Below, piece after piece: positions 1 through 64,000 of a stretch of 64,000 nucleotides of DNA (positions are counted from its first letter, which is position 1; each line of letters begins with the position of its first letter). The notes beneath the pieces were generated by a model. The model was given only the letters and a program-made list of their open reading frames with translations. It was not told the origin of the DNA and did not search any database. Source of the DNA: Aromatoleum evansii (lineage in GTDB: Bacteria; Pseudomonadota; Gammaproteobacteria; Burkholderiales; Rhodocyclaceae); the NCBI RefSeq assembly GCF_012910805.1, contig NZ_WTVK01000029.1, forward strand, positions 1 to 64,000. The letters run 5' to 3'. Made by a program: the position numbers and the translations under genes.

Positions 1-384
1 GTGGACGGTTCGGGGGGGGGGAAATTGGAGGGGAGCGTAGTTACAGCAGATACGAACTTCTTTAAGTCTGATTTTTCGCAATTAGTCATTGATCTGTTCT
101 TCAATACCTCGATCATCACTCCATTCCTGCAGGCTGACCCGGCAGCTTTGGTTGCTGGATTTACGCCGCAGTACGGTGGTGCGGTTCCTGGTTTCAGTTT
201 CACCAGCGTTAATGGTTTGGGGGGCGGGACCTGCGATCTTTGTGATTTCCAGTTCCAGGCTGATGCCAACCAATCCTTCTCCGTTGCTGCGGTACCAGAG
301 CCCAATACTCTAGCACTGCTCGGATGTGCATTAGGAGTGGCCGGGTTGATGGGCGGAGTAGGGCGTCGATATCGCCGCGTATGA
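1..384 (+). CDS. PEP-CTERM sorting-domain protein, C-terminal part
   Basis: This is the C-terminal end of an exported protein; the 5' end probably lies outside the window, although a GTG stands at base 1. The last 30 residues have the full PEP-CTERM layout: a Val-Pro-Glu-Pro motif, a hydrophobic stretch rich in Leu, Ala and Gly, and an Arg-rich tail (RRYRRV). In known systems this signal sends the protein to an exosortase (EpsH family) that processes it at the inner membrane for release or surface attachment. No exosortase gene is in the window. The upstream part is Gly/Phe/Asn-rich without a recognised domain, so substrate or function cannot be given. Confidence 0.75.
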   Translation: MDGSGGGKLEGSVVTADTNFFKSDFSQLVIDLFFNTSIITPFLQADPAALVAGFTPQYGGAVPGFSFTSVNGLGGGTCDLCDFQFQADANQSFSVAAVPEPNTLALLGCALGVAGLMGGVGRRYRRV

Positions 385-393
385 TGGATGAAG

Positions 394-420
394 AAAAGGG
401 AGGGGAGCCTCCCTTTTTTT
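394..420 (+). terminator. Rho-independent terminator of the PEP-CTERM gene
   Basis: A six-pair GC stem (398-403 with 408-413, loop GGAG) is flanked by A's on the left and a run of seven T's on the right, ten bases after the stop codon. The T run is also the left flank of the ISL3 element that follows. Confidence 0.75.
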
Positions 421-444
421 GGTTCTTCACGTAATCCGGGGGAA
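421..444 (+). repeat. Left terminal inverted repeat of the ISL3 element
   Basis: It begins GGTTCTTCACG and matches the reverse complement of 3918-3941 (GGTTCATCGCG) at 17 of 24 positions, including the outer five bases and a shared GGGGAA at the inner end. Confidence 0.7.
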
Positions 445-1102
445 GTAGTGGTTGACGGGTCGGAGGTTGGTAGATTGGCAGTCGCCAAACAAACCGATCC
501 CCTTCCTCTTCCCCGTCATGCGAGATGCTATGTTGGACTTGGTCTTCTGGGAAGGCCATGTCGTTGATTCATCCGAGGAGCGCGCCGACGGCTCGCTGCT
601 TCTATCCCTCTCAGAAGATCCTTCGTACAGCCCTCGATGCGGGCGATGCGGCAGTGACTGCGTATTGGTTCATGAGAGGCGACGCCGACAGGTGCGTGAT
701 CGGGACTGGTTCGATCGACGGATCTGGCTGGACGTGCCTATTCGCCGGCTCGACTGCTACCACTGCGGCGCACGCGCGGCCGAGCGCCTGAACTGGCTCG
801 ACGCGGGCGAACGCATCACGCACAGGCTGCGCGCTTGGGTCGATGCCTTCGTACAGATCCTGCCGATTGCCCATGTCGCCGAACTGACAGGCTTGCACTG
901 GCACGCCATCAAGCGCATCGACCGTCGACGTCTGCAGGCCCAATACGGGCACTTCGATGCACGTGGGGTGCGTCGGTTGGTGATGGACGAATTCGCGCTA
1001 CACAAGGGGCACCGCTATGCGACGGTGGTCATGCATGCCGAACGGATGCAGGTACTGTGGGTTGGAGAAGGCAACAGCCGCGAGGCCATCCGGCCGTTTT
1101 TC

Positions 1103-1106
1103 CTAG
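1103..1106. repeat. CTAG target-site duplication, first of three copies
   Basis: CTAG occurs at 1103-1106, 1930-1933 and 3321-3324. These are exactly the left edge of the first inner element, the junction between the two inner elements, and the right edge of the second. A 4-bp CTAG duplication fits IS5-superfamily elements. Three copies show two successive insertions at the same target. Confidence 0.8.
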
Positions 1107-1113
1107 GTTCTGT

Positions 1114-1871
1114 TTACATATAGCGATATAAAATTACCGCGCAAACGATTCGAACGAATGCCATGTAGCTGCATGCGAGCTTGTCGTAGCGTGTGGCGAT
1201 CCGACGGTAATGCTTGATGCGGTTGAAGAAGCGCTCGATCCGGTTTCGCGCCTGGTATGTACAGCGGTCGTACTGCCTGGGCGCGATACGGTTGGAGCGA
1301 GGCGGGATGACCGCTTGCGCACCGGATGCTTCGATACTCATGACCAAAGCGTTGGCGTCGTATCCTTTGTCGGCAACTAGGGCGGCGCACGGCATATCGG
1401 TGATCAAATCGTGCGCACAATCGATGTCGGCGACCTGTCCCGCGCTCAGAATCATGCGCAGCGGTTTGCCCAAGGCGTCGACGGCAAAGTGCAGCTTGGT
1501 CGTCAGACCTCCACGCGAGCGCCCCAGCGCCTGCGGTCCTACTTTTTTTGGGCGCCTGAGGCGTGCTGGTGGGCACGAACGATAGTCGAATCGATGAATA
1601 CCCGCGCCAGATCGCGCTCACCGGCCAGTGCAAGGGCGATCCGGTCCCAGACGCCTGCATCGCGCCAGCGCGCAAAGCGCACATACGTCGAGTGCCAGTT
1701 GCCGAACTCCGGAGGAAGGTCCCGCCACGGACTGCCAGTGCGTGCCAACCAAAGGACCGCCTCGACGAAAAGCCGGTTGTCTTTGGCTGAACGCCCTCTA
1801 TCGCCTGGCTTGCCGGGTAAAAGCCCTTCGATTGTCTGCCGCTGTTCATCCGTCAGTACCATCCGAAGCAT
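1114..1871 (-). CDS. IS5-family (IS427-like) transposase made by -1 frameshifting
   Basis: The first frame (1871 to 1539, 110 residues) holds the N-terminal DNA-binding domain and the first catalytic Asp (FIDSTIVRAH). The second frame (ending at 1114) holds the second Asp (ADKGYDAN) and the Glu with its R/K partner (RNRIERFFNRIKHYRR). The first frame stops directly after an A7G run at 1549-1542; slipping back one base there continues the reading as ...QKKVGPQALG..., giving about 252 residues, normal for the group. It lies antisense to the ISL3 transposase it interrupts. Intact DDE residues suggest a working enzyme. Confidence 0.8.
1542..1549 (-). other. Probable -1 frameshift site of the IS427-like transposase
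   Basis: On the minus strand the sequence is CAAAAAAAGTAG, a seven-A slippery run followed immediately by the zero-frame stop codon. A -1 slip joins the two catalytic parts exactly. The position between the first and second Asp is the usual one in this group. Confidence 0.65.
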
Positions 1872-1933
1872 CCTGATCTACGCCCAAAGATCAGGATGTA
1901 AACACAAATCAGCAAATGTGAACAGCCCCTAGC

Positions 1934-3320
1934 AGGGTGTTGAAAATTAGCTCTTCACCTTCGATTTCCAGCTTGGCTGGCGAAAATCGACTCTGAAAGG
2001 ATCCGACGTGGTTCGCCATGAAGAGGTTTCCAATCGCCTTTCAAGCCGATTCTGCTACCGCAATTGAGCAGCGCTCCCGTCGCTGCAAAGACATCGTTTC
2101 CCATCCAATGCTGCAATCGGAATGGCGCGCGAGCGCCAACGAATTACGGCGCCAACAAATTGCCCAATCGCGTCAGGTTGTACGCGGCGAAATTGAGCAG
2201 GGCATGCGCGCGAATCTTGTCCAGGCCGCGCGCCATCAAACGGCGCAGCGTGCCGATATCCTTCACCCAGCCGAAGGCTTCCTCGATCATCTTTCGCCGA
2301 CGCAAACTGGCCGCGTAGCCTTCGGCGGTCTTGACGCACTGCGGTACTGCGCTGCCTTGCGTCTTGGCGGCAACATGCGGGGCGATGCCCAGTGCCGTCA
2401 GGGCGCCCACGAATTCTGCGGTGTCGTAGCCCCGATCCGCAGCCACGGTCGGCTTGCAGCTCCCGCTCGCCGGTTTGATGCTGCGTTTGGCCATCACCAG
2501 CGCGGCCTCACGTTCGGCCGTCCCGGTGGATGGGGTCGTGTGCACATCGACGATCAGCCCGTGCCGGTTCTCGGCCAGTGCGTGCGTGGTGTAGCTCAGA
2601 AACGCCATGCCGCCGCCCTTGCTCGCCAGCAGGGCGGGACTCGGGGTCCGTGCGCGAAACGTGCGTTGCGTTCGAGCGTTTCTTGCCCCGAAAATCGACC
2701 TCCGGGTCGCGCCCCTGATCCGGTCCGGGCGGTTCATCCGAGCCGTCGCGCGCGGCCATGCTCTTGTGCGACGCCCACGCCCGCAGCAGCGAGCCATCGA
2801 CGCTGAAGTACTCATCCGACACCAGATCGGCCCATTCGGCGATCGCCACCACGCCGCCGAAGAACTCGCGCATCACGCTCTCCTTGAGCAGGCGCTCGCG
2901 GTTGGCCGAGAACGTCGAGTGATCCCAGATCGCCTCGTCCAGCGTCAGCCCGACGAACCAGCGGTACATCATGTTGAAATCGATATGCTCGACCAGCGCG
3001 CGTTCCGAGCGGATAGAAAACAGGCATTGCAGCAGCGAGGCCCGCAGCAATCGTTCCGGCGCAATCGAGGGGCGTCCGCCTCCGGCGTAAAGCGCATCAA
3101 AGTGCGCCGACATCGAGCGCAAAACCAGATCGGCGAGCAACTTCACGCGGCGCAGCGGATGGTCTCGGGGAATTCGATCCTCGAGATTGACATAGCTGAA
3201 CAGGGGGCTCTGTTTATCGTCGGTGCCGCACATCGGAAGAATTGCCGTGATAATGCAGATCGTATTGTAACGTCCGTAAAACCCTTGCCGTTGCTAAAGT
3301 CTTACTAAATCAACAGCCTG
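1934..3320 (-). mobile_element. IS5-family insertion sequence, 1387 bp, transposase frameshifted
   Basis: The terminal inverted repeats are CAGGGTGTTGA at the left and CAGGCTGTTGA read from the right (10 of 11 identical), with CTAG on both sides. The single transposase gene carries a one-base insertion, so this copy is probably unable to move by itself. About 210 bases at its left end (1934-2143) contain no convincing gene. Confidence 0.75.
2144..3233 (-). pseudogene. IS5-family transposase, broken by a +1 frameshift
   Basis: The N-terminal part (from ATG at 3233) has the DUF772-type domain followed by the first catalytic Asp (FSVDGSLLRAW). The C-terminal part, ending at 2144, has the second Asp (AADRGYDTAEF) and the Glu (RRKMIEEAFGWVK). 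The two parts lie in different frames. Near 2632-2640 the minus strand reads GAGTCCCGCCCTGCTG; removing one C joins DPESR to LLASKGGG. No slippery run is present, so this looks like a mutation rather than programmed frameshifting. Confidence 0.75.
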
Positions 3321-4055
3321 CTAGTGCTTGGCGAAGGCAGCTGCCATCACATCGAAGCGGTCGCGATGGATATGAATACCGCCTTCGATCTGGAGGTTCG
3401 CGTGCATTGCCCGAACGCCGAAGTGGTCTACGACCTGTTTCACGTCGTCGCCCGCTTCGGTCGGGAGGTCGTCGACCGGGTGCGGGTCGATCAGGCCAAC
3501 GCCTTGCGCAGCGTCCCTGCACAGCGACAGGTCATAAAGCGCTCTCGCTGGTTGTTGCTGCGCAACCGCGACAACCTCAGCTACGAGCAGGCGGTCAAGC
3601 TTGACGAGTTGCTGGCGGCAAACTTACCTCTGGCCATCGTCTATCTTCTGAAGACGGCATTCAAAGAAGTCTGGTTCGCGCCCACCGTGCGAGAAGAAGG
3701 GGCGCGAAGATGGAAAAACTGGTACCGCCTAGCCATCGACAGCGTGATCGCCTTTGCCAAACGACTGCGCAAGTATCTGCGTGAGAGCCTCGCGTCAGCC
3801 ATCTTCCCGCTTAACACCAGCGTCCTGGAAGGCGTCAATAACCGCATCAAGGTCATCAAACGTATGGCCTACGGCTTCCGCGACTCGGCCTATTTCTTCC
3901 TGAAGATCAAGGCCGCCTTCCCCGGAAAGGCGCGATGAACCTTTTTTTTGGTTGTTGGTGCGATATGGGGAGCTTAAGGTTGACGGGGTAGGTTGGCAGA
4001 GGTCAATTAGTCGGCGTATCTGTCGAAATGTGCGAGCGGTGATCGTGGTGATGCA

Positions 4056-4874
4056 TCAAGGTAATAGCATATCTTCCGCGCCCTCGAGAATGTCGACGAT
4101 GCGCCGGAAGAATCGTGCCGCTTGGGCGCCGGCAATCATGCGGCGGTCAAAGCTAAGGGTTAATATGAAAGTGGGGCAGGCTACGATTTGGCTGTCACGT
4201 ACCACTGCACGTTGCTTTACCAAGCCGAATGAGACGCCAACAGGCCATACCCAGGTTGCGCCGATCGCGTCGACACCATATTTTGCGGGGGAGCTGACTA
4301 CAGCAGCGCCTCCGCGGTACTTAACCCACAATGACGGGAAGAAGCAAGGTAGACGGATCGCGAGAGCCGAAAGCCAGCGGGGCAGTCTCCGGATTGCATT
4401 GCTGAATTCGTTCCATTGCTTGTTGTTTTCCGGTGTTGCAGTCGAGAGAATCTGAAGCCAATCGGAGATTTCATCGAGCGATTGTTCGTTTGCCGAGCGA
4501 AGGATGTCGCAAAATGCAGTTCCTTCCATGCCCGGTTCGCTTCGTTCGACGGCAACCGCCATGTCGCAACGGGAAAAGCGTACGGTCGATGTTCCCAACA
4601 GTAATTGGGGAAATCGCGGGAAGAGGCGCGCATTGGCATAGGGAAAGTCGGCAAGCGCCATGGCCGTGGCCTTGACTACGAAGGCTGTGTATGGCGTTGC
4701 GCGCCGTCCCGGTATTGCGCGGGTTCGAGTGCGAATTGATTCGATCTCTGTTAGATCAATCTCGGCAAAGAAATTAACGCCGACGATGCGTTTTGCCTCG
4801 TACTCGACGATCGCGACGTTCGCATCGGAAAACTTACCGCTCGGGGCTTTGAGGTAGTCGGGGGTGTTTGGCAT
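4056..4874 (-). CDS. 2-oxoacid dehydrogenase E2-like acyltransferase domain, catalytic motif lost
   Basis: The 272-residue protein matches only the catalytic (CAT-like) domain of dihydrolipoamide acyltransferases; there is no lipoyl domain and no E1-binding domain. The C-terminal end has the family hallmark region, but it reads SFDRRMIAGAQAARF where active enzymes have an xxDHRxxDG motif. Both the catalytic His (now Arg) and the Asp (now Ala) are replaced. The genuine E2 reaction is therefore unlikely; it could be a binding or structural protein, or an acyltransferase with a different mechanism. It is the last gene of a four-gene minus-strand operon after an acetyltransferase, a glycosyltransferase and an epimerase. 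Base composition is clearly lower in GC than in the flanking housekeeping genes. Confidence 0.65.
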   Translation of the reverse strand: MPNTPDYLKAPSGKFSDANVAIVEYEAKRIVGVNFFAEIDLTEIESIRTRTRAIPGRRATPYTAFVVKATAMALADFPYANARLFPRFPQLLLGTSTVRFSRCDMAVAVERSEPGMEGTAFCDILRSANEQSLDEISDWLQILSTATPENNKQWNEFSNAIRRLPRWLSALAIRLPCFFPSLWVKYRGGAAVVSSPAKYGVDAIGATWVWPVGVSFGLVKQRAVVRDSQIVACPTFILTLSFDRRMIAGAQAARFFRRIVDILEGAEDMLLP

Positions 4875-4947
4875 CTGACTTCCCTATACGCAGAACTTAG
4901 TCGACGGTCGTTCGCGTCACGTAGGCTGTACGGGGGCGCAATTACGA

Positions 4948-5631
4948 TCAAGCCACGAGCGAACCGAATGAGGTCCGCAGTGGTCGCGCAGGTGTTCCTC
5001 CCCAGACTTCTCCGGCAGGAATAACCGTGCCTTTTGTGACGACCGAACCGATCGCAACGGTGGCTCCATCGGCAATTGTGACGTCTGCAAGGATCACAGC
5101 ATTCGCGCCAATTGTCACGTTATTGCCAATGGTAATGGGGTAGTGGGCCAGATGCTCCCCTTCAATCACGTGAGGAATAAGCAGCGCTCCCTGTCCGACG
5201 ATAGTGTTCGATCCGATGTCGATCATGACGGGGTCAAATAATATTCCACCGCTGTAAGTGTTAGCTCCGAGGCGCGCTCCGAGTGCGATGTAGATCGTCC
5301 GCATCAGGGGAACGGGAACGAGGTTGCTCTTCATGATCGGATAGAACAGGATCAGAAAGAACAACAGATGAACGTGGTAGATGGCTTCGTCAGGCGAATG
5401 GAGAGCAATCTCGCCCTGCGGTAGCGGGCGCAGACGTAAGAATAGTCGATACGTGGCAATCGAAAAGGCGTACAGCAAGCAGAGGAACAATGTCGATACC
5501 AGTATCGACCTGAATTCTTGTGCCCATTTGATCATCGGGAAGACGAGCCATACGCAAAATGACGCAAGCGCTACTGAGATGAGTAATAGAGCGAGAAAGG
5601 TGGCAATCTGGCCGGACGTAATTCTGCGCAT
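4948..5631 (-). CDS. Membrane-anchored hexapeptide-repeat acyltransferase
   Basis: The 227-residue protein has about three hydrophobic N-terminal segments (roughly residues 8-32, 42-62 and 88-100). A left-handed beta-helix domain follows, with repeats such as IGNNVTIGANAV and VTIADGATVAIG, ending in the GGTPARPL motif typical of serine-acetyltransferase-like and sugar O-acetyltransferases. Such enzymes use acetyl-CoA or another acyl-CoA. The membrane anchor suggests that the acceptor is lipid-linked or at the membrane. The conserved active-site His is likely in the HVIEGEHLAHYP stretch. It starts with ATG 51 bases after the glycosyltransferase stop. The substrate cannot be told. Confidence 0.7.
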   Translation of the reverse strand: MRRITSGQIATFLALLLISVALASFCVWLVFPMIKWAQEFRSILVSTLFLCLLYAFSIATYRLFLRLRPLPQGEIALHSPDEAIYHVHLLFFLILFYPIMKSNLVPVPLMRTIYIALGARLGANTYSGGILFDPVMIDIGSNTIVGQGALLIPHVIEGEHLAHYPITIGNNVTIGANAVILADVTIADGATVAIGSVVTKGTVIPAGEVWGGTPARPLRTSFGSLVA

Positions 5632-5681
5632 TGCGACGGAAATCTTGGATGTTAAATATCCGCGGGCTGCTGGGGTAGCGA

Positions 5682-6914
5682 TTAGACGTGAACAGTCTGT
5701 GGAGCTTCCAGTGCGTCATTGATGACGCTCTGAAATTCTATTGAAGCGTCGAAGGTCTTGAAGTCTTCCGCAATGGCCTTGGCTGCCGATGTGTATGCTT
5801 GAGTGTGCAGTAGCGTCAGCGCTGCATTGCGCAATGTTCTTCCGTTCGCTTGGCCAGCTCGCAGCATACGTCCGGCGCCCGCGGCCTCCACGTAGGACAT
5901 GGTGAGAAATTGATCCATGTTGGAGCAGATGCCGAGTACGGGTTTCCCGACGGAAAGCGCTTGATATACGCTGGCGCTGCCACCGTTGCAGATGACCAGG
6001 TTGGCGCGCGCGGCTGCATCGAGGCCGGGAAGGTAGTCAGCTACCCGTGCATTGCCGGGAAAGCGATCCAAGCTGAGTCGTCCCGCGGTTGCGACGAGAA
6101 GATTGGCTTCTACATCTGACATTGCTGCAAGCACCTCTGGTAGGAGTGAGACGAGTCCCGTGGACCCAAGCGTGACGTAAATTGTGGGTTTCGACGCGTT
6201 AACGTCATTCCACCAAGTTGGCTTTGCGATGGCGGGTGACCATATCAGCGGGCCAATATAGCGGTGATAGGTCGGAAGGTCTTGTGTTGGAACAAGTCGC
6301 GGGGTGTCGGCGTATAGAGTCCAATCGCCTTCAGTGTAGAGGTTACGTAGATCGTGGATCGGCTCCAGCCCATAATGAGCGCGCACTTGGTTCATTGGTT
6401 TGGCGTGCAGTTTGAAGATAATCGGCTGCAATAGGCGGAACATCAAACTGGCTAATGGGACGCCCAAAATGTGTGCGCTGCGGTGCTCAGGGAGGGGGAA
6501 AGCGCGTCTTGCGGAATAAGGACTCCAGTGTGCGTTAGTAAGCACAAGGTAACGAGTTTTTCGCAGACGCGCGCTGACGGCAAGCGATAAACGAAAGTCG
6601 CCGATTACGATGTCGGGGTTGAGTTGATCAAGCAATTCGAGATCGTTCTCGACATAAGAGCGCAACTCGGTTGCGGCGTATAGGGGCGCACCAGCTGAAA
6701 GTCTTTGCAAGAAGGTTTCGGGCGTAATGCTTTCGATGCGATGGCGCTGAAACGTCGCGGCGTCTAGGCAGAACGAATATGCGTTGGAACTGGCAAAGTG
6801 GACGTCCCATTCGTCTCGCGGGAGGCAAGAGGCGAGCGTAAGAGGTCGGGTGACGTGCGCCAGTGACACGGCTTCAGCGAAAAACAGAGCGCGGCGTCGC
6901 GCGAGATTTTTCAT
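5682..6914 (-). CDS. GT1-type glycosyltransferase (UGT/MGT-like)
   Basis: This 410-residue protein has the GT-B fold layout of UDP-glycosyltransferases related to macrolide, zeaxanthin and rhamnosyl transferases. The acceptor-binding N-terminal half runs to about residue 225. The C-terminal half contains IYVTLGSTG and the donor-binding signature with VADYLPG and NLVICNGGSASVYQAL (the usual H-x7-G-x5-E signature is modified here). Its ATG overlaps the epimerase stop by one base (TGATG), so the two are translationally coupled. The preceding epimerase probably supplies or changes the sugar donor; the acceptor may be a lipid or small hydrophobic molecule. Confidence 0.75.
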   Translation of the reverse strand: MKNLARRRALFFAEAVSLAHVTRPLTLASCLPRDEWDVHFASSNAYSFCLDAATFQRHRIESITPETFLQRLSAGAPLYAATELRSYVENDLELLDQLNPDIVIGDFRLSLAVSARLRKTRYLVLTNAHWSPYSARRAFPLPEHRSAHILGVPLASLMFRLLQPIIFKLHAKPMNQVRAHYGLEPIHDLRNLYTEGDWTLYADTPRLVPTQDLPTYHRYIGPLIWSPAIAKPTWWNDVNASKPTIYVTLGSTGLVSLLPEVLAAMSDVEANLLVATAGRLSLDRFPGNARVADYLPGLDAAARANLVICNGGSASVYQALSVGKPVLGICSNMDQFLTMSYVEAAGAGRMLRAGQANGRTLRNAALTLLHTQAYTSAAKAIAEDFKTFDASIEFQSVINDALEAPQTVHV

Positions 6915-8050
6915 CAGGATTGTTTGGTGGCTTGGCCGAAGAGACCGTATCGGGTCAGTTCATCCACCGTCTTCTGGTACATATCTACGGCGTCATGACG
7001 CTGCGCCCAAGCGACGAATTCCTGCATGCCCTCAATCAGACCGACACGCGGTTCGTATCCGAGCATCGTATGAGCGCGGCCCAAGTCGGCTACGCAGGCG
7101 TGGATGTCACCCACGCGAAACTCGCCTCGGTCTTCAAAAACGGGGGCCTTTCGGAGGGAGTGAGCTAGGGCGCTTGCGACATCCCCGATTCTGTCGCTCC
7201 GGCCGGTTCCTACATTGATGCAGGTTCCTGGGGTGCAGTTCGCTTCGAGTGCCAACAAATTGGCGGCGACTACATCGGAAATGTGGACGAAATCGCGCTC
7301 TGGGGTCCCCCTCTCGTACAGTGAAATGGGCTTTTCACTGAGTAGTCGACTGTAGAAGATCGAGACAACGCCCGTGTAAGGGTTTCGTAGTGACTGCCGT
7401 GAGCCGAAAACATTGAAATACCGAAGTATGGTTACGGGAAGTCCGAATGTGCGCGCGGCGTACGTGGCAAGATCCTCCTGATGTTTCTTGGTCCACGCGT
7501 ACATCGAGATCGGGTTGAGGGGTCTGTCCTCGGCGGTTGGCTCCGACGTCAATGGGCGATGACATTCGGGGCACAAGACCGCATAGATACCGCGCTCCAT
7601 GTCTTCCCTTCGGCGGGGGGCGGGAAACTGCTTTCCATGGTCCGTGCAGAAATGAGTTCCCTCGCCATAAACTGCCCTGGACGATGCGAGCACTATGCGC
7701 TTTAGGGATGCATCGCTCTTGAGAATGGCTTCGAGTAGCGTCGCCGTGCCCGTAGTATTGGTGTCGGTGTAGTTGTGCATGTCATACATGCTCTGCCCAA
7801 CGCCGGTGAGAGCAGCCAAATGGTATACGGCATCGATACCACCCAGCGCACAGCTTACATTCTCGAGGCTGCGCACGTCGCCCCGAATCGCCTCGACGCG
7901 GGGATCCAAGTACTCCGGAAATGCGCCTGCGGGTCCGTGTATTTGTGGATCTAGGATGTCAAGTATTCGAACTTGATGCCCTGCCGCTAGCAGGGCATCT
8001 GCGGTGTGAGATCCGATGAATCCTGCTCCGCCAGTGATAAGCACGCGCAT
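6914..8050 (-). CDS. NAD-dependent sugar-nucleotide epimerase, dTDP-rhamnose 4-epimerase-like
   Basis: This is an extended short-chain dehydrogenase/reductase of 378 residues. The Rossmann motif GGAGFIGSH is at residues 7-15, and the catalytic YAWTK (Tyr-x3-Lys) is near residue 190. RDFVHISDVV, typical of sugar-nucleotide epimerases, lies in the C-terminal half. Between the central strand and the active Tyr is an insertion with FCTDHG and LCPECHRPL, a Cys/His-rich stretch also known from dTDP-L-rhamnose 4-epimerase-like enzymes. A good ribosome site (GGGAGA) precedes the ATG. It is the first gene of the operon. The exact sugar is an inference. Confidence 0.75.
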   Translation of the reverse strand: MRVLITGGAGFIGSHTADALLAAGHQVRILDILDPQIHGPAGAFPEYLDPRVEAIRGDVRSLENVSCALGGIDAVYHLAALTGVGQSMYDMHNYTDTNTTGTATLLEAILKSDASLKRIVLASSRAVYGEGTHFCTDHGKQFPAPRRREDMERGIYAVLCPECHRPLTSEPTAEDRPLNPISMYAWTKKHQEDLATYAARTFGLPVTILRYFNVFGSRQSLRNPYTGVVSIFYSRLLSEKPISLYERGTPERDFVHISDVVAANLLALEANCTPGTCINVGTGRSDRIGDVASALAHSLRKAPVFEDRGEFRVGDIHACVADLGRAHTMLGYEPRVGLIEGMQEFVAWAQRHDAVDMYQKTVDELTRYGLFGQATKQS

Positions 8051-8185
8051 TGCAAATATCTCCCATTGACCCGCATCCGCGAGTGTCGAAGGTGGTCATC
8101 TGCTCATCAATTCACACTAGCACAATGGCCTCGTTTTTCGCATCGAACTTTGCGGTGGCCCGTCCGTTTATAGCTTCGCGCACTG

Positions 8186-8935
8186 CTATTCGTGTCGTCT
8201 GGGTGGCTGTGCCTGTTGTGCGGGAGGGGTGCGGCTGTCGTCATTGTTGAGAAGTTCTTCATAATGCTTGAGCACTGTCGGCACGTAGCGCTGCGTTTCT
8301 GCATATCGAGGAATGATGTTGCCGTGGCGCTCTACCGTCCTTTCGCCTGCATTGTAGGCCGCTAGCGCGAGTGGTAACGAGCCGAACCGGTCGATCAGTT
8401 CGCGCAAGTAGCGGGCGCCGCCCGCCAAGTTCTGACGCGCGTCGAGCGGATTGCTGACGCCGAAACGCGTGGCTGTTGCTGGCATCAACTGCATCAGGCC
8501 TAGTGCGCCCTTTGGTGAACGAGCCTGTTCGTCGAAGCGGCTCTCGACGAAGGCGACGGCTTCCACCAGTGCCGGATCGATGCGGTTTTGCTTCGCAGCG
8601 TCGCGTATCAGGGGCGATAGCTGTCCGGGGCTGCGGCGGCGACTGTTTCCATCCGCTCGCGCTGCGGTGCTTCCAGTCGCCGGGCGTGGTGAAAGTATTT
8701 CCAGGATCAGGCGGTGGCGGGGGTGGCTGGGCGCGTCGCTGAAGTTAAACACTCCGCGGTCGTCGGCATAGCCGTAGAGACGGTCCGCCCAGCACGATCC
8801 GGCGCTGCAGAACATGATGAGGGCAGACGCGACGAATCCAGCGCGACCATTGGCCCTGGCTCCCGAGCGACGCGCGAAGTCGGCCGTTCGCGGCAATCGA
8901 GTGGGGGCGTTAGGTGATGGCGTTGGTCTTTTCAT
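8186..8935 (-). CDS. Lytic transglycosylase (SLT domain) with DUF4124-like N-terminus
   Basis: The 249-residue protein has a signal-type hydrophobic stretch around residues 33-50, a short DUF4124-like segment (LYGYADDRGVFNFSD), then a soluble lytic transglycosylase domain. The catalytic Glu lies in AVAFVESRFDEQARS, followed by KGALGLMQLMPATA and LALAAYNAGE, all hallmarks of the family. It cuts peptidoglycan with formation of 1,6-anhydro-muramic acid in the periplasm. It diverges from the secretion operon starting at 9180, so a role in opening the wall for that machine is possible but unproven. The 135 bases between it and the epimerase hold no gene. Confidence 0.85.
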   Translation of the reverse strand: MKRPTPSPNAPTRLPRTADFARRSGARANGRAGFVASALIMFCSAGSCWADRLYGYADDRGVFNFSDAPSHPRHRLILEILSPRPATGSTAARADGNSRRRSPGQLSPLIRDAAKQNRIDPALVEAVAFVESRFDEQARSPKGALGLMQLMPATATRFGVSNPLDARQNLAGGARYLRELIDRFGSLPLALAAYNAGERTVERHGNIIPRYAETQRYVPTVLKHYEELLNNDDSRTPPAQQAQPPRRHE

Positions 8936-9179
8936 GGGACCTCATCCGGACTTTCGGTAACGCCTGCAGCCCTTTCGGAATGCAATGCGGAGCGCTGCCA
9001 CGAACTGTCCCAGTATGTAGGAATTTCATGATGCTTTCTATGCTAATGTTGGCGCAGGTCGCAGCGTGGAGACTACCCATGCGACCGGGATAGGTTCGGT
9101 GGGAGCGCGCGCTCCCCGCAGGGGGAGTTCAGGCGTCGTGAGGATGCTGGGCATACAGCTAACGATTCACTGGTGATCC

Positions 9180-10355
9180 ATGCGTTATCGTGTCAGGGCT
9201 CTCGGGGCGAACGTGTCCGTCGTCGAAACCGAACTCGAGGCGGGGTGCGAGGCGGATGTACGTGCGCTGGCCGAGGCGCGCGGCTTGTCCATACTTTCGC
9301 TCAAGGCGCTGGAGCGTGGCCGGGGCCGCAGCCGTTTTCCGTTGCTGCTGTTCAACCAGCAGCTGTTGGCCCTGCTGCGGGCGGGTATTCCGTTGGCCGA
9401 GGCAATCTCTGCGCTGGCGGAGAAGGAGCGCTGGCCGGCGATCCGGTCGGTGATGCAGGGGCTGCGCGAAGCGTTGCGCGAGGGCCGCAGCCTTTCGAGC
9501 GCGCTGGAGTCGGCGCCGCAGGCCTTTCCCCCCCTGTATGTCGCGCTGATTCGTGCCGCGGAGCGTACCAGCGACCTGGAGAGGGCCATTGTGCGCTTCA
9601 TCGCGTATCTGGAGGACGGTGAGCGCCTGCGTGACAAGCTGATCAGCGCAGCGATCTACCCCTTGCTGCTCGTCGGCGTGGGCGGTCTGGTGGTGCTGTT
9701 CCTGCTCGGATACGTGGTGCCACGTTTCTCGCATATCTATCAGAATGTCGGCACCAACCTGCCGTGGATGTCGCGCCTGCTGCTCGAGTGGGGGCAGTTC
9801 GTAGAGGGGCACTCCATCTTGCTCGGGGTGATCGTGCTGGCATTGGTGGGGGCAGGGGCCGTCGTGGTGCGTAGCCCTGCCCTGTGGGCGACCGTGGGGC
9901 GCTACATGTGGCGCATGCCGTTCGTCGGGGAGCGCCTGCGGGTGTTTCAGCTCGCACGTTTCTATCGGACGGTGGGAATGCTGCTTTCGGGAGGCATTCC
10001 GGTCGTGACGGCGCTGGGGATGGTGTCGGGGCTGCTTTCGCCGCCATTGCGGGCGAACCTGGCTGCCGCGATTGCCGCAATCCGCGAGGGGCGCAGTTTC
10101 TCGGAGATGCTGGCGGCGCGCGGCCTGACGACCCCTGTTGCGCTGCGCATGCTGGAGGTCGGCGAACGTGCGGGGAGTCTGGGCGAAATGCTGACGCGCG
10201 CGGCGGAATTTCACGAAGAGGATACCGCGAGGCAGGTAGAGTGGTTCACGCGTCTGTTCGGCCCATTGTTGATGTTGCTGATCGGTTGTGCGATCGGCCT
10301 GATCGTGGTGCTCATGTACATACCTATCTTCATGCTTGCAGAGAGCATTCGATGA
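9180..10355 (+). CDS. gspF: Type II secretion/type IV pilus inner-membrane platform protein
   Basis: This 391-residue protein has two repeated T2SSF domains (about residues 60-185 and 265-385) and three predicted membrane segments (near 160-185, 210-230 and 365-388). It is the inner-membrane platform that couples the ATPase to pseudopilin assembly. The repeated motif GIPLAEAI / GIPVVTAL, followed by the second-domain LEVGERAGSLGEML stretch, is characteristic. It is the first gene of a ten-gene operon; its stop overlaps the next start (ATGA at 10352-10355). The 244-base upstream region separates it from the divergent transglycosylase. Confidence 0.9.
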   Translation: MRYRVRALGANVSVVETELEAGCEADVRALAEARGLSILSLKALERGRGRSRFPLLLFNQQLLALLRAGIPLAEAISALAEKERWPAIRSVMQGLREALREGRSLSSALESAPQAFPPLYVALIRAAERTSDLERAIVRFIAYLEDGERLRDKLISAAIYPLLLVGVGGLVVLFLLGYVVPRFSHIYQNVGTNLPWMSRLLLEWGQFVEGHSILLGVIVLALVGAGAVVVRSPALWATVGRYMWRMPFVGERLRVFQLARFYRTVGMLLSGGIPVVTALGMVSGLLSPPLRANLAAAIAAIREGRSFSEMLAARGLTTPVALRMLEVGERAGSLGEMLTRAAEFHEEDTARQVEWFTRLFGPLLMLLIGCAIGLIVVLMYIPIFMLAESIR

Positions 10356-12025
10356 GCGAATCGCTGACTGCGGAGCTCGCTCCCGCTCCCTTTACTGCGG
10401 CGGAACTCGCGGCGGCGTTGGAGGCCGGCGAGCGCATCATTGACGGGCTCGCGAAGCTCGAGCCGAGTCCGGCGCTGCGTGTGGAACGTCTGGCGTCTGC
10501 GATCGGGCTCACGTCAATAGGGCACGGGCGTCTGATGGCGCTGGAGCCGGACTTCGGTGCGATTCCGTTCGAGATGGCGTTGAGCCGGGAGTGCGTGGCG
10601 CTACGTGGTGAGGACGGTGGCCTGGTCGTCGCGATCGCCGACCCCTTCGATGCCGACCTGCTGGATGGATTGGGTGCGCGCCTGCACGAGCCGTACGAGC
10701 TCGTGTTGGCGGATCACGACGATCTCGCGGCTTGCCTCGCACGTCATGAGGATGAGGTGCGACGGGCGGCCGGACTGATCGCATCTCACGAGGAGGGCGG
10801 AAAGGGCGACGGCGTCGAGGATCTGTCGCTCAAGCGCATCAGCGCGGACGTGAGTCCCGTCGTCAAGCTGGTCAATTCGACCCTTTATGATGGCTTGAAG
10901 CAGCTCGCGAGCGACATCCACCTCGAGTCGATCCCCGGAGGCCTGGTCATCAAGTACCGCCTCGACGGGGTGCTGGTGCGCGTCGGCAGCGCGCAGGGCA
11001 ACGAGCTCGCCGAGCAGGTCATTTCCCGCATCAAGGTGATGGCGGAACTCGACATCGCCGAGCGCCGGGTGCCCCAGGATGGGCGCTTCAAGGTCCGCTC
11101 GGGCGGGCGCGAGATCGACTTCCGCGTATCGATCATGCCCAGCATCCACGGCGAGGATGCGGTGCTGCGTATCCTCGACAAGGAGCACCTCAGCCGCGAG
11201 ATGAGCGGGCTGACGCTCGAGACGCTTGGATTTGACGATGATGTGCGGGGAGCACTGCGCCATCTCGCGAGCGAGCCCTACGGCATGCTGCTGGTCACCG
11301 GGCCGACCGGTTCGGGCAAGACGACAACGCTCTACGCGACGCTTGCCGAGACTAACCAGGGACTCGACAAGATCGTCACCATCGAGGATCCGGTCGAGTA
11401 CCAGCTCAACGGCGTGCTGCAGATCCCGGTGAATGAGAAGAAGGGGCTGACTTTCGCGCGTGGTTTGAGGTCAATCCTGCGCCACGACCCGGACAAGATC
11501 ATGGTCGGCGAGATCCGCGATGGAGAAACGGCGGAAATCGCAGTGCAGGCGGCATTGACCGGCCACCTCGTATTCACCACGGTGCACGCGAACAACGTCT
11601 TCGACGTGATGGGGCGCTTCATGCACATGGGGATCGATCCGTTCAACCTTGTCGCCGCGCTCAATGGCATCGTCGCCCAGCGCTTGCTGCGCATCAATTG
11701 TCCGCACTGCACGGAGGACGTGCCGCCCGACGCGCAACTGATCGCACGTTCGCGCATCGGCGATGCGAGCGCCTTCCGCTTCCGCGCAGGCCATGGCTGC
11801 GGCCAGTGCCGCGGGACGGGTTATCGCGGCCGGCGCGCGGTGGCTGAAGTGCTGCTGCTCGACGACGAGATCCGCGAGCTGATCGTCGCCCGTGCGCCGA
11901 TCCGGACTGTGAAGGAAGCGGCGCGACGCGGCGGATTCCGCGGCCTGCGCGACGCGGCGCTGGCGGTGGCCGCGGCCGGGGAAACCACGCTGCAGGAGGT
12001 GAATCGTGTCACGCTTCTCGGCTGA
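10352..12025 (+). CDS. gspE: Secretion ATPase of the type II/IV family
   Basis: The 557-residue protein has an N-terminal domain and a central RecA-like ATPase with Walker A GPTGSGKTTTL (about residue 316) and Walker B MVGEIRDGETAEIA (about 383). Near the C-terminus is a Cys tetrad (CPHC about 450, then CGQCRGTGYRG) that binds zinc in GspE/PilB proteins. It powers pseudopilus assembly from the cytoplasm. The ATG at 10352, in an ATGA overlap with gspF, is preferred over the much longer upstream extension, which runs inside gspF. Confidence 0.92.
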   Translation: MSESLTAELAPAPFTAAELAAALEAGERIIDGLAKLEPSPALRVERLASAIGLTSIGHGRLMALEPDFGAIPFEMALSRECVALRGEDGGLVVAIADPFDADLLDGLGARLHEPYELVLADHDDLAACLARHEDEVRRAAGLIASHEEGGKGDGVEDLSLKRISADVSPVVKLVNSTLYDGLKQLASDIHLESIPGGLVIKYRLDGVLVRVGSAQGNELAEQVISRIKVMAELDIAERRVPQDGRFKVRSGGREIDFRVSIMPSIHGEDAVLRILDKEHLSREMSGLTLETLGFDDDVRGALRHLASEPYGMLLVTGPTGSGKTTTLYATLAETNQGLDKIVTIEDPVEYQLNGVLQIPVNEKKGLTFARGLRSILRHDPDKIMVGEIRDGETAEIAVQAALTGHLVFTTVHANNVFDVMGRFMHMGIDPFNLVAALNGIVAQRLLRINCPHCTEDVPPDAQLIARSRIGDASAFRFRAGHGCGQCRGTGYRGRRAVAEVLLLDDEIRELIVARAPIRTVKEAARRGGFRGLRDAALAVAAAGETTLQEVNRVTLLG

Positions 12026-12734
12026 AGCCCGCCGCCTGCTGATCGAGCAGGACGCGATCCGCGTCGGCCATGGTTCGACACAAAGACGGCGGGCCTACGA
12101 GTGGGCTCCCGATGCCGCCCTGGCGGCGCTGGCAGCGGAGCCGGACGGCGGGGTGATGCGCGGTTCGCGCTGGGATGTACTGTTCGCCGATGCCGTGGTG
12201 CGCTATCTGATCGTCCGGTGGCCGCCCGGCCTGCGTGGCGCGGCCGAGCGCGAAGCGTTTCTGGCCCTGCGGTTCAGGGAGGTGCATGGAATCGGTGCGC
12301 CCGAATGGCGCATCGTCGTGGAGCGTGGCGCAACCGATTTTCCCGTCGTCGCATGTGCCGTGCCTGCCGCACACATCGAGGCAGTGTCCGCTTGGGGCAG
12401 GGAGCACCGGTTGCGTTTCGGCAGCGTCACGGGCGAGTTCCTTGCCGCCTATAACCGGGTGCGCCCCGAACTGGAAAGTCCGTTCGGCGCGTTGGCGGTG
12501 CAGCGTGAAGGGCGGGTCACGCTGGGGTTCTGGCGCGATGCGCAGTGGCAGTCCTTGAGCAGCCAACCGCTCGGCCCGGCCGGGGATATGTCGCTGGGCC
12601 TGTACCTGGAGTCCCAGGCTCTGCGCTCAGGCCTTCCGGGTGAGGCCGGAGTTCTGTATTGCATCGGCGAGGGACCGCGGGTTCCGGCCGGATGGCGCAA
12701 GCTTGCGCTGCACGCCGAAGGGTGGGAAGGATGA
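12006..12734 (+). CDS. Unrecognised secretion-operon protein, possible PilM/GspL-like component
   Basis: The 242-residue protein has no motif I can name. It starts with GTG inside the end of gspE, after a strong ribosome site (AGGAGGTGA), and ends in an ATGA overlap with the PilN-like gene. In pilus operons the gene before pilN is pilM, and in type II systems GspL carries an equivalent actin-like cytoplasmic domain. The position argues for such a role. The sequence is shorter than PilM (about 350) and lacks an obvious membrane segment. Confidence 0.5.
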   Translation: MSRFSAEARRLLIEQDAIRVGHGSTQRRRAYEWAPDAALAALAAEPDGGVMRGSRWDVLFADAVVRYLIVRWPPGLRGAAEREAFLALRFREVHGIGAPEWRIVVERGATDFPVVACAVPAAHIEAVSAWGREHRLRFGSVTGEFLAAYNRVRPELESPFGALAVQREGRVTLGFWRDAQWQSLSSQPLGPAGDMSLGLYLESQALRSGLPGEAGVLYCIGEGPRVPAGWRKLALHAEGWEG

Positions 12735-13273
12735 GACAGGTTCCGTTGGCGGTGGATCTCGATTTTCTGCGAACGGGCCGGCGGGTGAGCGTTGCGGGTT
12801 GGGGGATGCTCGCGGCGGGGGTGCTCGCCTGTGCGCTCCAGATCATTGACTACCGGCGTGCCAGTGCCGACATCGATGCGCGCACGGCGGCCGCGCTGAG
12901 TGCGCGCGAAGAGGCGCGGCGCGCACAGCCCGTTGCGGCGGTCGAGGGGAACCCCGTGAGCGCCGAGGAGGCGAAGGCCGTGCTTGGCGTCGCCGAGCGG
13001 CTGAATGCTGATTGGGGCGGGATGCTCGGCGGCATGGCAGGCGCGCAGGGCGAGGGGGTTACGTGGCTGAGCCTGCAGGCGGATCAGGCGCGGGGCAGGC
13101 TCGCGGTCGCCGGACAGGCCCGCTCGCTTGCGGAAATGTTCGAGTTCGTCGCCCGGCTCGGTGCCGTGCAGGGGATACGGGACGCCCAGTTGGCGAATTA
13201 CGAGTGGGTGCAGGTCGATAGTGGGGACGCGGTGCGATTCACCGTGAATGCAAAATGGAGCGGACGTCCGTGA
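12731..13273 (+). CDS. PilN-like inner-membrane assembly protein
   Basis: The 180-residue protein has a short cytoplasmic N-terminus (MRQVPLAVDLDFL), one membrane segment (about residues 20-38), a helical stretch and a ferredoxin-like periplasmic domain. This is the architecture of PilN and the C-terminal half of GspL. The motif WLSLQADQARGRLAVAGQA resembles the PilN core. It is translationally coupled to both neighbours. It probably forms an inner-membrane heterodimer with the next gene product. Confidence 0.6.
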   Translation: MRQVPLAVDLDFLRTGRRVSVAGWGMLAAGVLACALQIIDYRRASADIDARTAAALSAREEARRAQPVAAVEGNPVSAEEAKAVLGVAERLNADWGGMLGGMAGAQGEGVTWLSLQADQARGRLAVAGQARSLAEMFEFVARLGAVQGIRDAQLANYEWVQVDSGDAVRFTVNAKWSGRP

Positions 13274-13944
13274 TGCTCGGCGCTGGTGTCTTGATGCAGT
13301 ACTGGTGTCCGTGCCTCGTGGCGATGGTTGCGCCCGCGTCGGGCGGCGGCGAGGTTGCCGCGACCGCCGCGCCGGATGTGGGTGGGGCGCGCCGCAGCGG
13401 GGCGTCAGCCCGTCTCGCCAGGGAGTACATCGGACGGCTCGTGATGAATGCCGGTGTTCCCGGTGTGTTTGGGGTGTTGCTGCTGGTGGCTGCCGCGCTG
13501 GGGGGGTACGTTGCCAGTACCGACATCGATCGTCGCGCCGCGGCGCTTGCCGAAGAGCAGAACCGTACAGAGCGCAACGCAAGTGCCCCGGCCCCGGGGA
13601 GCGACGATCGCGCACGCGTCGTGGCCTTTTTCGAACGATTCCCGCCGGCCGCCGCGCTGCCGGAGAGCCTGCGCCGCCTGAACGAGCACGGTGCCGCACA
13701 CGGCATCAGCGTCCGCCGCACCGACTACGGCAGCTCGGTGGTGGCCGGCACGCCGCTGACGCTCGTCAGTCTCACGATACCCGTTGAGGCCGACGCGGCG
13801 GCGCTCTATGTCTGGCTTGGCGCACTGCTGCGGGAAATGCCCGAAATCGCGCTGGAATCGGTGAGTTTCAAGCGCGACAAGAGCGATGCCGAGGCGGTCG
13901 AGGCGGATATCCGCCTGCAACTCTATCTGCGGGGGCGCTCATGA
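13273..13944 (+). CDS. PilO/GspM-like inner-membrane assembly protein
   Basis: One membrane segment follows a basic N-terminal stretch (the hydrophobic run GVFGVLLLVAAALGGYVAS). A coiled region and a ferredoxin-like periplasmic domain (LVSLTIPVEADAAALYVWL, ending LQLYLRGRS) come after it, the layout of PilO and GspM. The start is taken at the ATG overlapping the previous stop (TGATG at 13271-13275); an ATG at 13255 is also in frame. The N-terminal extension of about 50 residues is longer than usual for PilO and contains two Cys. It ends in an ATGA overlap with the next gene. Confidence 0.6.
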   Translation: MLGAGVLMQYWCPCLVAMVAPASGGGEVAATAAPDVGGARRSGASARLAREYIGRLVMNAGVPGVFGVLLLVAAALGGYVASTDIDRRAAALAEEQNRTERNASAPAPGSDDRARVVAFFERFPPAAALPESLRRLNEHGAAHGISVRRTDYGSSVVAGTPLTLVSLTIPVEADAAALYVWLGALLREMPEIALESVSFKRDKSDAEAVEADIRLQLYLRGRS

Positions 13945-14450
13945 GGATGCGCCACGTGCTCCTGGCAGTTGCGCTGCTGGCGACGCTGGCAGCGAGCTGG
14001 TGGGCTGTCAATGAAGAGTCGGGCGTGGATGTGGTTCAGCCCGTCGAGCGCGCACCGCGGTCCAGGCTTGCGTCGGGGCAGGGAAAGTCGGGCGATGCGC
14101 CGGCATCGACGGCGGGGAGTCTCGCCCGACTCGATGTCGTGCGGGCAACGTGGCCCGAGCTGGATGATCCTCTGGCGCGTATCGTCAGCTTCGCCCCGCC
14201 TCCACCGCCGACCGCGTCAGCGCGGCCCGTGGAGCCGCAGGCGCCCCCTTTGCCGTTCCGCTATGTCGGCGCGATCGACGACGCACAGGGCAAGGCGGTG
14301 TTCCTGCTCGAGGGGGCGCAGGTCCGCGTGGCGCGCCAGGGCGAGGAAATCGCGGGCCGTTACCGTGTCGAGCGCATCACCCCGTCCGCGGTCGAATTCA
14401 CTTATCTGCCGCTCAAGAAAATTCAGACTCTCAATCGCCAGAATCCATGA
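13941..14450 (+). CDS. PilP/GspC-like periplasmic connector
   Basis: The 169-residue protein has an N-terminal membrane anchor (about residues 5-22), a Pro/Ala-rich linker (PPPPPTASARPVEPQ) and a small beta domain (FRYVGAIDD..VFLLEGAQV..RYRVERITPSAVEFTYL). This is the homology-region fold shared by GspC and PilP that binds the secretin's N-domain. It is coupled to its neighbours by ATGA overlaps on both sides. Its job is most likely to link the inner-membrane PilN/PilO pair to the outer-membrane secretin. Confidence 0.65.
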   Translation: MRMRHVLLAVALLATLAASWWAVNEESGVDVVQPVERAPRSRLASGQGKSGDAPASTAGSLARLDVVRATWPELDDPLARIVSFAPPPPPTASARPVEPQAPPLPFRYVGAIDDAQGKAVFLLEGAQVRVARQGEEIAGRYRVERITPSAVEFTYLPLKKIQTLNRQNP

Positions 14451-16855
14451 AAACGAAGACTTCGACCTTATCGCGATGCGGGGATTGCCAAGTCCTTCGT
14501 TCGATGCCCGCGAGCGCTTCGTCGCGCCGCAGATCTTCGGCGTGGAACGAATCCCCGCTCGCGCGCGCGCTGCGGAACGTCCTCCTGCCGACTTTTTCCG
14601 CCCTTCTTCTAGCCGCGTGTGCCGGCAACCCTGCGCTCGAACAGAGTCGACGCGACTTTGCCGCCGGCGATCGCGTGGAGGCGTTGCTGCGGCTGGAACA
14701 GGCCGTGAAGAAGGATCCGGAGAACCTCGAATTGCGCAGCTATTACGTGCGCCAGCGCGATCAGGTCGTGACGGAGAAGCTGGGTGTGGCCGAGAAAGCG
14801 CACGGGGCGCGGAAGCTGGACGAGGCGGCGCTGCTGTATCGCGATGTGCAGAAGCTCGACCCGGAGAACGCACGGGCCCGGCTCGGCCTTGAGGACCTCG
14901 AGCGGGCGCGTCGCCGTGCGGAGCGACTGGGGCAGGCCAGAGCAGCCCTCGCTGCCGGGGATGCAGCGACCGCCGGCCGCATCGCACGCGGGGTGTATGC
15001 CGAGGCGCCCGGCGACAGGGCCGCGCGCGAGCTGGTGCTGGAGCTGGACGAACGCGCCGAGCGTGCGAGCAAGCCGCGGGCAGAATCCCTGCAAGGGGCG
15101 ATGGCCCGGCCGGTGACGCTGGAGTTCCGCGATTCGCCATTGCGCGTCGTGTTCGAGGCGCTGTCGCGCGCGAGCGGACTGAATTTCGTGTTCGACAAGG
15201 ACGTGCGCGCGGACAGCCGCGTGACGCTGTTCGTGCGCGAGAACTCCGTCGACGAGGTGCTACGCCTGCTCTCCGCGACGCAGGGCATCGAGCGCAAGTT
15301 GTTGAACGCGAATACCGTCCTCATCTACCCGGTGACCACCGCCAAGCAGCGCGAGCACGTCGAGCTGGTGACGCGTAGCTTCTACCTCGCGAATGCCGAG
15401 GCGAAGGCCGCACAGACGCTGATCAAGCAGTTGGTGAAGAGCCGGGACGTGTTCATCGACGAGAAGCTCAACCTGCTCGTGATGAAGGACACGCCCGAAG
15501 CGGTGCGCATGGCCGAGCGCCTGGTCGCGACGCTGGATGTGCCCGAGCCGGAGGTGATGCTGGAACTGGAGGTGCTGGAGGTCAGCCGCAACAAGTTGCT
15601 GGACTTGGGGATCGATTTTCCCGACCAGGTCGGTTACGGCCTGCTGACGCCGACGCTGCCCGCATCCAGCCAGATCGTGAATGGCGTAGTGATCTCCGGC
15701 ACAACGCAGCTCGGTGGCAAGCTGCTTGACGGCAACATCGACCTGCGTCACAACCGCAACGATCTCGTACCCTTCATCGCCAACCCGGGGGCGGTGCTGC
15801 GCCTGAAGAGCGAGGACGGCGATTCGCGCATGCTCGCGAACCCGCGCATCCGCGTGCGCAACCGCGACAAGGCGAAGGTGCATATCGGCGACAAGCTGCC
15901 GGTGTTCACGACGACCTCGACGGCCAACGTCGGCGTGTCGGCCTCGGTGTCCTATCTCGACGTCGGTCTGAAGCTGGAGGTGGAGCCGTCCGTCTATCGC
16001 GATGACGAGGTCGGCATCAAGCTGAGCCTCGAGGTCAGCAGCATCGTCAAGGAGGTGCCCGGCCCCTCCAGTTCGCTCGCCTACCAAGTCGGTTCGCGCA
16101 GTGCATCCACTTCGTTGCGCCTGCGCAATGGCGAGACTCAGGTACTCGCGGGCCTGATCAACGACGAGGAACGCTCGTCAGCCCAACGCCTGCCCGGGCT
16201 GGGCAACCTGCCAATGGTCGGCAGGCTGTTCTCGGCCCAGCGCGACAGCAACAACAAGACGGAGATTGCTCTGCTGATCACGCCGCGCATCGTGCGCAAC
16301 GTGCTGCCACCGGTCTCGCTGCTGGCTGAAATGCCCGCGGGAACGGAGTCGAACATCGGTGCCGAGCCGCTGCGCATCGGTGCGACGGCGCCCCGCAGCC
16401 TGGGGCTGGTGGGCGAGGGGCGTCCGAGCCCTGCCACGCCGGTCGCGGCGCCACGCGCGGTGGCGGAGGAGCGTGCGGAGCCGGCCGAAGCGGTGGAGGC
16501 GAAGGAGGAGCAGGCGGCGCCCGAAGTCGCGCTGATCCTGCCTGAAACGGCTCGCCGCGGCGACACGTTCAACGCCATCGTGCGCGTAAGCGGAGCCGCC
16601 GGGGCAACCGCCGCCGATGTCACGATCGCGTACGATGCCAACCGCCTCGAAGCGGACGGGGCGGTGACCCCGGGAACGGTTCAGCTGCCCGTGAGCCTCA
16701 GGGATGGCCGGGCCGATCTGGTCGTGCGCCTTCGCCCCAAGGCCGATGCTTCGGGCGTGGCGACCATGGTCGCAACCGGCATGAAGCTGCGCCGCGAGAC
16801 GGGCGACGAAGACGTGGCGCTGTCGGCCGGGGGCACGGTGCGCATTGCCGAGTGA
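14447..16855 (+). CDS. gspD: Secretin, predicted lipoprotein with C-terminal cohesin-like domain
   Basis: The 802-residue protein has a lipobox LLLAAC (Cys 58) after an unusually long N-terminus; a later start such as Met 20 is possible. Next come TPR-like repeats (about 60-200), an STN-type secretin N-domain (about 222-290), a NolW-like repeat (about 308-390) and the secretin beta-barrel core (about 455-625). The core includes RMLANPRIRVRN and VLAGLINDEE...LPGLGNLPMVGRLF. After an Ala/Glu-rich linker, residues from about 690 to the end form a beta-rich cohesin-like module (ETARRGDTFNAIVRVSG, DVTIAYDANRLEADG). It forms the outer-membrane pore of the machine. The cohesin fusion is not part of a standard GspD or PilQ. 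Confidence 0.85.
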   Translation: MKTKTSTLSRCGDCQVLRSMPASASSRRRSSAWNESPLARALRNVLLPTFSALLLAACAGNPALEQSRRDFAAGDRVEALLRLEQAVKKDPENLELRSYYVRQRDQVVTEKLGVAEKAHGARKLDEAALLYRDVQKLDPENARARLGLEDLERARRRAERLGQARAALAAGDAATAGRIARGVYAEAPGDRAARELVLELDERAERASKPRAESLQGAMARPVTLEFRDSPLRVVFEALSRASGLNFVFDKDVRADSRVTLFVRENSVDEVLRLLSATQGIERKLLNANTVLIYPVTTAKQREHVELVTRSFYLANAEAKAAQTLIKQLVKSRDVFIDEKLNLLVMKDTPEAVRMAERLVATLDVPEPEVMLELEVLEVSRNKLLDLGIDFPDQVGYGLLTPTLPASSQIVNGVVISGTTQLGGKLLDGNIDLRHNRNDLVPFIANPGAVLRLKSEDGDSRMLANPRIRVRNRDKAKVHIGDKLPVFTTTSTANVGVSASVSYLDVGLKLEVEPSVYRDDEVGIKLSLEVSSIVKEVPGPSSSLAYQVGSRSASTSLRLRNGETQVLAGLINDEERSSAQRLPGLGNLPMVGRLFSAQRDSNNKTEIALLITPRIVRNVLPPVSLLAEMPAGTESNIGAEPLRIGATAPRSLGLVGEGRPSPATPVAAPRAVAEERAEPAEAVEAKEEQAAPEVALILPETARRGDTFNAIVRVSGAAGATAADVTIAYDANRLEADGAVTPGTVQLPVSLRDGRADLVVRLRPKADASGVATMVATGMKLRRETGDEDVALSAGGTVRIAE

Positions 16856-17331
16856 GGGGCCAGGTGACGCGCGGATTCACCCTCATCGAGCTCGTCGTGA
16901 CGGTGGCCATCATCGGCATCCTCGCGGCCGGGGCAATGCCGCTTGCCGAACTCGCCGCCCAGCGCGAGCGTGAGTCCGAGTTGCGCATCGCCCTCCGCCA
17001 GATCCGCGCCGGACTCGATGCGTACAAGGCGGCCTACGTCGAGCAGCGCATCGAGCAGCGCGTCGACGCGTCCGGCTATCCGCCTGACCTCGCGGTGCTG
17101 GTGAATGGCGTACCCGATATCACCCATCCGGCGGGCAAGCGCATCTACTTTCTGCGCCGCCTGCCGCGCGATCCCTTTCACACCGACCCCTCCGTGCCCG
17201 CGGAGCAGACCTGGGGCAGACGCAGCTATGCGAGCCCGCCGGAGGAGCCGGCCGAGGGGAAGGACGTGTATGACGTCTATTCGAAGTCGCCCCGCAGCGG
17301 ACTCAATGGCGTGCCATATCGTGAGTGGTAA
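16852..17331 (+). CDS. Type II pseudopilin, GspG-like
   Basis: The short basic leader ends in a prepilin peptidase site (G then FTLIELVV), followed by the hydrophobic N-terminal helix with Glu at +5, so this is a class III signal sequence. The C-terminal part has DPFHTDP and YDVYSKSPRSGLNG, similar to the GspG calcium-binding region. The start is either GTG at 16852, overlapping the secretin stop, or GTG at 16864. At about 155 residues it fits the major pseudopilin class. Confidence 0.8.
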   Translation: MRGQVTRGFTLIELVVTVAIIGILAAGAMPLAELAAQRERESELRIALRQIRAGLDAYKAAYVEQRIEQRVDASGYPPDLAVLVNGVPDITHPAGKRIYFLRRLPRDPFHTDPSVPAEQTWGRRSYASPPEEPAEGKDVYDVYSKSPRSGLNGVPYREW

Positions 17332-17338
17332 GGGTGCC

Positions 17339-17722
17339 ATGACGAAGCGGAGGATCGCTGCGGGCTTCACCCTCATCGAGCTGCTGGTGGTGCTGGCCAT
17401 CATCGCGACACTGATGTCGATCGCCGCTCCGCGCTATTTCGAGCACCTGGACCGCAGCCGCGAGGCCTCCCTGCGCCAGACGCTGTCGGTCGTGCGCGAT
17501 GCGATCGATCGCTACCACGCGGACATCGGCAAGTGGCCGCCCGATCTCGACACCCTCGTGACGAAGCGTTATCTGCGCAAGCTTCCCGTCGATCCGATCA
17601 CCGAGCGCAGCGATTCGTGGCAGCTCGTAGCGGCGCCGGGCGAGGAGGAGGCGGGGGTGTGGGACCTCCACAGCGGGGCCGAAGGCACAGCCAAGGACGG
17701 TACGCATTTTGCCGAGTGGTGA
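17339..17722 (+). CDS. Second GspG-like pseudopilin
   Basis: The 127-residue protein has leader MTKRRIAAG, cleavage before FTLIELLVVLAII and Glu at +5. The C-terminal part has KLPVDPITERSDSW and VWDLHSGAEGTAKDGTHFAEW, the typical GspG end. It follows the first pseudopilin by seven bases, and the two differ outside the N-terminal helix. One may be the major subunit and the other a minor one; the sequence does not decide which. Confidence 0.8.
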   Translation: MTKRRIAAGFTLIELLVVLAIIATLMSIAAPRYFEHLDRSREASLRQTLSVVRDAIDRYHADIGKWPPDLDTLVTKRYLRKLPVDPITERSDSWQLVAAPGEEEAGVWDLHSGAEGTAKDGTHFAEW

Positions 17723-17726
17723 GATC

Positions 17727-18317
17727 GTGCGCGGTCGTGTGCGAGCGCAAGGCGTGAGGGCTGGTCCCCGTGCAGTCGGGACGCGGCAGGGCGGTTATAC
17801 CTACCTGCTGGTGCTGTTCATCGTCGCAGGGCTCGGCCTGCTGGTGGCGCAGACCGGGGTGGTGTGGCGACAGGCGGCGCAGCGCGAGCGCGAGGCGGAA
17901 CTGCTGGTGATTGGCGTGGAGTTCTCGCGTGCGCTGTCCAGCTATGTCAAGGCCGGTGCGGATCACAGCCTGCCCGAAAGTCTGCAGCAACTCGTGGAGG
18001 ATAGGCGCGGGCCGGTTCTCGTCAGACACCTGCGCCGGATCTATCGCGACCCTTTTACCGCGCAGCCCGTCTGGGGCCTTGAGAAGGCCGGCGGACGAAT
18101 CGCGGGCGTGTATAGCCTCGCCCAGGGCGTTCCGATCAGGCAGCACGATCTGCCCAAGGAGCTCGGCGGGCTTACGGGCGAAGTCAGGAGCTACGCCGAG
18201 TGGGTGTTCAGGCCGCTCGAAGCGGACGACGGCACTGCAGTCGGAACGGCTCCCGGCGCGGGCCCCGCCGCCGCTCGCGCCGGGGGCGGCGCAGCCGTTC
18301 CGGGATTAGGCGATTAG
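17727..18317 (+). CDS. Pseudopilin-like protein lacking Glu5
   Basis: The N-terminus has a basic leader ending GG, then [19 protein letters not shown]. This looks like a prepilin signal but has Leu, not Glu, at the fifth position of the mature chain. The rest has [15 protein letters not shown] and [13 protein letters not shown], similar to GspG-type C-termini, ending in a Gly/Ala-rich tail. Several GTG starts are possible; 17727 is used, while TTG at 17709 overlaps the previous gene. Lack of Glu5 is described for the tip pseudopilin GspK, so a tip role is possible. It ends the operon and overlaps the convergent proB stop by four bases. Confidence 0.65.
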
Positions 18318-19429
18318 CGCAGCACCATGTTGTCGCGGTGGATCAGTTCCGGCTCGTCGATGTAGCCGAGCAGCTGTTCGAACTCGCTGCTGGGTTTGCG
18401 CGCCACGCGACGGCATTCCGTGCTGCTGTAATTGACCAGCCCGCGGCCGATTTCCTCGCCTGACGGCGTGCGGCAGGCGACCGCCGAGCCGCGTTCGAAG
18501 TCGCCGCGCACTTCCACCACGCCAACCGACAGCAGACTGCGCCCGCTGCGGAGCGCTGCCGCCGCGCCGTCGTCGATGACCAGATCGCCCGCGAGCTGCA
18601 GGTGGTCGGCGAGCCACTGCTTGCGCGCCTGCAGCGGCGAGCTGGTGGCGTAGAGCAGGGTTCCCAGCGCCTCGCCCTTGCCCAGGCGCACCAGGGCGTC
18701 GGGCTCGTTGCCGCTGGCGATGCAGGTATGTGCGCCGCTGCGGGCGGCACGCTGGGCGGCGCGGATCTTCGTGATCATGCCGCCCTTGCTGATGCCGGTG
18801 CCGGCGCCGCCGGCCATCGCCTCGTAGGCGCGGTCCTCGGCGCGTCCCTCGGAAACCAGCGTCGCGGACGGGTCCTGGCGCGGGTCGGCTGTATAGAGGC
18901 CCTTCTGGTCGGTGAGGATGATCAGTGCATCGGCTTCGATGAGGTTCGCGACCAAGGCACCCAGCGTGTCGTTGTCGCCGAACTTGATCTCGTCGGTGAC
19001 GATGGTGTCGTTCTCGTTGATGATCGGAACGACCCCGAGTTCGAGCAGCGTCGTCAGTGTCGAACGGGCGTTCAGGTAGCGCTTGCGGTCCGCGAGATCG
19101 TCATGCGTGAGCAGGATCTGGGCGGTGCGGATGCCGTGGCCGGAGAATGCGTCTTCGTAGGCCTCGACGAGGCCCATCTGCCCGACCGCGGCGGCGGCCT
19201 GCAGCTTGTGCATTTCCTGCGGTCGCTTCGTCCAGCCCAGACGCTGCATGCCCGCGGCGATGGCGCCCGAGGACACCAGCACGACCTGCTTGCCGGATTC
19301 GCGCAGGGCGGCGAACTGGCGCGCCCAGTCCGCCATCGCGGCCTTGTCGAGACCGGTGCCGTTGTTGGTGACGAGGGCGCTGCCGACCTTGACCACCAGG
19401 CGGCGCGCGTTGCGGATCTTGTTTCGCAT
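18314..19429 (-). CDS. proB: Glutamate 5-kinase
   Basis: ProB phosphorylates glutamate to gamma-glutamyl phosphate, the first step of proline synthesis, in the cytoplasm. The amino acid kinase domain ([36 protein letters not shown]) is followed by a C-terminal PUA domain (about residues 280-360), giving 371 residues, normal for the family. ATG at 19429 is preferred to a GTG-type start five codons upstream. It lies 60 bases downstream of obgE on the same strand, a common betaproteobacterial order (rplU-rpmA-obgE-proB). Confidence 0.95.
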
Positions 19430-19488
19430 GATCTGTGACGGCAAGCGTGGGCTAACGGGGAGGAGCCGGCGCGAGGCCGGGCTCGGGG

Positions 19489-20709
<1,221 letters not shown>

Positions 20710-20722
20710 TTATGGCAAAAAC

Positions 20723-20756
20723 AAAAAAGCCCTACCGCAAGGATAGGGCTTTTCGA
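20723..20756 (-). terminator. Terminator after rpmA
   Basis: On the minus strand AAGCCCTATCC...GGTAGGGCTT forms a stem of about nine pairs, followed by a T-rich run (TTTTTGTTTTTG). It lies between the rpmA stop and the obgE start, so it ends most rplU-rpmA transcription with possible read-through. Confidence 0.8.
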
Positions 20757-20772
20757 ACCTTGACGCCGGAAC

Positions 20773-21036
20773 TCAGGCGGCTTCGGGCACGATCACGACC
20801 GTGCGGCGGCGCAAGGCGCCCTTCACGGTGAACTGCACGGTGCCGTCCTTCAGCGCGAACAGGGTATGGTCCTTGCCGATGCCGACGTTCTCGCCCGGGT
20901 GGTATTCGGTGCCGCGCTGGCGAACGATGATGTTGCCTGCGAGCACGAATTGGCCGCCGTAGCGCTTCACGCCAAGTCGTTTCGATTCCGAGTCGCGGCC
21001 GTTACGGGAACTACCGCCAGCTTTTTTGTGTGCCAT
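20773..21036 (-). CDS. rpmA: 50S ribosomal protein L27
   Basis: The 87-residue protein begins [16 protein letters not shown] and contains [18 protein letters not shown], both diagnostic for L27. It sits at the peptidyl transferase centre of the large subunit. It is 24 bases downstream of rplU and preceded by a GGAGG ribosome site. Confidence 0.97.
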
Positions 21037-21060
21037 GACGAATTACCTCCTTGGCTCTGA

Positions 21061-21372
21061 TCAGGCCGAGATCGCTTCGATGCGAAGCTCGGTGTAGTTC
21101 TGGCGATGGCCCTGGTGCTTCTGGTAGTGCTTGCGGCGGCGCATCTTGAAAATCTTGACTTTCTCGTGACGGCCGTGGGAAACCACGGTCGCCTTCACTG
21201 CGGCGCCGGAAACCACCGGGGTGCCGATCTTGACCGACTCGCCCTCGCCGACCATGAGAACCTGGTCGATGGTGATTTCGGAGCCCACGTCAGCCGGTAT
21301 CTGTTCTACCTTGATCTTTTCGCCGGCTGCGACGCGATACTGCTTGCCGCCGGTTTTTATCACCGCGTACAT
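21061..21372 (-). CDS. rplU: 50S ribosomal protein L21
   Basis: The 103-residue protein begins [14 protein letters not shown] and ends with the basic [16 protein letters not shown] region, the L21 pattern that binds 23S rRNA. It is first in rplU-rpmA with a promoter just upstream. Confidence 0.97.
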
Positions 21373-21411
21373 GGTGTTGCTCCAGTTGATGGGTTTGCAA
21401 AGGAATCGCGC

Positions 21412-21441
21412 ACTTTACACGAGCAGTCGAAGAATCGTCAA
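21412..21441 (-). promoter_or_regulatory. Candidate sigma-70 promoter of rplU-rpmA
   Basis: On the minus strand TTGACG (21441-21436, five of six to consensus), 18 bases and TAAAGT (21417-21412, four of six) lie about 40 bases before the rplU ATG. It is the best match in this gap. Confidence 0.45.
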
Positions 21442-21513
21442 GAAAATCAGCGCTTAGGCGCCGACTTGCGAACCTTGCCGGGGCATCTCGCCGGGTGCGG
21501 GTATTCCCCAATA

Positions 21514-21542
21514 CTGACATTCGCTCGAAGTGGAACTATGAT
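21514..21542 (+). promoter_or_regulatory. Candidate sigma-70 promoter of the glycolate operon
   Basis: CTGACA (21514-21519) and TATGAT (21537-21542) are separated by exactly 17 bases, each five of six to consensus. The predicted start falls at about 21549, directly on the palindrome described next. Confidence 0.6.
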
Positions 21543-21548
21543 TCGAAT

Positions 21549-21561
21549 GTTGTCAGACAAC
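21549..21561. promoter_or_regulatory. Palindromic operator, FadR-subfamily type
   Basis: GTTGTCAGACAAC is a perfect 13-base palindrome containing TTGTCAGACAA, which fits the TNGTNNNACNA pattern known for FadR-type GntR regulators. It lies 17 bases before the ATG of such a regulator and covers the predicted transcription start, suggesting autoregulation with release by glycolate or a related acid. Confidence 0.6.
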
Positions 21562-21578
21562 TTTGAGGCGCCGGGTAC

Positions 21579-22396
21579 ATGGGGGCAAACGAGAAATCAG
21601 GGCGCGGACCGCGGCTGAGCGTCGTCGTCGCGGGCCAGCTTGAAGCCTGGATCAGCGAGCAGGGCCTCAAGGCGGGCGCGCAGTTGCCCACCGAGAAGGT
21701 CCTGTGCGAGCGCTTCGGCGTCAGCCGGGCGGTGATCCGCGAGGCCATTTCGCGCCTGAAGGCAGACGGCTGCGTGATGACTCGGCAGGGCTCGGGCGCC
21801 TACGTGGCGGCGCGGCCGGGGCAGGGCAGTTTCCGTCTGCTGCGCGGGGGTGTCAATGGCGATGCGGTGACGGAGAGCAGCCTGTCCGATCGCGAGATAT
21901 CTGACATTTTCGAACTGCGCTACCTCGTCGAGGCCGGTGCGGCCGAGCTGGCGGCGCTGCGCTGCTCGCCACAGGAACTCGACCGGATGCGCGACGCGCT
22001 CGAACGCATGGCGGTCGCACTGGAGACCGGCGCGGACGCCCACACCGACGACGACGCCTTCCACGTCGCCATCGCGGCGGCGACGCACAATCCGCAGATT
22101 GAGCGTTTCCAGGCATTCATGGGACAGCAGTTTTCCGATTCGCGTGCGCCGACCTGGAACGAGGCCGGTCACCGCGCCGGGCGGGCGCGCGATTCGCAGG
22201 CCGAGCATGTGAGAATTTTCGAGGCGATCGCGGCGGGCGATCCGAACGCCGCACGTGCGGCTGCGACGGAGCATCTGGCGGGCGCGGTGCGGCGTTTCGG
22301 GCTTGACGCGCGGCGTTGGGGCGAGCTGGTGGCAATCAAGGGGAAGCGCGCGGCGGATGCGCGCAACGAGGCGTTGCACGAAGTGGAGAAGGGACG

Positions 22397-22400
<4 letters not shown>
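21579..22400 (+). CDS. GntR-family (FadR type) regulator, probably of glycolate oxidation
   Basis: The 273-residue protein has an N-terminal winged helix (about residues 15-80: LPTEKVLCERFGVSRAVIREAISRLKADG) and a C-terminal FCD ligand-binding domain (about 110-235). Metal-ligand candidates are Asp and His in DDDAFHVAIAAATHN and the later EHVRIFEAI. GlcC and LldR, regulators of glycolate and lactate genes, have this build. It overlaps glcD by ATGA (22397-22400), so it is in the same transcript as its probable targets. Confidence 0.8.
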
Positions 22401-23907
<1,507 letters not shown>

Positions 23908-23908
<1 letters not shown>

Positions 23909-24090
23909 TGGATCGGGGCTGGATCCAGTTTCTTCTGGTGGTGGTGCCGGTCATGTCGCTGATCGGCTCCTGGCTCGCATTGCGGGCGATCGCCGAGCGG
24001 CAGGACCGGAAGGTGGGCGCGCCGAAGAGGCCGAAGCAGGCAGCGGGCGGCACCAAGGACAAGACAGGGAACAAGGCGGAGAGCGAATGA
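23908..24090 (+). CDS. Small single-span membrane protein between glcD and glcE
   Basis: The 60-residue protein starts MDRGWIQFLLVVVP with one membrane segment (about residues 6-26). A Lys-rich cytoplasmic tail follows (RKVGAPKRPKQAAGGTKDKTGNKAE). It overlaps both glcD (TGATG) and glcE (ATGA), so it is translated in step with them. It may anchor the soluble glycolate oxidase subunits at the membrane. No known family was recognised. Confidence 0.6.
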
Positions 24091-25160
24091 GCGATTTGAC
24101 TGAACAGTGGCGCGAGCGCGTGCGCGCCGCCGCGGAAGCCGGAACGCCGCAGCAGGTGCGTGGCGGCGGCACGAAGGATTTCTACGGGCGCACCCCGGCC
24201 GGCGAGGTGTTCGACACCCGCGGCCATACGGGCGTGGTCAGCTACGAACCGACCGAGCTGGTCGTGACGGTGCGCGCGGGCACGCCGCTCGCGGAACTCG
24301 AGGCGCTGGTCGCCGAGCGCGGCCAGATGCTCGCGTTCGAGCCGCCGCATTTCGGCGCCGGGGCGACGGTGGGCGGTTGTGTGGCGACGGGCTTGTCCGG
24401 TCCGCGGCGCGCAACGGCCGGGGCCTTGCGCGATTTCGTCCTCGGCGTGCGCATCGTCGACGGGCGCGGCGAGGTGCTGTCCTTCGGCGGCCAGGTGATG
24501 AAGAACGTCGCCGGCTACGATGTGTCGCGTGCCATCGCCGGCAGTCTCGGGACGCTGGGCGTGATCCTCGACGTGTCGCTGAAGGTGCTGCCGCGCCCGG
24601 TTGCGGAGACCACGCTGCGCTTCGCGCTGGGCGAGAAGGAGGCGATCGAACGCCTCAACGACTGGGGCGGGCAGCCCTTGCCCGTTTCGGCGTCGTCCTG
24701 GGCCGATGGTGCTCTGCATCTGCGCCTGTCGGGTGCTGAGGCTGCCGTGCGGGCGGCCGAGCGCAAGCTCGGCGGCGAGGTGCTGGCGGACGATGTCGCC
24801 GCCGACCTGTGGCAGGACATTCGCGAGCAGACGGACGGGTACTTCGCGAACGTCGCGCCGGGCGAGGTCCTGTGGCGCCTGTCGCTGCCGAGTTCGGCCG
24901 CGCCGGTGAAGCTGGCGGGCAGGCAGCTGATCGAGTGGGGCGGTGCGCTGCGCTGGTTGCGTTCGGATGCGCCCGCGGCGACGATCCGCGATCGCGTCGC
25001 AGCACTGGGTGGGCATGCGACGGCCTTCCGCGGGTTCGACCGGGCAGGCGACGTCTTCCAGCCGCTTCCCGCGCCGGTGATGGCGATCCATCGTCGCCTC
25101 AAGCAGGCCTTCGATCCGGCGGGGATCCTCAATCCCGGCCGCCTCTACGACGGAATCTGA
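24087..25160 (+). CDS. glcE: Glycolate oxidase subunit GlcE
   Basis: The 357-residue protein has a single FAD_binding_4 domain (VRGGGTKDFYG, GAGATVGGCVATGLSGPRR, GGQVMKNVAGYDVSR, SLGTLGVI) and a shorter C-terminal part ending DPAGILNPGRLY. It is the second flavin-binding-type subunit, related to GlcD. It begins in an ATGA overlap with the small membrane protein and is followed two bases later by glcF. Confidence 0.93.
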   Translation: MSDLTEQWRERVRAAAEAGTPQQVRGGGTKDFYGRTPAGEVFDTRGHTGVVSYEPTELVVTVRAGTPLAELEALVAERGQMLAFEPPHFGAGATVGGCVATGLSGPRRATAGALRDFVLGVRIVDGRGEVLSFGGQVMKNVAGYDVSRAIAGSLGTLGVILDVSLKVLPRPVAETTLRFALGEKEAIERLNDWGGQPLPVSASSWADGALHLRLSGAEAAVRAAERKLGGEVLADDVAADLWQDIREQTDGYFANVAPGEVLWRLSLPSSAAPVKLAGRQLIEWGGALRWLRSDAPAATIRDRVAALGGHATAFRGFDRAGDVFQPLPAPVMAIHRRLKQAFDPAGILNPGRLYDGI

Positions 25161-25162
25161 AC

Positions 25163-26407
25163 ATGCAGACCCAACTTGCCGATTTCATCAAGGACACGCC
25201 CGAAGGGCGCGAGGCCGAAGCGATCCTGCGCGCCTGCGTGCATTGCGGCTTCTGCACCGCCACCTGTCCGACCTACCAGCTCCTCGGCGACGAGCTCGAC
25301 GGGCCGCGCGGGCGCATCTACCTGATCAAGCAGCTCCTCGAAGGCCACGATGTCACCGAGAAGACGCGTCTGCACCTGGACCGCTGCCTGACGTGCCGCT
25401 CGTGCGAGTCGACCTGTCCGTCGGGCGTGCATTACAGCCGGCTCGCCGACATCGGCCGCCACATCGTGGAACAGCGCGTGCCGCGCAGCGGTGCCGAGGC
25501 GGCCAAGCGTTGGGCGCTGCGCGAGTTCGTGCCGCGTGCCGACGTGTTCGGCATCGCAATGAAGGCCGGCCGCGCGGTGCGCGGACTGCTGCCCGCAGCC
25601 CTGAAGGAGAAGGTGCCGGATGCGCGTCCCAGCGGTCCCTGGCCGAAGCCGCGCCACGCCCGGCGCATGATCGCGCTGGCCGGCTGTGCGCAGCCCGCGA
25701 TGGCGCCGTCGATCAATGCCGCGACCGCGCGCGTGCTCGACGCCGTCGGCGTCTCCCTTGTCGAGCAGCCGGGGGCAGGCTGCTGCGGCGCCGTGCGCTT
25801 CCATCTCAACGACCAGGAAGGCGGGCGCGACGATGCGCGGCGCAACATCGACGCGTGGTGGCCGGCGGTCGAGCGTGGCGAGGTCGAAGCGATCGTGATG
25901 ACGGCCTCGGGCTGCGGCGTGCAGGTCAAGGACTACGGGCACCTGCTCGCTCAGGATCCGGCCTATGCCGAGAAGGCTGCCAGGATCTCGGCGATGACGC
26001 GCGACGTGAGCGAGATCGTCGCGGCCGAGGGGGAAAAGCTGCAGGAGTTGCTCAGGACGCGGCGTGGCGAGGCCGTGGCGGTGGCCTTCCAGTCCCCCTG
26101 CACGTTGCAGCACGGCCAACAGATCCGCGGTGTCGTCGAGAGCCTGCTGACGACCGCCGGCTTCACGCTCACGCCCGTTCGCGACGGCCACCTGTGCTGC
26201 GGTTCGGCGGGCACCTACTCGCTGCTTCAGCCGGAACTGTCGAAACAGCTGCGCGCGAACAAGCTCGCGGCGCTGGGTGAAGGCGGCGCGACGATGATCG
26301 CTTCGGCCAATATTGGCTGCATGACCCATCTCCAGGCGGGTACCACGACGCCGGTGCGGCATTGGGTCGAACTGGTCGACAGCCGCCTCAACGGCTTCCC
26401 GCTGTAA
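25163..26407 (+). CDS. glcF: Glycolate oxidase iron-sulfur subunit GlcF
   Basis: The 414-residue protein has two 4Fe-4S motifs near the N-terminus (CVHCGFCTATCP at about 24, CLTCRSCESTCP at about 76). Two CCG (Cys-Cys-Gly) domains follow (GAGCCGAVRFHL and GHLCCGSAGTYSLL). It receives electrons from GlcD/E. The start ATG follows the glcE stop by two bases. A GC-rich hairpin (26416-26439) without a T run lies just after the stop. Confidence 0.94.
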   Translation: MQTQLADFIKDTPEGREAEAILRACVHCGFCTATCPTYQLLGDELDGPRGRIYLIKQLLEGHDVTEKTRLHLDRCLTCRSCESTCPSGVHYSRLADIGRHIVEQRVPRSGAEAAKRWALREFVPRADVFGIAMKAGRAVRGLLPAALKEKVPDARPSGPWPKPRHARRMIALAGCAQPAMAPSINAATARVLDAVGVSLVEQPGAGCCGAVRFHLNDQEGGRDDARRNIDAWWPAVERGEVEAIVMTASGCGVQVKDYGHLLAQDPAYAEKAARISAMTRDVSEIVAAEGEKLQELLRTRRGEAVAVAFQSPCTLQHGQQIRGVVESLLTTAGFTLTPVRDGHLCCGSAGTYSLLQPELSKQLRANKLAALGEGGATMIASANIGCMTHLQAGTTTPVRHWVELVDSRLNGFPL

Positions 26408-26601
26408 GCGTCTGCGGCGCGCTCCGTCAGGGGCGCGCCGCCCTTGCCGAGCGGCAATGAACGTGACAGACCGTCGGAGGGGGCGATGTCCCGATTCGGG
26501 TGTGAACCTCGTCACGTGCGCATGCAAGGTGGTGCTCCGCGATCTACCGCTAAGTAGGTAGTCACTGTAATATCGGCGCAAAAGAACGAGCCTATTCGCC
26601 C

Positions 26602-27363
26602 ATGCCAATCACAGTGGAAACCTGCGTTGCGAGCCATATCGGAGATCGGCGCGAACAGCAGGATCGTGTGGGCGTGTTTGCCCATCCGCGCGAGCGCGGG
26701 ATGCTCATGGCGGTGCTTGCCGATGGCATGGGCGGGCATACCGGCGGTGCGATGGCGGCGGAGCAGGTGCTGCTCAAGGCGCGGCAAAACTTCGACGACT
26801 ATTCTCCGCGCTCGGAGGATGCAGGAAGCCTGCTGAACACCATCGTCAACGACGCTCACCTGATCATCCGTCTCACGCGGCTGACGAGTGAGAAGGAGCC
26901 GCACAGCACCGCGGTCGTGTTGGTGCTGCAGCCCGGCGAGATACGCTGGGCGCATTGCGGGGATTCTCGTCTGTATCACTTTCGCGATAATCGCGTGGTG
27001 GCTCGCAGCGAGGACCATTCGGTCGTCGGCGACCTGCAGCGCAAGGGACAGCTGAACGACGCCGGTGCCCGCATCCACCCCCGGCGCAATGTCCTGTTGT
27101 CCTGCCTGGGGAGCGAAAGGCCTCCCGAGGTGTGCCTGGGTCAGGCGGTGCAGCCGCAGGCCGGGGACAGTTTCCTGCTGTGCTCGGACGGCTTGTGGGG
27201 CCTGCTATCGGATGCGGAGATTTCCGCCGAAGTATGCTCGCGCCGCGCCCGCGACGCCGCCGAGGTGCTCGTCGAACGCGCGCGCAAGCGCGGGGCGGGC
27301 GCGGGCGACAACATCTCCCTCGCGCTGATCAAGCTCGTCGAGGCGCCCGCTTCACAGTCTTAG
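26602..27363 (+). CDS. PP2C-family Ser/Thr protein phosphatase
   Basis: The 253-residue protein carries the metal-binding motifs of bacterial PP2C (Stp1/PrpC type): GDRREQQDRVGVF near the N-terminus, LADGMGGHTGG, WAHCGDSRLY, and CSDGLWG followed by GDNISLALI at the end. It removes phosphate from Ser/Thr residues in the cytoplasm using two Mn or Mg ions. No partner kinase is encoded next to it. It converges on corA and the reading frames overlap by 12 bases. Confidence 0.9.
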   Translation: MPITVETCVASHIGDRREQQDRVGVFAHPRERGMLMAVLADGMGGHTGGAMAAEQVLLKARQNFDDYSPRSEDAGSLLNTIVNDAHLIIRLTRLTSEKEPHSTAVVLVLQPGEIRWAHCGDSRLYHFRDNRVVARSEDHSVVGDLQRKGQLNDAGARIHPRRNVLLSCLGSERPPEVCLGQAVQPQAGDSFLLCSDGLWGLLSDAEISAEVCSRRARDAAEVLVERARKRGAGAGDNISLALIKLVEAPASQS

Positions 27364-28449
27364 CCAGTTGCGCCGCCAGAACGCTGCGGCCATCGCGGTA
27401 GCGACCCCGCCCATCATCGCCAGTGCGATGTAGAAGCCCCGTGCGTCGGCGATCAGGGGCATCCATTCGAAATTCATGCCGAAGATGCCGCTGATGAGCG
27501 TCGCCGGCAGGAAGAGTGTCGTCAACACCGTGAGGATGCGGACCTCGACGTTCAGGCGGTTGCTGACGGCTGACAGGTAGATATCCATCAGATCGCCGAG
27601 CAGTTCGCGCACGGCATCCAGTGTCTCGATCACATGGATGGTGTGGTCGTAGACATCGCGCAGGTAGAGGCGGGTTTCCGGCTGGAAGAAGGCGCTTTCT
27701 CCGCGCAGCAGACCGTTCAGGACCTCGCGCAGCGGCCAGATCGCCCGTCGTACCAGCTGGGTATCGTGTTTCACCAGATTGATCGTGCGCAGCAGTGTCG
27801 GGGTCGGACTGGCCAGCGCATCGTCCTCGAGCTGTTCGGCGGTGTCGCCGAGCCGGTCGACGACGATGAAATACCGGTCGATGACCGCATCGAACAGGGT
27901 GTACGCGAGGTAATCGGTGCCACGTTTCAGCACGGGTGCCTGGGGGACGCGCAGGCGCTCGCGGATCGGCTCGAAGATGCCCGTGCGTCGTTCCTGGAAG
28001 GTCAGGACGAAGTTTTCCCCCAGGACCACGCTGATCTGGTCGGAACCGAGCGTGCGCGACGCCGCGTCGTACTCAAACACGCGCAGGACGCAGTAGAGGT
28101 AGTTGCCGTAGTCCTCGATCTTCGGTCGCTGGTGCGTGTTCAGGATGTCTTCGAGCACCAGCGGATGCAAGTGGAAGCGCCGACCAATCTCGCCGAGGAT
28201 CTCGGCATCCTGCAGGCCGTGCACGTTGAGCCACAGGCGCCCGTGCGCCGGCTTGTAATCGCGCGATTCGACGATGCTCGCGAAGCGTTTCTCCTCGATT
28301 CCGTTTTCGTCGTAAGCGATCAGCGTGATCTCGGGGCGATCGGTCTTCACCGCGCCGACGTGGACCAGCGAGCCCGGCGGAAGGCCCGCCTTCGCCGTCG
28401 TGATCGCCATCGTTTTGCGTCTGCGGGTGCTGTTGCGTGACGTCTTCAT
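27352..28449 (-). CDS. corA: CorA-family magnesium/cobalt transport protein
   Basis: The 365-residue protein has a large cytoplasmic alpha/beta domain and two C-terminal membrane segments, the first ending in the signature GMN (LISGIFGMNFEWMP) and the second near the end, followed by a basic tail (RRNW). It forms a pentameric Mg channel. The start is taken as ATG at 28449; ATG 13 codons later (MAITTAK) is also possible. The divergent upstream region is shared with the pnt genes. Confidence 0.9.
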   Translation of the reverse strand: MKTSRNSTRRRKTMAITTAKAGLPPGSLVHVGAVKTDRPEITLIAYDENGIEEKRFASIVESRDYKPAHGRLWLNVHGLQDAEILGEIGRRFHLHPLVLEDILNTHQRPKIEDYGNYLYCVLRVFEYDAASRTLGSDQISVVLGENFVLTFQERRTGIFEPIRERLRVPQAPVLKRGTDYLAYTLFDAVIDRYFIVVDRLGDTAEQLEDDALASPTPTLLRTINLVKHDTQLVRRAIWPLREVLNGLLRGESAFFQPETRLYLRDVYDHTIHVIETLDAVRELLGDLMDIYLSAVSNRLNVEVRILTVLTTLFLPATLISGIFGMNFEWMPLIADARGFYIALAMMGGVATAMAAAFWRRNWLRL

Positions 28450-28516
28450 CGGGAATTTTCTTGCAGGAACAGGTTGCGCTGTAAATGGCAATCGGTATTA
28501 TCCGTCAAGCGCCCCC

Positions 28517-28545
28517 TGCAAATTGCAAGGGATTTGCAGTTTGCA
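28517..28545. promoter_or_regulatory. Inverted repeat between corA and pntAA, possible operator
   Basis: TGCAAATTGCAA (28517-28528) and TTGCAGTTTGCA (28534-28545) are inverted copies with one mismatch, separated by GGGAT. The site stands in the 270-base gap between two divergent genes, a usual place for a regulator. No regulator was identified. Confidence 0.35.
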
Positions 28546-28721
28546 TCAAGAAAACAGAACAGGTGATGGCGCCAGCACCTGCAGATTCAGTCGCGGATCA
28601 TCGGAGAGTCGAAAACGGAAATTGCGCTGCGGAGCAGTCGGCCGCAGTGTATCTATGTCCGCCGTCGGAGTTGGCCCGCGCAAGCGTACACATTTACCAA
28701 CCCAGTCTGGGAGGACAGCCA

Positions 28722-29846
28722 ATGGCTCTGTTGATCGGAGTGCCAGCGGAAGCGATTGCCGGCGAGCGACGTTTGTCGGTCGTTCCCGATGTAGTGAAGA
28801 GATACCTTGGCCTTGGTGCCAAGGTCGTGATCCAGGCCGGCGCGGGCATGCCGGCGCACCTGCGCGACGACATGTTCGGAGAGGTCCAGCTCGCCTCGAA
28901 CGGCGTCGAGGTGTGCGCCGCAGCTGATACCGTGCTGTGCGTGCAGCCCCCCTCGGCGGAGCTCATCGCGGCGATGAAGCCGGGAGCGGTGCTGCTGGGG
29001 ATGCTGCAGCCTTGGTCTAGTGCGGAGCGCGCCCGACAGCTGATGGAGAAGCAGATCACCAGCTTCGCGCTGGAGTTGCTGCCGCGCATCACGCGCTCGC
29101 AGAGCATGGACGTGCTCTCCAGCCAGGGCGCAGTCGCCGGCTACGAGTGCGCGCTGATCGCGGCCGACCACAGCCCCAAGTTCTTCCCCATGCTCACCTA
29201 TGCGGCCGGTACCATTCGTCCGGCCAAGGTGCTGGTGATCGGCGCAGGTGTTGCGGGCCTGCAGGCGATCGCCACCGCGCGCCGTATTGGCGCGATGGTC
29301 GAGGCCTATGACGTGCGTCCCGAGACGCGCGAACAGATCGAGTCGCTGGGCGCGAAGTTCGTCGACACGGGCGTCTCCGCGGCCGGCACCGGCGGCTATG
29401 CGCGCGAGCTCACCGACGAGGAGAAGGCGAAGCAGGCCGAGCGCCTCGCGAAAGCGGTGGCCGGATGCGACGCGCTGATCACCACCGCGGCGATTCCCGG
29501 CAAGAAGGCGCCGAGGATCATCAGCGCAGACATGGTTGCGCGCATGAAGCCGGGCGCGGTCGTCGTCGACATGGCGGCCGACTCCGGCGGCAACGTTGAA
29601 GGCACCGTCGCCGGCGAAAAGACCTGGGTGGGCGACGTGCTCGTGATCGGTCCCACCAACATCGCCAGCCGCATGCCCGTGCATGCGTCCGAGATGTACG
29701 CCAAGAACCTCTACAACTTCATTTCCCCCTTCATCAAGGACGGCGAGCTCGTGCTCGACTGGGAGGACGAAGTGGTGGCCGGCTGCTGCCTCACCCACGC
29801 GGGCGAGCTGCGACACGCGGGTGTGAAGCAGGTTCTGGGACTGTAA
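28722..29846 (+). CDS. pntAA: NAD(P) transhydrogenase, alpha-1 subunit (NAD-binding)
   Basis: The 374-residue protein corresponds to domain I of proton-translocating transhydrogenase. It has the alanine-dehydrogenase-like layout with RITRSQSMDVLSSQ, the NAD Rossmann motif VIGAGVAGLQAIATA and VDMAADSGGN. It binds NAD(H) on the cytoplasmic side. The start ATG at 28722 has a strong GGGAGGA site eight bases before; in-frame codons upstream do not resemble the family. It is first of pntAA-pntAB-pntB. Confidence 0.93.
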   Translation: MALLIGVPAEAIAGERRLSVVPDVVKRYLGLGAKVVIQAGAGMPAHLRDDMFGEVQLASNGVEVCAAADTVLCVQPPSAELIAAMKPGAVLLGMLQPWSSAERARQLMEKQITSFALELLPRITRSQSMDVLSSQGAVAGYECALIAADHSPKFFPMLTYAAGTIRPAKVLVIGAGVAGLQAIATARRIGAMVEAYDVRPETREQIESLGAKFVDTGVSAAGTGGYARELTDEEKAKQAERLAKAVAGCDALITTAAIPGKKAPRIISADMVARMKPGAVVVDMAADSGGNVEGTVAGEKTWVGDVLVIGPTNIASRMPVHASEMYAKNLYNFISPFIKDGELVLDWEDEVVAGCCLTHAGELRHAGVKQVLGL

Positions 29847-29859
29847 GGGGGACGCAAAC

Positions 29860-30156
29860 GTGGAAGGTATTACTGCGCTGTACATCTTCATGCTGGCCGC
29901 ATTCACGGGATACGAAGTGATCTCGCGCGTGCCGGTGATCCTGCATACCCCGCTGATGTCGGGTTCCAACTTCGTGCATGGTGTCGTGCTTGTCGGTGCG
30001 ATGGTCGTGCTCGGCCACGCCGACCCGGAGGATCCGACGCAGCTCGTCATAGGCTTCGTCGCGGTGTTCCTGGGCGCTGCCAACGCTGCCGGCGGCTACG
30101 TCGTCACCGAGCGCATGCTCGCGATGTTCAAGTCCAAGACTGGAGGTGCGCAATGA
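29860..30156 (+). CDS. pntAB: NAD(P) transhydrogenase, alpha-2 membrane subunit
   Basis: The 98-residue protein has about three membrane segments (LYIFMLAAFTGYEVISRVP; GVVLVGAMVVLGHA; LVIGFVAVFLGAANAAGGYVVTERML). It equals the membrane part of the alpha chain, separate here as in Rhodospirillum-type enzymes. It starts with GTG 14 bases after pntAA and overlaps pntB by ATGA. Confidence 0.92.
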   Translation: MEGITALYIFMLAAFTGYEVISRVPVILHTPLMSGSNFVHGVVLVGAMVVLGHADPEDPTQLVIGFVAVFLGAANAAGGYVVTERMLAMFKSKTGGAQ

Positions 30157-31526
30157 GCGGCGTGATCCAGCTGGCCTATTTCGCGGTCGCCGTGGTGTTC
30201 ATCCTCGGCCTGAAGGCGATGAGCTCGCCCGTCACCGCGCGCAAGGGCATCGTATGGGCCGGCTACGCGATGATCGCGGCCACCCTCGTCACCTTCTACA
30301 CCCCGGGCATGCAGAACTACGGCCTGATGATCACCGCCATCGTCACCGGCGGCGCGGTCGCGTGGTGGAGCGGCAAGGTCGTCAAGATGACCGACATGCC
30401 GCAGATGGTCGCGATCTACAACGGGATGGGTGGCGGCGCGGCGGCGGCAATCGCGGCGCTCGAGTTCGCCCGCGGCGGCACGCACGGCGTCACCGCGACG
30501 ACGCTCGCGGTCCTGGGGGCGCTGATCGGCTCGGTCGCGTTCTCGGGCTCGTGCGTCGCCTTCGCCAAGCTGCAGGGCATCATGACCAAGACCTGGCGTC
30601 TGCCGCAGCAGAACCTCGTGAACATCGTGCTCGCGGGGCTCGCCGTGGTGCTCGGCCTGGCGATCATCGTCACCGAGACTCCGCCCGCCGTCATCGTTAT
30701 CGCGTTCTTCGTCGTCGCGCTCGTGCTCGGCGCGATCCTGACGATGCCTATCGGCGGCGCCGACATGCCGGTCGTGATCTCGCTGCTCAACGCCTTCACG
30801 GGCCTCGCGGTCGGCTTCGAAGGCTACGTGCTCGGCAACCCGGCGCTGATCGTCGCGGGCATCGTCGTCGGCGCGTCCGGTACGCTGCTCACCCAGCTCA
30901 TGGCCAAGGCGATGAACCGTCCGATCAGGAACGTCATCTTCACGCCGCTCTCGGGTGCAGCGGCAGGCGGTGGCGAGGCGATCGAAGGCACGATGAAAGA
31001 ACTGTCCGCCCTCGATGCGGCCTCCGTCATGCGCTACGCGTCCAAGGTCATCATCGTCCCCGGTTACGGCATGGCGGTGGCCGGCGCGCAGCACAAGGTG
31101 TGGGAGATGGCGCAGTTGCTGGAGGAAGGCGGCGTCGACGTCGCGTTCGCGATCCATCCGGTCGCGGGTCGCATGCCCGGCCACATGAACGTGCTGCTGG
31201 CCGAGGCCGGCGTGCCCTACGACAAGATCTTCGACCTGGAGGAGATCAACGCCGACTTCCCGCAGGCGGACGTGGCGCTGGTGATCGGCGCGAACGACGT
31301 CGTGAACCCGGTCGCGCGCACCGACAAGTCGAGCCCGATCTACGGCATGCCCATCCTCAACGTCGACATGGCGCACAACGTCATCGTCGTCAAACGAGGC
31401 CAGGGCGCGGGCTACTCGGGCATCGAGAACGCGCTGTTCTACAAGGACAACTGCCGCATGCTGTACGGCAGTGCGCAGCAGATCATCGGCGAGGTCATCA
31501 CCCATGTGAAGGCGCTGGAGGTCTGA
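30153..31526 (+). CDS. pntB: NAD(P) transhydrogenase, beta subunit
   Basis: The 457-residue protein has an N-terminal membrane part with about eight to nine segments and a C-terminal NADP-binding domain (IVPGYGMAVAGAQHKVW, HPVAGRMPGHMNVLLAEA, VIGANDVVNP, NALFYKDN). With the alpha subunits it uses the proton gradient to reduce NADP with NADH. It ends before a strong terminator. Confidence 0.95.
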   Translation: MSGVIQLAYFAVAVVFILGLKAMSSPVTARKGIVWAGYAMIAATLVTFYTPGMQNYGLMITAIVTGGAVAWWSGKVVKMTDMPQMVAIYNGMGGGAAAAIAALEFARGGTHGVTATTLAVLGALIGSVAFSGSCVAFAKLQGIMTKTWRLPQQNLVNIVLAGLAVVLGLAIIVTETPPAVIVIAFFVVALVLGAILTMPIGGADMPVVISLLNAFTGLAVGFEGYVLGNPALIVAGIVVGASGTLLTQLMAKAMNRPIRNVIFTPLSGAAAGGGEAIEGTMKELSALDAASVMRYASKVIIVPGYGMAVAGAQHKVWEMAQLLEEGGVDVAFAIHPVAGRMPGHMNVLLAEAGVPYDKIFDLEEINADFPQADVALVIGANDVVNPVARTDKSSPIYGMPILNVDMAHNVIVVKRGQGAGYSGIENALFYKDNCRMLYGSAQQIIGEVITHVKALEV

Positions 31527-31536
31527 GCATCCTCTG

Positions 31537-31580
31537 GAAGCGGCCTGCGGCTCCCGAAAGGGCGCAGGCCGCTTCATTTC
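31537..31580 (+). terminator. Terminator of the pnt operon
   Basis: A perfect 13-pair stem (GAAGCGGCCTGCG at 31537-31549 with 31563-31575), a 13-base loop and the weak T run ATTTCC lie 10 bases after the pntB stop. Confidence 0.7.
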
Positions 31581-31632
31581 CCGGTGTGGCGTGCCGTAAT
31601 ATCGGGAACCGGTGATTGGCGAGGACTGGCCG

Positions 31633-31965
31633 ATGCTGCGGCGTGCCCTGCTTGCGAGTTTTGCCCTGCTGTTTTCCGCGGTCCTGCCCGCGCAGACCTC
31701 GACCGTCCAGGCGGACGTGTCGCTAGCGCCTGTTGCCGCAACCGATACAGCGAAACCGGATCGCTCCTTCCGCGACACCACCGGCTACCGCTATCCCGCG
31801 CTGGCGCGCACCCGGAGCGACCTTCAGAACCTCGCTTACGCGCTGCAACTGCGCGACTATTGCGCCGACGAGCGCGTGCCGGACGATTTCGTGAAGGCGC
31901 AGCTCGAGAGCTTCAGCCGCATCACTGGCCGCGCGGAAACCTGCCGCACGCTGCTCGCTTACTGA
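31633..31965 (+). CDS. Small exported protein of unknown function
   Basis: The 110-residue protein has a typical signal peptide (MLRRALLASFALLFSAVLPAQ, cleavage likely after PAQ). The mature part contains YRYPALARTRSDLQNLAYALQLRDYC and two later Cys-bearing stretches, including ETCRTLL. The Cys residues could form disulfides in the periplasm. A GTG seven codons upstream is an alternative start. It converges on the EAL gene with ten bases between. No domain was recognised. Confidence 0.6.
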   Translation: MLRRALLASFALLFSAVLPAQTSTVQADVSLAPVAATDTAKPDRSFRDTTGYRYPALARTRSDLQNLAYALQLRDYCADERVPDDFVKAQLESFSRITGRAETCRTLLAY

Positions 31966-31975
31966 CTGCCCCGCC

Positions 31976-33835
31976 TCAGGCGAGGAAAGCGCCGAAGGCG
32001 CCGGTGGTCATCGGCTGCCCGAAGAGCGGTCCTTGCTGCAGTCGGCAGCCGAGCGCAGACAGGAATGCTTCCTGTGCTTCGGTCTCGACGCCGCGCGCGA
32101 GCACCTCCAGACCGAGGATCCCGGCCATGCCGGCGATCGCCTCGACGATGGCCTCGCTGTCTTCGCGGATGCCCACCTCGCGCACCAGAAGGTGGTCGAG
32201 CTTCAGCGCGTTCAACGGGTAGCGCTTGAGGCGGGGAATCGACGACAGGCCACGGCCGTAATCGTCGATCGCCAGCCGTACCCCGCTTTCCGCGATGGAC
32301 TGCAGCATGTCGATCAGGCGGGTGTGCTCGTCATTGAGCACACGCTCGTCGAGATCCAGTTCCAACCGCTCGGCATCCAGGCCAGACGCGCTCAGCGCGT
32401 GGTGCACGCGTTCCCCAAGGTTGCCTTGCAGCAGCTGCTCGAGCGCCACGTTCACGACGACGCGCACGTCGCGGCCTTCATGCTGCGGCCATGCCGCCGC
32501 CGCCGTGCAGGCTGCGTGCAGCACCCAGTCGCCCATGCGCACGAGCTGTCCAGCATCGCGCGCGACTCCGGCGAAGCGCTGGAAGGGAATCGTCCCGAGT
32601 TCCGGATGATGCCAACGCAGCAAGGCTTCGCCGGCATGTACGGTGCCGTCGCGGACATCGACCAGCGGCTGGAAATGGACGTCCAACTGCCTCAGGTCGA
32701 CCGCTTGGCGCAAGCGCGTCTCGAACGCCAGGAGGGGCGCCTCGGGCAGGTCGTGCATCACCACCGTGAGGCCCGGGTGGGCGGCCGCGTCGAGCGCATA
32801 CGTGACGATGTCGACATCGAAGGTGGTCCCGTCGCAACGCCGGTGCTGCCAGATTCCCGGTTCGCCGGCGTGCCGGCCGTCGCCCGGCGTCGTGCGCAGC
32901 GCGCCGATCTCCATCGTGCATAGGGTTTCGCGCGAGTAGCCATATACGCGGGCCGCCGCAGCGTTGGCGGCGAGGATGCGCAGCTGCGGCCCCTCGCAGA
33001 GCAAGGTCGGCAGGGGGCTATCGACGAACATGCGTTCCAGTACGCTGTCGCCTGGCGCGGCCGGTGCATCTTCCGGTGCCGCGCCGTGTCGTGCGGGCGG
33101 CAGGAGCAGGAGACGCCAGTCCGGTTTCGGTCCGGCGAGTACGCGCGCGGTGATCTCGCCTGTGCGGCCCGGCACTTTGAGGCGTGCGATCTGTGCCGCA
33201 TCCGCGGCTGGCCAGTCGATGCCGAGGCAGTCCGCAACGGCCTGCCCGATCAGGTTTCCGCGGGTGAGTCCCAATGCGCCTAGGGCTGCCGCGTTCGCAG
33301 CTGCGATGCGGTCGCGCTCGTCGATGACGATAACCGGCTGCTCCAGTGCCGCCGCGAGGCGCGGCCACAGCGCATCCACTGCCGGTGCCTCGTCGAATGT
33401 GGTGCTTGCGTACGCCTCGGCGATGACGTCGGGGCTCAGGATCAACGCGTGGATGCCGGGCCGGATGCGTGCCGCGGCGACGAAGCGCAGGTCGCGATGC
33501 CGCTCGCCCGGCAAGGACACGCGCAGGCTGCCGCGCATCTCGCCCTGGATGAAGAGGCGGGCGCGTGCATCGAGGAAATCGCGTTCGGAAGGGAAAAGGT
33601 TGGCGAGAGGCTTCCCTGCAAGTTGCCGATAGTCGCGTTCGAGCAGGCGGCAGGCGGCACTGTTGGCCTCCAGTACCACCTCGTCGCCCGTGATGATCAG
33701 GCCCTCGTCGATCAGTTCGAAGAGGGCAAGGTAGAGCCCCGTCTCCGCGCCTTCGGAGAGGTCCGGGATGAAGGGCTCTTCTTCGGGGTTTTCGTTACCC
33801 TGCGGGCGACGGGCAGCGTTCATGGGGGCGGTCAT
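31976..33835 (-). CDS. PAS-EAL domain protein, possible c-di-GMP phosphodiesterase or sensor
   Basis: The 619-residue protein has three PAS-like regions (about 40-115, 155-240 and 265-360) and a C-terminal EAL domain from about residue 370. The EAL motif itself is present (GEALLRWHH, about 402), as are VVNVALEQL, the double Asp of IDDYGRGLSS and the Lys of LNALKLD. Two catalytic-site motifs differ from active enzymes: the usual AEGVET reads ARGVET, and the usual ITE reads LDE. It may be weakly active or may only bind c-di-GMP. It has no GGDEF domain and no membrane segment, so it is a cytoplasmic sensor. Confidence 0.8.
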   Translation of the reverse strand: MTAPMNAARRPQGNENPEEEPFIPDLSEGAETGLYLALFELIDEGLIITGDEVVLEANSAACRLLERDYRQLAGKPLANLFPSERDFLDARARLFIQGEMRGSLRVSLPGERHRDLRFVAAARIRPGIHALILSPDVIAEAYASTTFDEAPAVDALWPRLAAALEQPVIVIDERDRIAAANAAALGALGLTRGNLIGQAVADCLGIDWPAADAAQIARLKVPGRTGEITARVLAGPKPDWRLLLLPPARHGAAPEDAPAAPGDSVLERMFVDSPLPTLLCEGPQLRILAANAAAARVYGYSRETLCTMEIGALRTTPGDGRHAGEPGIWQHRRCDGTTFDVDIVTYALDAAAHPGLTVVMHDLPEAPLLAFETRLRQAVDLRQLDVHFQPLVDVRDGTVHAGEALLRWHHPELGTIPFQRFAGVARDAGQLVRMGDWVLHAACTAAAAWPQHEGRDVRVVVNVALEQLLQGNLGERVHHALSASGLDAERLELDLDERVLNDEHTRLIDMLQSIAESGVRLAIDDYGRGLSSIPRLKRYPLNALKLDHLLVREVGIREDSEAIVEAIAGMAGILGLEVLARGVETEAQEAFLSALGCRLQQGPLFGQPMTTGAFGAFLA

Positions 33836-33991
33836 TCCACGTATTCGGGCGGCGTTTCGGCGTAGACCCAGAATACTCGAACGTATCGCAACGATTGCCC
33901 CGAATAGGCGGCAAGGGAACCCCCAATTCCGCCCGATTGCCGTACGATGCGCATCGGCGCGGCCCCGGGCGGCAGCCGCCCGCGCAAGGGC

Positions 33992-35452
33992 TTACTTGCG
34001 CCCCAGGCCGCCCAGCAGGACCGCGATCGGGCGCGCATGGCGGCGAGGCGGTGCGCCGCGCTTCTCGGCCGCGGTTTCCGTCGACTGCAGGCTTGCACTG
34101 GTCGCTGCGACGGGCGTGGTCGGTTCGTAGGGCTTGCTGAAATCGAAACCGTCGGCAGCGATCATGGATTTGCCGCGGCGGCGCGTGTCGACGTTGCGGG
34201 AGGGGGGCGTGCTGCGGACGCTCGGTGCCGGCTCGCGTGGCGCATCTGACGTCTTCCCGGACGGGCTGCGGCGGCCCCTGCCGCGCGTCCCTGCGTCGTG
34301 GAAGTCCGGCTCGGGATCGAAACCCGGCACCGCTTCCTGCGGAATCTGCAGCTTGATCAGTTTCTCGATCTCGGCGAGAAGGTGCTTCTCCTCGGCGCTC
34401 ACGAGGGACACTGCGCGCCCCTGGCGACCGGCGCGACCGGTGCGGCCGATGCGGTGCACGTAATCTTCCGCCGTGTGCGGCAGTTCGAAGTTGATCACCG
34501 AAGGCAGGTCGTCGATATCCAGTCCGCGCGCGGCAACGTCGGTCGCCACCAGCACGCGCAGCTTGCCCGACTTGAACGCCTCCAGTGTCTCGGTGCGCTG
34601 TGCCTGGCCCTTGTCGCCGTGGATCGCGTCGGCAGCGATGTCGTGGCGCTCGAGGAAGTGCGCAAGCCGCCCGCATTCAATCTTCGTTGCGACGAACACC
34701 AGCGCCTGGGTGTCCGGTTCGTGGCGCAGGATGTGCGCAAGCAGGTTGCGCTTGAGGCCGGCCGACACGGGGTGCACGCGGTGCGTGATCGTCTCCGACA
34801 CCATGTTGCGGCGTGCGACCTCGATCAGCTGCGGCTCCTTGAGCATCTGGTCGGCGAGTTTCTTGATCTCGTCCGAGAAGGTCGCCGAGAACAGCAGGCT
34901 CTGGCGCGAGGCGGGCAGCAGGTCGAGGATGCGGCGGATGTCCGGGATGAAGCCCATGTCCAGCATGCGGTCCGCTTCATCGAGCACCAGCATTTCGACT
35001 TGGTTCAGCACGATCGTCCTCTGCTGCACGTGGTCGAGCAGGCGTCCAGGCGTGGCGACGACGATCTCGACGCCGTTGCGCAGTTCCTGGATCTGCGGCT
35101 TCATGTCGACGCCGCCATAGATGCAGGTGCTGCGCAGCGGGACGTACTTGCTGTAGGTCTTCACCGACTCGAACACCTGCATCGCCAGTTCGCGCGTCGG
35201 CGCGAGGATCAGCGCACGCACCGGGTGGCGCGCGGGGCTGGTCGAAGTGCTGGCGTGGCGGGAAAGACGCTGCAACAGCGGCAGCGTGAAGCCGGCGGTC
35301 TTGCCGGTACCCGTCTGCGCACCGCCCATCACGTCGCGGCCGGACAACACGACAGGGATGGCCTGCTGCTGGATCGGGGTAGGGGTGGTGTAGCCGGTGT
35401 CGGCCACAGCGCGTAACAACTCGGGATTCAACCCGAGGTCGGCGAAGCTCAT
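33992..35452 (-). CDS. rhlE: DEAD-box RNA helicase, RhlE type
   Basis: The 486-residue protein begins with the Q-motif region ([21 protein letters not shown]). It has motif I AQTGTGKT, motif [13 protein letters not shown], motif III SATF and motif [15 protein letters not shown]. The C-terminal tail is basic and Ser/Pro-rich (about residues 390-486), as in RhlE. It remodels RNA in ribosome assembly and mRNA decay. The 205 bases between its ATG and rlmM hold no gene. Confidence 0.92.
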
Positions 35453-35657
35453 AGGCGCCTATCTTCCATGGGGGCCTGTCGCGTCGGGCGCGACGCCAGA
35501 AGAGGCGACTGGAGGAACGGAGACCGGAACGCAGGGGTTCCGGAAAGGGCTCGCGCCAACCGGCAGGCCGGGTGCTTTAAAACGAGCATTATACATGCAC
35601 GATCGCGCCCGTTTGTTGCGATGCAGTGAGTGGGCCGCCCCCGACGGCACGCGGCGC

Positions 35658-36767
35658 TCAAGTACCGCCCGGATTCTTCAGCGCCAGGTAGCAGGTGATC
35701 TCTTCGCGGTCGTGGTAGAGGTGCTTCATGCGAAGCTCGAATGGCCCGTGCGGCCCGAGGCGCTTGGCGATGATCGTGCGGCACTGCTCGACCGCCTCGA
35801 GGCGCTTCTTCATCGGCAGCTTCAGGTTGAACATCGCGCGGCGGCATCGGCCCGCGCCGATCCAGTCGGCCATCAGCGCAGCGACGCGCGTCGGCTGTTC
35901 GACCATGTCGCACACCAGCCACTCCACCGGGCGTGGCGGGCGCCATGTGAAACCGTCCGCGCGCACGTGCTCGACCAGTTCCGTGGCCATCACCGACGGT
36001 GCCATCGGGCCGTTGTCGATCGCGGTGACGCGCAGCCCCCGGTGCGCCAGCTGCCAGGTCCACCCGCCAGGTGCGGCGCCGAGGTCCACGGCGCGCAGAC
36101 CCGGACGCAGGCTTGCAGTGCGTTCATCTTCGGTGAGCAGCGTGAAGAAGGCCTCGGCGAGCTTCAGGGTCGAGCGGCTGGCCGCTTCGCGCAGCATGCG
36201 CAGGCGCGGGATACCCATCGGCCACAGCGCTGCGCGCCCGGGCAAGGCGGCGCACAGCCAGGCCGTGTGGGCGTCGGAGAACAGCACGTGCAGCGCGGGA
36301 AGGCCCTTTGCGCGTTCGCGGAAGGTGTTGGCCTTGTCCAGCTCGCGTTGCAGCGGGGCCGTGAAGCGCTTGCAGAAGCCCGACTGCTGTTTCGCCTCGT
36401 CGGTGTCGGGGGTCTCCAGCAACAGGTCGGCGAAGCGCTGGCCGCTGGCACGCGCCGCAGCGACGATCGGCGTCGCGCGGTCGCGCTCGGGCAGGTCGGT
36501 GATGCGCGCGAACCAGGGAAGGAGCTGGCGGGCGAAGATCAGGCTGCGCCAGTCGCAGAGTTCGGCCAGTTCCGCGAAGGGCACCGGTTCGGGCGTTTCG
36601 AACACGACGAAGGCCTTGCCCGGCTGGGCACGCACGAAACCCATCAGCCCGAGTCCGGCGGCGAATTCATCGAGTTCGGCCGCGGTTTCCTTCTCGAAGC
36701 CGGAACGACAGAGTGCAAGAAGGCCGTTGGCGGTAAAGCCGGATCGCGGCGACGGGGACAGGGACAT
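35658..36767 (-). CDS. rlmM: 23S rRNA 2'-O-ribose methyltransferase (C2498)
   Basis: The 369-residue protein has an N-terminal THUMP-like region and a C-terminal FtsJ-type methyltransferase domain. The SAM-binding motif is AVDLGAAPGGWTWQL (about 222), followed by VCDMVEQP, MFNLKLPMKKR and ELRMKHLYHDREE. These supply the Lys-Asp-Lys-Glu tetrad of ribose 2'-O-methyltransferases. The length matches E. coli RlmM (about 366). Confidence 0.9.
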   Translation of the reverse strand: MSLSPSPRSGFTANGLLALCRSGFEKETAAELDEFAAGLGLMGFVRAQPGKAFVVFETPEPVPFAELAELCDWRSLIFARQLLPWFARITDLPERDRATPIVAAARASGQRFADLLLETPDTDEAKQQSGFCKRFTAPLQRELDKANTFRERAKGLPALHVLFSDAHTAWLCAALPGRAALWPMGIPRLRMLREAASRSTLKLAEAFFTLLTEDERTASLRPGLRAVDLGAAPGGWTWQLAHRGLRVTAIDNGPMAPSVMATELVEHVRADGFTWRPPRPVEWLVCDMVEQPTRVAALMADWIGAGRCRRAMFNLKLPMKKRLEAVEQCRTIIAKRLGPHGPFELRMKHLYHDREEITCYLALKNPGGT

Positions 36768-36907
36768 GGGGAGGGACTCGCAGCGGGAAAGCCCGCGCTG
36801 TGTGCGGTTATCGAATGGCTGCGGATGATAAGCCGCGGCGGGGGCGCCGCAAAGCGCCGGGATGCATCCGGCGCTCGTGCGGCATGCAGGGAGTCATCAC
36901 GACGCGG

Positions 36908-37318
36908 TCACGGCACCGCGCGCGGGCGTTTCGCCGTGCGGTCTTCGGCCGGCGCTGCGGCTGTGCCGGCATCGGCCGTGGCGCTGGCAGCGACGGCTGC
37001 CGGCATGGCTGCTGCGGGGGTTGGCGCCTGGGGGTGGGCGACCTGCGACGGGACGGTCGGCAGGTTGTTCTGCGTCATGTAGTCGTTCATCTCGCGCCAG
37101 CCTGCGAAGATGGCTGCCTTCTGCGCCTTGGCGTTGAGTGCATAGCAGTCTTCCAGCGAGCGGCCGGCGTGCCGGCACGCGCCTCCGATCGCCTTCCCCT
37201 CGGCCTCCGCCAGGGCGGCCGTCTTCTGCGGGTCGGGCAGGTCGAGCGCGTTGCTCAGCTGCTCGCAGGCGCTGAGGCTCAGGAGCAGGAGAAGAGGGGT
37301 TACACGTTGCGCGAGCAT
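36908..37318 (-). CDS. Small predicted lipoprotein of unknown function
   Basis: The 136-residue protein has a lipobox (LSLSAC at about residue 18) after a hydrophobic leader, so it is probably anchored to the outer membrane. The mature part has ACRHAGRSLEDCYALNAKAQKAAIFAGWREMNDYM, with two Cys 11 residues apart, and an Ala/Pro-rich tail. It is divergent from the binding-protein gene at 37471. No known family was recognised. Confidence 0.65.
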   Translation of the reverse strand: MLAQRVTPLLLLLSLSACEQLSNALDLPDPQKTAALAEAEGKAIGGACRHAGRSLEDCYALNAKAQKAAIFAGWREMNDYMTQNNLPTVPSQVAHPQAPTPAAAMPAAVAASATADAGTAAAPAEDRTAKRPRAVP

Positions 37319-37426
37319 GGGCTTACCTTGTACCGGTCAAGGGGTTCTCCCCTTATAACGTCCGTGGAGGAAAAATCTTGACGCAATGTTCGAGTCCCGC
37401 CCCGGGCCGACAGGGTGGAAGGGTTT

Positions 37427-37432
37427 TATAAT
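37427..37432 (+). promoter_or_regulatory. Candidate -10 box before the ugpB-like gene
   Basis: A perfect TATAAT stands 39 bases before the ATG. No good -35 hexamer is at the usual distance, so an activator may be needed. Confidence 0.4.
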
Positions 37433-37470
37433 GTGTTCTTTGGAATTCTACGGTCGTTAAGGAAGCAGGG

Positions 37471-38790
37471 ATGAAGCCTTTGGCTCGCATGTTGCGCAAT
37501 GGTGTCGTGGCGGGTATTGCCGCGGTGGTGTGTGTCGGATTTCCGGTCGCTGCGCAGGCTGCGAAGGCCAAGCCTGCCAAGGCGGCCGCAGAACCGGCGG
37601 GGCCGACCGAGATCCGGCTCGTGCATCAGCTCAGCCCCGAGCGCGAAGAGGCGCTGCAGAAGATCGCAGCGCGCTTCAACGAAGGAAGCAAGGATTATCG
37701 TCTCGTCGTCAAGGCTGCGAGCTGGAGCGACACGGACGCGCCGCACATGGCGATCCTCGAGGGCAGCGCCGAAGACCAGTTCCTCGCCGACGGCAAGCCC
37801 CGCTACAAGGCTCTCTCCAGCGTGATGCGCGAAGCCGGCGTGCCGCTGCAGACGCTCAAGCCGCCCGCAATGATGGATCGCACCCTCACGGACGCAAAGG
37901 GCCAGTTGCTTGCGCTGCCAGTGGGGCTGTCGACGCCCGTCATGTACATCAACCGCAAGGAATTCCAGCGCGCGGGGCTCAATCCCGATACGCCGCCCAA
38001 GACCTGGTTCGACCTGCAGCAGGCCCTCGGCCAGCTCTTCGATGCGGGGTCGAAATGCCCCTACACCGTGTCCCAGCCCGGACGCGTCATGATCGGCAAT
38101 ACCAGTGCCTGGCACAACGAGCCGGTCGCGGCGCGCCAGGGAAAGGTCGAGCGCCCCGCCTTTAACGGCATGCTGCAGGTCAAGCACGTCGCGATGATGG
38201 CGAGTTGGCATCGCGCCCGCTACCTCCACACCTTTGACGCCCAGGCCGAGGCCGAGCAGCGCTTCGCGTCGGGCGAGTGTGCAGTCATTGCCGCACCGTC
38301 GTCGAGCTGGACCGATTTCCGCCGCAAGGCCGGATTCGACATCGCCATCGCGCCGTTGCCGTATCACGAGGATTTCCCGGGCGCCCCGCAGAACACCCTC
38401 GCCGACGGTGCCGCAATGTGGGTCGCGGCGGGCAAGAAGCCGGCCGAATACAAGGGCGTCGCCCGCTTTGTCGCCTTCTGGCTGCAACCGGAAAACCAGA
38501 TCGCCTGGCAGCGCGAATCCGGCTATCTGCCGCTCAACCGCGCGGGCCTGTTTGCCGCCCAGAGCGACGTTCTCGGCGCAGACCTCGAGAACGTCAAGGT
38601 CGCCGTCGCGCAGCTCGGCAACAAGCCGGCGACACCGGACTCGAGCGCGTCCGGCTTCATCGGTCGCGCGCGCGTGCTGGGCATCCTCGACGAGGAGCTG
38701 AGCGCCGTGTGGGCCGACCGCAAGCCGGCCAAGGAAGCGCTGGACAACGCGGTAACGCGCGTCCAGGCGATGTTCCCGGTTCCGCGCTGA
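37471..38790 (+). CDS. Extracellular solute-binding protein, UgpB-like
   Basis: The 439-residue protein has a signal peptide (about residues 1-30, ending AAQAA) and the family-1 solute-binding fold. VGLSTPVMYINRKEFQRAGLNPDTPPKTWFD is typical of glycerol-3-phosphate and maltose-type binding proteins, as are WTDFRRKAGFDIAIAPLPYH and WLQPENQIAWQRESGYLPLN. The next gene is a glycerophosphodiester phosphodiesterase, which supports glycerol-3-phosphate or a glycerophosphodiester as ligand. No permease or ATPase genes follow, so the transporter core must be elsewhere. Confidence 0.8.
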   Translation: MKPLARMLRNGVVAGIAAVVCVGFPVAAQAAKAKPAKAAAEPAGPTEIRLVHQLSPEREEALQKIAARFNEGSKDYRLVVKAASWSDTDAPHMAILEGSAEDQFLADGKPRYKALSSVMREAGVPLQTLKPPAMMDRTLTDAKGQLLALPVGLSTPVMYINRKEFQRAGLNPDTPPKTWFDLQQALGQLFDAGSKCPYTVSQPGRVMIGNTSAWHNEPVAARQGKVERPAFNGMLQVKHVAMMASWHRARYLHTFDAQAEAEQRFASGECAVIAAPSSSWTDFRRKAGFDIAIAPLPYHEDFPGAPQNTLADGAAMWVAAGKKPAEYKGVARFVAFWLQPENQIAWQRESGYLPLNRAGLFAAQSDVLGADLENVKVAVAQLGNKPATPDSSASGFIGRARVLGILDEELSAVWADRKPAKEALDNAVTRVQAMFPVPR

Positions 38791-38797
38791 ACCAGCC

Positions 38798-39544
38798 ATG
38801 CACCGCCCGGAGTTTCCACTCCCCGCGGTGCTGGCGCACCGTTGCGGCGGAACGCTCGCGCCGGAGAACACGCTGGCCGGGCTTGCCGCCGCCGCCGCGA
38901 ATGGCTGCCGCGGCGTGGAATTCGACGTGATGCTCAATGGCAGCGCGTCGCCCGTCCTGATCCACGACGAAACACTCGAGCGCACCACCAACGGCTACGG
39001 ACCGGTCGCGCATACGACCGACGACGTCCTGTTCGCCCTCGATGCCGGCTCCTGGTTCGGCCCGCGCTTTGCGGGGGAGCCCGTTCCCTGTCTGGACCTC
39101 GCTGCGGCCCGCTGTCAGGCGCTGGGGCTGGCTGTGAACCTCGAGATCAAGCCGTCGCACGGAACCGACGCGGAAACGGCGGAGCGGGTCGTGCGTCGTG
39201 CGCGCACACTGTGGGCCGCCGCGCCCGACATGGTGCTGCTGTCCTCGTTTTCCGAACCGGCGCTCGAAATCGCGGCGAAGCTCGCACCCGGCCTGCGCCG
39301 CGGGCTGCTGGTCGAGACCGTGCCGTCCGACTGGCTCGCACGCTGCCGCCGGCTGCGCGCAGCCGCCCTGCATGCCGACCACCGTCACCTCGATGCAGCT
39401 TGCGTCGCTGCCGCGCGCGAGGCCGGACTATGGGTCGTGACCTACACGGTCAACGATCCAGGGCGGGCCGACACCCTGTTCGGTTGGGGTGTGGACTGCG
39501 TGATCAGCGACCGCCCAGATATCGTCCGGCCGCCGGGCCGGTGA
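38798..39544 (+). CDS. ugpQ: Glycerophosphodiester phosphodiesterase, UgpQ-like
   Basis: The 248-residue protein has the GDPD barrel motifs: AHRCGGTLAPENTLAG with catalytic His, Glu and Asn, GVEFDVMLN, LIHDETLERTTNG, and a late TYTVNDPGRA...GVDCVISDRPD. It splits glycerophosphodiesters to glycerol-3-phosphate and an alcohol. There is no signal peptide, so it acts in the cytoplasm after uptake. It is eight bases from the binding-protein gene and surely co-transcribed. Confidence 0.87.
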   Translation: MHRPEFPLPAVLAHRCGGTLAPENTLAGLAAAAANGCRGVEFDVMLNGSASPVLIHDETLERTTNGYGPVAHTTDDVLFALDAGSWFGPRFAGEPVPCLDLAAARCQALGLAVNLEIKPSHGTDAETAERVVRRARTLWAAAPDMVLLSSFSEPALEIAAKLAPGLRRGLLVETVPSDWLARCRRLRAAALHADHRHLDAACVAAAREAGLWVVTYTVNDPGRADTLFGWGVDCVISDRPDIVRPPGR

Positions 39545-39631
39545 GCGCCCACCTGCGCTCCGCGTGCGATTCTTGACGGCACGCCGCCCGCCCCCCTACC
39601 ATCTTCCTTTTGTTCCGCCGGGCGCTTCATC

Positions 39632-40600
39632 TTGTCAACCAAGCAGCTCTACGCGCCGATCGCCGCCGACATGCAGGCGGTCGATGCGGTCATCCGCCAG
39701 CGTCTCCATTCCGACGTCGTCCTGATCCGCCAGGTTGCGGAGTACATCATCCACAGCGGCGGCAAGCGCATGCGTCCCGCGCTGGTACTGTTCGCCGCAG
39801 GCGCGATGGGATATCAGGGGACGAACCACCACCAGCTTGCAGCGGTCGTGGAGTTCATCCATACCGCGACCCTGCTGCACGACGACGTCGTGGACGAGTC
39901 GGAGTTGCGGCGCGGCAACAAGACTGCCAACGCAATGTTCGGCAATGCCGCTTCAGTGCTGGTTGGCGACTTCCTGTACACGCGCGCCTTCCAGATGATG
40001 GTCGGCGTCGACAACATGCGCGTGATGCAGGTGTTGGCCGATGCGACCAACATCATCGCCGAAGGTGAAGTGCTGCAACTGCTCAACTGCCACAACGCGG
40101 ACGTCGAGATCGACGACTACCTGCGCGTGATCCGCTACAAGACCGCCAAGCTGTTCGAGGCCGCGACTCGCCTGGGGGCGATCCTGGGCGGTGCGGACGA
40201 AAAGACGGAAGCCTCGATCGCGGCCTTCGGCATGCACCTCGGTACGGCCTTCCAGTTGATCGACGACGTGCTCGACTATTCCTCGGACGAGGCTGCGACC
40301 GGCAAGCACCTCGGCGACGACCTGGCCGAAGGCAAGCCGACACTGCCGCTCATTCACACGATGCGGCACGGCACGCCTGAGCAGGCGGCGCTCGTGCGCA
40401 AGGCGATCGAGACCGGCGGGCGCGACGACTTCGAGGCCATCCTGGTCGCGATCCACGAATCCGGGGCGCTGGAGGAGACGCGTCGCTATGCGCGCGCCGA
40501 GGCAAAGCTGGCCACCGATGCGCTTTCTGTATTGCCCCCTTCCATTTTCAAAGAAGCGCTGCTACAATTATCGGACTTTGCAGTTGGTAGAGATCACTGA
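39632..40600 (+). CDS. ispB: Octaprenyl diphosphate synthase
   Basis: The 322-residue protein carries the two Asp-rich motifs of trans-prenyl transferases: LLHDDVVDESELRRG (about 83) and LIDDVLDYSSDE (about 209), with GGKRMRP near the start. The small residues before the first motif fit long-chain products. It makes the side chain of ubiquinone. The start is TTG at 39632. tRNA-Pro follows 14 bases after the stop. Confidence 0.9.
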   Translation: MSTKQLYAPIAADMQAVDAVIRQRLHSDVVLIRQVAEYIIHSGGKRMRPALVLFAAGAMGYQGTNHHQLAAVVEFIHTATLLHDDVVDESELRRGNKTANAMFGNAASVLVGDFLYTRAFQMMVGVDNMRVMQVLADATNIIAEGEVLQLLNCHNADVEIDDYLRVIRYKTAKLFEAATRLGAILGGADEKTEASIAAFGMHLGTAFQLIDDVLDYSSDEAATGKHLGDDLAEGKPTLPLIHTMRHGTPEQAALVRKAIETGGRDDFEAILVAIHESGALEETRRYARAEAKLATDALSVLPPSIFKEALLQLSDFAVGRDH

Positions 40601-40614
40601 CTACCGCAAAGCGT

Positions 40615-40691
40615 CGGGGAATAGCTCAGCCTGGTAGAGCACTGCGTTCGGGACGCAGGGGCCGGAGGTTCGAATCCTCTTTCCCCGACCA
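40615..40691 (+). tRNA. tRNA-Pro, anticodon CGG
   Basis: The 77-base sequence folds as a complete tRNA. Acceptor arm CGGGGAA pairs with TTCCCCG. The D-arm is AGCTCAGCCTGGTAGAGC. Anticodon stem CTGCG/CGCAG encloses loop TTCGGGA (anticodon CGG at 40649-40651). The T-arm has GGTTCGAATCC, and CCA is encoded at 40689-40691. A TACAAT box at 40563-40568 inside the end of ispB may serve as promoter. Confidence 0.97.
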
Positions 40692-40700
40692 ATAATTCCA

Positions 40701-40734
40701 GACAAGACCGCCGCTCGGCGGTCTTGTCGTTTTC
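40701..40734 (+). terminator. Terminator after tRNA-Pro
   Basis: A perfect 12-pair stem (GACAAGACCGCC at 40701-40712 with 40717-40728), loop GCTC and the following GTTTTC form a clear intrinsic terminator ten bases after the tRNA. Confidence 0.85.
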
Positions 40735-40835
40735 GGGCCCGGAAGATGCAGGCGGGTTCGTTGCGCGTTACCATCGTCGTCAACACGGTGACGCACATTC
40801 GGAAACGCCGGTCATCCGATGGTCGGTGTGTGGAA

Positions 40836-41663
40836 ATGACGCTCGATCAGCTTTCCCTGCTGCGGTACGGCGCTCTCGCATCGGAGTCGGGCGACGAGGG
40901 GGGGCCGTATGTCGTCCAGGTGGATGGCATGCGCGCGCTGCATTTCGAGGCGCTAACGGTGCAGAGCCAGATGCGGCTTGACGCTCCTGATGCGCTCGAG
41001 ATCGACTATACGCGGGTGATGATGGGCTTCCTGCTCTTCAATCCGCAGCCGCGCGAGGTCGTGATGATTGGCCTTGGGGGCGGGTCGCTGGCGAAGTACT
41101 GTCTGCGCACCCTCCCGAATGTTCGTTTTACCGCCGTCGAGATCGATCCGCGCGTGATTGCGCTGCGCGATGCCTTCGGCGTTCCGCCAGACGGCGAGCG
41201 TTTCCGCGTGGTGTGTGCCGATGGTGCCGACTACGTCCGCGCGCGTGAACATGCTCCCGATGTGTTGCTTATCGACGGCTTCGACCGTGGTGGGCAGCCC
41301 GAACGCCTGTGTACGGCTGGCTTCTACGACGACTGTCACTCGATGCTCGCCCCCGGTGGGGTCATGGCGGTGAATCTCTGGTCTGGAGATCGGCGTTACG
41401 GACTCTACGCGTCGCGCATCCGCGAGAGCTTCGAGGATCGCTTCGTCGCGATCGGCGCCGAGCACGACAGCAACCGCATTGCGTTCGCATGCAAGGGGCG
41501 CGACTTTCCGCCGCGGCGCCGACAACTGTCGGAGCGTGCGCGAATGCTCGCCGCTCATCACGCGATTGGGATAATGTCGACGGCGCAACGCATCCAGCAG
41601 CGCCTCGAGCGTCGCGCACTTTACCGTCCCGATCTGTGGGACGATGACCGGCGGGGCGACTGA
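40836..41663 (+). CDS. Spermidine-synthase-like methyltransferase-fold protein
   Basis: The conserved part holds DALEIDYTRVMMGFLLF, VVMIGLGGGSLAKYCLR (nucleotide-binding Gly motif), VEIDPRVIALRDAFGVP, CADGADYV, DVLLIDGFD and LAPGGVMAVNLW. This is the pattern of aminopropyltransferase-like proteins. The catalytic Asp of spermidine synthase (in a DSTDP-like motif) is replaced here by IDGFDRGG, so the polyamine reaction is not certain. Start is uncertain: ATG 40836 is used, and ATG 40746 would add 30 residues. Confidence 0.65.
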   Translation: MTLDQLSLLRYGALASESGDEGGPYVVQVDGMRALHFEALTVQSQMRLDAPDALEIDYTRVMMGFLLFNPQPREVVMIGLGGGSLAKYCLRTLPNVRFTAVEIDPRVIALRDAFGVPPDGERFRVVCADGADYVRAREHAPDVLLIDGFDRGGQPERLCTAGFYDDCHSMLAPGGVMAVNLWSGDRRYGLYASRIRESFEDRFVAIGAEHDSNRIAFACKGRDFPPRRRQLSERARMLAAHHAIGIMSTAQRIQQRLERRALYRPDLWDDDRRGD

Positions 41664-41719
41664 GGGCAGGGCCCGGCAGCAAATCACGCGGACCGGGCGC
41701 AAGCGAAGGAGGTCCGATC

Positions 41720-42001
41720 ATGAGCCACAAGCATATCGCGCTGTTGCGCGCGATCTTTCAGGATCCGATCAGCGCCAACATCCATTGGCGCGAAATCGAA
41801 TCGCTGCTCAATCACCTCGGAGCGACGATCGAGCCGGCGCACGGCGCGCGTTTCCGCATCGTACTCAACAAGGTCGAGGGATTTTTGCATTATCCGCACC
41901 ACGGCAGCGCCTGCACGAAGCAGGACATCAAGCAGCTGCGTGAATATCTCGCCCATGCGGGGGTCAGTCCTTCGACGTACGAGCGGGACCACGGGGGCTA
42001 G
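41720..42001 (+). CDS. HicA-like protein without visible HicB partner
   Basis: The 93-residue protein resembles the HicA mRNA-interferase fold: HIALLRAIFQDPISANIHWREIESLLNHLGA, then GARFRIVLN and FLHYPHHGSACTKQDIKQLREYL. A good ribosome site (GGAGG) precedes the ATG. The usual HicB antitoxin gene does not follow; the next gene is a MaoC hydratase. The dsRBD-like fold and a His in FLHYPHHG are kept. It may be a domesticated or orphan member; toxicity is not shown. Confidence 0.6.
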   Translation: MSHKHIALLRAIFQDPISANIHWREIESLLNHLGATIEPAHGARFRIVLNKVEGFLHYPHHGSACTKQDIKQLREYLAHAGVSPSTYERDHGG

Positions 42002-42188
42002 TCATCGTGCTTCCGCTTTGCCCGGCGCGGGTAAAGCGCTTGCCGTCTGTCACATGTGTGTCGTGCCGTCTGGGTTATGCTGTCGGGGTCGAGCCCGGAC
42101 GGTCGGGCCGGCTGTTTCCATAAATACAAAGCCCGTACCGGGCGCAATCGTTGTACCCCGCATGGGGAATCAGGGGAAACTGACTGAG

Positions 42189-42638
42189 ATGACTGAACAA
42201 ACGCGCGATTTTTCCGAGTTTCTCGGATACCGCTTCGAGGATCTGAAGGTGGGCATGAGCGCGGCGACCGGCCGCACCGTGACGGATGCCGATATCCTGA
42301 TGTTCGCGGGAGTATCCGGCGACTGCAATCCGGCCCATCTCGATGACGAGTACGCCAAGGCCTCGATGTTCGGTGGGCGCATTGCGCATGGGATGCTGTC
42401 GGCCAGCTACATCTCGGCACTGTTCGCGAACAAGCTGCCCGGGCCGGGCTGCATCTACCTGTCGCAGACGCTCAAGTTCAAGGCGCCGGTGAAGCCGGGC
42501 GATACGGTGGTGGCGCGCGTCACGCTGAAGGAGCTGAACACGCCCAAGCGCCGTGCGATCTTCGACACGGTGTGCTCGGTGGGCGGCAAGGTGGTGCTGG
42601 AGGGCGAGGCGGAGATGCTGGTGCCCGCACGCGACTGA
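42189..42638 (+). CDS. MaoC-like (R)-specific enoyl-CoA hydratase
   Basis: The 149-residue protein has a hot-dog fold with the hydratase-2 motif in DADILMFAGVSGDCNPAHLDDEYA (catalytic Asp and His) and GGRIAHGMLSASYISALFA. It adds water to trans-2-enoyl-CoA, giving (R)-3-hydroxyacyl-CoA, often feeding polyhydroxyalkanoate synthesis (PhaJ type). The start is ATG 42189. The 187-base gap upstream holds no other gene. Confidence 0.85.
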   Translation: MTEQTRDFSEFLGYRFEDLKVGMSAATGRTVTDADILMFAGVSGDCNPAHLDDEYAKASMFGGRIAHGMLSASYISALFANKLPGPGCIYLSQTLKFKAPVKPGDTVVARVTLKELNTPKRRAIFDTVCSVGGKVVLEGEAEMLVPARD

Positions 42639-42675
42639 CGCATCCGTGCCCGTTCGCGGGCCGCTGCGAAATAAA

Positions 42676-42718
42676 GCAAAACGGGAGGTCCGCGGTGAGC
42701 GGCCTCCCGTTTTGCATT
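42676..42718. terminator. Bidirectional terminator between the MaoC gene and folE2
   Basis: GCAAAACGGGAGG.. pairs with ..CCTCCCGTTTTGC (42676-42693 with 42699-42715), with A and T runs on either side. It serves both convergent genes. Confidence 0.8.
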
Positions 42719-42731
42719 CGGCTGTCGCCGA

Positions 42732-43541
42732 TCAGGCGTCGCGGCGCTTGTCGCGTTCGATCAGCGCGTAGGCCGAGTGGTTGTGGATGGATTCGAAGTT
42801 CTCCGATTCCACGACGTAGCGGTCGATGCGCTTTTCCGCGTTGAGCAGGCCGGCGACGTCGCGCACCATGTCCTCGACGAACTTGGGGTTCTCGTAGGCA
42901 CGCTCGGTCACGAACTTCTCGTCGGTGCGCTTGAGCAGGCCGTAGAGTTCGCACGAGGCCTGGCTTTCGACGAGCTGCACCAGCTCCTCGATCCACAGGA
43001 AGTCGTTGGTCTGTGCGGTGACAGTGACGTGCGAGCGCTGGTTGTGGGCGCCGTATTCGGAGATCTTCTTCGAGCACGGGCACAGGCTCGTGACCGGCAC
43101 GACGACCTTCATCTCGAACACGTACTCGCCGCCTTCGCGCATCTCCGCGAGGAAGGTGACTTCGTAGTCCATCAGGCTCTGGACGCCGGAGACCGGGGCC
43201 GTCTTGTTGATGAAGTACGGGAAGCTCATCTCGATGAGGCCGGTTTCGGCCTCGAGGCGCTTGACCATCTCGCGCAGCATCGGCTCGATGGATTCGACCG
43301 AGATCTCGCGTTCGTTGCCGTTGAGGATCTCGATGAAGCGCGACATGTGGGTTCCCTTGAAGTTGTGGGGAAGCCCGACATACATGCTGAAGGTCGCGAT
43401 CGTGTGCTGCACGCCGCCGCTCTTGTCGCTGACGCGAATGGGGTGGCGAATCGACTTGATGCCAACCTTGTTGATGGCCAGCTGACGACTGTCGTTGGCG
43501 TTCTGGACGTCAGGGATGGCGTGGCTCTCGTGGGATTTCAT
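42732..43541 (-). CDS. folE2: GTP cyclohydrolase FolE2 (type IB)
   Basis: The 269-residue protein has the FolE2/MptA tunnelling fold, with [21 protein letters not shown] (metal Cys and nearby residues), SYPYF-like MSFPYFINK, and C-terminal [15 protein letters not shown]. It converts GTP to dihydroneopterin triphosphate for folate synthesis and can use metals other than zinc. The length equals other bacterial FolE2. Confidence 0.93.
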
Positions 43542-43597
43542 GTCGCTTTCTCTGTTTGGTTCAGCCGGGCAATGCTACCATTTCCCGACAAATTCGC

Positions 43598-45463
43598 TCA
43601 GCTATTGCGCACATAGATGCGCTCAATGGCGCTCAGGATCCCCGCGGGGTGCAACCCGACCTGTTCGAACAGCTGGCTTTGGTCTCCATGATCGACGAAA
43701 TGGTCCGGCAAGCCAAGCCTGAGCAGGCGGGGACGGTGGGGCAGGCTCTCGAGCACGCGCGCCACTTCGGAGCCCGCGCCGCCGATCACCGCGTTCTCCT
43801 CCAGTGTCACGATCAGTTCGTGGCTCGTGCCCAATTCTTCGATCAGCGCCGTGTCGATGGGTTTCACGAAGCGCATGTTTGCGACCGTCGCATCGAGCTC
43901 CTCGCCGACGAGGAGCGCGTTGGTCAGCAGGCTGCCGAAGGCGAGCAGGGCGACCTTCCGGCCCCGGCGGCGGATTTCGCCCTTGCCCAGCGGCAGTTCG
44001 GTCATTGTCGTCTCGGGGCGCACGTTCATCCCGCTGCCGCGCGGATAGCGCACGGCCGTGGGGCCGCTGTGCCGGTAGGCGGTATAGAGCATCTGCCGGC
44101 ATTCGTTCTCGTCGGCCGGCGTCATCACGACCATGTTCGGGATGCAGGCGAGGTAGGACAGGTCGAAGGCGCCATGGTGCGTGGCGCCGTCGGCTCCGAC
44201 CATGCCTGCACGGTCGATCGCGAACACGACGGGCAGGTTCTGCAGTGCGACGTCGTGAATCAGCTGATCGTACGCGCGTTGCAGGAAGGTCGAGTAGATT
44301 GCGACGACGGGCTTGAAGCCCTCGCAGGCGAGACCGGCGGCGAACGTGACCGCGTGCTGCTCGGCAATCCCGACGTCGTGGTAGCGGTCGGGGAATTCCT
44401 TCGCGAAGCGCACCATCCCCGAGCCTTCGCGCATTGCCGGCGTGATGCCGACGACCTTGTCGTCACGCGCGGCGATGTCGCACAGCCAGTCGCCGAAGAT
44501 CTGGGTATAGGTGAGCTTGCCGCCGCCCTTGCCGCTCTGGATGCCTGCACGGTGGTCGAAGCTCGATACACCGTGGTAGAGGATGGGGTCGGCCTCGGCG
44601 AGCTTGTAGCCCTGGCCCTTGCGCGTGATCACGTGCAGGAACTGCAGGCCATTGAGCTTCTTGAGGTTCTGCAGCGTGGGGATGAGCGCGTCGAGGTCGT
44701 GGCCGTCGATCGGTCCGTAGTAGTGGAAGCCGAATTCCTCGAACAGGGTGCCCGGGGTGATCAGGCCCTTGACGTGTTCCTCGACCTTGCGCGCGAAGTC
44801 GAGCATGGGCGGGGCAACGCCCAGGACTTTCTCACCGGCGCGCCGCGCGGCGTTGTAGGTGCTGCCCGACAGCATGCGCGCGAGGATCTTGGTCAGCGCG
44901 CCGACCGGCGGCGAGATCGACATCTCGTTGTCGTTGAGGATCACCAGCAGGTTCACGTCGCTGGTATCGCCGGCGTTGTTGAGCGCCTCGAAGGCCATGC
45001 CGGCCGACATCGCGCCGTCGCCGATGACCGCGATCGAGCGGCGTTCGCTGTCGCCGCGGTCGCGCGCGGCCACCGCCATGCCAAGCGCGGCCGAGATCGA
45101 GGTCGAGGAGTGCGCCGTCCCGAAGGTGTCGTACTCGCTTTCGCAGCGCCGCGGAAAGCCCGAGATGCCGCCGAACCGGCGCAGCCCGCTCATCGCTTCG
45201 CGGCGCCCGGTCAGGATCTTGTGGCCGTACGTCTGATGGCCGACGTCCCACACGATGCGGTCGTCCGGGGTGTTGAAGATGTAGTGCAGCGCGATCGTGA
45301 GCTCGACGGTGCCGAGGTTGGAGGACAGATGCCCGCCGGTCTTCGATACCGATTCGATCAGGAAGGCGCGCAACTCGGTCGCGAGGGCGTGCAGGTCGCG
45401 CCGGTCGAAGCGGCGCAGGTCGGACGGTGAGTCGATGCGGTGCAGCAGGGGGTACTGAGGCAT
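43598..45463 (-). CDS. dxs: 1-deoxy-D-xylulose-5-phosphate synthase
   Basis: The 621-residue protein is a complete thiamine-diphosphate enzyme making the first compound of the MEP isoprenoid route from pyruvate and glyceraldehyde-3-phosphate. Visible motifs are [47 protein letters not shown] (ThDP site), [33 protein letters not shown] and RYPRGSG. ATG 45463 starts the family-like sequence [13 protein letters not shown]; the frame upstream runs inside ispA. Confidence 0.96.
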
Positions 45464-45486
45464 TTTGATGTCCGGCAGGGCGCAAT

Positions 45487-46383
45487 TCAGAATCGGCGGT
45501 GGACGATGAAACTCGCCAGTTCGTCCAGCCTTGCGGCCGCGGGGCCGAAGGATGCGATGGCGTCGCGGGCGTCGGCGAGCAGGACGTCGGCCAGCGTGCG
45601 TGCTTCGGACAGGCCGAGCAGCGTGACGTAGGTCGGCTTGTTGTGTTCCGCGTCCTTGCCGGCGGTCTTGCCCAGGGTGGCGGTGTCGGCCTGGGCGTCG
45701 AGGATGTCGTCGACGACCTGGAACAGCAGGCCGACGAGCTTGCCGTAGCGGTCGAGGCGGGCGAGTGCCTCGGGAGCGAGCGGTGCGCCCGCCTGCGCGC
45801 CCAGTAGCACCGAGGCCCGGATCAGGGCGCCGGTCTTGTGGATGTGCATGAATTCGAGTTCTTCGCGCGTGAGCTGCTTGCCCACTGCGCCCAGGTCGAT
45901 GGCCTGGCCGCCGGCCATGCCGCGCGAGCCTGAGGCGCGTGCGAGGAGGGTGACCATCTCGAGCTGCACGGCGGCATTGTCGCTCACGCGGTCTTCCGCG
46001 ATGGCCTGGAAGGCGAGGGCCTGCAGGGCGTCGCCCACGAGCAGGGCGGTGGCTTCGTCGTATTCGACGTGCACGGTCGGCTTGCCGCGGCGCAGGACGT
46101 CGTCGTCCATGCACGGCAGGTCGTCATGGACGAGGGAGTAGGCGTGGATGAGTTCCACGGCACAGGCGAGGCGATCCAGGCGTGCGGGGGCGGCGCCGGC
46201 CAGCTGGCCCGCCGCGTGCACGAGCAGCGGACGCACGCGCTTGCCGCCGCCCAGTACGGCGTAACGCATCGCCTCGTGCAGGCGCTGCGGGGCGATGGAC
46301 GCTTCGGGGAGGATGGCGCCGAGGGCGATTTCGGTGCGTTGCTGGATGGCTTCCATCCAGGCGGCGAAATGATTCCCGCTCAC
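45487..46383 (-). CDS. ispA: Farnesyl diphosphate synthase
   Basis: The 298-residue protein has GGGKRVRP, the first Asp-rich motif [20 protein letters not shown] (with the CMD insertion typical of bacterial short-chain synthases), [14 protein letters not shown] and the second motif FQVVDDILD. It makes C15 farnesyl diphosphate. The order xseB-ispA-dxs is common in proteobacteria; it overlaps xseB by ATGA. Confidence 0.95.
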
Positions 46384-46625
46384 TCCGGACTCCTCCTGTC
46401 TTCGGGGTTGTCGAGTGGTGCGAGCGCGCCGTTCTCGAGCTGGAGCACGCGCTGCTCGGCTGCCTGCAGGGTCGCCTGGCAGTATTTCAGCAAGCCGGCG
46501 CCGCGCTGGTAGTGCTCCAGCGCCTGTTCCAGCGTGATGTTGCCGGTTTCCATTTCCTGCACGATCGATTCGAGTTCGGCGATGGCCGATTCGAAGGATT
46601 TCGGCGAGTTTGCCGTCTTTGCCAT
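46380..46625 (-). CDS. xseB: Exodeoxyribonuclease VII small subunit
   Basis: The 81-residue helical protein has the diagnostic SFESAIAELESIVQEMETGNITLEQALEHYQRGAGL. It binds the XseA large subunit, which is not in this window. It is first in xseB-ispA-dxs. Confidence 0.93.
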   Translation of the reverse strand: MAKTANSPKSFESAIAELESIVQEMETGNITLEQALEHYQRGAGLLKYCQATLQAAEQRVLQLENGALAPLDNPEDRRSPE

Positions 46626-46752
46626 GACTCGAAGCGGGGCCAGTAAAAGGGAGAAAAGTAACCGATCGCGCTACTGGCGGTCAAATTACTTCTCGCATAA
46701 AATGCTCTGCTGGTTTTTCCGAATTTCTTGACTTTTCATGGGAGGTTCGGGG

Positions 46753-47853
46753 GTGTCCGACCTTGCTTCCAAGGCCAAATTGTCCCCGGCGGTGTCTCAG
46801 TTGCCGGTGTCGGCGTATTTCGACGAAAGCATCTTCGAACTCGAAAAACGTCTGTTGTTCCAGGCCGGGCCGGGCTATGTCGGTCATGAACTGATGGTGC
46901 CGGAGGTCGGCAGCTATCGTTCCCTGGAGTGGCTCGACCATTCCAAGCTTCTGTTTCGTACCGGTGACGGCGTTCATCGGTTGTCGAACATCTGCCGCCA
47001 TCGCCAGGCGATCATGCTCGAGGGTTCGGGCAAGGCCGACCGCATCGTCTGCCCGATCCACCGCTGGACCTACGACCAGCGGGGCGAACTGCTCGGCGCG
47101 CCGCATTTCGCCGAGAACCCCTGCCTCAATCTCAAGCGCGACGCGCTCGAAAACTGGAACGGCCTGCTCTTCGCCGGCCCGCGCTCGGCCGCAACCGATC
47201 TCGCCGGCATGAGCGTGGCCGAGCAGTACGATTTCTCCGGCTACAAACTCGATCGCGTCGAGATCCACGAGTGCAAGTACAACTGGAAGACCTTCATCGA
47301 GGTCTATCTGGAGGACTACCACGTCGTGCCCTTCCATCCCGGGTTGGGCAACTTCGTGACCTGCGACGACCTGACCTGGCAGTTCGGCGACTGGTATTCG
47401 GTGCAGCGCGTGGGAATCACCTCGCTCGCGAAGCCGGGGTCGGCGACCTACCAGAAGTGGCACAAGGCGGTGCTCGATTACTACGGTGACAAGCGCCCGC
47501 AGCAAGGGGCGATCTGGCTCACTTACTATCCGAACGTGATGGTGGAGTGGTATCCGCACGTGCTGGTGGTCAGCACGCTCATTCCGCAGGATGTGAACCG
47601 CACGACCAACGTCGTCGAGTTCTACTATCCGGAAGACATCGTGGAGTTCGAGCGCGAGTTCGTGGAGGCCGAGCAGGCGGCCTACATGGAGACGGCGATC
47701 GAGGACGACGTGATCGGCGAGCGCATGGACCGCGGCCGCTGGGCGCTGCTGCAGGAGGGGCGAAACGAGGTCGGGCCCTACCAGTCGCCGTACGAGGACG
47801 GGATGCAACACTTCCACGAGTTCTACCGCCGCATCATGGGCGAACATTTCTGA
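46753..47853 (+). CDS. Rieske aromatic ring-hydroxylating oxygenase, alpha subunit
   Basis: The Rieske 2Fe-2S motif is NICRHRQ...IVCPIHRW (Cys 86, His 88, Cys 105 and His 108 counted from an ATG at 46738). The catalytic domain has LEDYHVVPFHPGLG with the mononuclear-iron His pair. At about 366 residues it is close to single-component alpha subunits such as VanA and choline-monooxygenase types. The start is likely GTG 46753, since GGGAGG lies seven bases before it. No beta subunit, ferredoxin or reductase gene is nearby; the substrate is unknown. Confidence 0.8.
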   Translation: MSDLASKAKLSPAVSQLPVSAYFDESIFELEKRLLFQAGPGYVGHELMVPEVGSYRSLEWLDHSKLLFRTGDGVHRLSNICRHRQAIMLEGSGKADRIVCPIHRWTYDQRGELLGAPHFAENPCLNLKRDALENWNGLLFAGPRSAATDLAGMSVAEQYDFSGYKLDRVEIHECKYNWKTFIEVYLEDYHVVPFHPGLGNFVTCDDLTWQFGDWYSVQRVGITSLAKPGSATYQKWHKAVLDYYGDKRPQQGAIWLTYYPNVMVEWYPHVLVVSTLIPQDVNRTTNVVEFYYPEDIVEFEREFVEAEQAAYMETAIEDDVIGERMDRGRWALLQEGRNEVGPYQSPYEDGMQHFHEFYRRIMGEHF

Positions 47854-47892
47854 CGGCGGACGGCGCCTTGCCGCGCCGTGCCGGATGCGCAA

Positions 47893-47924
47893 ATGAACGG
47901 GCCGCCCGCGGGCGGCCCGTTCGC
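47893..47924. terminator. Bidirectional terminator between the Rieske gene and the RND pump
   Basis: GAACGGGCCGCC (47895-47906) pairs with GGCGGCCCGTTC (47911-47922). It stands between two convergent genes; no long T run is present. Confidence 0.6.
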
Positions 47925-47936
47925 TATTCTGCGCGG

Positions 47937-50900
47937 TCAGGAGCGCAGTTCGTGCGCGTCTGCCACCGCATTGCCGTCGCGCGGGGTGGTGCGCCGCTCA
48001 TGGCGCTTGCGCCAGCGCGCGAGCATGTCGTCGACGAGTGAGTAGACGACCGGGATCACCAGCAGGCTGAGGAAGGTCGAGGTGATCAAGCCGCCGATCA
48101 CCGCGATCGCCATGGGGGCGCGGAAGGACGGATCAACGCCCAAGCCTAGCGCGATCGGCAGCATGCCGGCGCCCATGGCGATCGTCGTCATGATGATCGG
48201 GCGGGCGCGCTTGTGGCAGGCGTCGATGACTGCATCGAAGCGGGACATGCCGTGATCGCGTCGCGCGACGATCGCATACTCGACGAGCAGGATGGAGTTC
48301 TTGCTGGTGACCCCCATCAGCATGATCAGGCCGATCAGCGAGGGCATCGAGAAGCTGCTGCCGGCGACGAGCAGGGCGACGAAGGCGCCGCCCAGCGCGA
48401 GCGGCAGCGCAGCGAGGATGGTCACGGGCTGGGTGAATTCGCGGAACAGCAGGACGAGCACGAGGTAGATGCAGAGCACGCCGGTGAGCATCGCAAGGCC
48501 GAAGCTCTTGAACAGGATGCGCATCTCGTCGGCGTCACCGATGGGCAGCCAGATCACGCCCTGGGGGAGCGACCGCAGCGAGGGCAACGCCTGGACTTCG
48601 GCCTCGACCTCGCCCATCGGCCGGCTCGTGAGCTCGATGTCGAAGTTGATGTTGCGGCGGCGGTCGAAGCGGGCGATCTCGGACGGGCCACTTTCGACGC
48701 TGATGTCCGCGACATTGCCGAGCATGACGTTCCCTTGGCGTGCGGGAACCGGCAGGCGCGCGAGAAGTTCGAGATCGCCGCGCGCCGCTTCGGGCAGGCG
48801 AACGACGATGGGGATCTGGCGTTCGGAGAGGTTGAGCTTGGCGAGGCCGAAATCGTAGTCGCCGGCGGTGGCGATGCGCAGCGAATCCGAGATCGCCGCG
48901 GCGGTGACGCCGAGGTCGGCTGCACGGGCAAAATCCGGGCGCACGACGACCTCGGGACGCACGAGGCTCGCGCTGGAGGTGACGTTGCCGATGCCACGGA
49001 TCGACCGCAGGTCGCGTTCGACTTCCCGTGCCGCGCGAGACAGCACCGCCGGATCGTCGCCGATCAGCGTGAAAACGTACTTCTCGCCGCCGGCGCCGAG
49101 TCCGACGCGCACGCGCGCGCCGGGTAGACTGCGCAAGGCCTGACGCAGTTGCTCCTCGATCTGCTGCTTGGTGACGGTGCGTTCGCCGCGCGGGGTCAGG
49201 TTGATCGTGAGGGAGGCCTTGCGCACCTCGGGTGCGCCACCCACGTTGAAGGCGTCCGCGCCCGCGCTGCCGCCTCCTACCGCCGTGTAGACCTGCTTGA
49301 CGTGCGGGTTCTGCGTGATGATCGCGCGGGCCTGTTCGGCCGCACGGGAGGTCTCGTTGAAGCGGCTTCCCGGCGGCAACTCGATCGACACGAGCGTCTG
49401 CGCGAGGTCGTCGGGCGGCATGAAGGCCGTGGGCAGGAGAGGAATGAGGGCGAGCGAGCCGACGAAGAAGCCGGTCGCCGCGAGCATCGTGGCCCAGCGA
49501 TGGTTCAGGCACGCACGCACCCAGCCGAGGTAGGCCGTCGTGAGCCGCCCTTCGTGCGCCCTGGGCGGGACGGGGCGCAGCATGTAGGCAGACATCATGG
49601 GGGTGAGCATGCGGGCGACGAGCAGCGAAGCCATTACCGCGAGCGACGCGGTCCAGCCGAACTGCTTGAAGAACTTGCCGGAGATGCCGCTCATGAAGGC
49701 CGTCGGAAGAAACACGGCGACGAGGGTGAAGGTCGTGGCGATGACGGCGAGCCCGATCTCGTCGGCCGCTTCCATCGCCGCCTGATACGGGGTCTTGCCC
49801 ATGCGCAGGTGGCGCACGATGTTCTCGATCTCGACGATCGCGTCGTCGACGAGGATGCCGATCACGAGCGACAGCGACAACAGCGTCACGACGTTGATGG
49901 TGAAGCCGAGGTATTCCATGCCGATCAGTGCGGGCAGCACGGACAGGGGCAATGCGGTTGCCGCCACGAAGGTCGCGCGCCAGTCGCGCAGGAAGAACCA
50001 CACGACGATCACGGCGAGGATCGCCCCTTCGGCGAGCAGCCACAGGGAACCGTGGTAGCCCTCGCGGACCGGATCGACGAAGTTGTAGGCCTCGCGGAAG
50101 GTGATGTCGGGATGTGCCGCGGCAAGTTCGTGGATGCGTCGGGCGACACCTTCGGCGACCTCGATTTCGCCGGCGCCGCGTGCGCGCACGATCTCGAAAC
50201 CGACGACCGGCTTGCCGTCCAGGAGCGCTGCCGAGCGCCGTTCGGCCACGGCGTCCTCGATCCTGCCGAGGCTGCCGAGGCGCACATTGCGTCCGTCGCT
50301 CAGCGCAATCTCCATGTCCGCGAGTTCCGCGGCACTCAGCGCCGTCGCCAGCGTTCTGACAGCCTGCTCGCCGCTGCCCAGATCGGCACGTCCCCCGGAC
50401 GATTCGAGCTGGATCCGCCGCAGCTGGCGGGAAATGTCGGCCACGGTGACGTTGAGCGCGAGCAGCCGGTCGGGGTCGAGTTCGAGGCGCACCTCGCGCG
50501 TGGCTCCACCGACGCGCGATACGAGGCCGACGCCCGGCACGGAGAGCAAGGCCTTCGCAACCGTGTTGTCGACGAACCACGACAGCCCTTCCTCGTCCAG
50601 GGTTGCAGAGGCGACGGTGTAGGTGACGATCGGCAGGCCGGAGAGGTTGAAGCGCTGGATGACCGGATCGCGCAGGTCGCCGGGCAGATCGGAACGTACG
50701 CGCGAGAAGGCATCGCGGACGTCATCGACGGCTTCCTGGGTAGGCTTCTCGAGCCGGAACTCGGTCGTGACCGTCGCGACCCCATCCTGGACGCGCGTGT
50801 AGATGTGCTTGACGTCCTGCAGCGTTGCGATCGAGTTCTCGATCTTGCGTGCCACCTCGGTTTCGAGTTGCGCAGGGGCCGCGCCGGGCAGGCTCGCAGT

Positions 50901-51041
50901 GAGCACGACCATGGGCAGGTCGATGTCCGGGAAGTTCTGCACCTTCATCCGGTCGAAAGACAGCATGCCGAGCATGCTCAGCAGGATGAACAGGAGCACG
51001 CCGGGAACCGGGTTGCGGATCGACCACGCCGAGACGTTCAT
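47937..51041 (-). CDS. RND-family efflux transporter, inner-membrane pump
   Basis: The 1034-residue protein has the two-fold repeat of RND pumps: 12 membrane segments with large periplasmic loops after segments 1 and 7. The proton-relay Asp pair is in SLVIGILVDDAIVEIENI (segment 4), with a matching GVTSKNSILLVEYAI in the second half. The motif GRADLGSGEQAVRTLA in the porter domain resembles AcrB/MdtB-type drug pumps. It starts ten bases after the adaptor stop. No outer-membrane channel gene lies beside it. Confidence 0.92.
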   Translation of the reverse strand: MNVSAWSIRNPVPGVLLFILLSMLGMLSFDRMKVQNFPDIDLPMVVLTASLPGAAPAQLETEVARKIENSIATLQDVKHIYTRVQDGVATVTTEFRLEKPTQEAVDDVRDAFSRVRSDLPGDLRDPVIQRFNLSGLPIVTYTVASATLDEEGLSWFVDNTVAKALLSVPGVGLVSRVGGATREVRLELDPDRLLALNVTVADISRQLRRIQLESSGGRADLGSGEQAVRTLATALSAAELADMEIALSDGRNVRLGSLGRIEDAVAERRSAALLDGKPVVGFEIVRARGAGEIEVAEGVARRIHELAAAHPDITFREAYNFVDPVREGYHGSLWLLAEGAILAVIVVWFFLRDWRATFVAATALPLSVLPALIGMEYLGFTINVVTLLSLSLVIGILVDDAIVEIENIVRHLRMGKTPYQAAMEAADEIGLAVIATTFTLVAVFLPTAFMSGISGKFFKQFGWTASLAVMASLLVARMLTPMMSAYMLRPVPPRAHEGRLTTAYLGWVRACLNHRWATMLAATGFFVGSLALIPLLPTAFMPPDDLAQTLVSIELPPGSRFNETSRAAEQARAIITQNPHVKQVYTAVGGGSAGADAFNVGGAPEVRKASLTINLTPRGERTVTKQQIEEQLRQALRSLPGARVRVGLGAGGEKYVFTLIGDDPAVLSRAAREVERDLRSIRGIGNVTSSASLVRPEVVVRPDFARAADLGVTAAAISDSLRIATAGDYDFGLAKLNLSERQIPIVVRLPEAARGDLELLARLPVPARQGNVMLGNVADISVESGPSEIARFDRRRNINFDIELTSRPMGEVEAEVQALPSLRSLPQGVIWLPIGDADEMRILFKSFGLAMLTGVLCIYLVLVLLFREFTQPVTILAALPLALGGAFVALLVAGSSFSMPSLIGLIMLMGVTSKNSILLVEYAIVARRDHGMSRFDAVIDACHKRARPIIMTTIAMGAGMLPIALGLGVDPSFRAPMAIAVIGGLITSTFLSLLVIPVVYSLVDDMLARWRKRHERRTTPRDGNAVADAHELRS

Positions 51042-51051
51042 CGCGGGCGCC

Positions 51052-52191
51052 TCACTGCTGCGGCGAGGCGGCCGGTGTGGCTGCCGCTATGTCGACCAGG
51101 TCACCGTCGTTGAGAAAACCGACGCCGCTGCGAACGAAGCGCTCGCCTTCGGCAACGCCGGCGAGGATCTCCACGCTGTCACCCCGCCGCCTGCCGGGCG
51201 TCACGCGAACCTGTGCCAGCTTGTTGTCGGGGCCGATGCGGAGGACGTAGGAGAAGCCATCGCGCAGTAACACGGCCGATTGCGGCAGGCTGAGCGCGTG
51301 GGCGAGTTCCTGGGCGACGGGGGTGATTTCGCCGGTGGCAAACATGCCCGCCTTGGCCCCGCTTTGGTCGAGATCGACGTAAACGATTCCGTTGCGCGTC
51401 TGCGGGTCGATCGATGGGGCGATGCTGCGCACACGGCCGGTCACGGTTTCCCCGCCGGCGAGTTTCAGCTTGGCGGCGTCGCCGGAACGGATCTCGCCGA
51501 TGTCTTCGGCCGCGACCTCTGCGCGCCACTCCAGACGCCCCTGAAGGATGAGACGGTAGAGTTCCTGTCCCGCCTGCGGGACGGTTCCCACCGTTGCTGC
51601 GCGACCTGAGATGAGCGCATCGTCGGGCGCCAGGATGCGGGTCTGGCGGACGCGCAACTCGGCCAGCTGGACGCGTGCGGCGGCGAGCTCGATGCGCGAC
51701 TTTGCGGTCTGTTCGGCCGTCAGGTATTGCGTGACCTGTTGCTCGCTCATCATGCCCGTCGGCTGGAAACGCCGCGCGCGATCGCCGTTGGCGCGTGCTT
51801 CGGCGTGCATCGCGCGAGCCTCCTGAAGTTGGGCGCGCGCCTGGGCGAGATCGGCCTGCACGACGGCGTCGTCGAGCGTCACGAGTATCTGCCCCTTGGT
51901 CACGTGATCGCCGACGTTCGCATGCACCTGCGCGATGCGCAGCCCCCCGATCTCGCTGCCGACGATCGTCTCCTGCCATGCGGCGACGTTGCCGGTTGCG
52001 GGAGTCGATCGGCTCCATGCGACGGGCTCCGGGTTCGTGACCTCGACCGTGAGGGCCGGCCGGGCAGCGGACGTCGCCGCATTGGGGGCGTTCTGCGGCA
52101 CATCGGCATTCGGTGCGCTGCACGCCCCGAGGATGGCGAGCGCCATGGCCGGCAACAGTACCGTCAGCCGTTCGGAATGTTTGCGTTTCAT
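51052..52191 (-). CDS. RND efflux periplasmic adaptor (membrane fusion) lipoprotein
   Basis: The protein of about 379 residues has a lipobox ILGAC near the N-terminus, then lipoyl halves (GGLRIAQVHANVGDHVTKGQILVTLDD; ILAPDDALISGRAATVGTVPQAGQ) around a helical hairpin. A beta-barrel domain and a C-terminal membrane-proximal domain follow. It links the RND pump to an outer-membrane channel. ATG 52191 is preferred to one 12 codons upstream because it starts the signal sequence (MKRKHSERL). Confidence 0.9.
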   Translation of the reverse strand: MKRKHSERLTVLLPAMALAILGACSAPNADVPQNAPNAATSAARPALTVEVTNPEPVAWSRSTPATGNVAAWQETIVGSEIGGLRIAQVHANVGDHVTKGQILVTLDDAVVQADLAQARAQLQEARAMHAEARANGDRARRFQPTGMMSEQQVTQYLTAEQTAKSRIELAAARVQLAELRVRQTRILAPDDALISGRAATVGTVPQAGQELYRLILQGRLEWRAEVAAEDIGEIRSGDAAKLKLAGGETVTGRVRSIAPSIDPQTRNGIVYVDLDQSGAKAGMFATGEITPVAQELAHALSLPQSAVLLRDGFSYVLRIGPDNKLAQVRVTPGRRRGDSVEILAGVAEGERFVRSGVGFLNDGDLVDIAAATPAASPQQ

Positions 52192-52305
52192 CGCGGGAGG
52201 GGCTCCCCTGGGGCTGCTGGTCGTCACCCCGGCTCGAGCGACACGCCGGTCGTGGTGTATCCGGACGCGCGATCGGGGGGCGGTTATTAACCCGGTGACC
52301 GAATA

Positions 52306-52345
52306 CCGTCCGGGCTGAGCCCTTCGAAAGGCTCGGGGCGAACGG
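52306..52345. repeat. REP-like 40-bp imperfect palindrome
   Basis: CCGTCCGGGCTGAGCC...GGCTCGGGGCGAACGG forms an imperfect stem with a loop of eight bases. It resembles the dispersed motif with GGCTCAGGGCGAACGG seen in many proteobacterial genomes. It lies in the 307-base gap (52192-52498) between the adaptor gene and ispH, which otherwise shows no gene. Confidence 0.5.
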
Positions 52346-52498
52346 AGGTATTTGATTGCCGCCTTAACAGCTGCCGCACGATGCGCGATAACGGCATATT
52401 TAGCCCTCTTGTTCGCGGCTTGGCAACACGTGCGCGCAGGCGTGACGGGGCGCCGGCCCGCCCTGGCCCCTTTACGGAGGAGCCCGGCGGGTGTGTGC

Positions 52499-53437
52499 TC
52501 AGGCGTCGGCCTGCAGCTCTTTCGGTAGCGGGAAGGTGACGCGCTCGGGAACGCCTTCGAGGGTGCGCACCGAGCCGCCGCCGAGGAGCTTGAGACGTTC
52601 GATGACGGCGCCGACGAGCACTTCCGGGGCGGAGGCGCCGGCGGTCACGCCGATGCGTTTCCTGCCCGCGATCCAGGCCGGGTCGATGCCCTCCGCGTTG
52701 TCGATCAGATAGGCGGGCACGCCGAGCAGCTCGGCGACCTCGCGCAGGCGGTTGGAATTGGAGCTGTTGCGCGAGCCGACGACGAAGACGATGTCGACGC
52801 GCGGGGCCATGAACTTGACCGCGTCCTGCCGGTTCTGCGTCGCGTAGCAGATGTCGTCCTTTTTCGGGCCGACGATCGCCGGGAAGCGTTCGCGCAGGGC
52901 CGCGACGAGGGTGGCCGCGTCATCCACCGACAGGGTGGTCTGGGTGACATAGGCGAGCTTTTCGGGGTCGGCGACCTGCAGCGTCGCGACGTCCTCGACC
53001 TTTTCGACGAGATGGATGCCGTCCTTCACCTGTCCCATCGTGCCTTCGACCTCGGGGTGGCCCTTGTGCCCGATCATGACGAGCTCGCGGCCCTGTTCCC
53101 GCATGCGGGCGACCTCGATATGCACCTTGGTGACAAGCGGGCAGGTGGCGTCGAACACGCGCAGGCCGCGCTTCTCGGCTTCCGCGCGCACCGCCTGGGG
53201 CACCCCGTGGGCGCTGAAGATGACGGTGCTGCCCGCAGGCACTTCGTCGAGTTCCTCGACGAAGACTGCGCCCTTGGCGCGCAGGTCATCCACCACGAAC
53301 TTGTTGTGCACGACCTCGTGGCGCACGTAGATCGGTGCGCCGAAGCGCGCCAGTGCGCGTTCGACGATCTCGATCGCCCGTTCCACTCCGGCGCAGAAGC
53401 CACGCGGATTGGCGAGCAGGATTTCGGAATCGTTCAT
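52499..53437 (-). CDS. ispH: 4-hydroxy-3-methylbut-2-enyl diphosphate reductase
   Basis: The 312-residue protein is the last enzyme of the MEP route. The three cluster-binding Cys lie in PRGFCAGV (15), [12 protein letters not shown] and [22 protein letters not shown]-type [12 protein letters not shown] and [10 protein letters not shown] complete the signature. It starts at ATG 53437; the frame upstream belongs to fkpB. It is last of ribF-ileS-lspA-fkpB-ispH, a usual order in betaproteobacteria. Confidence 0.95.
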
Positions 53438-53477
53438 CTTGATCTCTGTCTGGGGTTGGGGCCGGCCGCCTGCGGCG

Positions 53478-53906
53478 TCAGAGGACGCCGATGACTTCGA
53501 CCTCGAAGCGGATCGTCTTGCCGGCGAGCGGGTGGTTGAAGTCGACGATCGCGCGGACCGCGTCGATCTCGCGCACGAGGCCGGAGTAGCGGGTGCCATC
53601 GGGTGCGCCGAATTCCATGATCGTCATCGGTTCGATTTCCTCTTCCGGCATGTGTTCGCGCTTCACGTGCTCGACGAGTTCCGGGTTGTAGGGGCCGAAG
53701 GCCTGTTCCGGCGCCAGCGTGAACTGTTGGTGGGTACCGACTTCGAGGCCTTCGAGCACGCGCTCGAGACTCGGGAGGAGGTCGCCGCAGCCGAGCTGCA
53801 GGGTCGCAGGCGTGCCCTCGAAAGTGCTGATGAGCGGCTGGCCGTTTTCGAGGGCGATGCGGTAGTGCAGCGTTACGAGGCTGTTCGGTTGGACGGTCTG
53901 CGTCAC
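53478..53906 (-). CDS. fkpB: FKBP-type peptidyl-prolyl isomerase, FkpB/SlpA type
   Basis: The 142-residue protein begins [22 protein letters not shown] and has the split FKBP fold with an insert-in-flap domain ([21 protein letters not shown]). It ends [21 protein letters not shown], as in SlpA/FkpB. The GTG start at 53906 overlaps the lspA stop (GTGA) and has GGAG upstream. It is a cytoplasmic folding helper. Confidence 0.9.
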
Positions 53907-54451
53907 GAGGGGTTCTCCGGATTGGTGTTGCTGGTGGTGCGCGGGGCGCGGAACTGCGCCCACAGCATCAGGGCGACCCCGACGGTGATCGCCGAGTCAG
54001 CCACGTTGAAGGCCGGCCAGCCGTAGCGACCGACGTGGAAGTAGAGGAAGTCGACGACGGCGCCGTGAACCAGGCGGTCGATGACATTGCCCAGTGCGCC
54101 GCCGATCAGCAGGCTGAAGGCCAGCGGCAGCAGGGTCTCGCGGTGATGCTGGCGCAGCAGCGCAAGGAGCCAGCCGCTGACGCCGAGCGCGAGGATGACG
54201 AAGAACCAGCGCTGCCATCCGGAGTGGTCGGCCAGGAAGCTGAACGCGGCGCCCGGGTTGAACACCAACACGAGCTGGAAGAAGCCCGTGACCGGAATGG
54301 CTTCGCCGAAGTCGAGCTGCGACAGCACCAGCCATTTCGTCACCTGGTCGAGGACGATCACCAGCGCCACGAGTTCCAGCCAGCCGAAGAAGCGGCGCGT
54401 CAGCGCGGGGGCGCTGCGGGCCGCTTGCGGGGCAGCGGCGGAATCACGCAT
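53903..54451 (-). CDS. lspA: Lipoprotein signal peptidase
   Basis: The 182-residue protein has four membrane segments and the catalytic Asp pair in [15 protein letters not shown] and [15 protein letters not shown], with [12 protein letters not shown], all standard for signal peptidase II. It removes the signal peptide of lipidated prolipoproteins. ATG 54451 overlaps the ileS stop by eight bases. Confidence 0.95.
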
Positions 54452-57263
54452 GGACGCGTGTTTCCCCGGCGCCGAAAAGATTGTCGTGGCAACGGCCGCA
54501 CAGTTCGGGGTGCTCGGCGTGGCTGCCGACGTCGGCGCGGAAGTGCCAGCAGCGGCCGCACTTGGCGTGTTCGGACGCGCTCGCGTCGATACCTTCGGCG
54601 GCCTCGTCGGCGGCGCGCACGAGTTCGGCACGCGAGGTGATCAGCACGAAGCGCAGATCGTCATCCAGGCTTGCCAGTGCATCGTGTTTCGCGCCGCTCG
54701 CGCGTACGACGACCTCGGCCTGCAGCGAAGCGCCGATCCGGCCTTCCGTGCGCAGGCCCTCGAGGACCTTCTGTACCTTGGCGCGTTCCTCGCGGATCAG
54801 CGTCCAGCGCGCGACGAGCGCTTCGGTGTCGCCGAGCGCGGGCAGCTCGTGCCAGGTGTGGAGCATCACGCTGTCGTCCTTGTCCTGGCCGATCAGCGAC
54901 CAGATCTCCTCGGCGGTGAAGGACAGGATGGGCGCCATCATGCGGGTAACGGCCTGAGTGATGTGCCACAGGGCGGTCTGCGCGGCGCGGCGTGCGCGCG
55001 AGTCCGCCTGGGTGGTGTATAGGCGGTCCTTGAGGATGTCGAGGTAGAACGCGCCGAGGTCTTCGGCAGCGAAGTTCTGCAGCGCCTGGACGATCTTGTG
55101 GAACTCGTAGCGCGCGTAGTCGGCGGTGACCTGCTCCTGCAGGCGTGCGGTGAGCGCGAGCGCGTAGTGGTCGATGTCGAGCCACTCGGCGACCGGCACG
55201 GCGTCCTTGGCGATGTCGAAGTCGGCGGTGTTGGCGAGCAGGAAGCGCAGGGTGTTGCGCAGGCGGCGATAGACCTCGACGACGCGGTCGAGGATCTCCT
55301 TTGAGATCGTCAGCTCGCCCGAGTAGTCCGTGGCGGCGACCCACAGGCGCAGGATCTCGGCTCCGAGCTTGTCGGAGACTTCCTGCGGGGCGACGACGTT
55401 GCCTTTCGACTTCGACATCTTCTTGCCCTGGCCGTCGACCACGAAGCCGTGGGTCAGCAGGCCGTCATAAGGGGCGCGACCGTCGACGGCGCAACCGGTC
55501 AGCAGTGAGGAATGGAACCAGCCGCGGTGCTGGTCCGAGCCTTCTAGGTAGAGGTCGGCCGGCCAGCGGCTGTCGGAGGCGTGCGAGCCGCGCAGTACCG
55601 TCCAGTGGGTGGTGCCGGAGTCGAACCACACGTCGAGGGTGTCGCGCATCTTGTCGTATTGCGCGGCCTCTGCGCCGAGGAGTTCGGCGGCGTCGAGCTT
55701 GAACCAGGCGTCGATGCCTTCCTTCTCGACGCGCTTCGCGACTTGCTCCAGCAGTTCGAGGCTCTTCGGGTGCGGTTCGCCCGTTTCCTTGTCGAGGAAC
55801 AGCGGGATCGGCACGCCCCAGTTGCGCTGGCGCGACACGCACCAGTCGGGACGGTTGGCGATCATCGAGTGCAGGCGGGCCTTGCCCCAGGACGGGAAGA
55901 ACTGGGTGTCGTCGATTGCCTTGAGCGCGAGTTCGCGCAGCGTCGGGGCGCCGGGCTCGATGGCCTCGCGGCCGGGTACGCGGTCCATGCCGACGAACCA
56001 CTGAGTGGTAGCGCGATAGATGACCGGCGTCTTGTGGCGCCAGCAATGCATGTAGCTGTGCGTGAGATTGCCCGAGGCGAACAGGCTGCCGACCTCGGCG
56101 AGCTTCTCGACGATTTTCGGGTTGGCGTCCCATACCGACAGACCGCCGAAGAAGGGCAGGCTCTCGTGGAACACGCCGTCGCCCTGCACCGGGTTGAGGA
56201 TGTCGTCGTTGCGCATGCCGTAGCGCATGCACGACTGGAAGTCGTCCAGGCCGTAGGCGGGCGCGCTATGCACGATGCCGGTGCCGGCGTCGGCCGCGAC
56301 ATAGTCACCGAGGAAGACGGGCGACACACGGTCGTAGAAGGGGTGGCGGAACTGGATGCGGTCGAGAGCGACGCCGCGGGCGGCGGCCAGCACGCGGCCT
56401 TCGAGCTGGTAGCGCTCGAGGGCTGATGCACGAAGTTCGGCGGCGAGGATCACGAGGCCCTTGGGCGTCTCGATCAGCTCGTACATGAGTTCGGGATGGA
56501 CGTTGAGCGCCTGGTTCGACGGGATCGTCCACGGGGTCGTGGTCCAGATCACGATGTATACCGGCTGCTCGGGCAGGGTGTCGAGCCCGAAGGCGCGGGC
56601 GAGCTTGGGGCGGTCCGCGTCGGTGAGCGGGAAGCCGACATCGATCGCGGGCGACTTCTTGTCCTGGTATTCGACCTCGGCTTCGGCCAGTGCCGAGCCG
56701 CAGTCGAAGCACCAGTTCACCGGTTTCAGCCCCTTGAACAGGAAGCCTTTGCGGTACATCTCGCCGAGCGCGCGGATCTCGTCGGCTTCGTTCGAGAACT
56801 GCATCGTGCGGTAGGGATTGTCCCAGTCGCCGAGCACGCCCAGACGGATGAAGTCCTTCTTCTGGCGCTCGATCTGTTCGCCGGCGTAGTCGCGGCACAG
56901 CTCGCGCGCGCGGTCGGCGGGCAGGTGCTTGCCGTGCTGCTTCTCGATCTGGTGCTCGATCGGCAGGCCGTGACAGTCCCAGCCGGGCACATAGGGAGCG
57001 TCGAAGCCGGCCATGGTCTTCGAGCGGACGATGATGTCCTTGAGGATCTTGTTCACCGCGTGGCCGATGTGGATGTCGCCGTTCGCGTAGGGGGGGCCGT
57101 CGTGGAGGATGAACTTCGGCCGGCCGGCCGAGGCCTTGCGGATCTTCTGGTAGAGCTTCTTCTGTTGCCAGGCGGCGATCCAGCCCGGCTCCCGCTTGGC
57201 GAGGTCGCCGCGCATCGGGAAGGGGGTGTCGGGCAGGTTGAGCGTCTTGCGGTAGTCAGCCAT
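54444..57263 (-). CDS. ileS: Isoleucyl-tRNA synthetase
   Basis: The 939-residue class I synthetase has the HIGH-type motif [12 protein letters not shown] (about 60), an editing domain, the KMSKS motif ([10 protein letters not shown], about 603) and the C-terminal zinc site with [10 protein letters not shown] and [14 protein letters not shown] 57263 gives [19 protein letters not shown], the usual start. Confidence 0.97.
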
Positions 57264-57287
57264 GGTGGGTTCGGGCCTCGAAGGCAA

Positions 57288-58238
57288 TCAGGGGCAATTG
57301 GTGGGGCAGACGGGATTTTCGGCAAACCAGGCGCGGGCGTCGGCCGCGTCCTTGGCGATCTGGGCCTTGAGGGCGTCGAGCGAAGCGAACTTCGTTTCGT
57401 CGCGCAGTTTTTTCAGGAAGTGCACACGCAGGTGGGCGTCGTAGCAGTCGCGCGTCCAGTCGAAGAGGTGGACTTCGAGCGTGGGCTTGCCGGCGCTGGT
57501 CACGGACGGTCGCACGCCGATGTTGGCGACGCCGGCAACCGGGTTTTCGCCGAGGCCTTCGACGCTGACCGCGAACACGCCCGCAAGTGCAGGACGGCGG
57601 TGCTTCATCTGAATGTTGGCGGTCGGAAAGCCGAGCTGGCGGCCGATCCGGTCTCCGCGGACGACGCGTCCGGCGATGCTGTAGGGGCGTCCGAGCAGGC
57701 GTGCGGCATGGGCAAGATCGCCTTCGGCGAGCGCCTCGCGCACGGCCGAGCTGGAGGCGCGTTCGCCCGCGACGTCCAGCGTGGGCATCGCCTCCACGAC
57801 GAAACCCTGTTGCGCGCCGCGTTGCTCGAGCAGTGCAAAGTCGCCCTGGCGGCGGGCGCCGAAGCGGAAGTCGTCGCCGATGATGAGGTGGCGCACGCCG
57901 AGACCGCGCACGAGGATGTCGTCGATGAACTGGTCGGCCGTCACGGCCGCGAAGCGGGAGTCGAAACGGCAGACGTGGACGCGGTCGACGCCGGCGGCGG
58001 CGAGCAGCAGCAGCTTTTCACGCAGCGATGCGAGGCGGGCGGGGGCGTCGTCCGGCGAGAAGTATTCGCGCGGATGCGGCTCGAACGTCATCACCACCGC
58101 TGGCAGCGACATTGCGCGCGCGGTGTTCATGAGCATCTGGAGCAGCGCCTGATGGCCGCGATGCACGCCGTCGAAATTGCCGATGGTGAGCACCGAGGGG
58201 TGTGCGGCGTGCCCGGGAATCCCGCGAAAAACCTGCAT
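57288..58238 (-). CDS. ribF: Bifunctional riboflavin kinase/FAD synthetase
   Basis: The 316-residue protein has an N-terminal FMN adenylyltransferase domain (LTIGNFDGVHRGHQALL, LIIGDDFRFGARRQGD, SSSAVREAL). The C-terminal riboflavin kinase domain has RPYSIAGRVVRGDRIGRQLGFPTAN and GVANIGVRPS. It makes FMN and FAD. ATG 58238 is chosen because family similarity begins there. It is first of the ribF-ileS-lspA operon. Confidence 0.95.
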   Translation of the reverse strand: MQVFRGIPGHAAHPSVLTIGNFDGVHRGHQALLQMLMNTARAMSLPAVVMTFEPHPREYFSPDDAPARLASLREKLLLLAAAGVDRVHVCRFDSRFAAVTADQFIDDILVRGLGVRHLIIGDDFRFGARRQGDFALLEQRGAQQGFVVEAMPTLDVAGERASSSAVREALAEGDLAHAARLLGRPYSIAGRVVRGDRIGRQLGFPTANIQMKHRRPALAGVFAVSVEGLGENPVAGVANIGVRPSVTSAGKPTLEVHLFDWTRDCYDAHLRVHFLKKLRDETKFASLDALKAQIAKDAADARAWFAENPVCPTNCP

Positions 58239-58259
58239 AACCGCCTGAAAAAAGCCGTA

Positions 58260-58265
58260 ATTATA
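58260..58265 (-). promoter_or_regulatory. Candidate -10 box of the ribF operon
   Basis: On the minus strand a perfect TATAAT ends 22 bases before the ribF ATG. The -35 region falls in a GC-rich hairpin (58274-58295) that may end the amiC transcript, and has no good hexamer. Confidence 0.4.
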
Positions 58266-58273
58266 ACGGCAAC

Positions 58274-58295
58274 GCGCCCGCTCTGGGGCGGGCGC
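58274..58295 (-). terminator. GC hairpin after amiC
   Basis: GCGCCCGC (58274-58281) pairs perfectly with GCGGGCGC (58288-58295), loop of six. It lies about 60 bases past the amiC stop. The following bases hold no clear T run, so termination strength is unclear. Confidence 0.35.
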
Positions 58296-58356
58296 TGAAG
58301 GTGTTTGCGGGAACGCCACGAGCGGGAAGCTGCCGCCCGTGCCGGCGTCGCGGCGA

Positions 58357-59673
58357 TCAGTCGAGGCGTGCGACCTTGGTGCGGCCGAGCGGCGGATTCT
58401 CTCGGAAATAAGCACGCAGGCCGCGCAGGATCGCGTTCGCCATCTTGTCCTGGTAGGCCTCGTCGTTGAGCCGCTGTTCTTCCTCGGGATTGCTGATGAA
58501 CGCCGTTTCCACGAGGATGGACGGGATGTCCGGAGCCTTCAGCACGGCAAAGCCGGCCTGCTCGACGTGGGCCTTGTGCAGCTTGTTGATGTCGCCCAGC
58601 TCGCTGAGCACCGCCTTGCCGAGTTTGAGGCTGTCGTTGATCGTGGCGGTCTGCGACAGGTCGAGCAGGGTGCGCGCGAGGTGGCCGTCCTGCTTGGCGA
58701 GGTTAACGCCGCCGATGAGGTCGGCGTCGTTTTCCTTCTGAGCGAGCCAGCGTGCGGCCGAGCTCGATGCACCGCTCTCCGACAGGACGAAGACGGAGCT
58801 GCCGCGCGCGTCGGGGCGCACGAAGGCGTCGGCGTGGATCGACACGAAGAGGTCGGACTGCACGCGCCGCGCGCGCGTGACGCGCTGGCCCAGCGGCACG
58901 AAGTAGTCACCGTCGCGCGTGAGCACTGCGCGCATGTTCGGCTCGGCGTCGATCTTCTGCTTCAGGCGGCGCGCGATCGACAAGGTCACGTTCTTCTCGT
59001 AGCTGCCGCGTGCGCCGACGGCTCCCGGGTCTTCGCCGCCGTGGCCGGGGTCGAGCACGATGGTGATGAGTCGGTTGGCAGCCGGGCGTGCGGAACGCCG
59101 TGCGCCCGAAACCTGGTCGGCGTTGTCGGGGCGGGCGATCTGTGCCGGCGCGTCCGCCGCCGTCTGTGCGTCGCCCGTCTGGCCCACCGCGGCATCCATC
59201 GGCGAGGACTTCTCGATCAGCGCCAGCAGGGGATCGACCGGTGTCGTGGGGTACAGGTCCAGCACCAGGCGGTGGCCGTAGTTGCCGACCGGCGCGAGGG
59301 TGAACACCTGCGGGTTGATCTCGCTCTTCAGTTCGACGACGAGACGAACCACGCCGGGGCGGTTGCGGCCGGCGCGGATCAGCTTGATGTAGGGGTCGGA
59401 CTCGAGGACCTTGGACGGCAGCGACTGCAGCACGCTGTCGAATTCGACCCCTTCGAGGTCGACCACGAGGCGGTGCGGATCGGTGACCAGCAGGTGGGTG
59501 AACTTGAGCTGCGAGTTGCCTTCAATCGTGATGCGGGTGTATTCCTCCGCCGGCCATACGCGTACCGCGAGGAGGCTGGTCGCGGCCATGCCGACCGGGC
59601 TGACGAGCAGTGCGAGCGTCGCGCCGGCGAATTTCAGCAGGTCGCGCCGCGTCACGCCGGGTGCGGCAGTCAT
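58357..59673 (-). CDS. amiC: N-acetylmuramoyl-L-alanine amidase, Tat-exported
   Basis: The 438-residue protein starts with a twin-arginine signal (VTRRDLLKFAGATLALL). An AMIN domain (about 35-140) and a C-terminal Amidase_3 domain (about 210-430) follow. The amidase domain holds the zinc ligands in VLDPGHGGEDPGAVG, the later Glu in NVTLSIARRLKQ, LFVSIHADAF and SILVETAFISN. It splits peptidoglycan cross-wall during division. ATG 59673 forms an ATGA overlap with the tsaE stop; a longer start at 59715 would remove the Tat context. Confidence 0.92.
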   Translation of the reverse strand: MTAAPGVTRRDLLKFAGATLALLVSPVGMAATSLLAVRVWPAEEYTRITIEGNSQLKFTHLLVTDPHRLVVDLEGVEFDSVLQSLPSKVLESDPYIKLIRAGRNRPGVVRLVVELKSEINPQVFTLAPVGNYGHRLVLDLYPTTPVDPLLALIEKSSPMDAAVGQTGDAQTAADAPAQIARPDNADQVSGARRSARPAANRLITIVLDPGHGGEDPGAVGARGSYEKNVTLSIARRLKQKIDAEPNMRAVLTRDGDYFVPLGQRVTRARRVQSDLFVSIHADAFVRPDARGSSVFVLSESGASSSAARWLAQKENDADLIGGVNLAKQDGHLARTLLDLSQTATINDSLKLGKAVLSELGDINKLHKAHVEQAGFAVLKAPDIPSILVETAFISNPEEEQRLNDEAYQDKMANAILRGLRAYFRENPPLGRTKVARLD

Positions 59674-60182
59674 GTCGGGGTCCCGCTCAGCTCCGAATCC
59701 AGTTTGCGTATGCATGTGCGTCCTGCCTCCGTCAGTGCCAGCGCTTCGAGGCGCCGGCCCGGGCCGGATACGGTGAGGCGGATCTCGAGGTCCGGCGCGG
59801 CGATGTAGGGCGCCGCCTTGTCCGGCCATTCCACCAGACATACCCCGTTTCCGTCGAAATATTCGTCCAGCCCTGCTTCCAGATATTCTTCTGGGACTGC
59901 GAAGCGATAAAAATCAAAGTGATATAAGTTTAATCTAGAAACAAGATAAGGTTCAATCAAGGTGTAGGTGGGACTTTTCACCTTTCCGTCGTGACCGAGG
60001 GCACGCAGCGCCCCGCGCACCAGGGTCGTCTTGCCGGCGCCGAGGTCGCCGCGCAGGTAGATGACGAGGCCCGCGCACAAGGCTTTGGCAAGGGCTGCGC
60101 CCGCGGCTGCGGTGTCGGATTCGTCGTCGAGTTGAGCCGAAAGCGGGCTGCTATCATTTGCCCGGTGATGAATGTGAATCAT
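59670..60182 (-). CDS. tsaE: tRNA threonylcarbamoyladenosine ATPase TsaE
   Basis: The 170-residue protein has Walker A RGDLGAGKTTLVRG, SPTYTLIEPY and LNLYHFDFYRF, then VCLVEWPDKA, all typical of TsaE (YjeE). It drives the ATP-dependent cycle in t6A tRNA modification with TsaB and TsaD. The only sensible start is ATG 60182, which overlaps the divergent queG start by 15 bases. Confidence 0.92.
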   Translation of the reverse strand: MIHIHHRANDSSPLSAQLDDESDTAAAGAALAKALCAGLVIYLRGDLGAGKTTLVRGALRALGHDGKVKSPTYTLIEPYLVSRLNLYHFDFYRFAVPEEYLEAGLDEYFDGNGVCLVEWPDKAAPYIAAPDLEIRLTVSGPGRRLEALALTEAGRTCIRKLDSELSGTPT

Positions 60183-61262
60183 GATGAAATCCCTGCGGAT
60201 GTCACTCCCGACGCGTCCCTGAGCGCGCTCGTCGGGCGGATGAAGGTTTGGGCCGGCGAGCTGGGCTTCGCCGATCTCGCCGTGTCCGACGTGGATCTGT
60301 CGTCGGCCGAGCCGGGGCTCGAGGCCTGGCTGGCGGACGGTTTCCACGGAGACATGGATTATATGGCGCGGCACGGCATGATGCGGGCGCGTCCGGCGGA
60401 GCTGGTGCCGGGCACGCTACGGGTGGTGAGCGTGCGCATGAACTACTGGCCGCGGGCGGCCGACGCGCAAGCGGCGCTGGACGACCCGCAGCGCGCCTAC
60501 GTGTCGCGCTATGCCTTGGGGCGCGATTACCACAAGCTGATGCGCAACCGCCTGCAGAAGCTCGCGGAGCGCATCGCCGCCGAGGCGCCGCACGGTTTCC
60601 GGGTGTTCGTGGATTCGGCGCCCGTGCTCGAGGTGGAGCTGGCGAGCCGGGCCGGACTCGGATGGCGGGGCAAGCACACGCTGCTGCTCAACCGCCGCGC
60701 CGGCTCGTATTTCTTCCTCGGCGAGATCTTTACCGACCTGCCGCTGCCGATCGACGCCCCCGAGGCGCCGCATTGCGGCAGCTGCCGTGCGTGCCTCGAC
60801 GCGTGTCCGACCGGTGCGATCGTCGCGCCGTACAGGGTGGATGCGCGGCGCTGCATCTCCTACCTGACGATCGAGCTCAAGGGGGCGATTCCCGAGGCGC
60901 TGCGGCCGCTGATCGGCAACCGCATCTACGGCTGCGACGACTGCCAGCTCGTGTGCCCGTGGAACCGCTTCGCGCAGCCCGGCATGGAACCGGACTTTGC
61001 ACCGCGCCACCGGCTCGACGAGGCGAGTCTGGTCGAGCTGTTCGCCTGGAGCGAGGGCGAGTTCCGCGAGCGGATGGCGGGTAGCGCGATCCATCGCATC
61101 GGCTTCGAGCGCTGGTCGCGCAATCTTGCGGTCGCGCTGGGCAACGCAGCGGGCACTCCGGAGGTGTTGGCGGCGCTGCGGGCGCGTGCGGACGACCCTT
61201 CGGAACTGGTGCGCGAGCACGTCGCCTGGGCCCTCGCGCGGCACGCGTCACGGCAGGGCTGA
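60168..61262 (+). CDS. queG: Epoxyqueuosine reductase
   Basis: The 364-residue protein has the cobalamin-binding domain and two 4Fe-4S clusters: CGSCRACLDACPTGAI (about 200) and CDDCQLVCPWNRF (about 255). A HEAT-like C-terminus follows. It reduces epoxyqueuosine to queuosine in tRNA. ATG 60168 is used because about 25 residues before WAGELGFADL are conserved in the family; this places its first 15 bases inside tsaE on the other strand. Confidence 0.93.
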   Translation: MNVNHDEIPADVTPDASLSALVGRMKVWAGELGFADLAVSDVDLSSAEPGLEAWLADGFHGDMDYMARHGMMRARPAELVPGTLRVVSVRMNYWPRAADAQAALDDPQRAYVSRYALGRDYHKLMRNRLQKLAERIAAEAPHGFRVFVDSAPVLEVELASRAGLGWRGKHTLLLNRRAGSYFFLGEIFTDLPLPIDAPEAPHCGSCRACLDACPTGAIVAPYRVDARRCISYLTIELKGAIPEALRPLIGNRIYGCDDCQLVCPWNRFAQPGMEPDFAPRHRLDEASLVELFAWSEGEFRERMAGSAIHRIGFERWSRNLAVALGNAAGTPEVLAALRARADDPSELVREHVAWALARHASRQG

Positions 61263-61304
61263 GCTTGCGCTAGAATCCGTTTTTGTCCTGACCTGGTTTC
61301 TGCA

Positions 61305-62108
61305 TTGGACTCCTCCCGACCCATAGGCGTATTCGATTCCGGCATAGGCGGGCTCACCGTCGTGCGCGCCCTGATGGAGCGCCTGCCGCTCGAGCGCATC
61401 GTGTATTTCGGCGACACCGCGCGGGTGCCTTACGGCGTCAAATCCGTCGCGACGATCGAGCATTTCACCGCCCAGATCACCGAGTTCCTGCTGCAGCAGG
61501 ACGTCAAGATGCTGATCGTCGCGTGCAACACGATGGCGGCGGTGGCGGCCGACGTGGTGCGGCGCCTGGCGCGCGACATTCCCGTCCTCGACGTGATCGA
61601 GGCGGGTGCGCATGCGGCGGTCGCGGAGTCTAAGGGGCGCGGGATCGGCGTGATCGGCACGCCGACGACGATCAACAGCAATGCCTACGCGCGGCGCATC
61701 CATGCCCTGGATCCCGGCGTGCGCGTGTATTCGCAGGCTTGTCCGCTGTTCGTGCCGTTGGTCGAGGAGGGCTGGCTGGATCATCCGGTGACCCGGCTCA
61801 CGGCGCAGGAATACCTGAAGCCGGTGCTGGCGGAGGAGGTCGGCAGCCTCGTGCTCGGCTGCACGCACTATCCGCTGCTGAAGCCGCTGCTGCGTGATGT
61901 CGCGGGGCCGGGCGTGCGTCTGGTCGACTCCGCGATCACGACCGCGGAACTGGCCGCGGCGAAACTCAAGGAACTCGGTATCGCCAGCACGCACCCGGGG
62001 CCGGCCGCATATCGCTTCGTGGTCACCGATGTGCCGCTGCGCTTCCAGACGATCGGTGAGCGTTTTCTCGGACGCTCCCTCGGCACCGTCGAAAAGGTCG
62101 AGTGGTAG
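61305..62108 (+). CDS. murI: Glutamate racemase
   Basis: The 267-residue protein has IGVFDSGIGGLTV, the first catalytic Cys in IVACNTMAAV, IGTPTTINS, and the second Cys in LVLGCTHYPLL, all MurI signatures. It makes D-glutamate for peptidoglycan. The start is TTG 61305, the only start that keeps the conserved N-terminus. A TAGAAT at 61271-61276 could be its -10 box. Confidence 0.94.
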   Translation: MDSSRPIGVFDSGIGGLTVVRALMERLPLERIVYFGDTARVPYGVKSVATIEHFTAQITEFLLQQDVKMLIVACNTMAAVAADVVRRLARDIPVLDVIEAGAHAAVAESKGRGIGVIGTPTTINSNAYARRIHALDPGVRVYSQACPLFVPLVEEGWLDHPVTRLTAQEYLKPVLAEEVGSLVLGCTHYPLLKPLLRDVAGPGVRLVDSAITTAELAAAKLKELGIASTHPGPAAYRFVVTDVPLRFQTIGERFLGRSLGTVEKVEW

Positions 62109-62126
62109 GGCTCCCGCCCCGGGGGA

Positions 62127-63005
62127 TCAGCGCTCGGGGCCGGTTGCGACGGGCCGCGCCGGATCGGCGCACCATTCGCTCCACGAACCGGCATACAGGC
62201 GCGAGCCGGTCAGACCCGCCGATTCCATCGCCAGCAGGTTGTGGCAGGCGGTGACGCCCGATCCGCACTGGTGGACGACGCGGTGGGCGTCGCCGCCCTT
62301 GAGCAGCGCCCCGAATTCCTCGCGCAGGATCGAAGCCTGTTTGAAGTGTCCGCGGCCGTCGAGGTTGTCGCGGAAGAAGCGGTTGATCGCGCCGGGGATG
62401 TGCCCGCCGACCGGGTCGAGCGTCTCGTTCTCGCCGCGGTAGCGGTCGGGGCTGCGGGCGTCGAGCAGCAGCATCTCCGGGTCGTGCAGATGCCCGAGGA
62501 CCCACGCGGCATCCACGACTTCCGGACGCAGCGAGACGCGGAAGGTCGCGGGGACCGGTTCGGGGACCTTCGCGGTGAGCGCCTGGCCGGCTTCCAGCCA
62601 GGCGACCAGCCCGCCGTCTAGGACCGCCGCACAGTGGTGGCCGACCCAGCGCATCATCCACCACAGGCGCGCGGCGAACATGCCGCCGGCGTCGTCATAA
62701 GCGATGACCTGGGTTTCGTTGCCGACGCCGGCACGCGCGAGGCGTTGCGCGAAGGCTTCGGGATCGGGCAGCGGATGGCGACCGTTCGTGCCCGTCAGCG
62801 GGCTGGACAGGTCTTCGTCGAGGTGCAGGAAGCGCGCGCCCGGGATGTGGGCGCGGGCGTAGACGTCGCGGCCGAAGTCGCGGTTCGCGAGGTCGTGGCG
62901 GCAGTCGAAGATCACCCAGTCGGGGTCGTCGATGTGCTGGGCGAGTTCGTGGGCGCTGATCAGCGTGCTGTAGGACGCGGAAGAGCCCGATGCGTGACTG
63001 CTCAC
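62127..63005 (-). CDS. sseA: Sulfurtransferase with two rhodanese domains
   Basis: The 292-residue protein has an inactive N-terminal rhodanese domain and a C-terminal one with active-site CGSGVTA at about residue 240, the loop seen in 3-mercaptopyruvate sulfurtransferases. Other family motifs are PGARFLHLDEDLS, AARLWWMMRWVGH and GHIPGAINRFFRDN. Thiosulfate is the other possible donor. It starts with GTG overlapping the upstream stop (GTGA). Confidence 0.88.
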   Translation of the reverse strand: MSSHASGSSASYSTLISAHELAQHIDDPDWVIFDCRHDLANRDFGRDVYARAHIPGARFLHLDEDLSSPLTGTNGRHPLPDPEAFAQRLARAGVGNETQVIAYDDAGGMFAARLWWMMRWVGHHCAAVLDGGLVAWLEAGQALTAKVPEPVPATFRVSLRPEVVDAAWVLGHLHDPEMLLLDARSPDRYRGENETLDPVGGHIPGAINRFFRDNLDGRGHFKQASILREEFGALLKGGDAHRVVHQCGSGVTACHNLLAMESAGLTGSRLYAGSWSEWCADPARPVATGPER

Positions 63006-63364
63006 CGTGCGGGCTCCTCGGTCGTCTCGAGCCAGGCGCGCGCCTCTGCCTCGTCATCGAATACGAGCACTTCGGCGTCGACGAAGAGCTGCGAGATCCA
63101 CGCGCTCCATGTCAGCCACTGGTCCTGCGTGAGTACCGCAATGCGGCGGAAGTCATGCGCATGCTTGCGCGAGAAGCGGATTTCCTCCCATGCCACGTCG
63201 AGCGTGAAACCGGCCATCTCGCGCAGATCGAAGAGCAGGCTCACCGGACCCTCGAACTGGATCTTGTAATTGACCAGTTCCTCGAACTCCTTGTAGTCCG
63301 CGAGGGTGAATTCGCCGAACACGGCAACGGCGACCAGATTGGGGCGATGGTCCGTTGTGATCAT
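63002..63364 (-). CDS. SpoIIAA-like (STAS-fold) protein
   Basis: The 120-residue protein begins MITTDHRPNLVAVAVFGEFTLADYKEF. It contains LLFDLREMAGFTLDVAWEEIRFSRKH and ends with EVLVFDDEAEARAWL, the pattern of the SpoIIAA-like family. Members are small soluble proteins of unclear function, often next to stress or sulfur genes. It is coupled by overlap to the sulfurtransferase and is likely co-transcribed with it. Confidence 0.8.
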   Translation of the reverse strand: MITTDHRPNLVAVAVFGEFTLADYKEFEELVNYKIQFEGPVSLLFDLREMAGFTLDVAWEEIRFSRKHAHDFRRIAVLTQDQWLTWSAWISQLFVDAEVLVFDDEAEARAWLETTEEPAR

Positions 63365-63424
63365 GACTGCCTCCGCATGGCGACTGGATTATGCGAACTA
63401 CTATATCCCCGGGCGCCAGCCGCT

Positions 63425-64000
63425 TCAATCTCGACCGCGGCCGTCGGGCGCGGCGCCGGGGGGCAGTGCCTGTGGCGCCGGGCGCGAGGCGAGCGACACG
63501 GCCGCGCCGCTGGCGATGATCAGCACGACGGCGATCCAGGCGTCGAGCGTGAGGATCTCGTCCCACAGCAGCACACCGAACAGGCTGGAGAAGATCACCG
63601 TAGTGTAGGCCAGATTGGCCGCGACGATGGTTTTGCCGAAGCGGTAGGCACGGGTCATCGCGAGCTGGGCGAGCGCTCCGAACAGACCGACACCCGCGAG
63701 CGCGGCACCGCCCTGCAGGTCGATGGCGCGCAGTTCACCGGAGAGCGCCCACGGGATGCCGAGCAGGGTCGTGATCGCCGAGAACCACAGCACCGTCCGC
63801 GCCTCCGGCTCACCGGCGCGGCCGAGTTCGCGCACGTTGATGTAGGCAAGGCTGGCGACGAGGCCGGAGCCGAGTCCGGCGCAGGCCCCCAGCCACTGTT
63901 CGGCCTGCAGGGTCGGCTTGAGCAAAAGGATGACGCCGACGAAGCCCAGTGTGACCGAGGCGATCACCGGCCCGCGCAGGCGCTCGCGGAACCACAGCGC
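63425..64000 (-). CDS. EamA/DMT-family transporter, C-terminal part
   Basis: The frame runs off the right edge of the window. The 191 visible residues hold about six membrane segments (GFVGVILLLKPTL, LGSGLVASLAYINVR, ALAGVGLFGALAQLAMTRAY, YTTVIFSSLFGVLLWDEIL, WIAVVLIIASGAAVSLA), the C-terminal EamA half of a drug/metabolite exporter. The DEILTLDAWIG-type end after FGVLLWDE is characteristic. Substrate is unknown. Confidence 0.82.
   Translation of the reverse strand, partial: ALWFRERLRGPVIASVTLGFVGVILLLKPTLQAEQWLGACAGLGSGLVASLAYINVRELGRAGEPEARTVLWFSAITTLLGIPWALSGELRAIDLQGGAALAGVGLFGALAQLAMTRAYRFGKTIVAANLAYTTVIFSSLFGVLLWDEILTLDAWIAVVLIIASGAAVSLASRPAPQALPPGAAPDGRGRD

Follow-up and report, generated by a model that had tools for sequence, protein, structure and literature searches.

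The secretin encoded at positions 14,447 to 16,855 of the stretch of Aromatoleum evansii DNA analysed here (64,000 nucleotides, hereafter the window) ends in a shortened cohesin-like domain, confirming the original prediction of such a module behind the pore. The domain makes up the last 114 residues of the protein (residues 689–802; 16,511..16,852; like all features below, on the forward strand). The gene is an open reading frame without internal stop and encodes a lipoprotein of 802 amino acids, assigned to the secretins by Pfam and forming the D member of an operon. On our best reading, its product forms the outer-membrane pore in an export machine that resembles a T2SS but is atypical.

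Pfam matches on the whole protein comprise Secretin (residues 455–617, 3e-37; 15,809..16,297), Secretin_N (residues 309–368) and TPR_19 (from residue 71). The secretin superfamily model PF00263 scores 128 bits against a cut-off of 27.5, placing the presence of a secretin core beyond its threshold. A hydrophobic signal stretch (14,573..14,620) ends in the lipobox LAAC, whose Cys58 is encoded by 14,618–14,620. Behind it lies a TPR-like domain of seven helices (14,618..15,067), identified by TPR_19, by an AF2 model with pLDDT mostly about 90 and by profile comparison with TPR proteins in the PDB. An N0/STN-like domain (15,110..15,331; FecR_C/STN matches and AF2 secondary structure) and a single N1 domain (15,368..15,535; Pfam and AF2) follow. 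Neither Pfam nor AF2 gives any sign of N2 or N3 domains, leaving a neck of N0 and N1 alone. Fifteen residues past the core, in a stretch predicted to be disordered (pLDDT about 32), is a G-T-E motif (16,340..16,348). The form G[TSV][ED] is present in 81 of 81 rows of an alignment of relatives that leaves out L082, which duplicates the window, and the truncated L067; 72 rows were found by pattern and the remaining nine read GSE. An Ala/Glu/Pro-rich linker (16,412..16,510), recognised from its composition and predicted by AF2 to be disordered (pLDDT about 30), then joins the pore to the tail domain.

Profile searches, AF2 modelling and Foldseek agree in predicting a cohesin-type fold for this tail. 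Pfam Cohesin (PF00963) matches residues 701–744 at 20.4 bits in the whole protein, against a cut-off of 24.1, while the isolated domain reaches 24.5 and 24.7 bits, with profile positions 9–53 alone matched. The profile spans 139 positions, so the tail falls short of a full-length domain; a paralogue on contig C1 matches positions 9–123. Across 52 tail domains, just 23 match Pfam Cohesin at E ≤ 0.01. A search of the PDB with the tail as a single sequence found no cohesin. A profile built from the 52 domains does recover PDB cohesins, with a lowest E-value of 9.4e-9 (3l8q) that is a sum over two domains scoring 0.0093 and 0.13 singly. Its best single-stretch PDB match is NagJ 2jh2 (4.7e-6), which we take to be a cohesin-like module. 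The AF2 model of the isolated domain has a mean pLDDT of 94, and its top Foldseek match is the cohesin 2vo8 (TMq 0.77, E 3e-6). Matches outside the cohesins include complement domains at a TMq of about 0.6 and, by profile, the designed Ig-like protein 8bl6 (2e-6 overall, 0.051 for its best single stretch). That the region might be a normal secretin S-domain, the alternative named with the original prediction, was checked and is ruled out by the predicted fold (AF2 and Foldseek).

The tail shares with PF00963 cohesins, especially Clostridium perfringens 2vo8 and type II cohesins, the same beta-sandwich, a G and YD signature and profile homology. It differs in being about 30 residues shorter, in its attachment to a secretin and in the lack of a dockerin in the genome, where PF00404, the dockerin family searched, has 0 matches at E ≤ 1; the comparison covers fold, signature and profile match. 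The dockerin-like partner that had been proposed for the tail thus finds no counterpart in that family. In secretins the C-terminus faces the periplasm. From this topology the tail is expected to sit in the periplasm, which speaks against the further suggestion that it holds a surface protein.

The tailed secretin is not singular, tailed relatives being widespread. Of 200 genomes in the order, 42 have a tailed member, defined as a tail-profile match in an open frame of 750–1000 residues. The tail search returned 30 loci, 27 of which have a secretin core in the same frame, a check that covered all but L129, L130 and L136. Two relatives on plasmids already bear the RefSeq name 'cohesin domain-containing protein'. 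Pfam Cohesin itself was rejected as a marker for this secretin. It has a match in 14 of 185 genomes of the class (E ≤ 0.001), and of the 18 Cohesin loci in the 13 others, one (L099, genome G017) matches the profile of the secretin core.

Over the 81 rows the tail is full in five, short in 47 and absent in 29, states that were set by a tail length of at least 160 together with inspection by eye (which alone defines 'full' and moved L014 to 'none'); they imply about ten changes of state. Within the genus, the tail match is kept in 16 of 17 genomes. The domain is highly divergent, with a mean column identity of 25%. Against five close relatives, omega is 0.21–0.34 for the tail domain, 0.06–0.09 for the N1-secretin region and 0.27–0.45 for the linker. 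The tail evolves faster than the pore, and many relatives retain the machine without it. This combination of constrained but relaxed evolution, high divergence and repeated change of state fits a module with a changing partner.

The lipobox had been taken to suggest self-targeting to the outer membrane, and its conservation is consistent with that proposal. Cysteine occupies the Cys58 column in 80 of 81 rows, and the one gap (L081) reflects a truncated choice of reading frame, the full frame reading LAGC; pattern search alone found the lipobox in 76 of the 81. TPR lipoproteins serve as pilotins in type IV pilus and Tad systems, and HxcQ of Pseudomonas is a self-piloted lipoprotein secretin with the lipobox on the secretin itself, as here. 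Unlike the present protein, HxcQ is not known to have TPRs or a cohesin domain. The TPR solenoid behind the lipid had been overlooked in the original prediction. Its position directly after the lipobox makes the protein resemble a secretin with a built-in pilotin, a role that lipid and fused TPR together may fulfil. The conserved G-x-E/D motif might then fit into the groove of the TPR solenoid, in the way the C-terminus of RcpA does in TadD. Binding of a disordered secretin C-terminus by a TPR pilotin has this precedent in the part of the TadD/RcpA work available to us (PMC10499894). On the same partial account, TadD and PilF are alike in that a lipid and a TPR solenoid work with a secretin, and differ in being separate proteins, whereas here the TPR domain is fused to the secretin N-terminus. 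Among the 60 of 80 PDB matches listed for the TPR-region profile, no protein is named a pilotin.

The surrounding operon reads F-E-L-N-M-C-D-G-G-G, is conserved in relatives and is T2SS-like, with scores below the cut-offs of the named subunits. A GspF-like inner-membrane protein (9,180..10,355; T2SSF 1.3e-54; GspF model 274 bits, cut-off 424) and a GspE/PilB-like ATPase with an MshEN domain (10,352..12,025; T2SSE 8e-123; GspE model 494 bits, cut-off 630) are followed by L, whose GspL/PilM-like designation comes from position alone (12,006..12,734; no family at E ≤ 0.001). PilN-like N (12,659..13,273; PF05137 6.6e-4) and GspM-like M (13,255..13,944; NF040576 7.6e-4) are both below cut-off, and C holds a conserved GspC/PilP-like position (13,941..14,450; no family at E ≤ 0.001). 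Downstream of the secretin are the pseudopilin-like G1 (16,852..17,331; N_methyl 6e-8; GspG model 33.6 bits, cut-off 88.9) and G2, nearest GspG (17,303..17,722; N_methyl 1.4e-7; GspG model 56.5 bits, cut-off 88.9), and a third small protein of this block, G3 (17,709..18,317; conserved position, no family at E ≤ 0.001). The secretin scores 170 bits as GspD (TIGR02517, equivalog cut-off 351), 158 as PilQ (TIGR02515, subfamily cut-off 284) and 98 as MshL (TIGR02519, equivalog cut-off 250), below threshold in each case. It has in common with these three the core, N1 and F-, E- and pseudopilin-like neighbours, and departs from them in having N0 and N1 only, a fused TPR lipoprotein part and a cohesin-like tail replacing the S-domain. 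By its description in the available part of PMC3543383, the Pul/OxpG system of Geobacteraceae is likewise a second T2SS, with the three pseudopilins PulG, OxpG and TklG. Next to the operon, in divergent orientation, is a gene that looks by eye like a lytic transglycosylase; it has a tblastn match in 25 of 80 relative loci. A link between the tail and this gene was rejected, as inspection by eye revealed no pattern and it accompanies tailed and untailed secretins alike.

The machine co-occurs with exosortase. With the five best machine candidates per genome scored, 48 of 200 genomes have both, 30 the machine only, 26 exosortase only and 96 neither (odds ratio 5.9, p 1.5e-8 for the pooled genomes, a value that is optimistic because the genomes are related). 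The canonical GspD control shows no association (32/50/42/76, odds ratio 1.16, p 0.66). With one genome per family, for the 43 families with a listed first genome, the counts are 15/9/2/17 (p 6e-4); adding seven further families as 'neither', the family of four deduced from listing order, gives 15/9/2/24 (p 5.8e-5). Co-occurrence is far from universal (48 of 78), exosortase being undetected in 30 of the 78 machine-bearing genomes. Conversely, the machine is missing from 26 of the 74 genomes with exosortase, and 12 of these 26 have no canonical GspD either. The source genome encodes two exosortases and gives four PEP-CTERM matches, with no canonical GspD at E ≤ 1e-100. In relatives, the EpsA model is passed by three of three tested LuxR proteins neighbouring the machine, and PEP-CTERM models are matched by seven of seven tested neighbours. 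PEP-CTERM neighbours lie within 4 kb in 27 of 80 relative loci (29 by our own pattern, less L025 and L028, false by eye). Within the window, a search with one EpsA-like and one PEP-CTERM query found no relative of either.

These associations concern the machine and do not extend to the tail. Exosortase is present in 26 of 42 tailed and 22 of 36 untailed machine-bearing genomes (p 1.0). Adjacent PEP-CTERM genes show the opposite trend, accompanying 16 of 23 tail-less and 11 of 42 short-tailed loci, as counted with a slightly different earlier pattern and with one of the 11 false (L046).

We tentatively favour, at somewhat less than even confidence, a client-docking tail on an atypical T2SS-like machine whose clients would include exosortase-processed PEP-CTERM proteins. 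Secretin rings contain roughly a dozen or more protomers, each of which would contribute one cohesin-like domain. Flexibly tethered, these domains may surround the pore in the periplasm and bind, through an interface other than that for dockerin, a client or envelope partner specific to the lineage, whose local concentration would thereby rise for export. Our searches found no binding partner, and binding of the tail to any partner is something we infer. Two other roles for the tail are less probable. It might be an anchoring module that braces the ring on peptidoglycan, the inner leaflet or a machine subunit and binds no client, which suits its expected periplasmic position and the transglycosylase-like gene adjoining the operon. 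We consider this unlikely, since a fixed partner should keep the surface constant, yet the domain evolves faster than both pore and TPR, is absent from many relatives with the machine, and the transglycosylase accompanies secretins with and without the tail. Less likely again is a decaying remnant: a full-length ancestral cohesin would have been left without its partner and shortened, and would now be disappearing. The shortened domain, its raised omega, its absence from 29 rows and the missing PF00404 dockerin all suit such decay, against which stand an omega below 1, a fold predicted intact and retention across nearly the whole genus. The proposal made originally, of a surface-facing cohesin whose possibly dockerin-like partner would be a surface protein or a substrate, has the cohesin-type fold in its favour and is highly improbable given the PF00404 result and the periplasmic C-terminus.

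What the machine exports is a separate question. There is a substantial chance that it has nothing to do with PEP-CTERM proteins and secretes, for example, RHS/FG-GAP proteins or, as in Geobacter, oxidases, its co-occurrence with exosortase reflecting shared lineages. Two copies on plasmids have RHS and FG-GAP proteins as neighbours, which implies that clients may differ, and the 30 machine genomes without exosortase point the same way. The association nevertheless persists with one genome per family, EpsA-like and PEP-CTERM genes lie near the operon in many relatives, and canonical GspD is not associated with exosortase. RHS proteins were rejected as general clients, as the source genome has no RHS_repeat match; a Janthinobacterium RHS query gave a weak match in one of 80 relative loci (L021), the Eleftheria RHS protein not being among the queries. 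The favoured reading, a docking tail on a machine with PEP-CTERM clients, can be taken further: the F-E-L-N-M-C-D-G-G-G machine might be the missing outer-membrane exit for PEP-CTERM proteins in Betaproteobacteria, with its own TPR pilotin and often a tethered cohesin-like client-docking ring. In this complete form we regard the proposal as doubtful.

The available text of the defining 2006 paper leaves open how PEP-CTERM proteins cross the outer membrane (PMC1569441), and later papers, in the parts available, show no dedicated export machine for them. GlyGly-CTERM and MYXO-CTERM proteins are described as leaving by T2SS in the accessible part of PMC11980579, and that of PMC3237569 gives co-occurrence only for CTERM and T2SS. 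A specific T2SS-like machine with which PEP-CTERM genes co-occur and cluster is a direct candidate for exporting their products. The layout of its secretin would allow pilotin function to be studied within a single chain, and the tail provides an example of the cohesin fold reused on an export pore, apparently without dockerin.

The open reading frame at 14447-16855 (+) encodes a secretin, D, of 802 residues. From the N terminus, a hydrophobic stretch whose last residues are LAAC (Cys58) is followed by a helical solenoid that is TPR both by Pfam and by profile search, an N0/STN-like domain, a single N1 (Secretin_N) and the secretin core; beyond the core come a disordered tail and, at the C terminus, a beta domain. 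In an AF2 model of the mature protein, based on 54 aligned sequences, the TPR part forms seven helices with pLDDT mostly around 90, mature residues 567-631 (tail and linker) have pLDDT below 50, and the last domain is mostly above 90. The overall pTM is 0.36, and the relative placement of domains is therefore uninformative. About 40 residues stand before the signal stretch (window 14447-14572); a shorter relative, L004, suggests that the real start codon may lie further downstream.

The original prediction of a cohesin-like C-terminus was right, according to both the fold and the profile homology of this domain (residues 689-802). Pfam Cohesin scores 24.7 bits against the tail alone, narrowly over the cut-off of 24.1, and 20.4 bits, under the cut-off, against the whole of D. 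Searching PDB with the single tail sequence matched no cohesin. A profile built from 52 tail domains does match PDB cohesins, including 3l8q (9.4e-9, a sum over two domains that singly reach 0.0093 and 0.13) and NagJ 2jh2, which we take to be a cohesin-like module (3.4e-6; single stretch 4.7e-6). With the AF2 model of mature D as query, Foldseek placed secretins first; among its 50 matches with E<=0.001, cohesin 2vo8 was number 41. When the isolated domain was modelled (pLDDT 94), the predicted structure had 2vo8 as its best match (E 3e-6, TMq 0.77), followed by type II cohesins (TMq ~0.7) mixed with complement domains (~0.6). Homology of the tail to cohesins is well supported; designed Ig-like and complement domains match too. 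The accompanying ideas that the domain holds a surface protein, or has dockerin partners, found no support.

The operon F-E-L-N-M-C-D-G1-G2-G3 (9180-18317, +) recurs among relatives. Across 88 loci, many of them incomplete, matches were found to D in 87, G2 in 82, G1 in 74, G3 in 72 and E in 66, with C (65), F (62), M (44), N (43) and L (40) being rarer. None of the scanned operon proteins reached the NCBIfam cut-offs for named T2SS, T4P or MSHA subunits; the sole model passed was the general prepilin N-terminal domain, by G1 and G2, and at E<=0.001 NCBIfam gave no match to L, N, C or G3. The machine is best called an atypical T2SS-like system. It may be related to the Pul system of Geobacter, which has three pseudopilins (PMC3543383).

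The window's genome carries five secretins: PilQ, a PilN-type T4bP secretin, one under every cut-off and two tailed. It has no GspD at E<=1e-100. Another of its contigs, C1, holds a second copy of the system (L088, 6986-10979) with a C-like match, D, G1-G3 and a full-length cohesin tail; a long ORF converging with this copy is CapB/PgsB-like by eye. Divergent from the window's operon lies a gene that appears by eye to be lytic transglycosylase-like (8186-8935, -), with a tblastn match in 25/80 relative loci, tailed and untailed alike. PulDEFG-like genes of unknown function are mentioned close to a lytic transglycosylase in the Dechloromonas aromatica genome paper (PMC2907700).

Relatives were the best 80 of 349 confirmed by search of genome contigs. 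Of the 80, 79 were given a tail state, as were the window and the C1 paralogue; in these 81 rows the tail was full-length in 5, shortened in 47 and absent in 29, and some 10 changes of state are needed on the tree of rows. By eye, the ~30 residues that separate the YD strand from the following one are missing in 47/52 aligned tail domains and kept in 5/52, including the C1 paralogue. Members of the D family (E<=1e-60) occur in 78 of 200 Burkholderiales genomes, 42 of the 78 having a tailed member, and 16/17 genomes of the genus (Aromatoleum/Azoarcus) have a tail match. RefSeq calls two plasmid relatives 'cohesin domain-containing protein', so the architecture is already known to annotation; no description of it was found in the literature searched, partly by title and with few subscription papers. 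Simple pairwise counts between the window's D and five close relatives gave omega of 0.06-0.09 for N1-secretin, 0.05-0.11 for TPR, 0.04-0.08 for the first tail segment (617-655), 0.27-0.45 for the linker and 0.21-0.34 for the cohesin-like domain. On these counts the domain is constrained, far more loosely than the pore.

The tail match of the second paralogue is split in one member of the genus, its two pieces lying in different frames (G390:C1:231340-231763, genome:contig). Weak tail-profile matches also lie inside open frames of 5,000-14,000 codons (G376:C64, G347:C77, G213:C2, G323:C21, G189:C9 and others), which are perhaps giant surface proteins. A 236-residue frame at L097 (genome G064) combines a cohesin match with a C-terminus that is PEP-CTERM-like by eye, and the fold may thus also occur on a sorted protein.

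The lipobox Cys is kept in 80/81 rows, and a G[TSV][ED] motif stands 15 residues past the secretin core in 81/81, within a tail predicted to be disordered. In the Tad system, the disordered C-terminus of the secretin is bound at its last residues by TadD, a TPR lipoprotein that is a protein of its own (PMC10499894). In D, by contrast, the lipid and the TPR solenoid belong to the secretin chain itself. We infer that they would act as a built-in (cis-) pilotin, and that the tail motif could dock in the TPR groove.

Many relatives have a LuxR-type regulator and a PEP-CTERM protein among the genes past G3, with EpsA-like LuxR and PEP-CTERM genes right after G3 at, for example, L007, L009, L012, L013, L020 and L077. 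All three neighbouring regulators tested passed the cut-off of the EpsA model ('XrtB/PEP-CTERM-associated transcriptional regulator'). PEP-CTERM models matched 7/7 neighbouring proteins tested; six passed the general model TIGR02595, and more specific models stayed under their cut-offs. Where a state-assigned relative locus extends 4 kb or more on one side (69 loci), a PEP-CTERM-like ORF lay <=4 kb away in 1/4 full, 11/42 short (one false) and 16/23 tailless loci, and a LuxR-type regulator near the operon in 2/4, 12/42 and 14/23. The PEP-CTERM pattern was denser close to the operon, at 0.074 hits per kb (38 across 514 kb, including two that are false by eye), than at greater distance, at 0.027 (8 across 300 kb). 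The one EpsA-like and the one PEP-CTERM query had no match in the window; the genome as a whole contains two exosortases and gave four PEP-CTERM matches. RHS-repeat-annotated proteins flank the plasmid copies of the machine in Janthinobacterium (L161) and Eleftheria (L162), with FG-GAP-repeat annotations also beside the former; such proteins are possible alternative clients.

Machine and exosortase co-occur: of 200 Burkholderiales genomes, 48 have both, 30 the machine only, 26 an exosortase only and 96 neither (p 1.5e-8), and with one genome per family the counts are 15/9/2/17 (43 families, p 6e-4). Canonical GspD and exosortase do not co-occur (32/50/42/76 in 200 genomes, p 0.66). The link is the machine's and not the tail's, because exosortase is present in 26/42 tailed and 22/36 untailed genomes (p 1.0). 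Haft et al. propose that PEP-CTERM proteins reach or cross the outer membrane by means unknown, and a T2SS ATPase is the 34th best match in one of their profiling tables (PMC1569441). Exit by T2SS is described for MYXO-CTERM and GlyGly-CTERM proteins (PMC11980579), and the GlyGly-CTERM paper reports T2SS in most such species, with no special subclass (PMC3237569). The consulted sections of the PEP-CTERM and secretin literature (PMC3684757, PMC11980579) give no description of a machine-exosortase link.

Secretin C-termini typically lie on the periplasmic side. From the parts, fold, conservation and associations of D and its machine, which computation shows, we infer that the tail of D would dock a client protein, and that the machine would export PEP-CTERM proteins.
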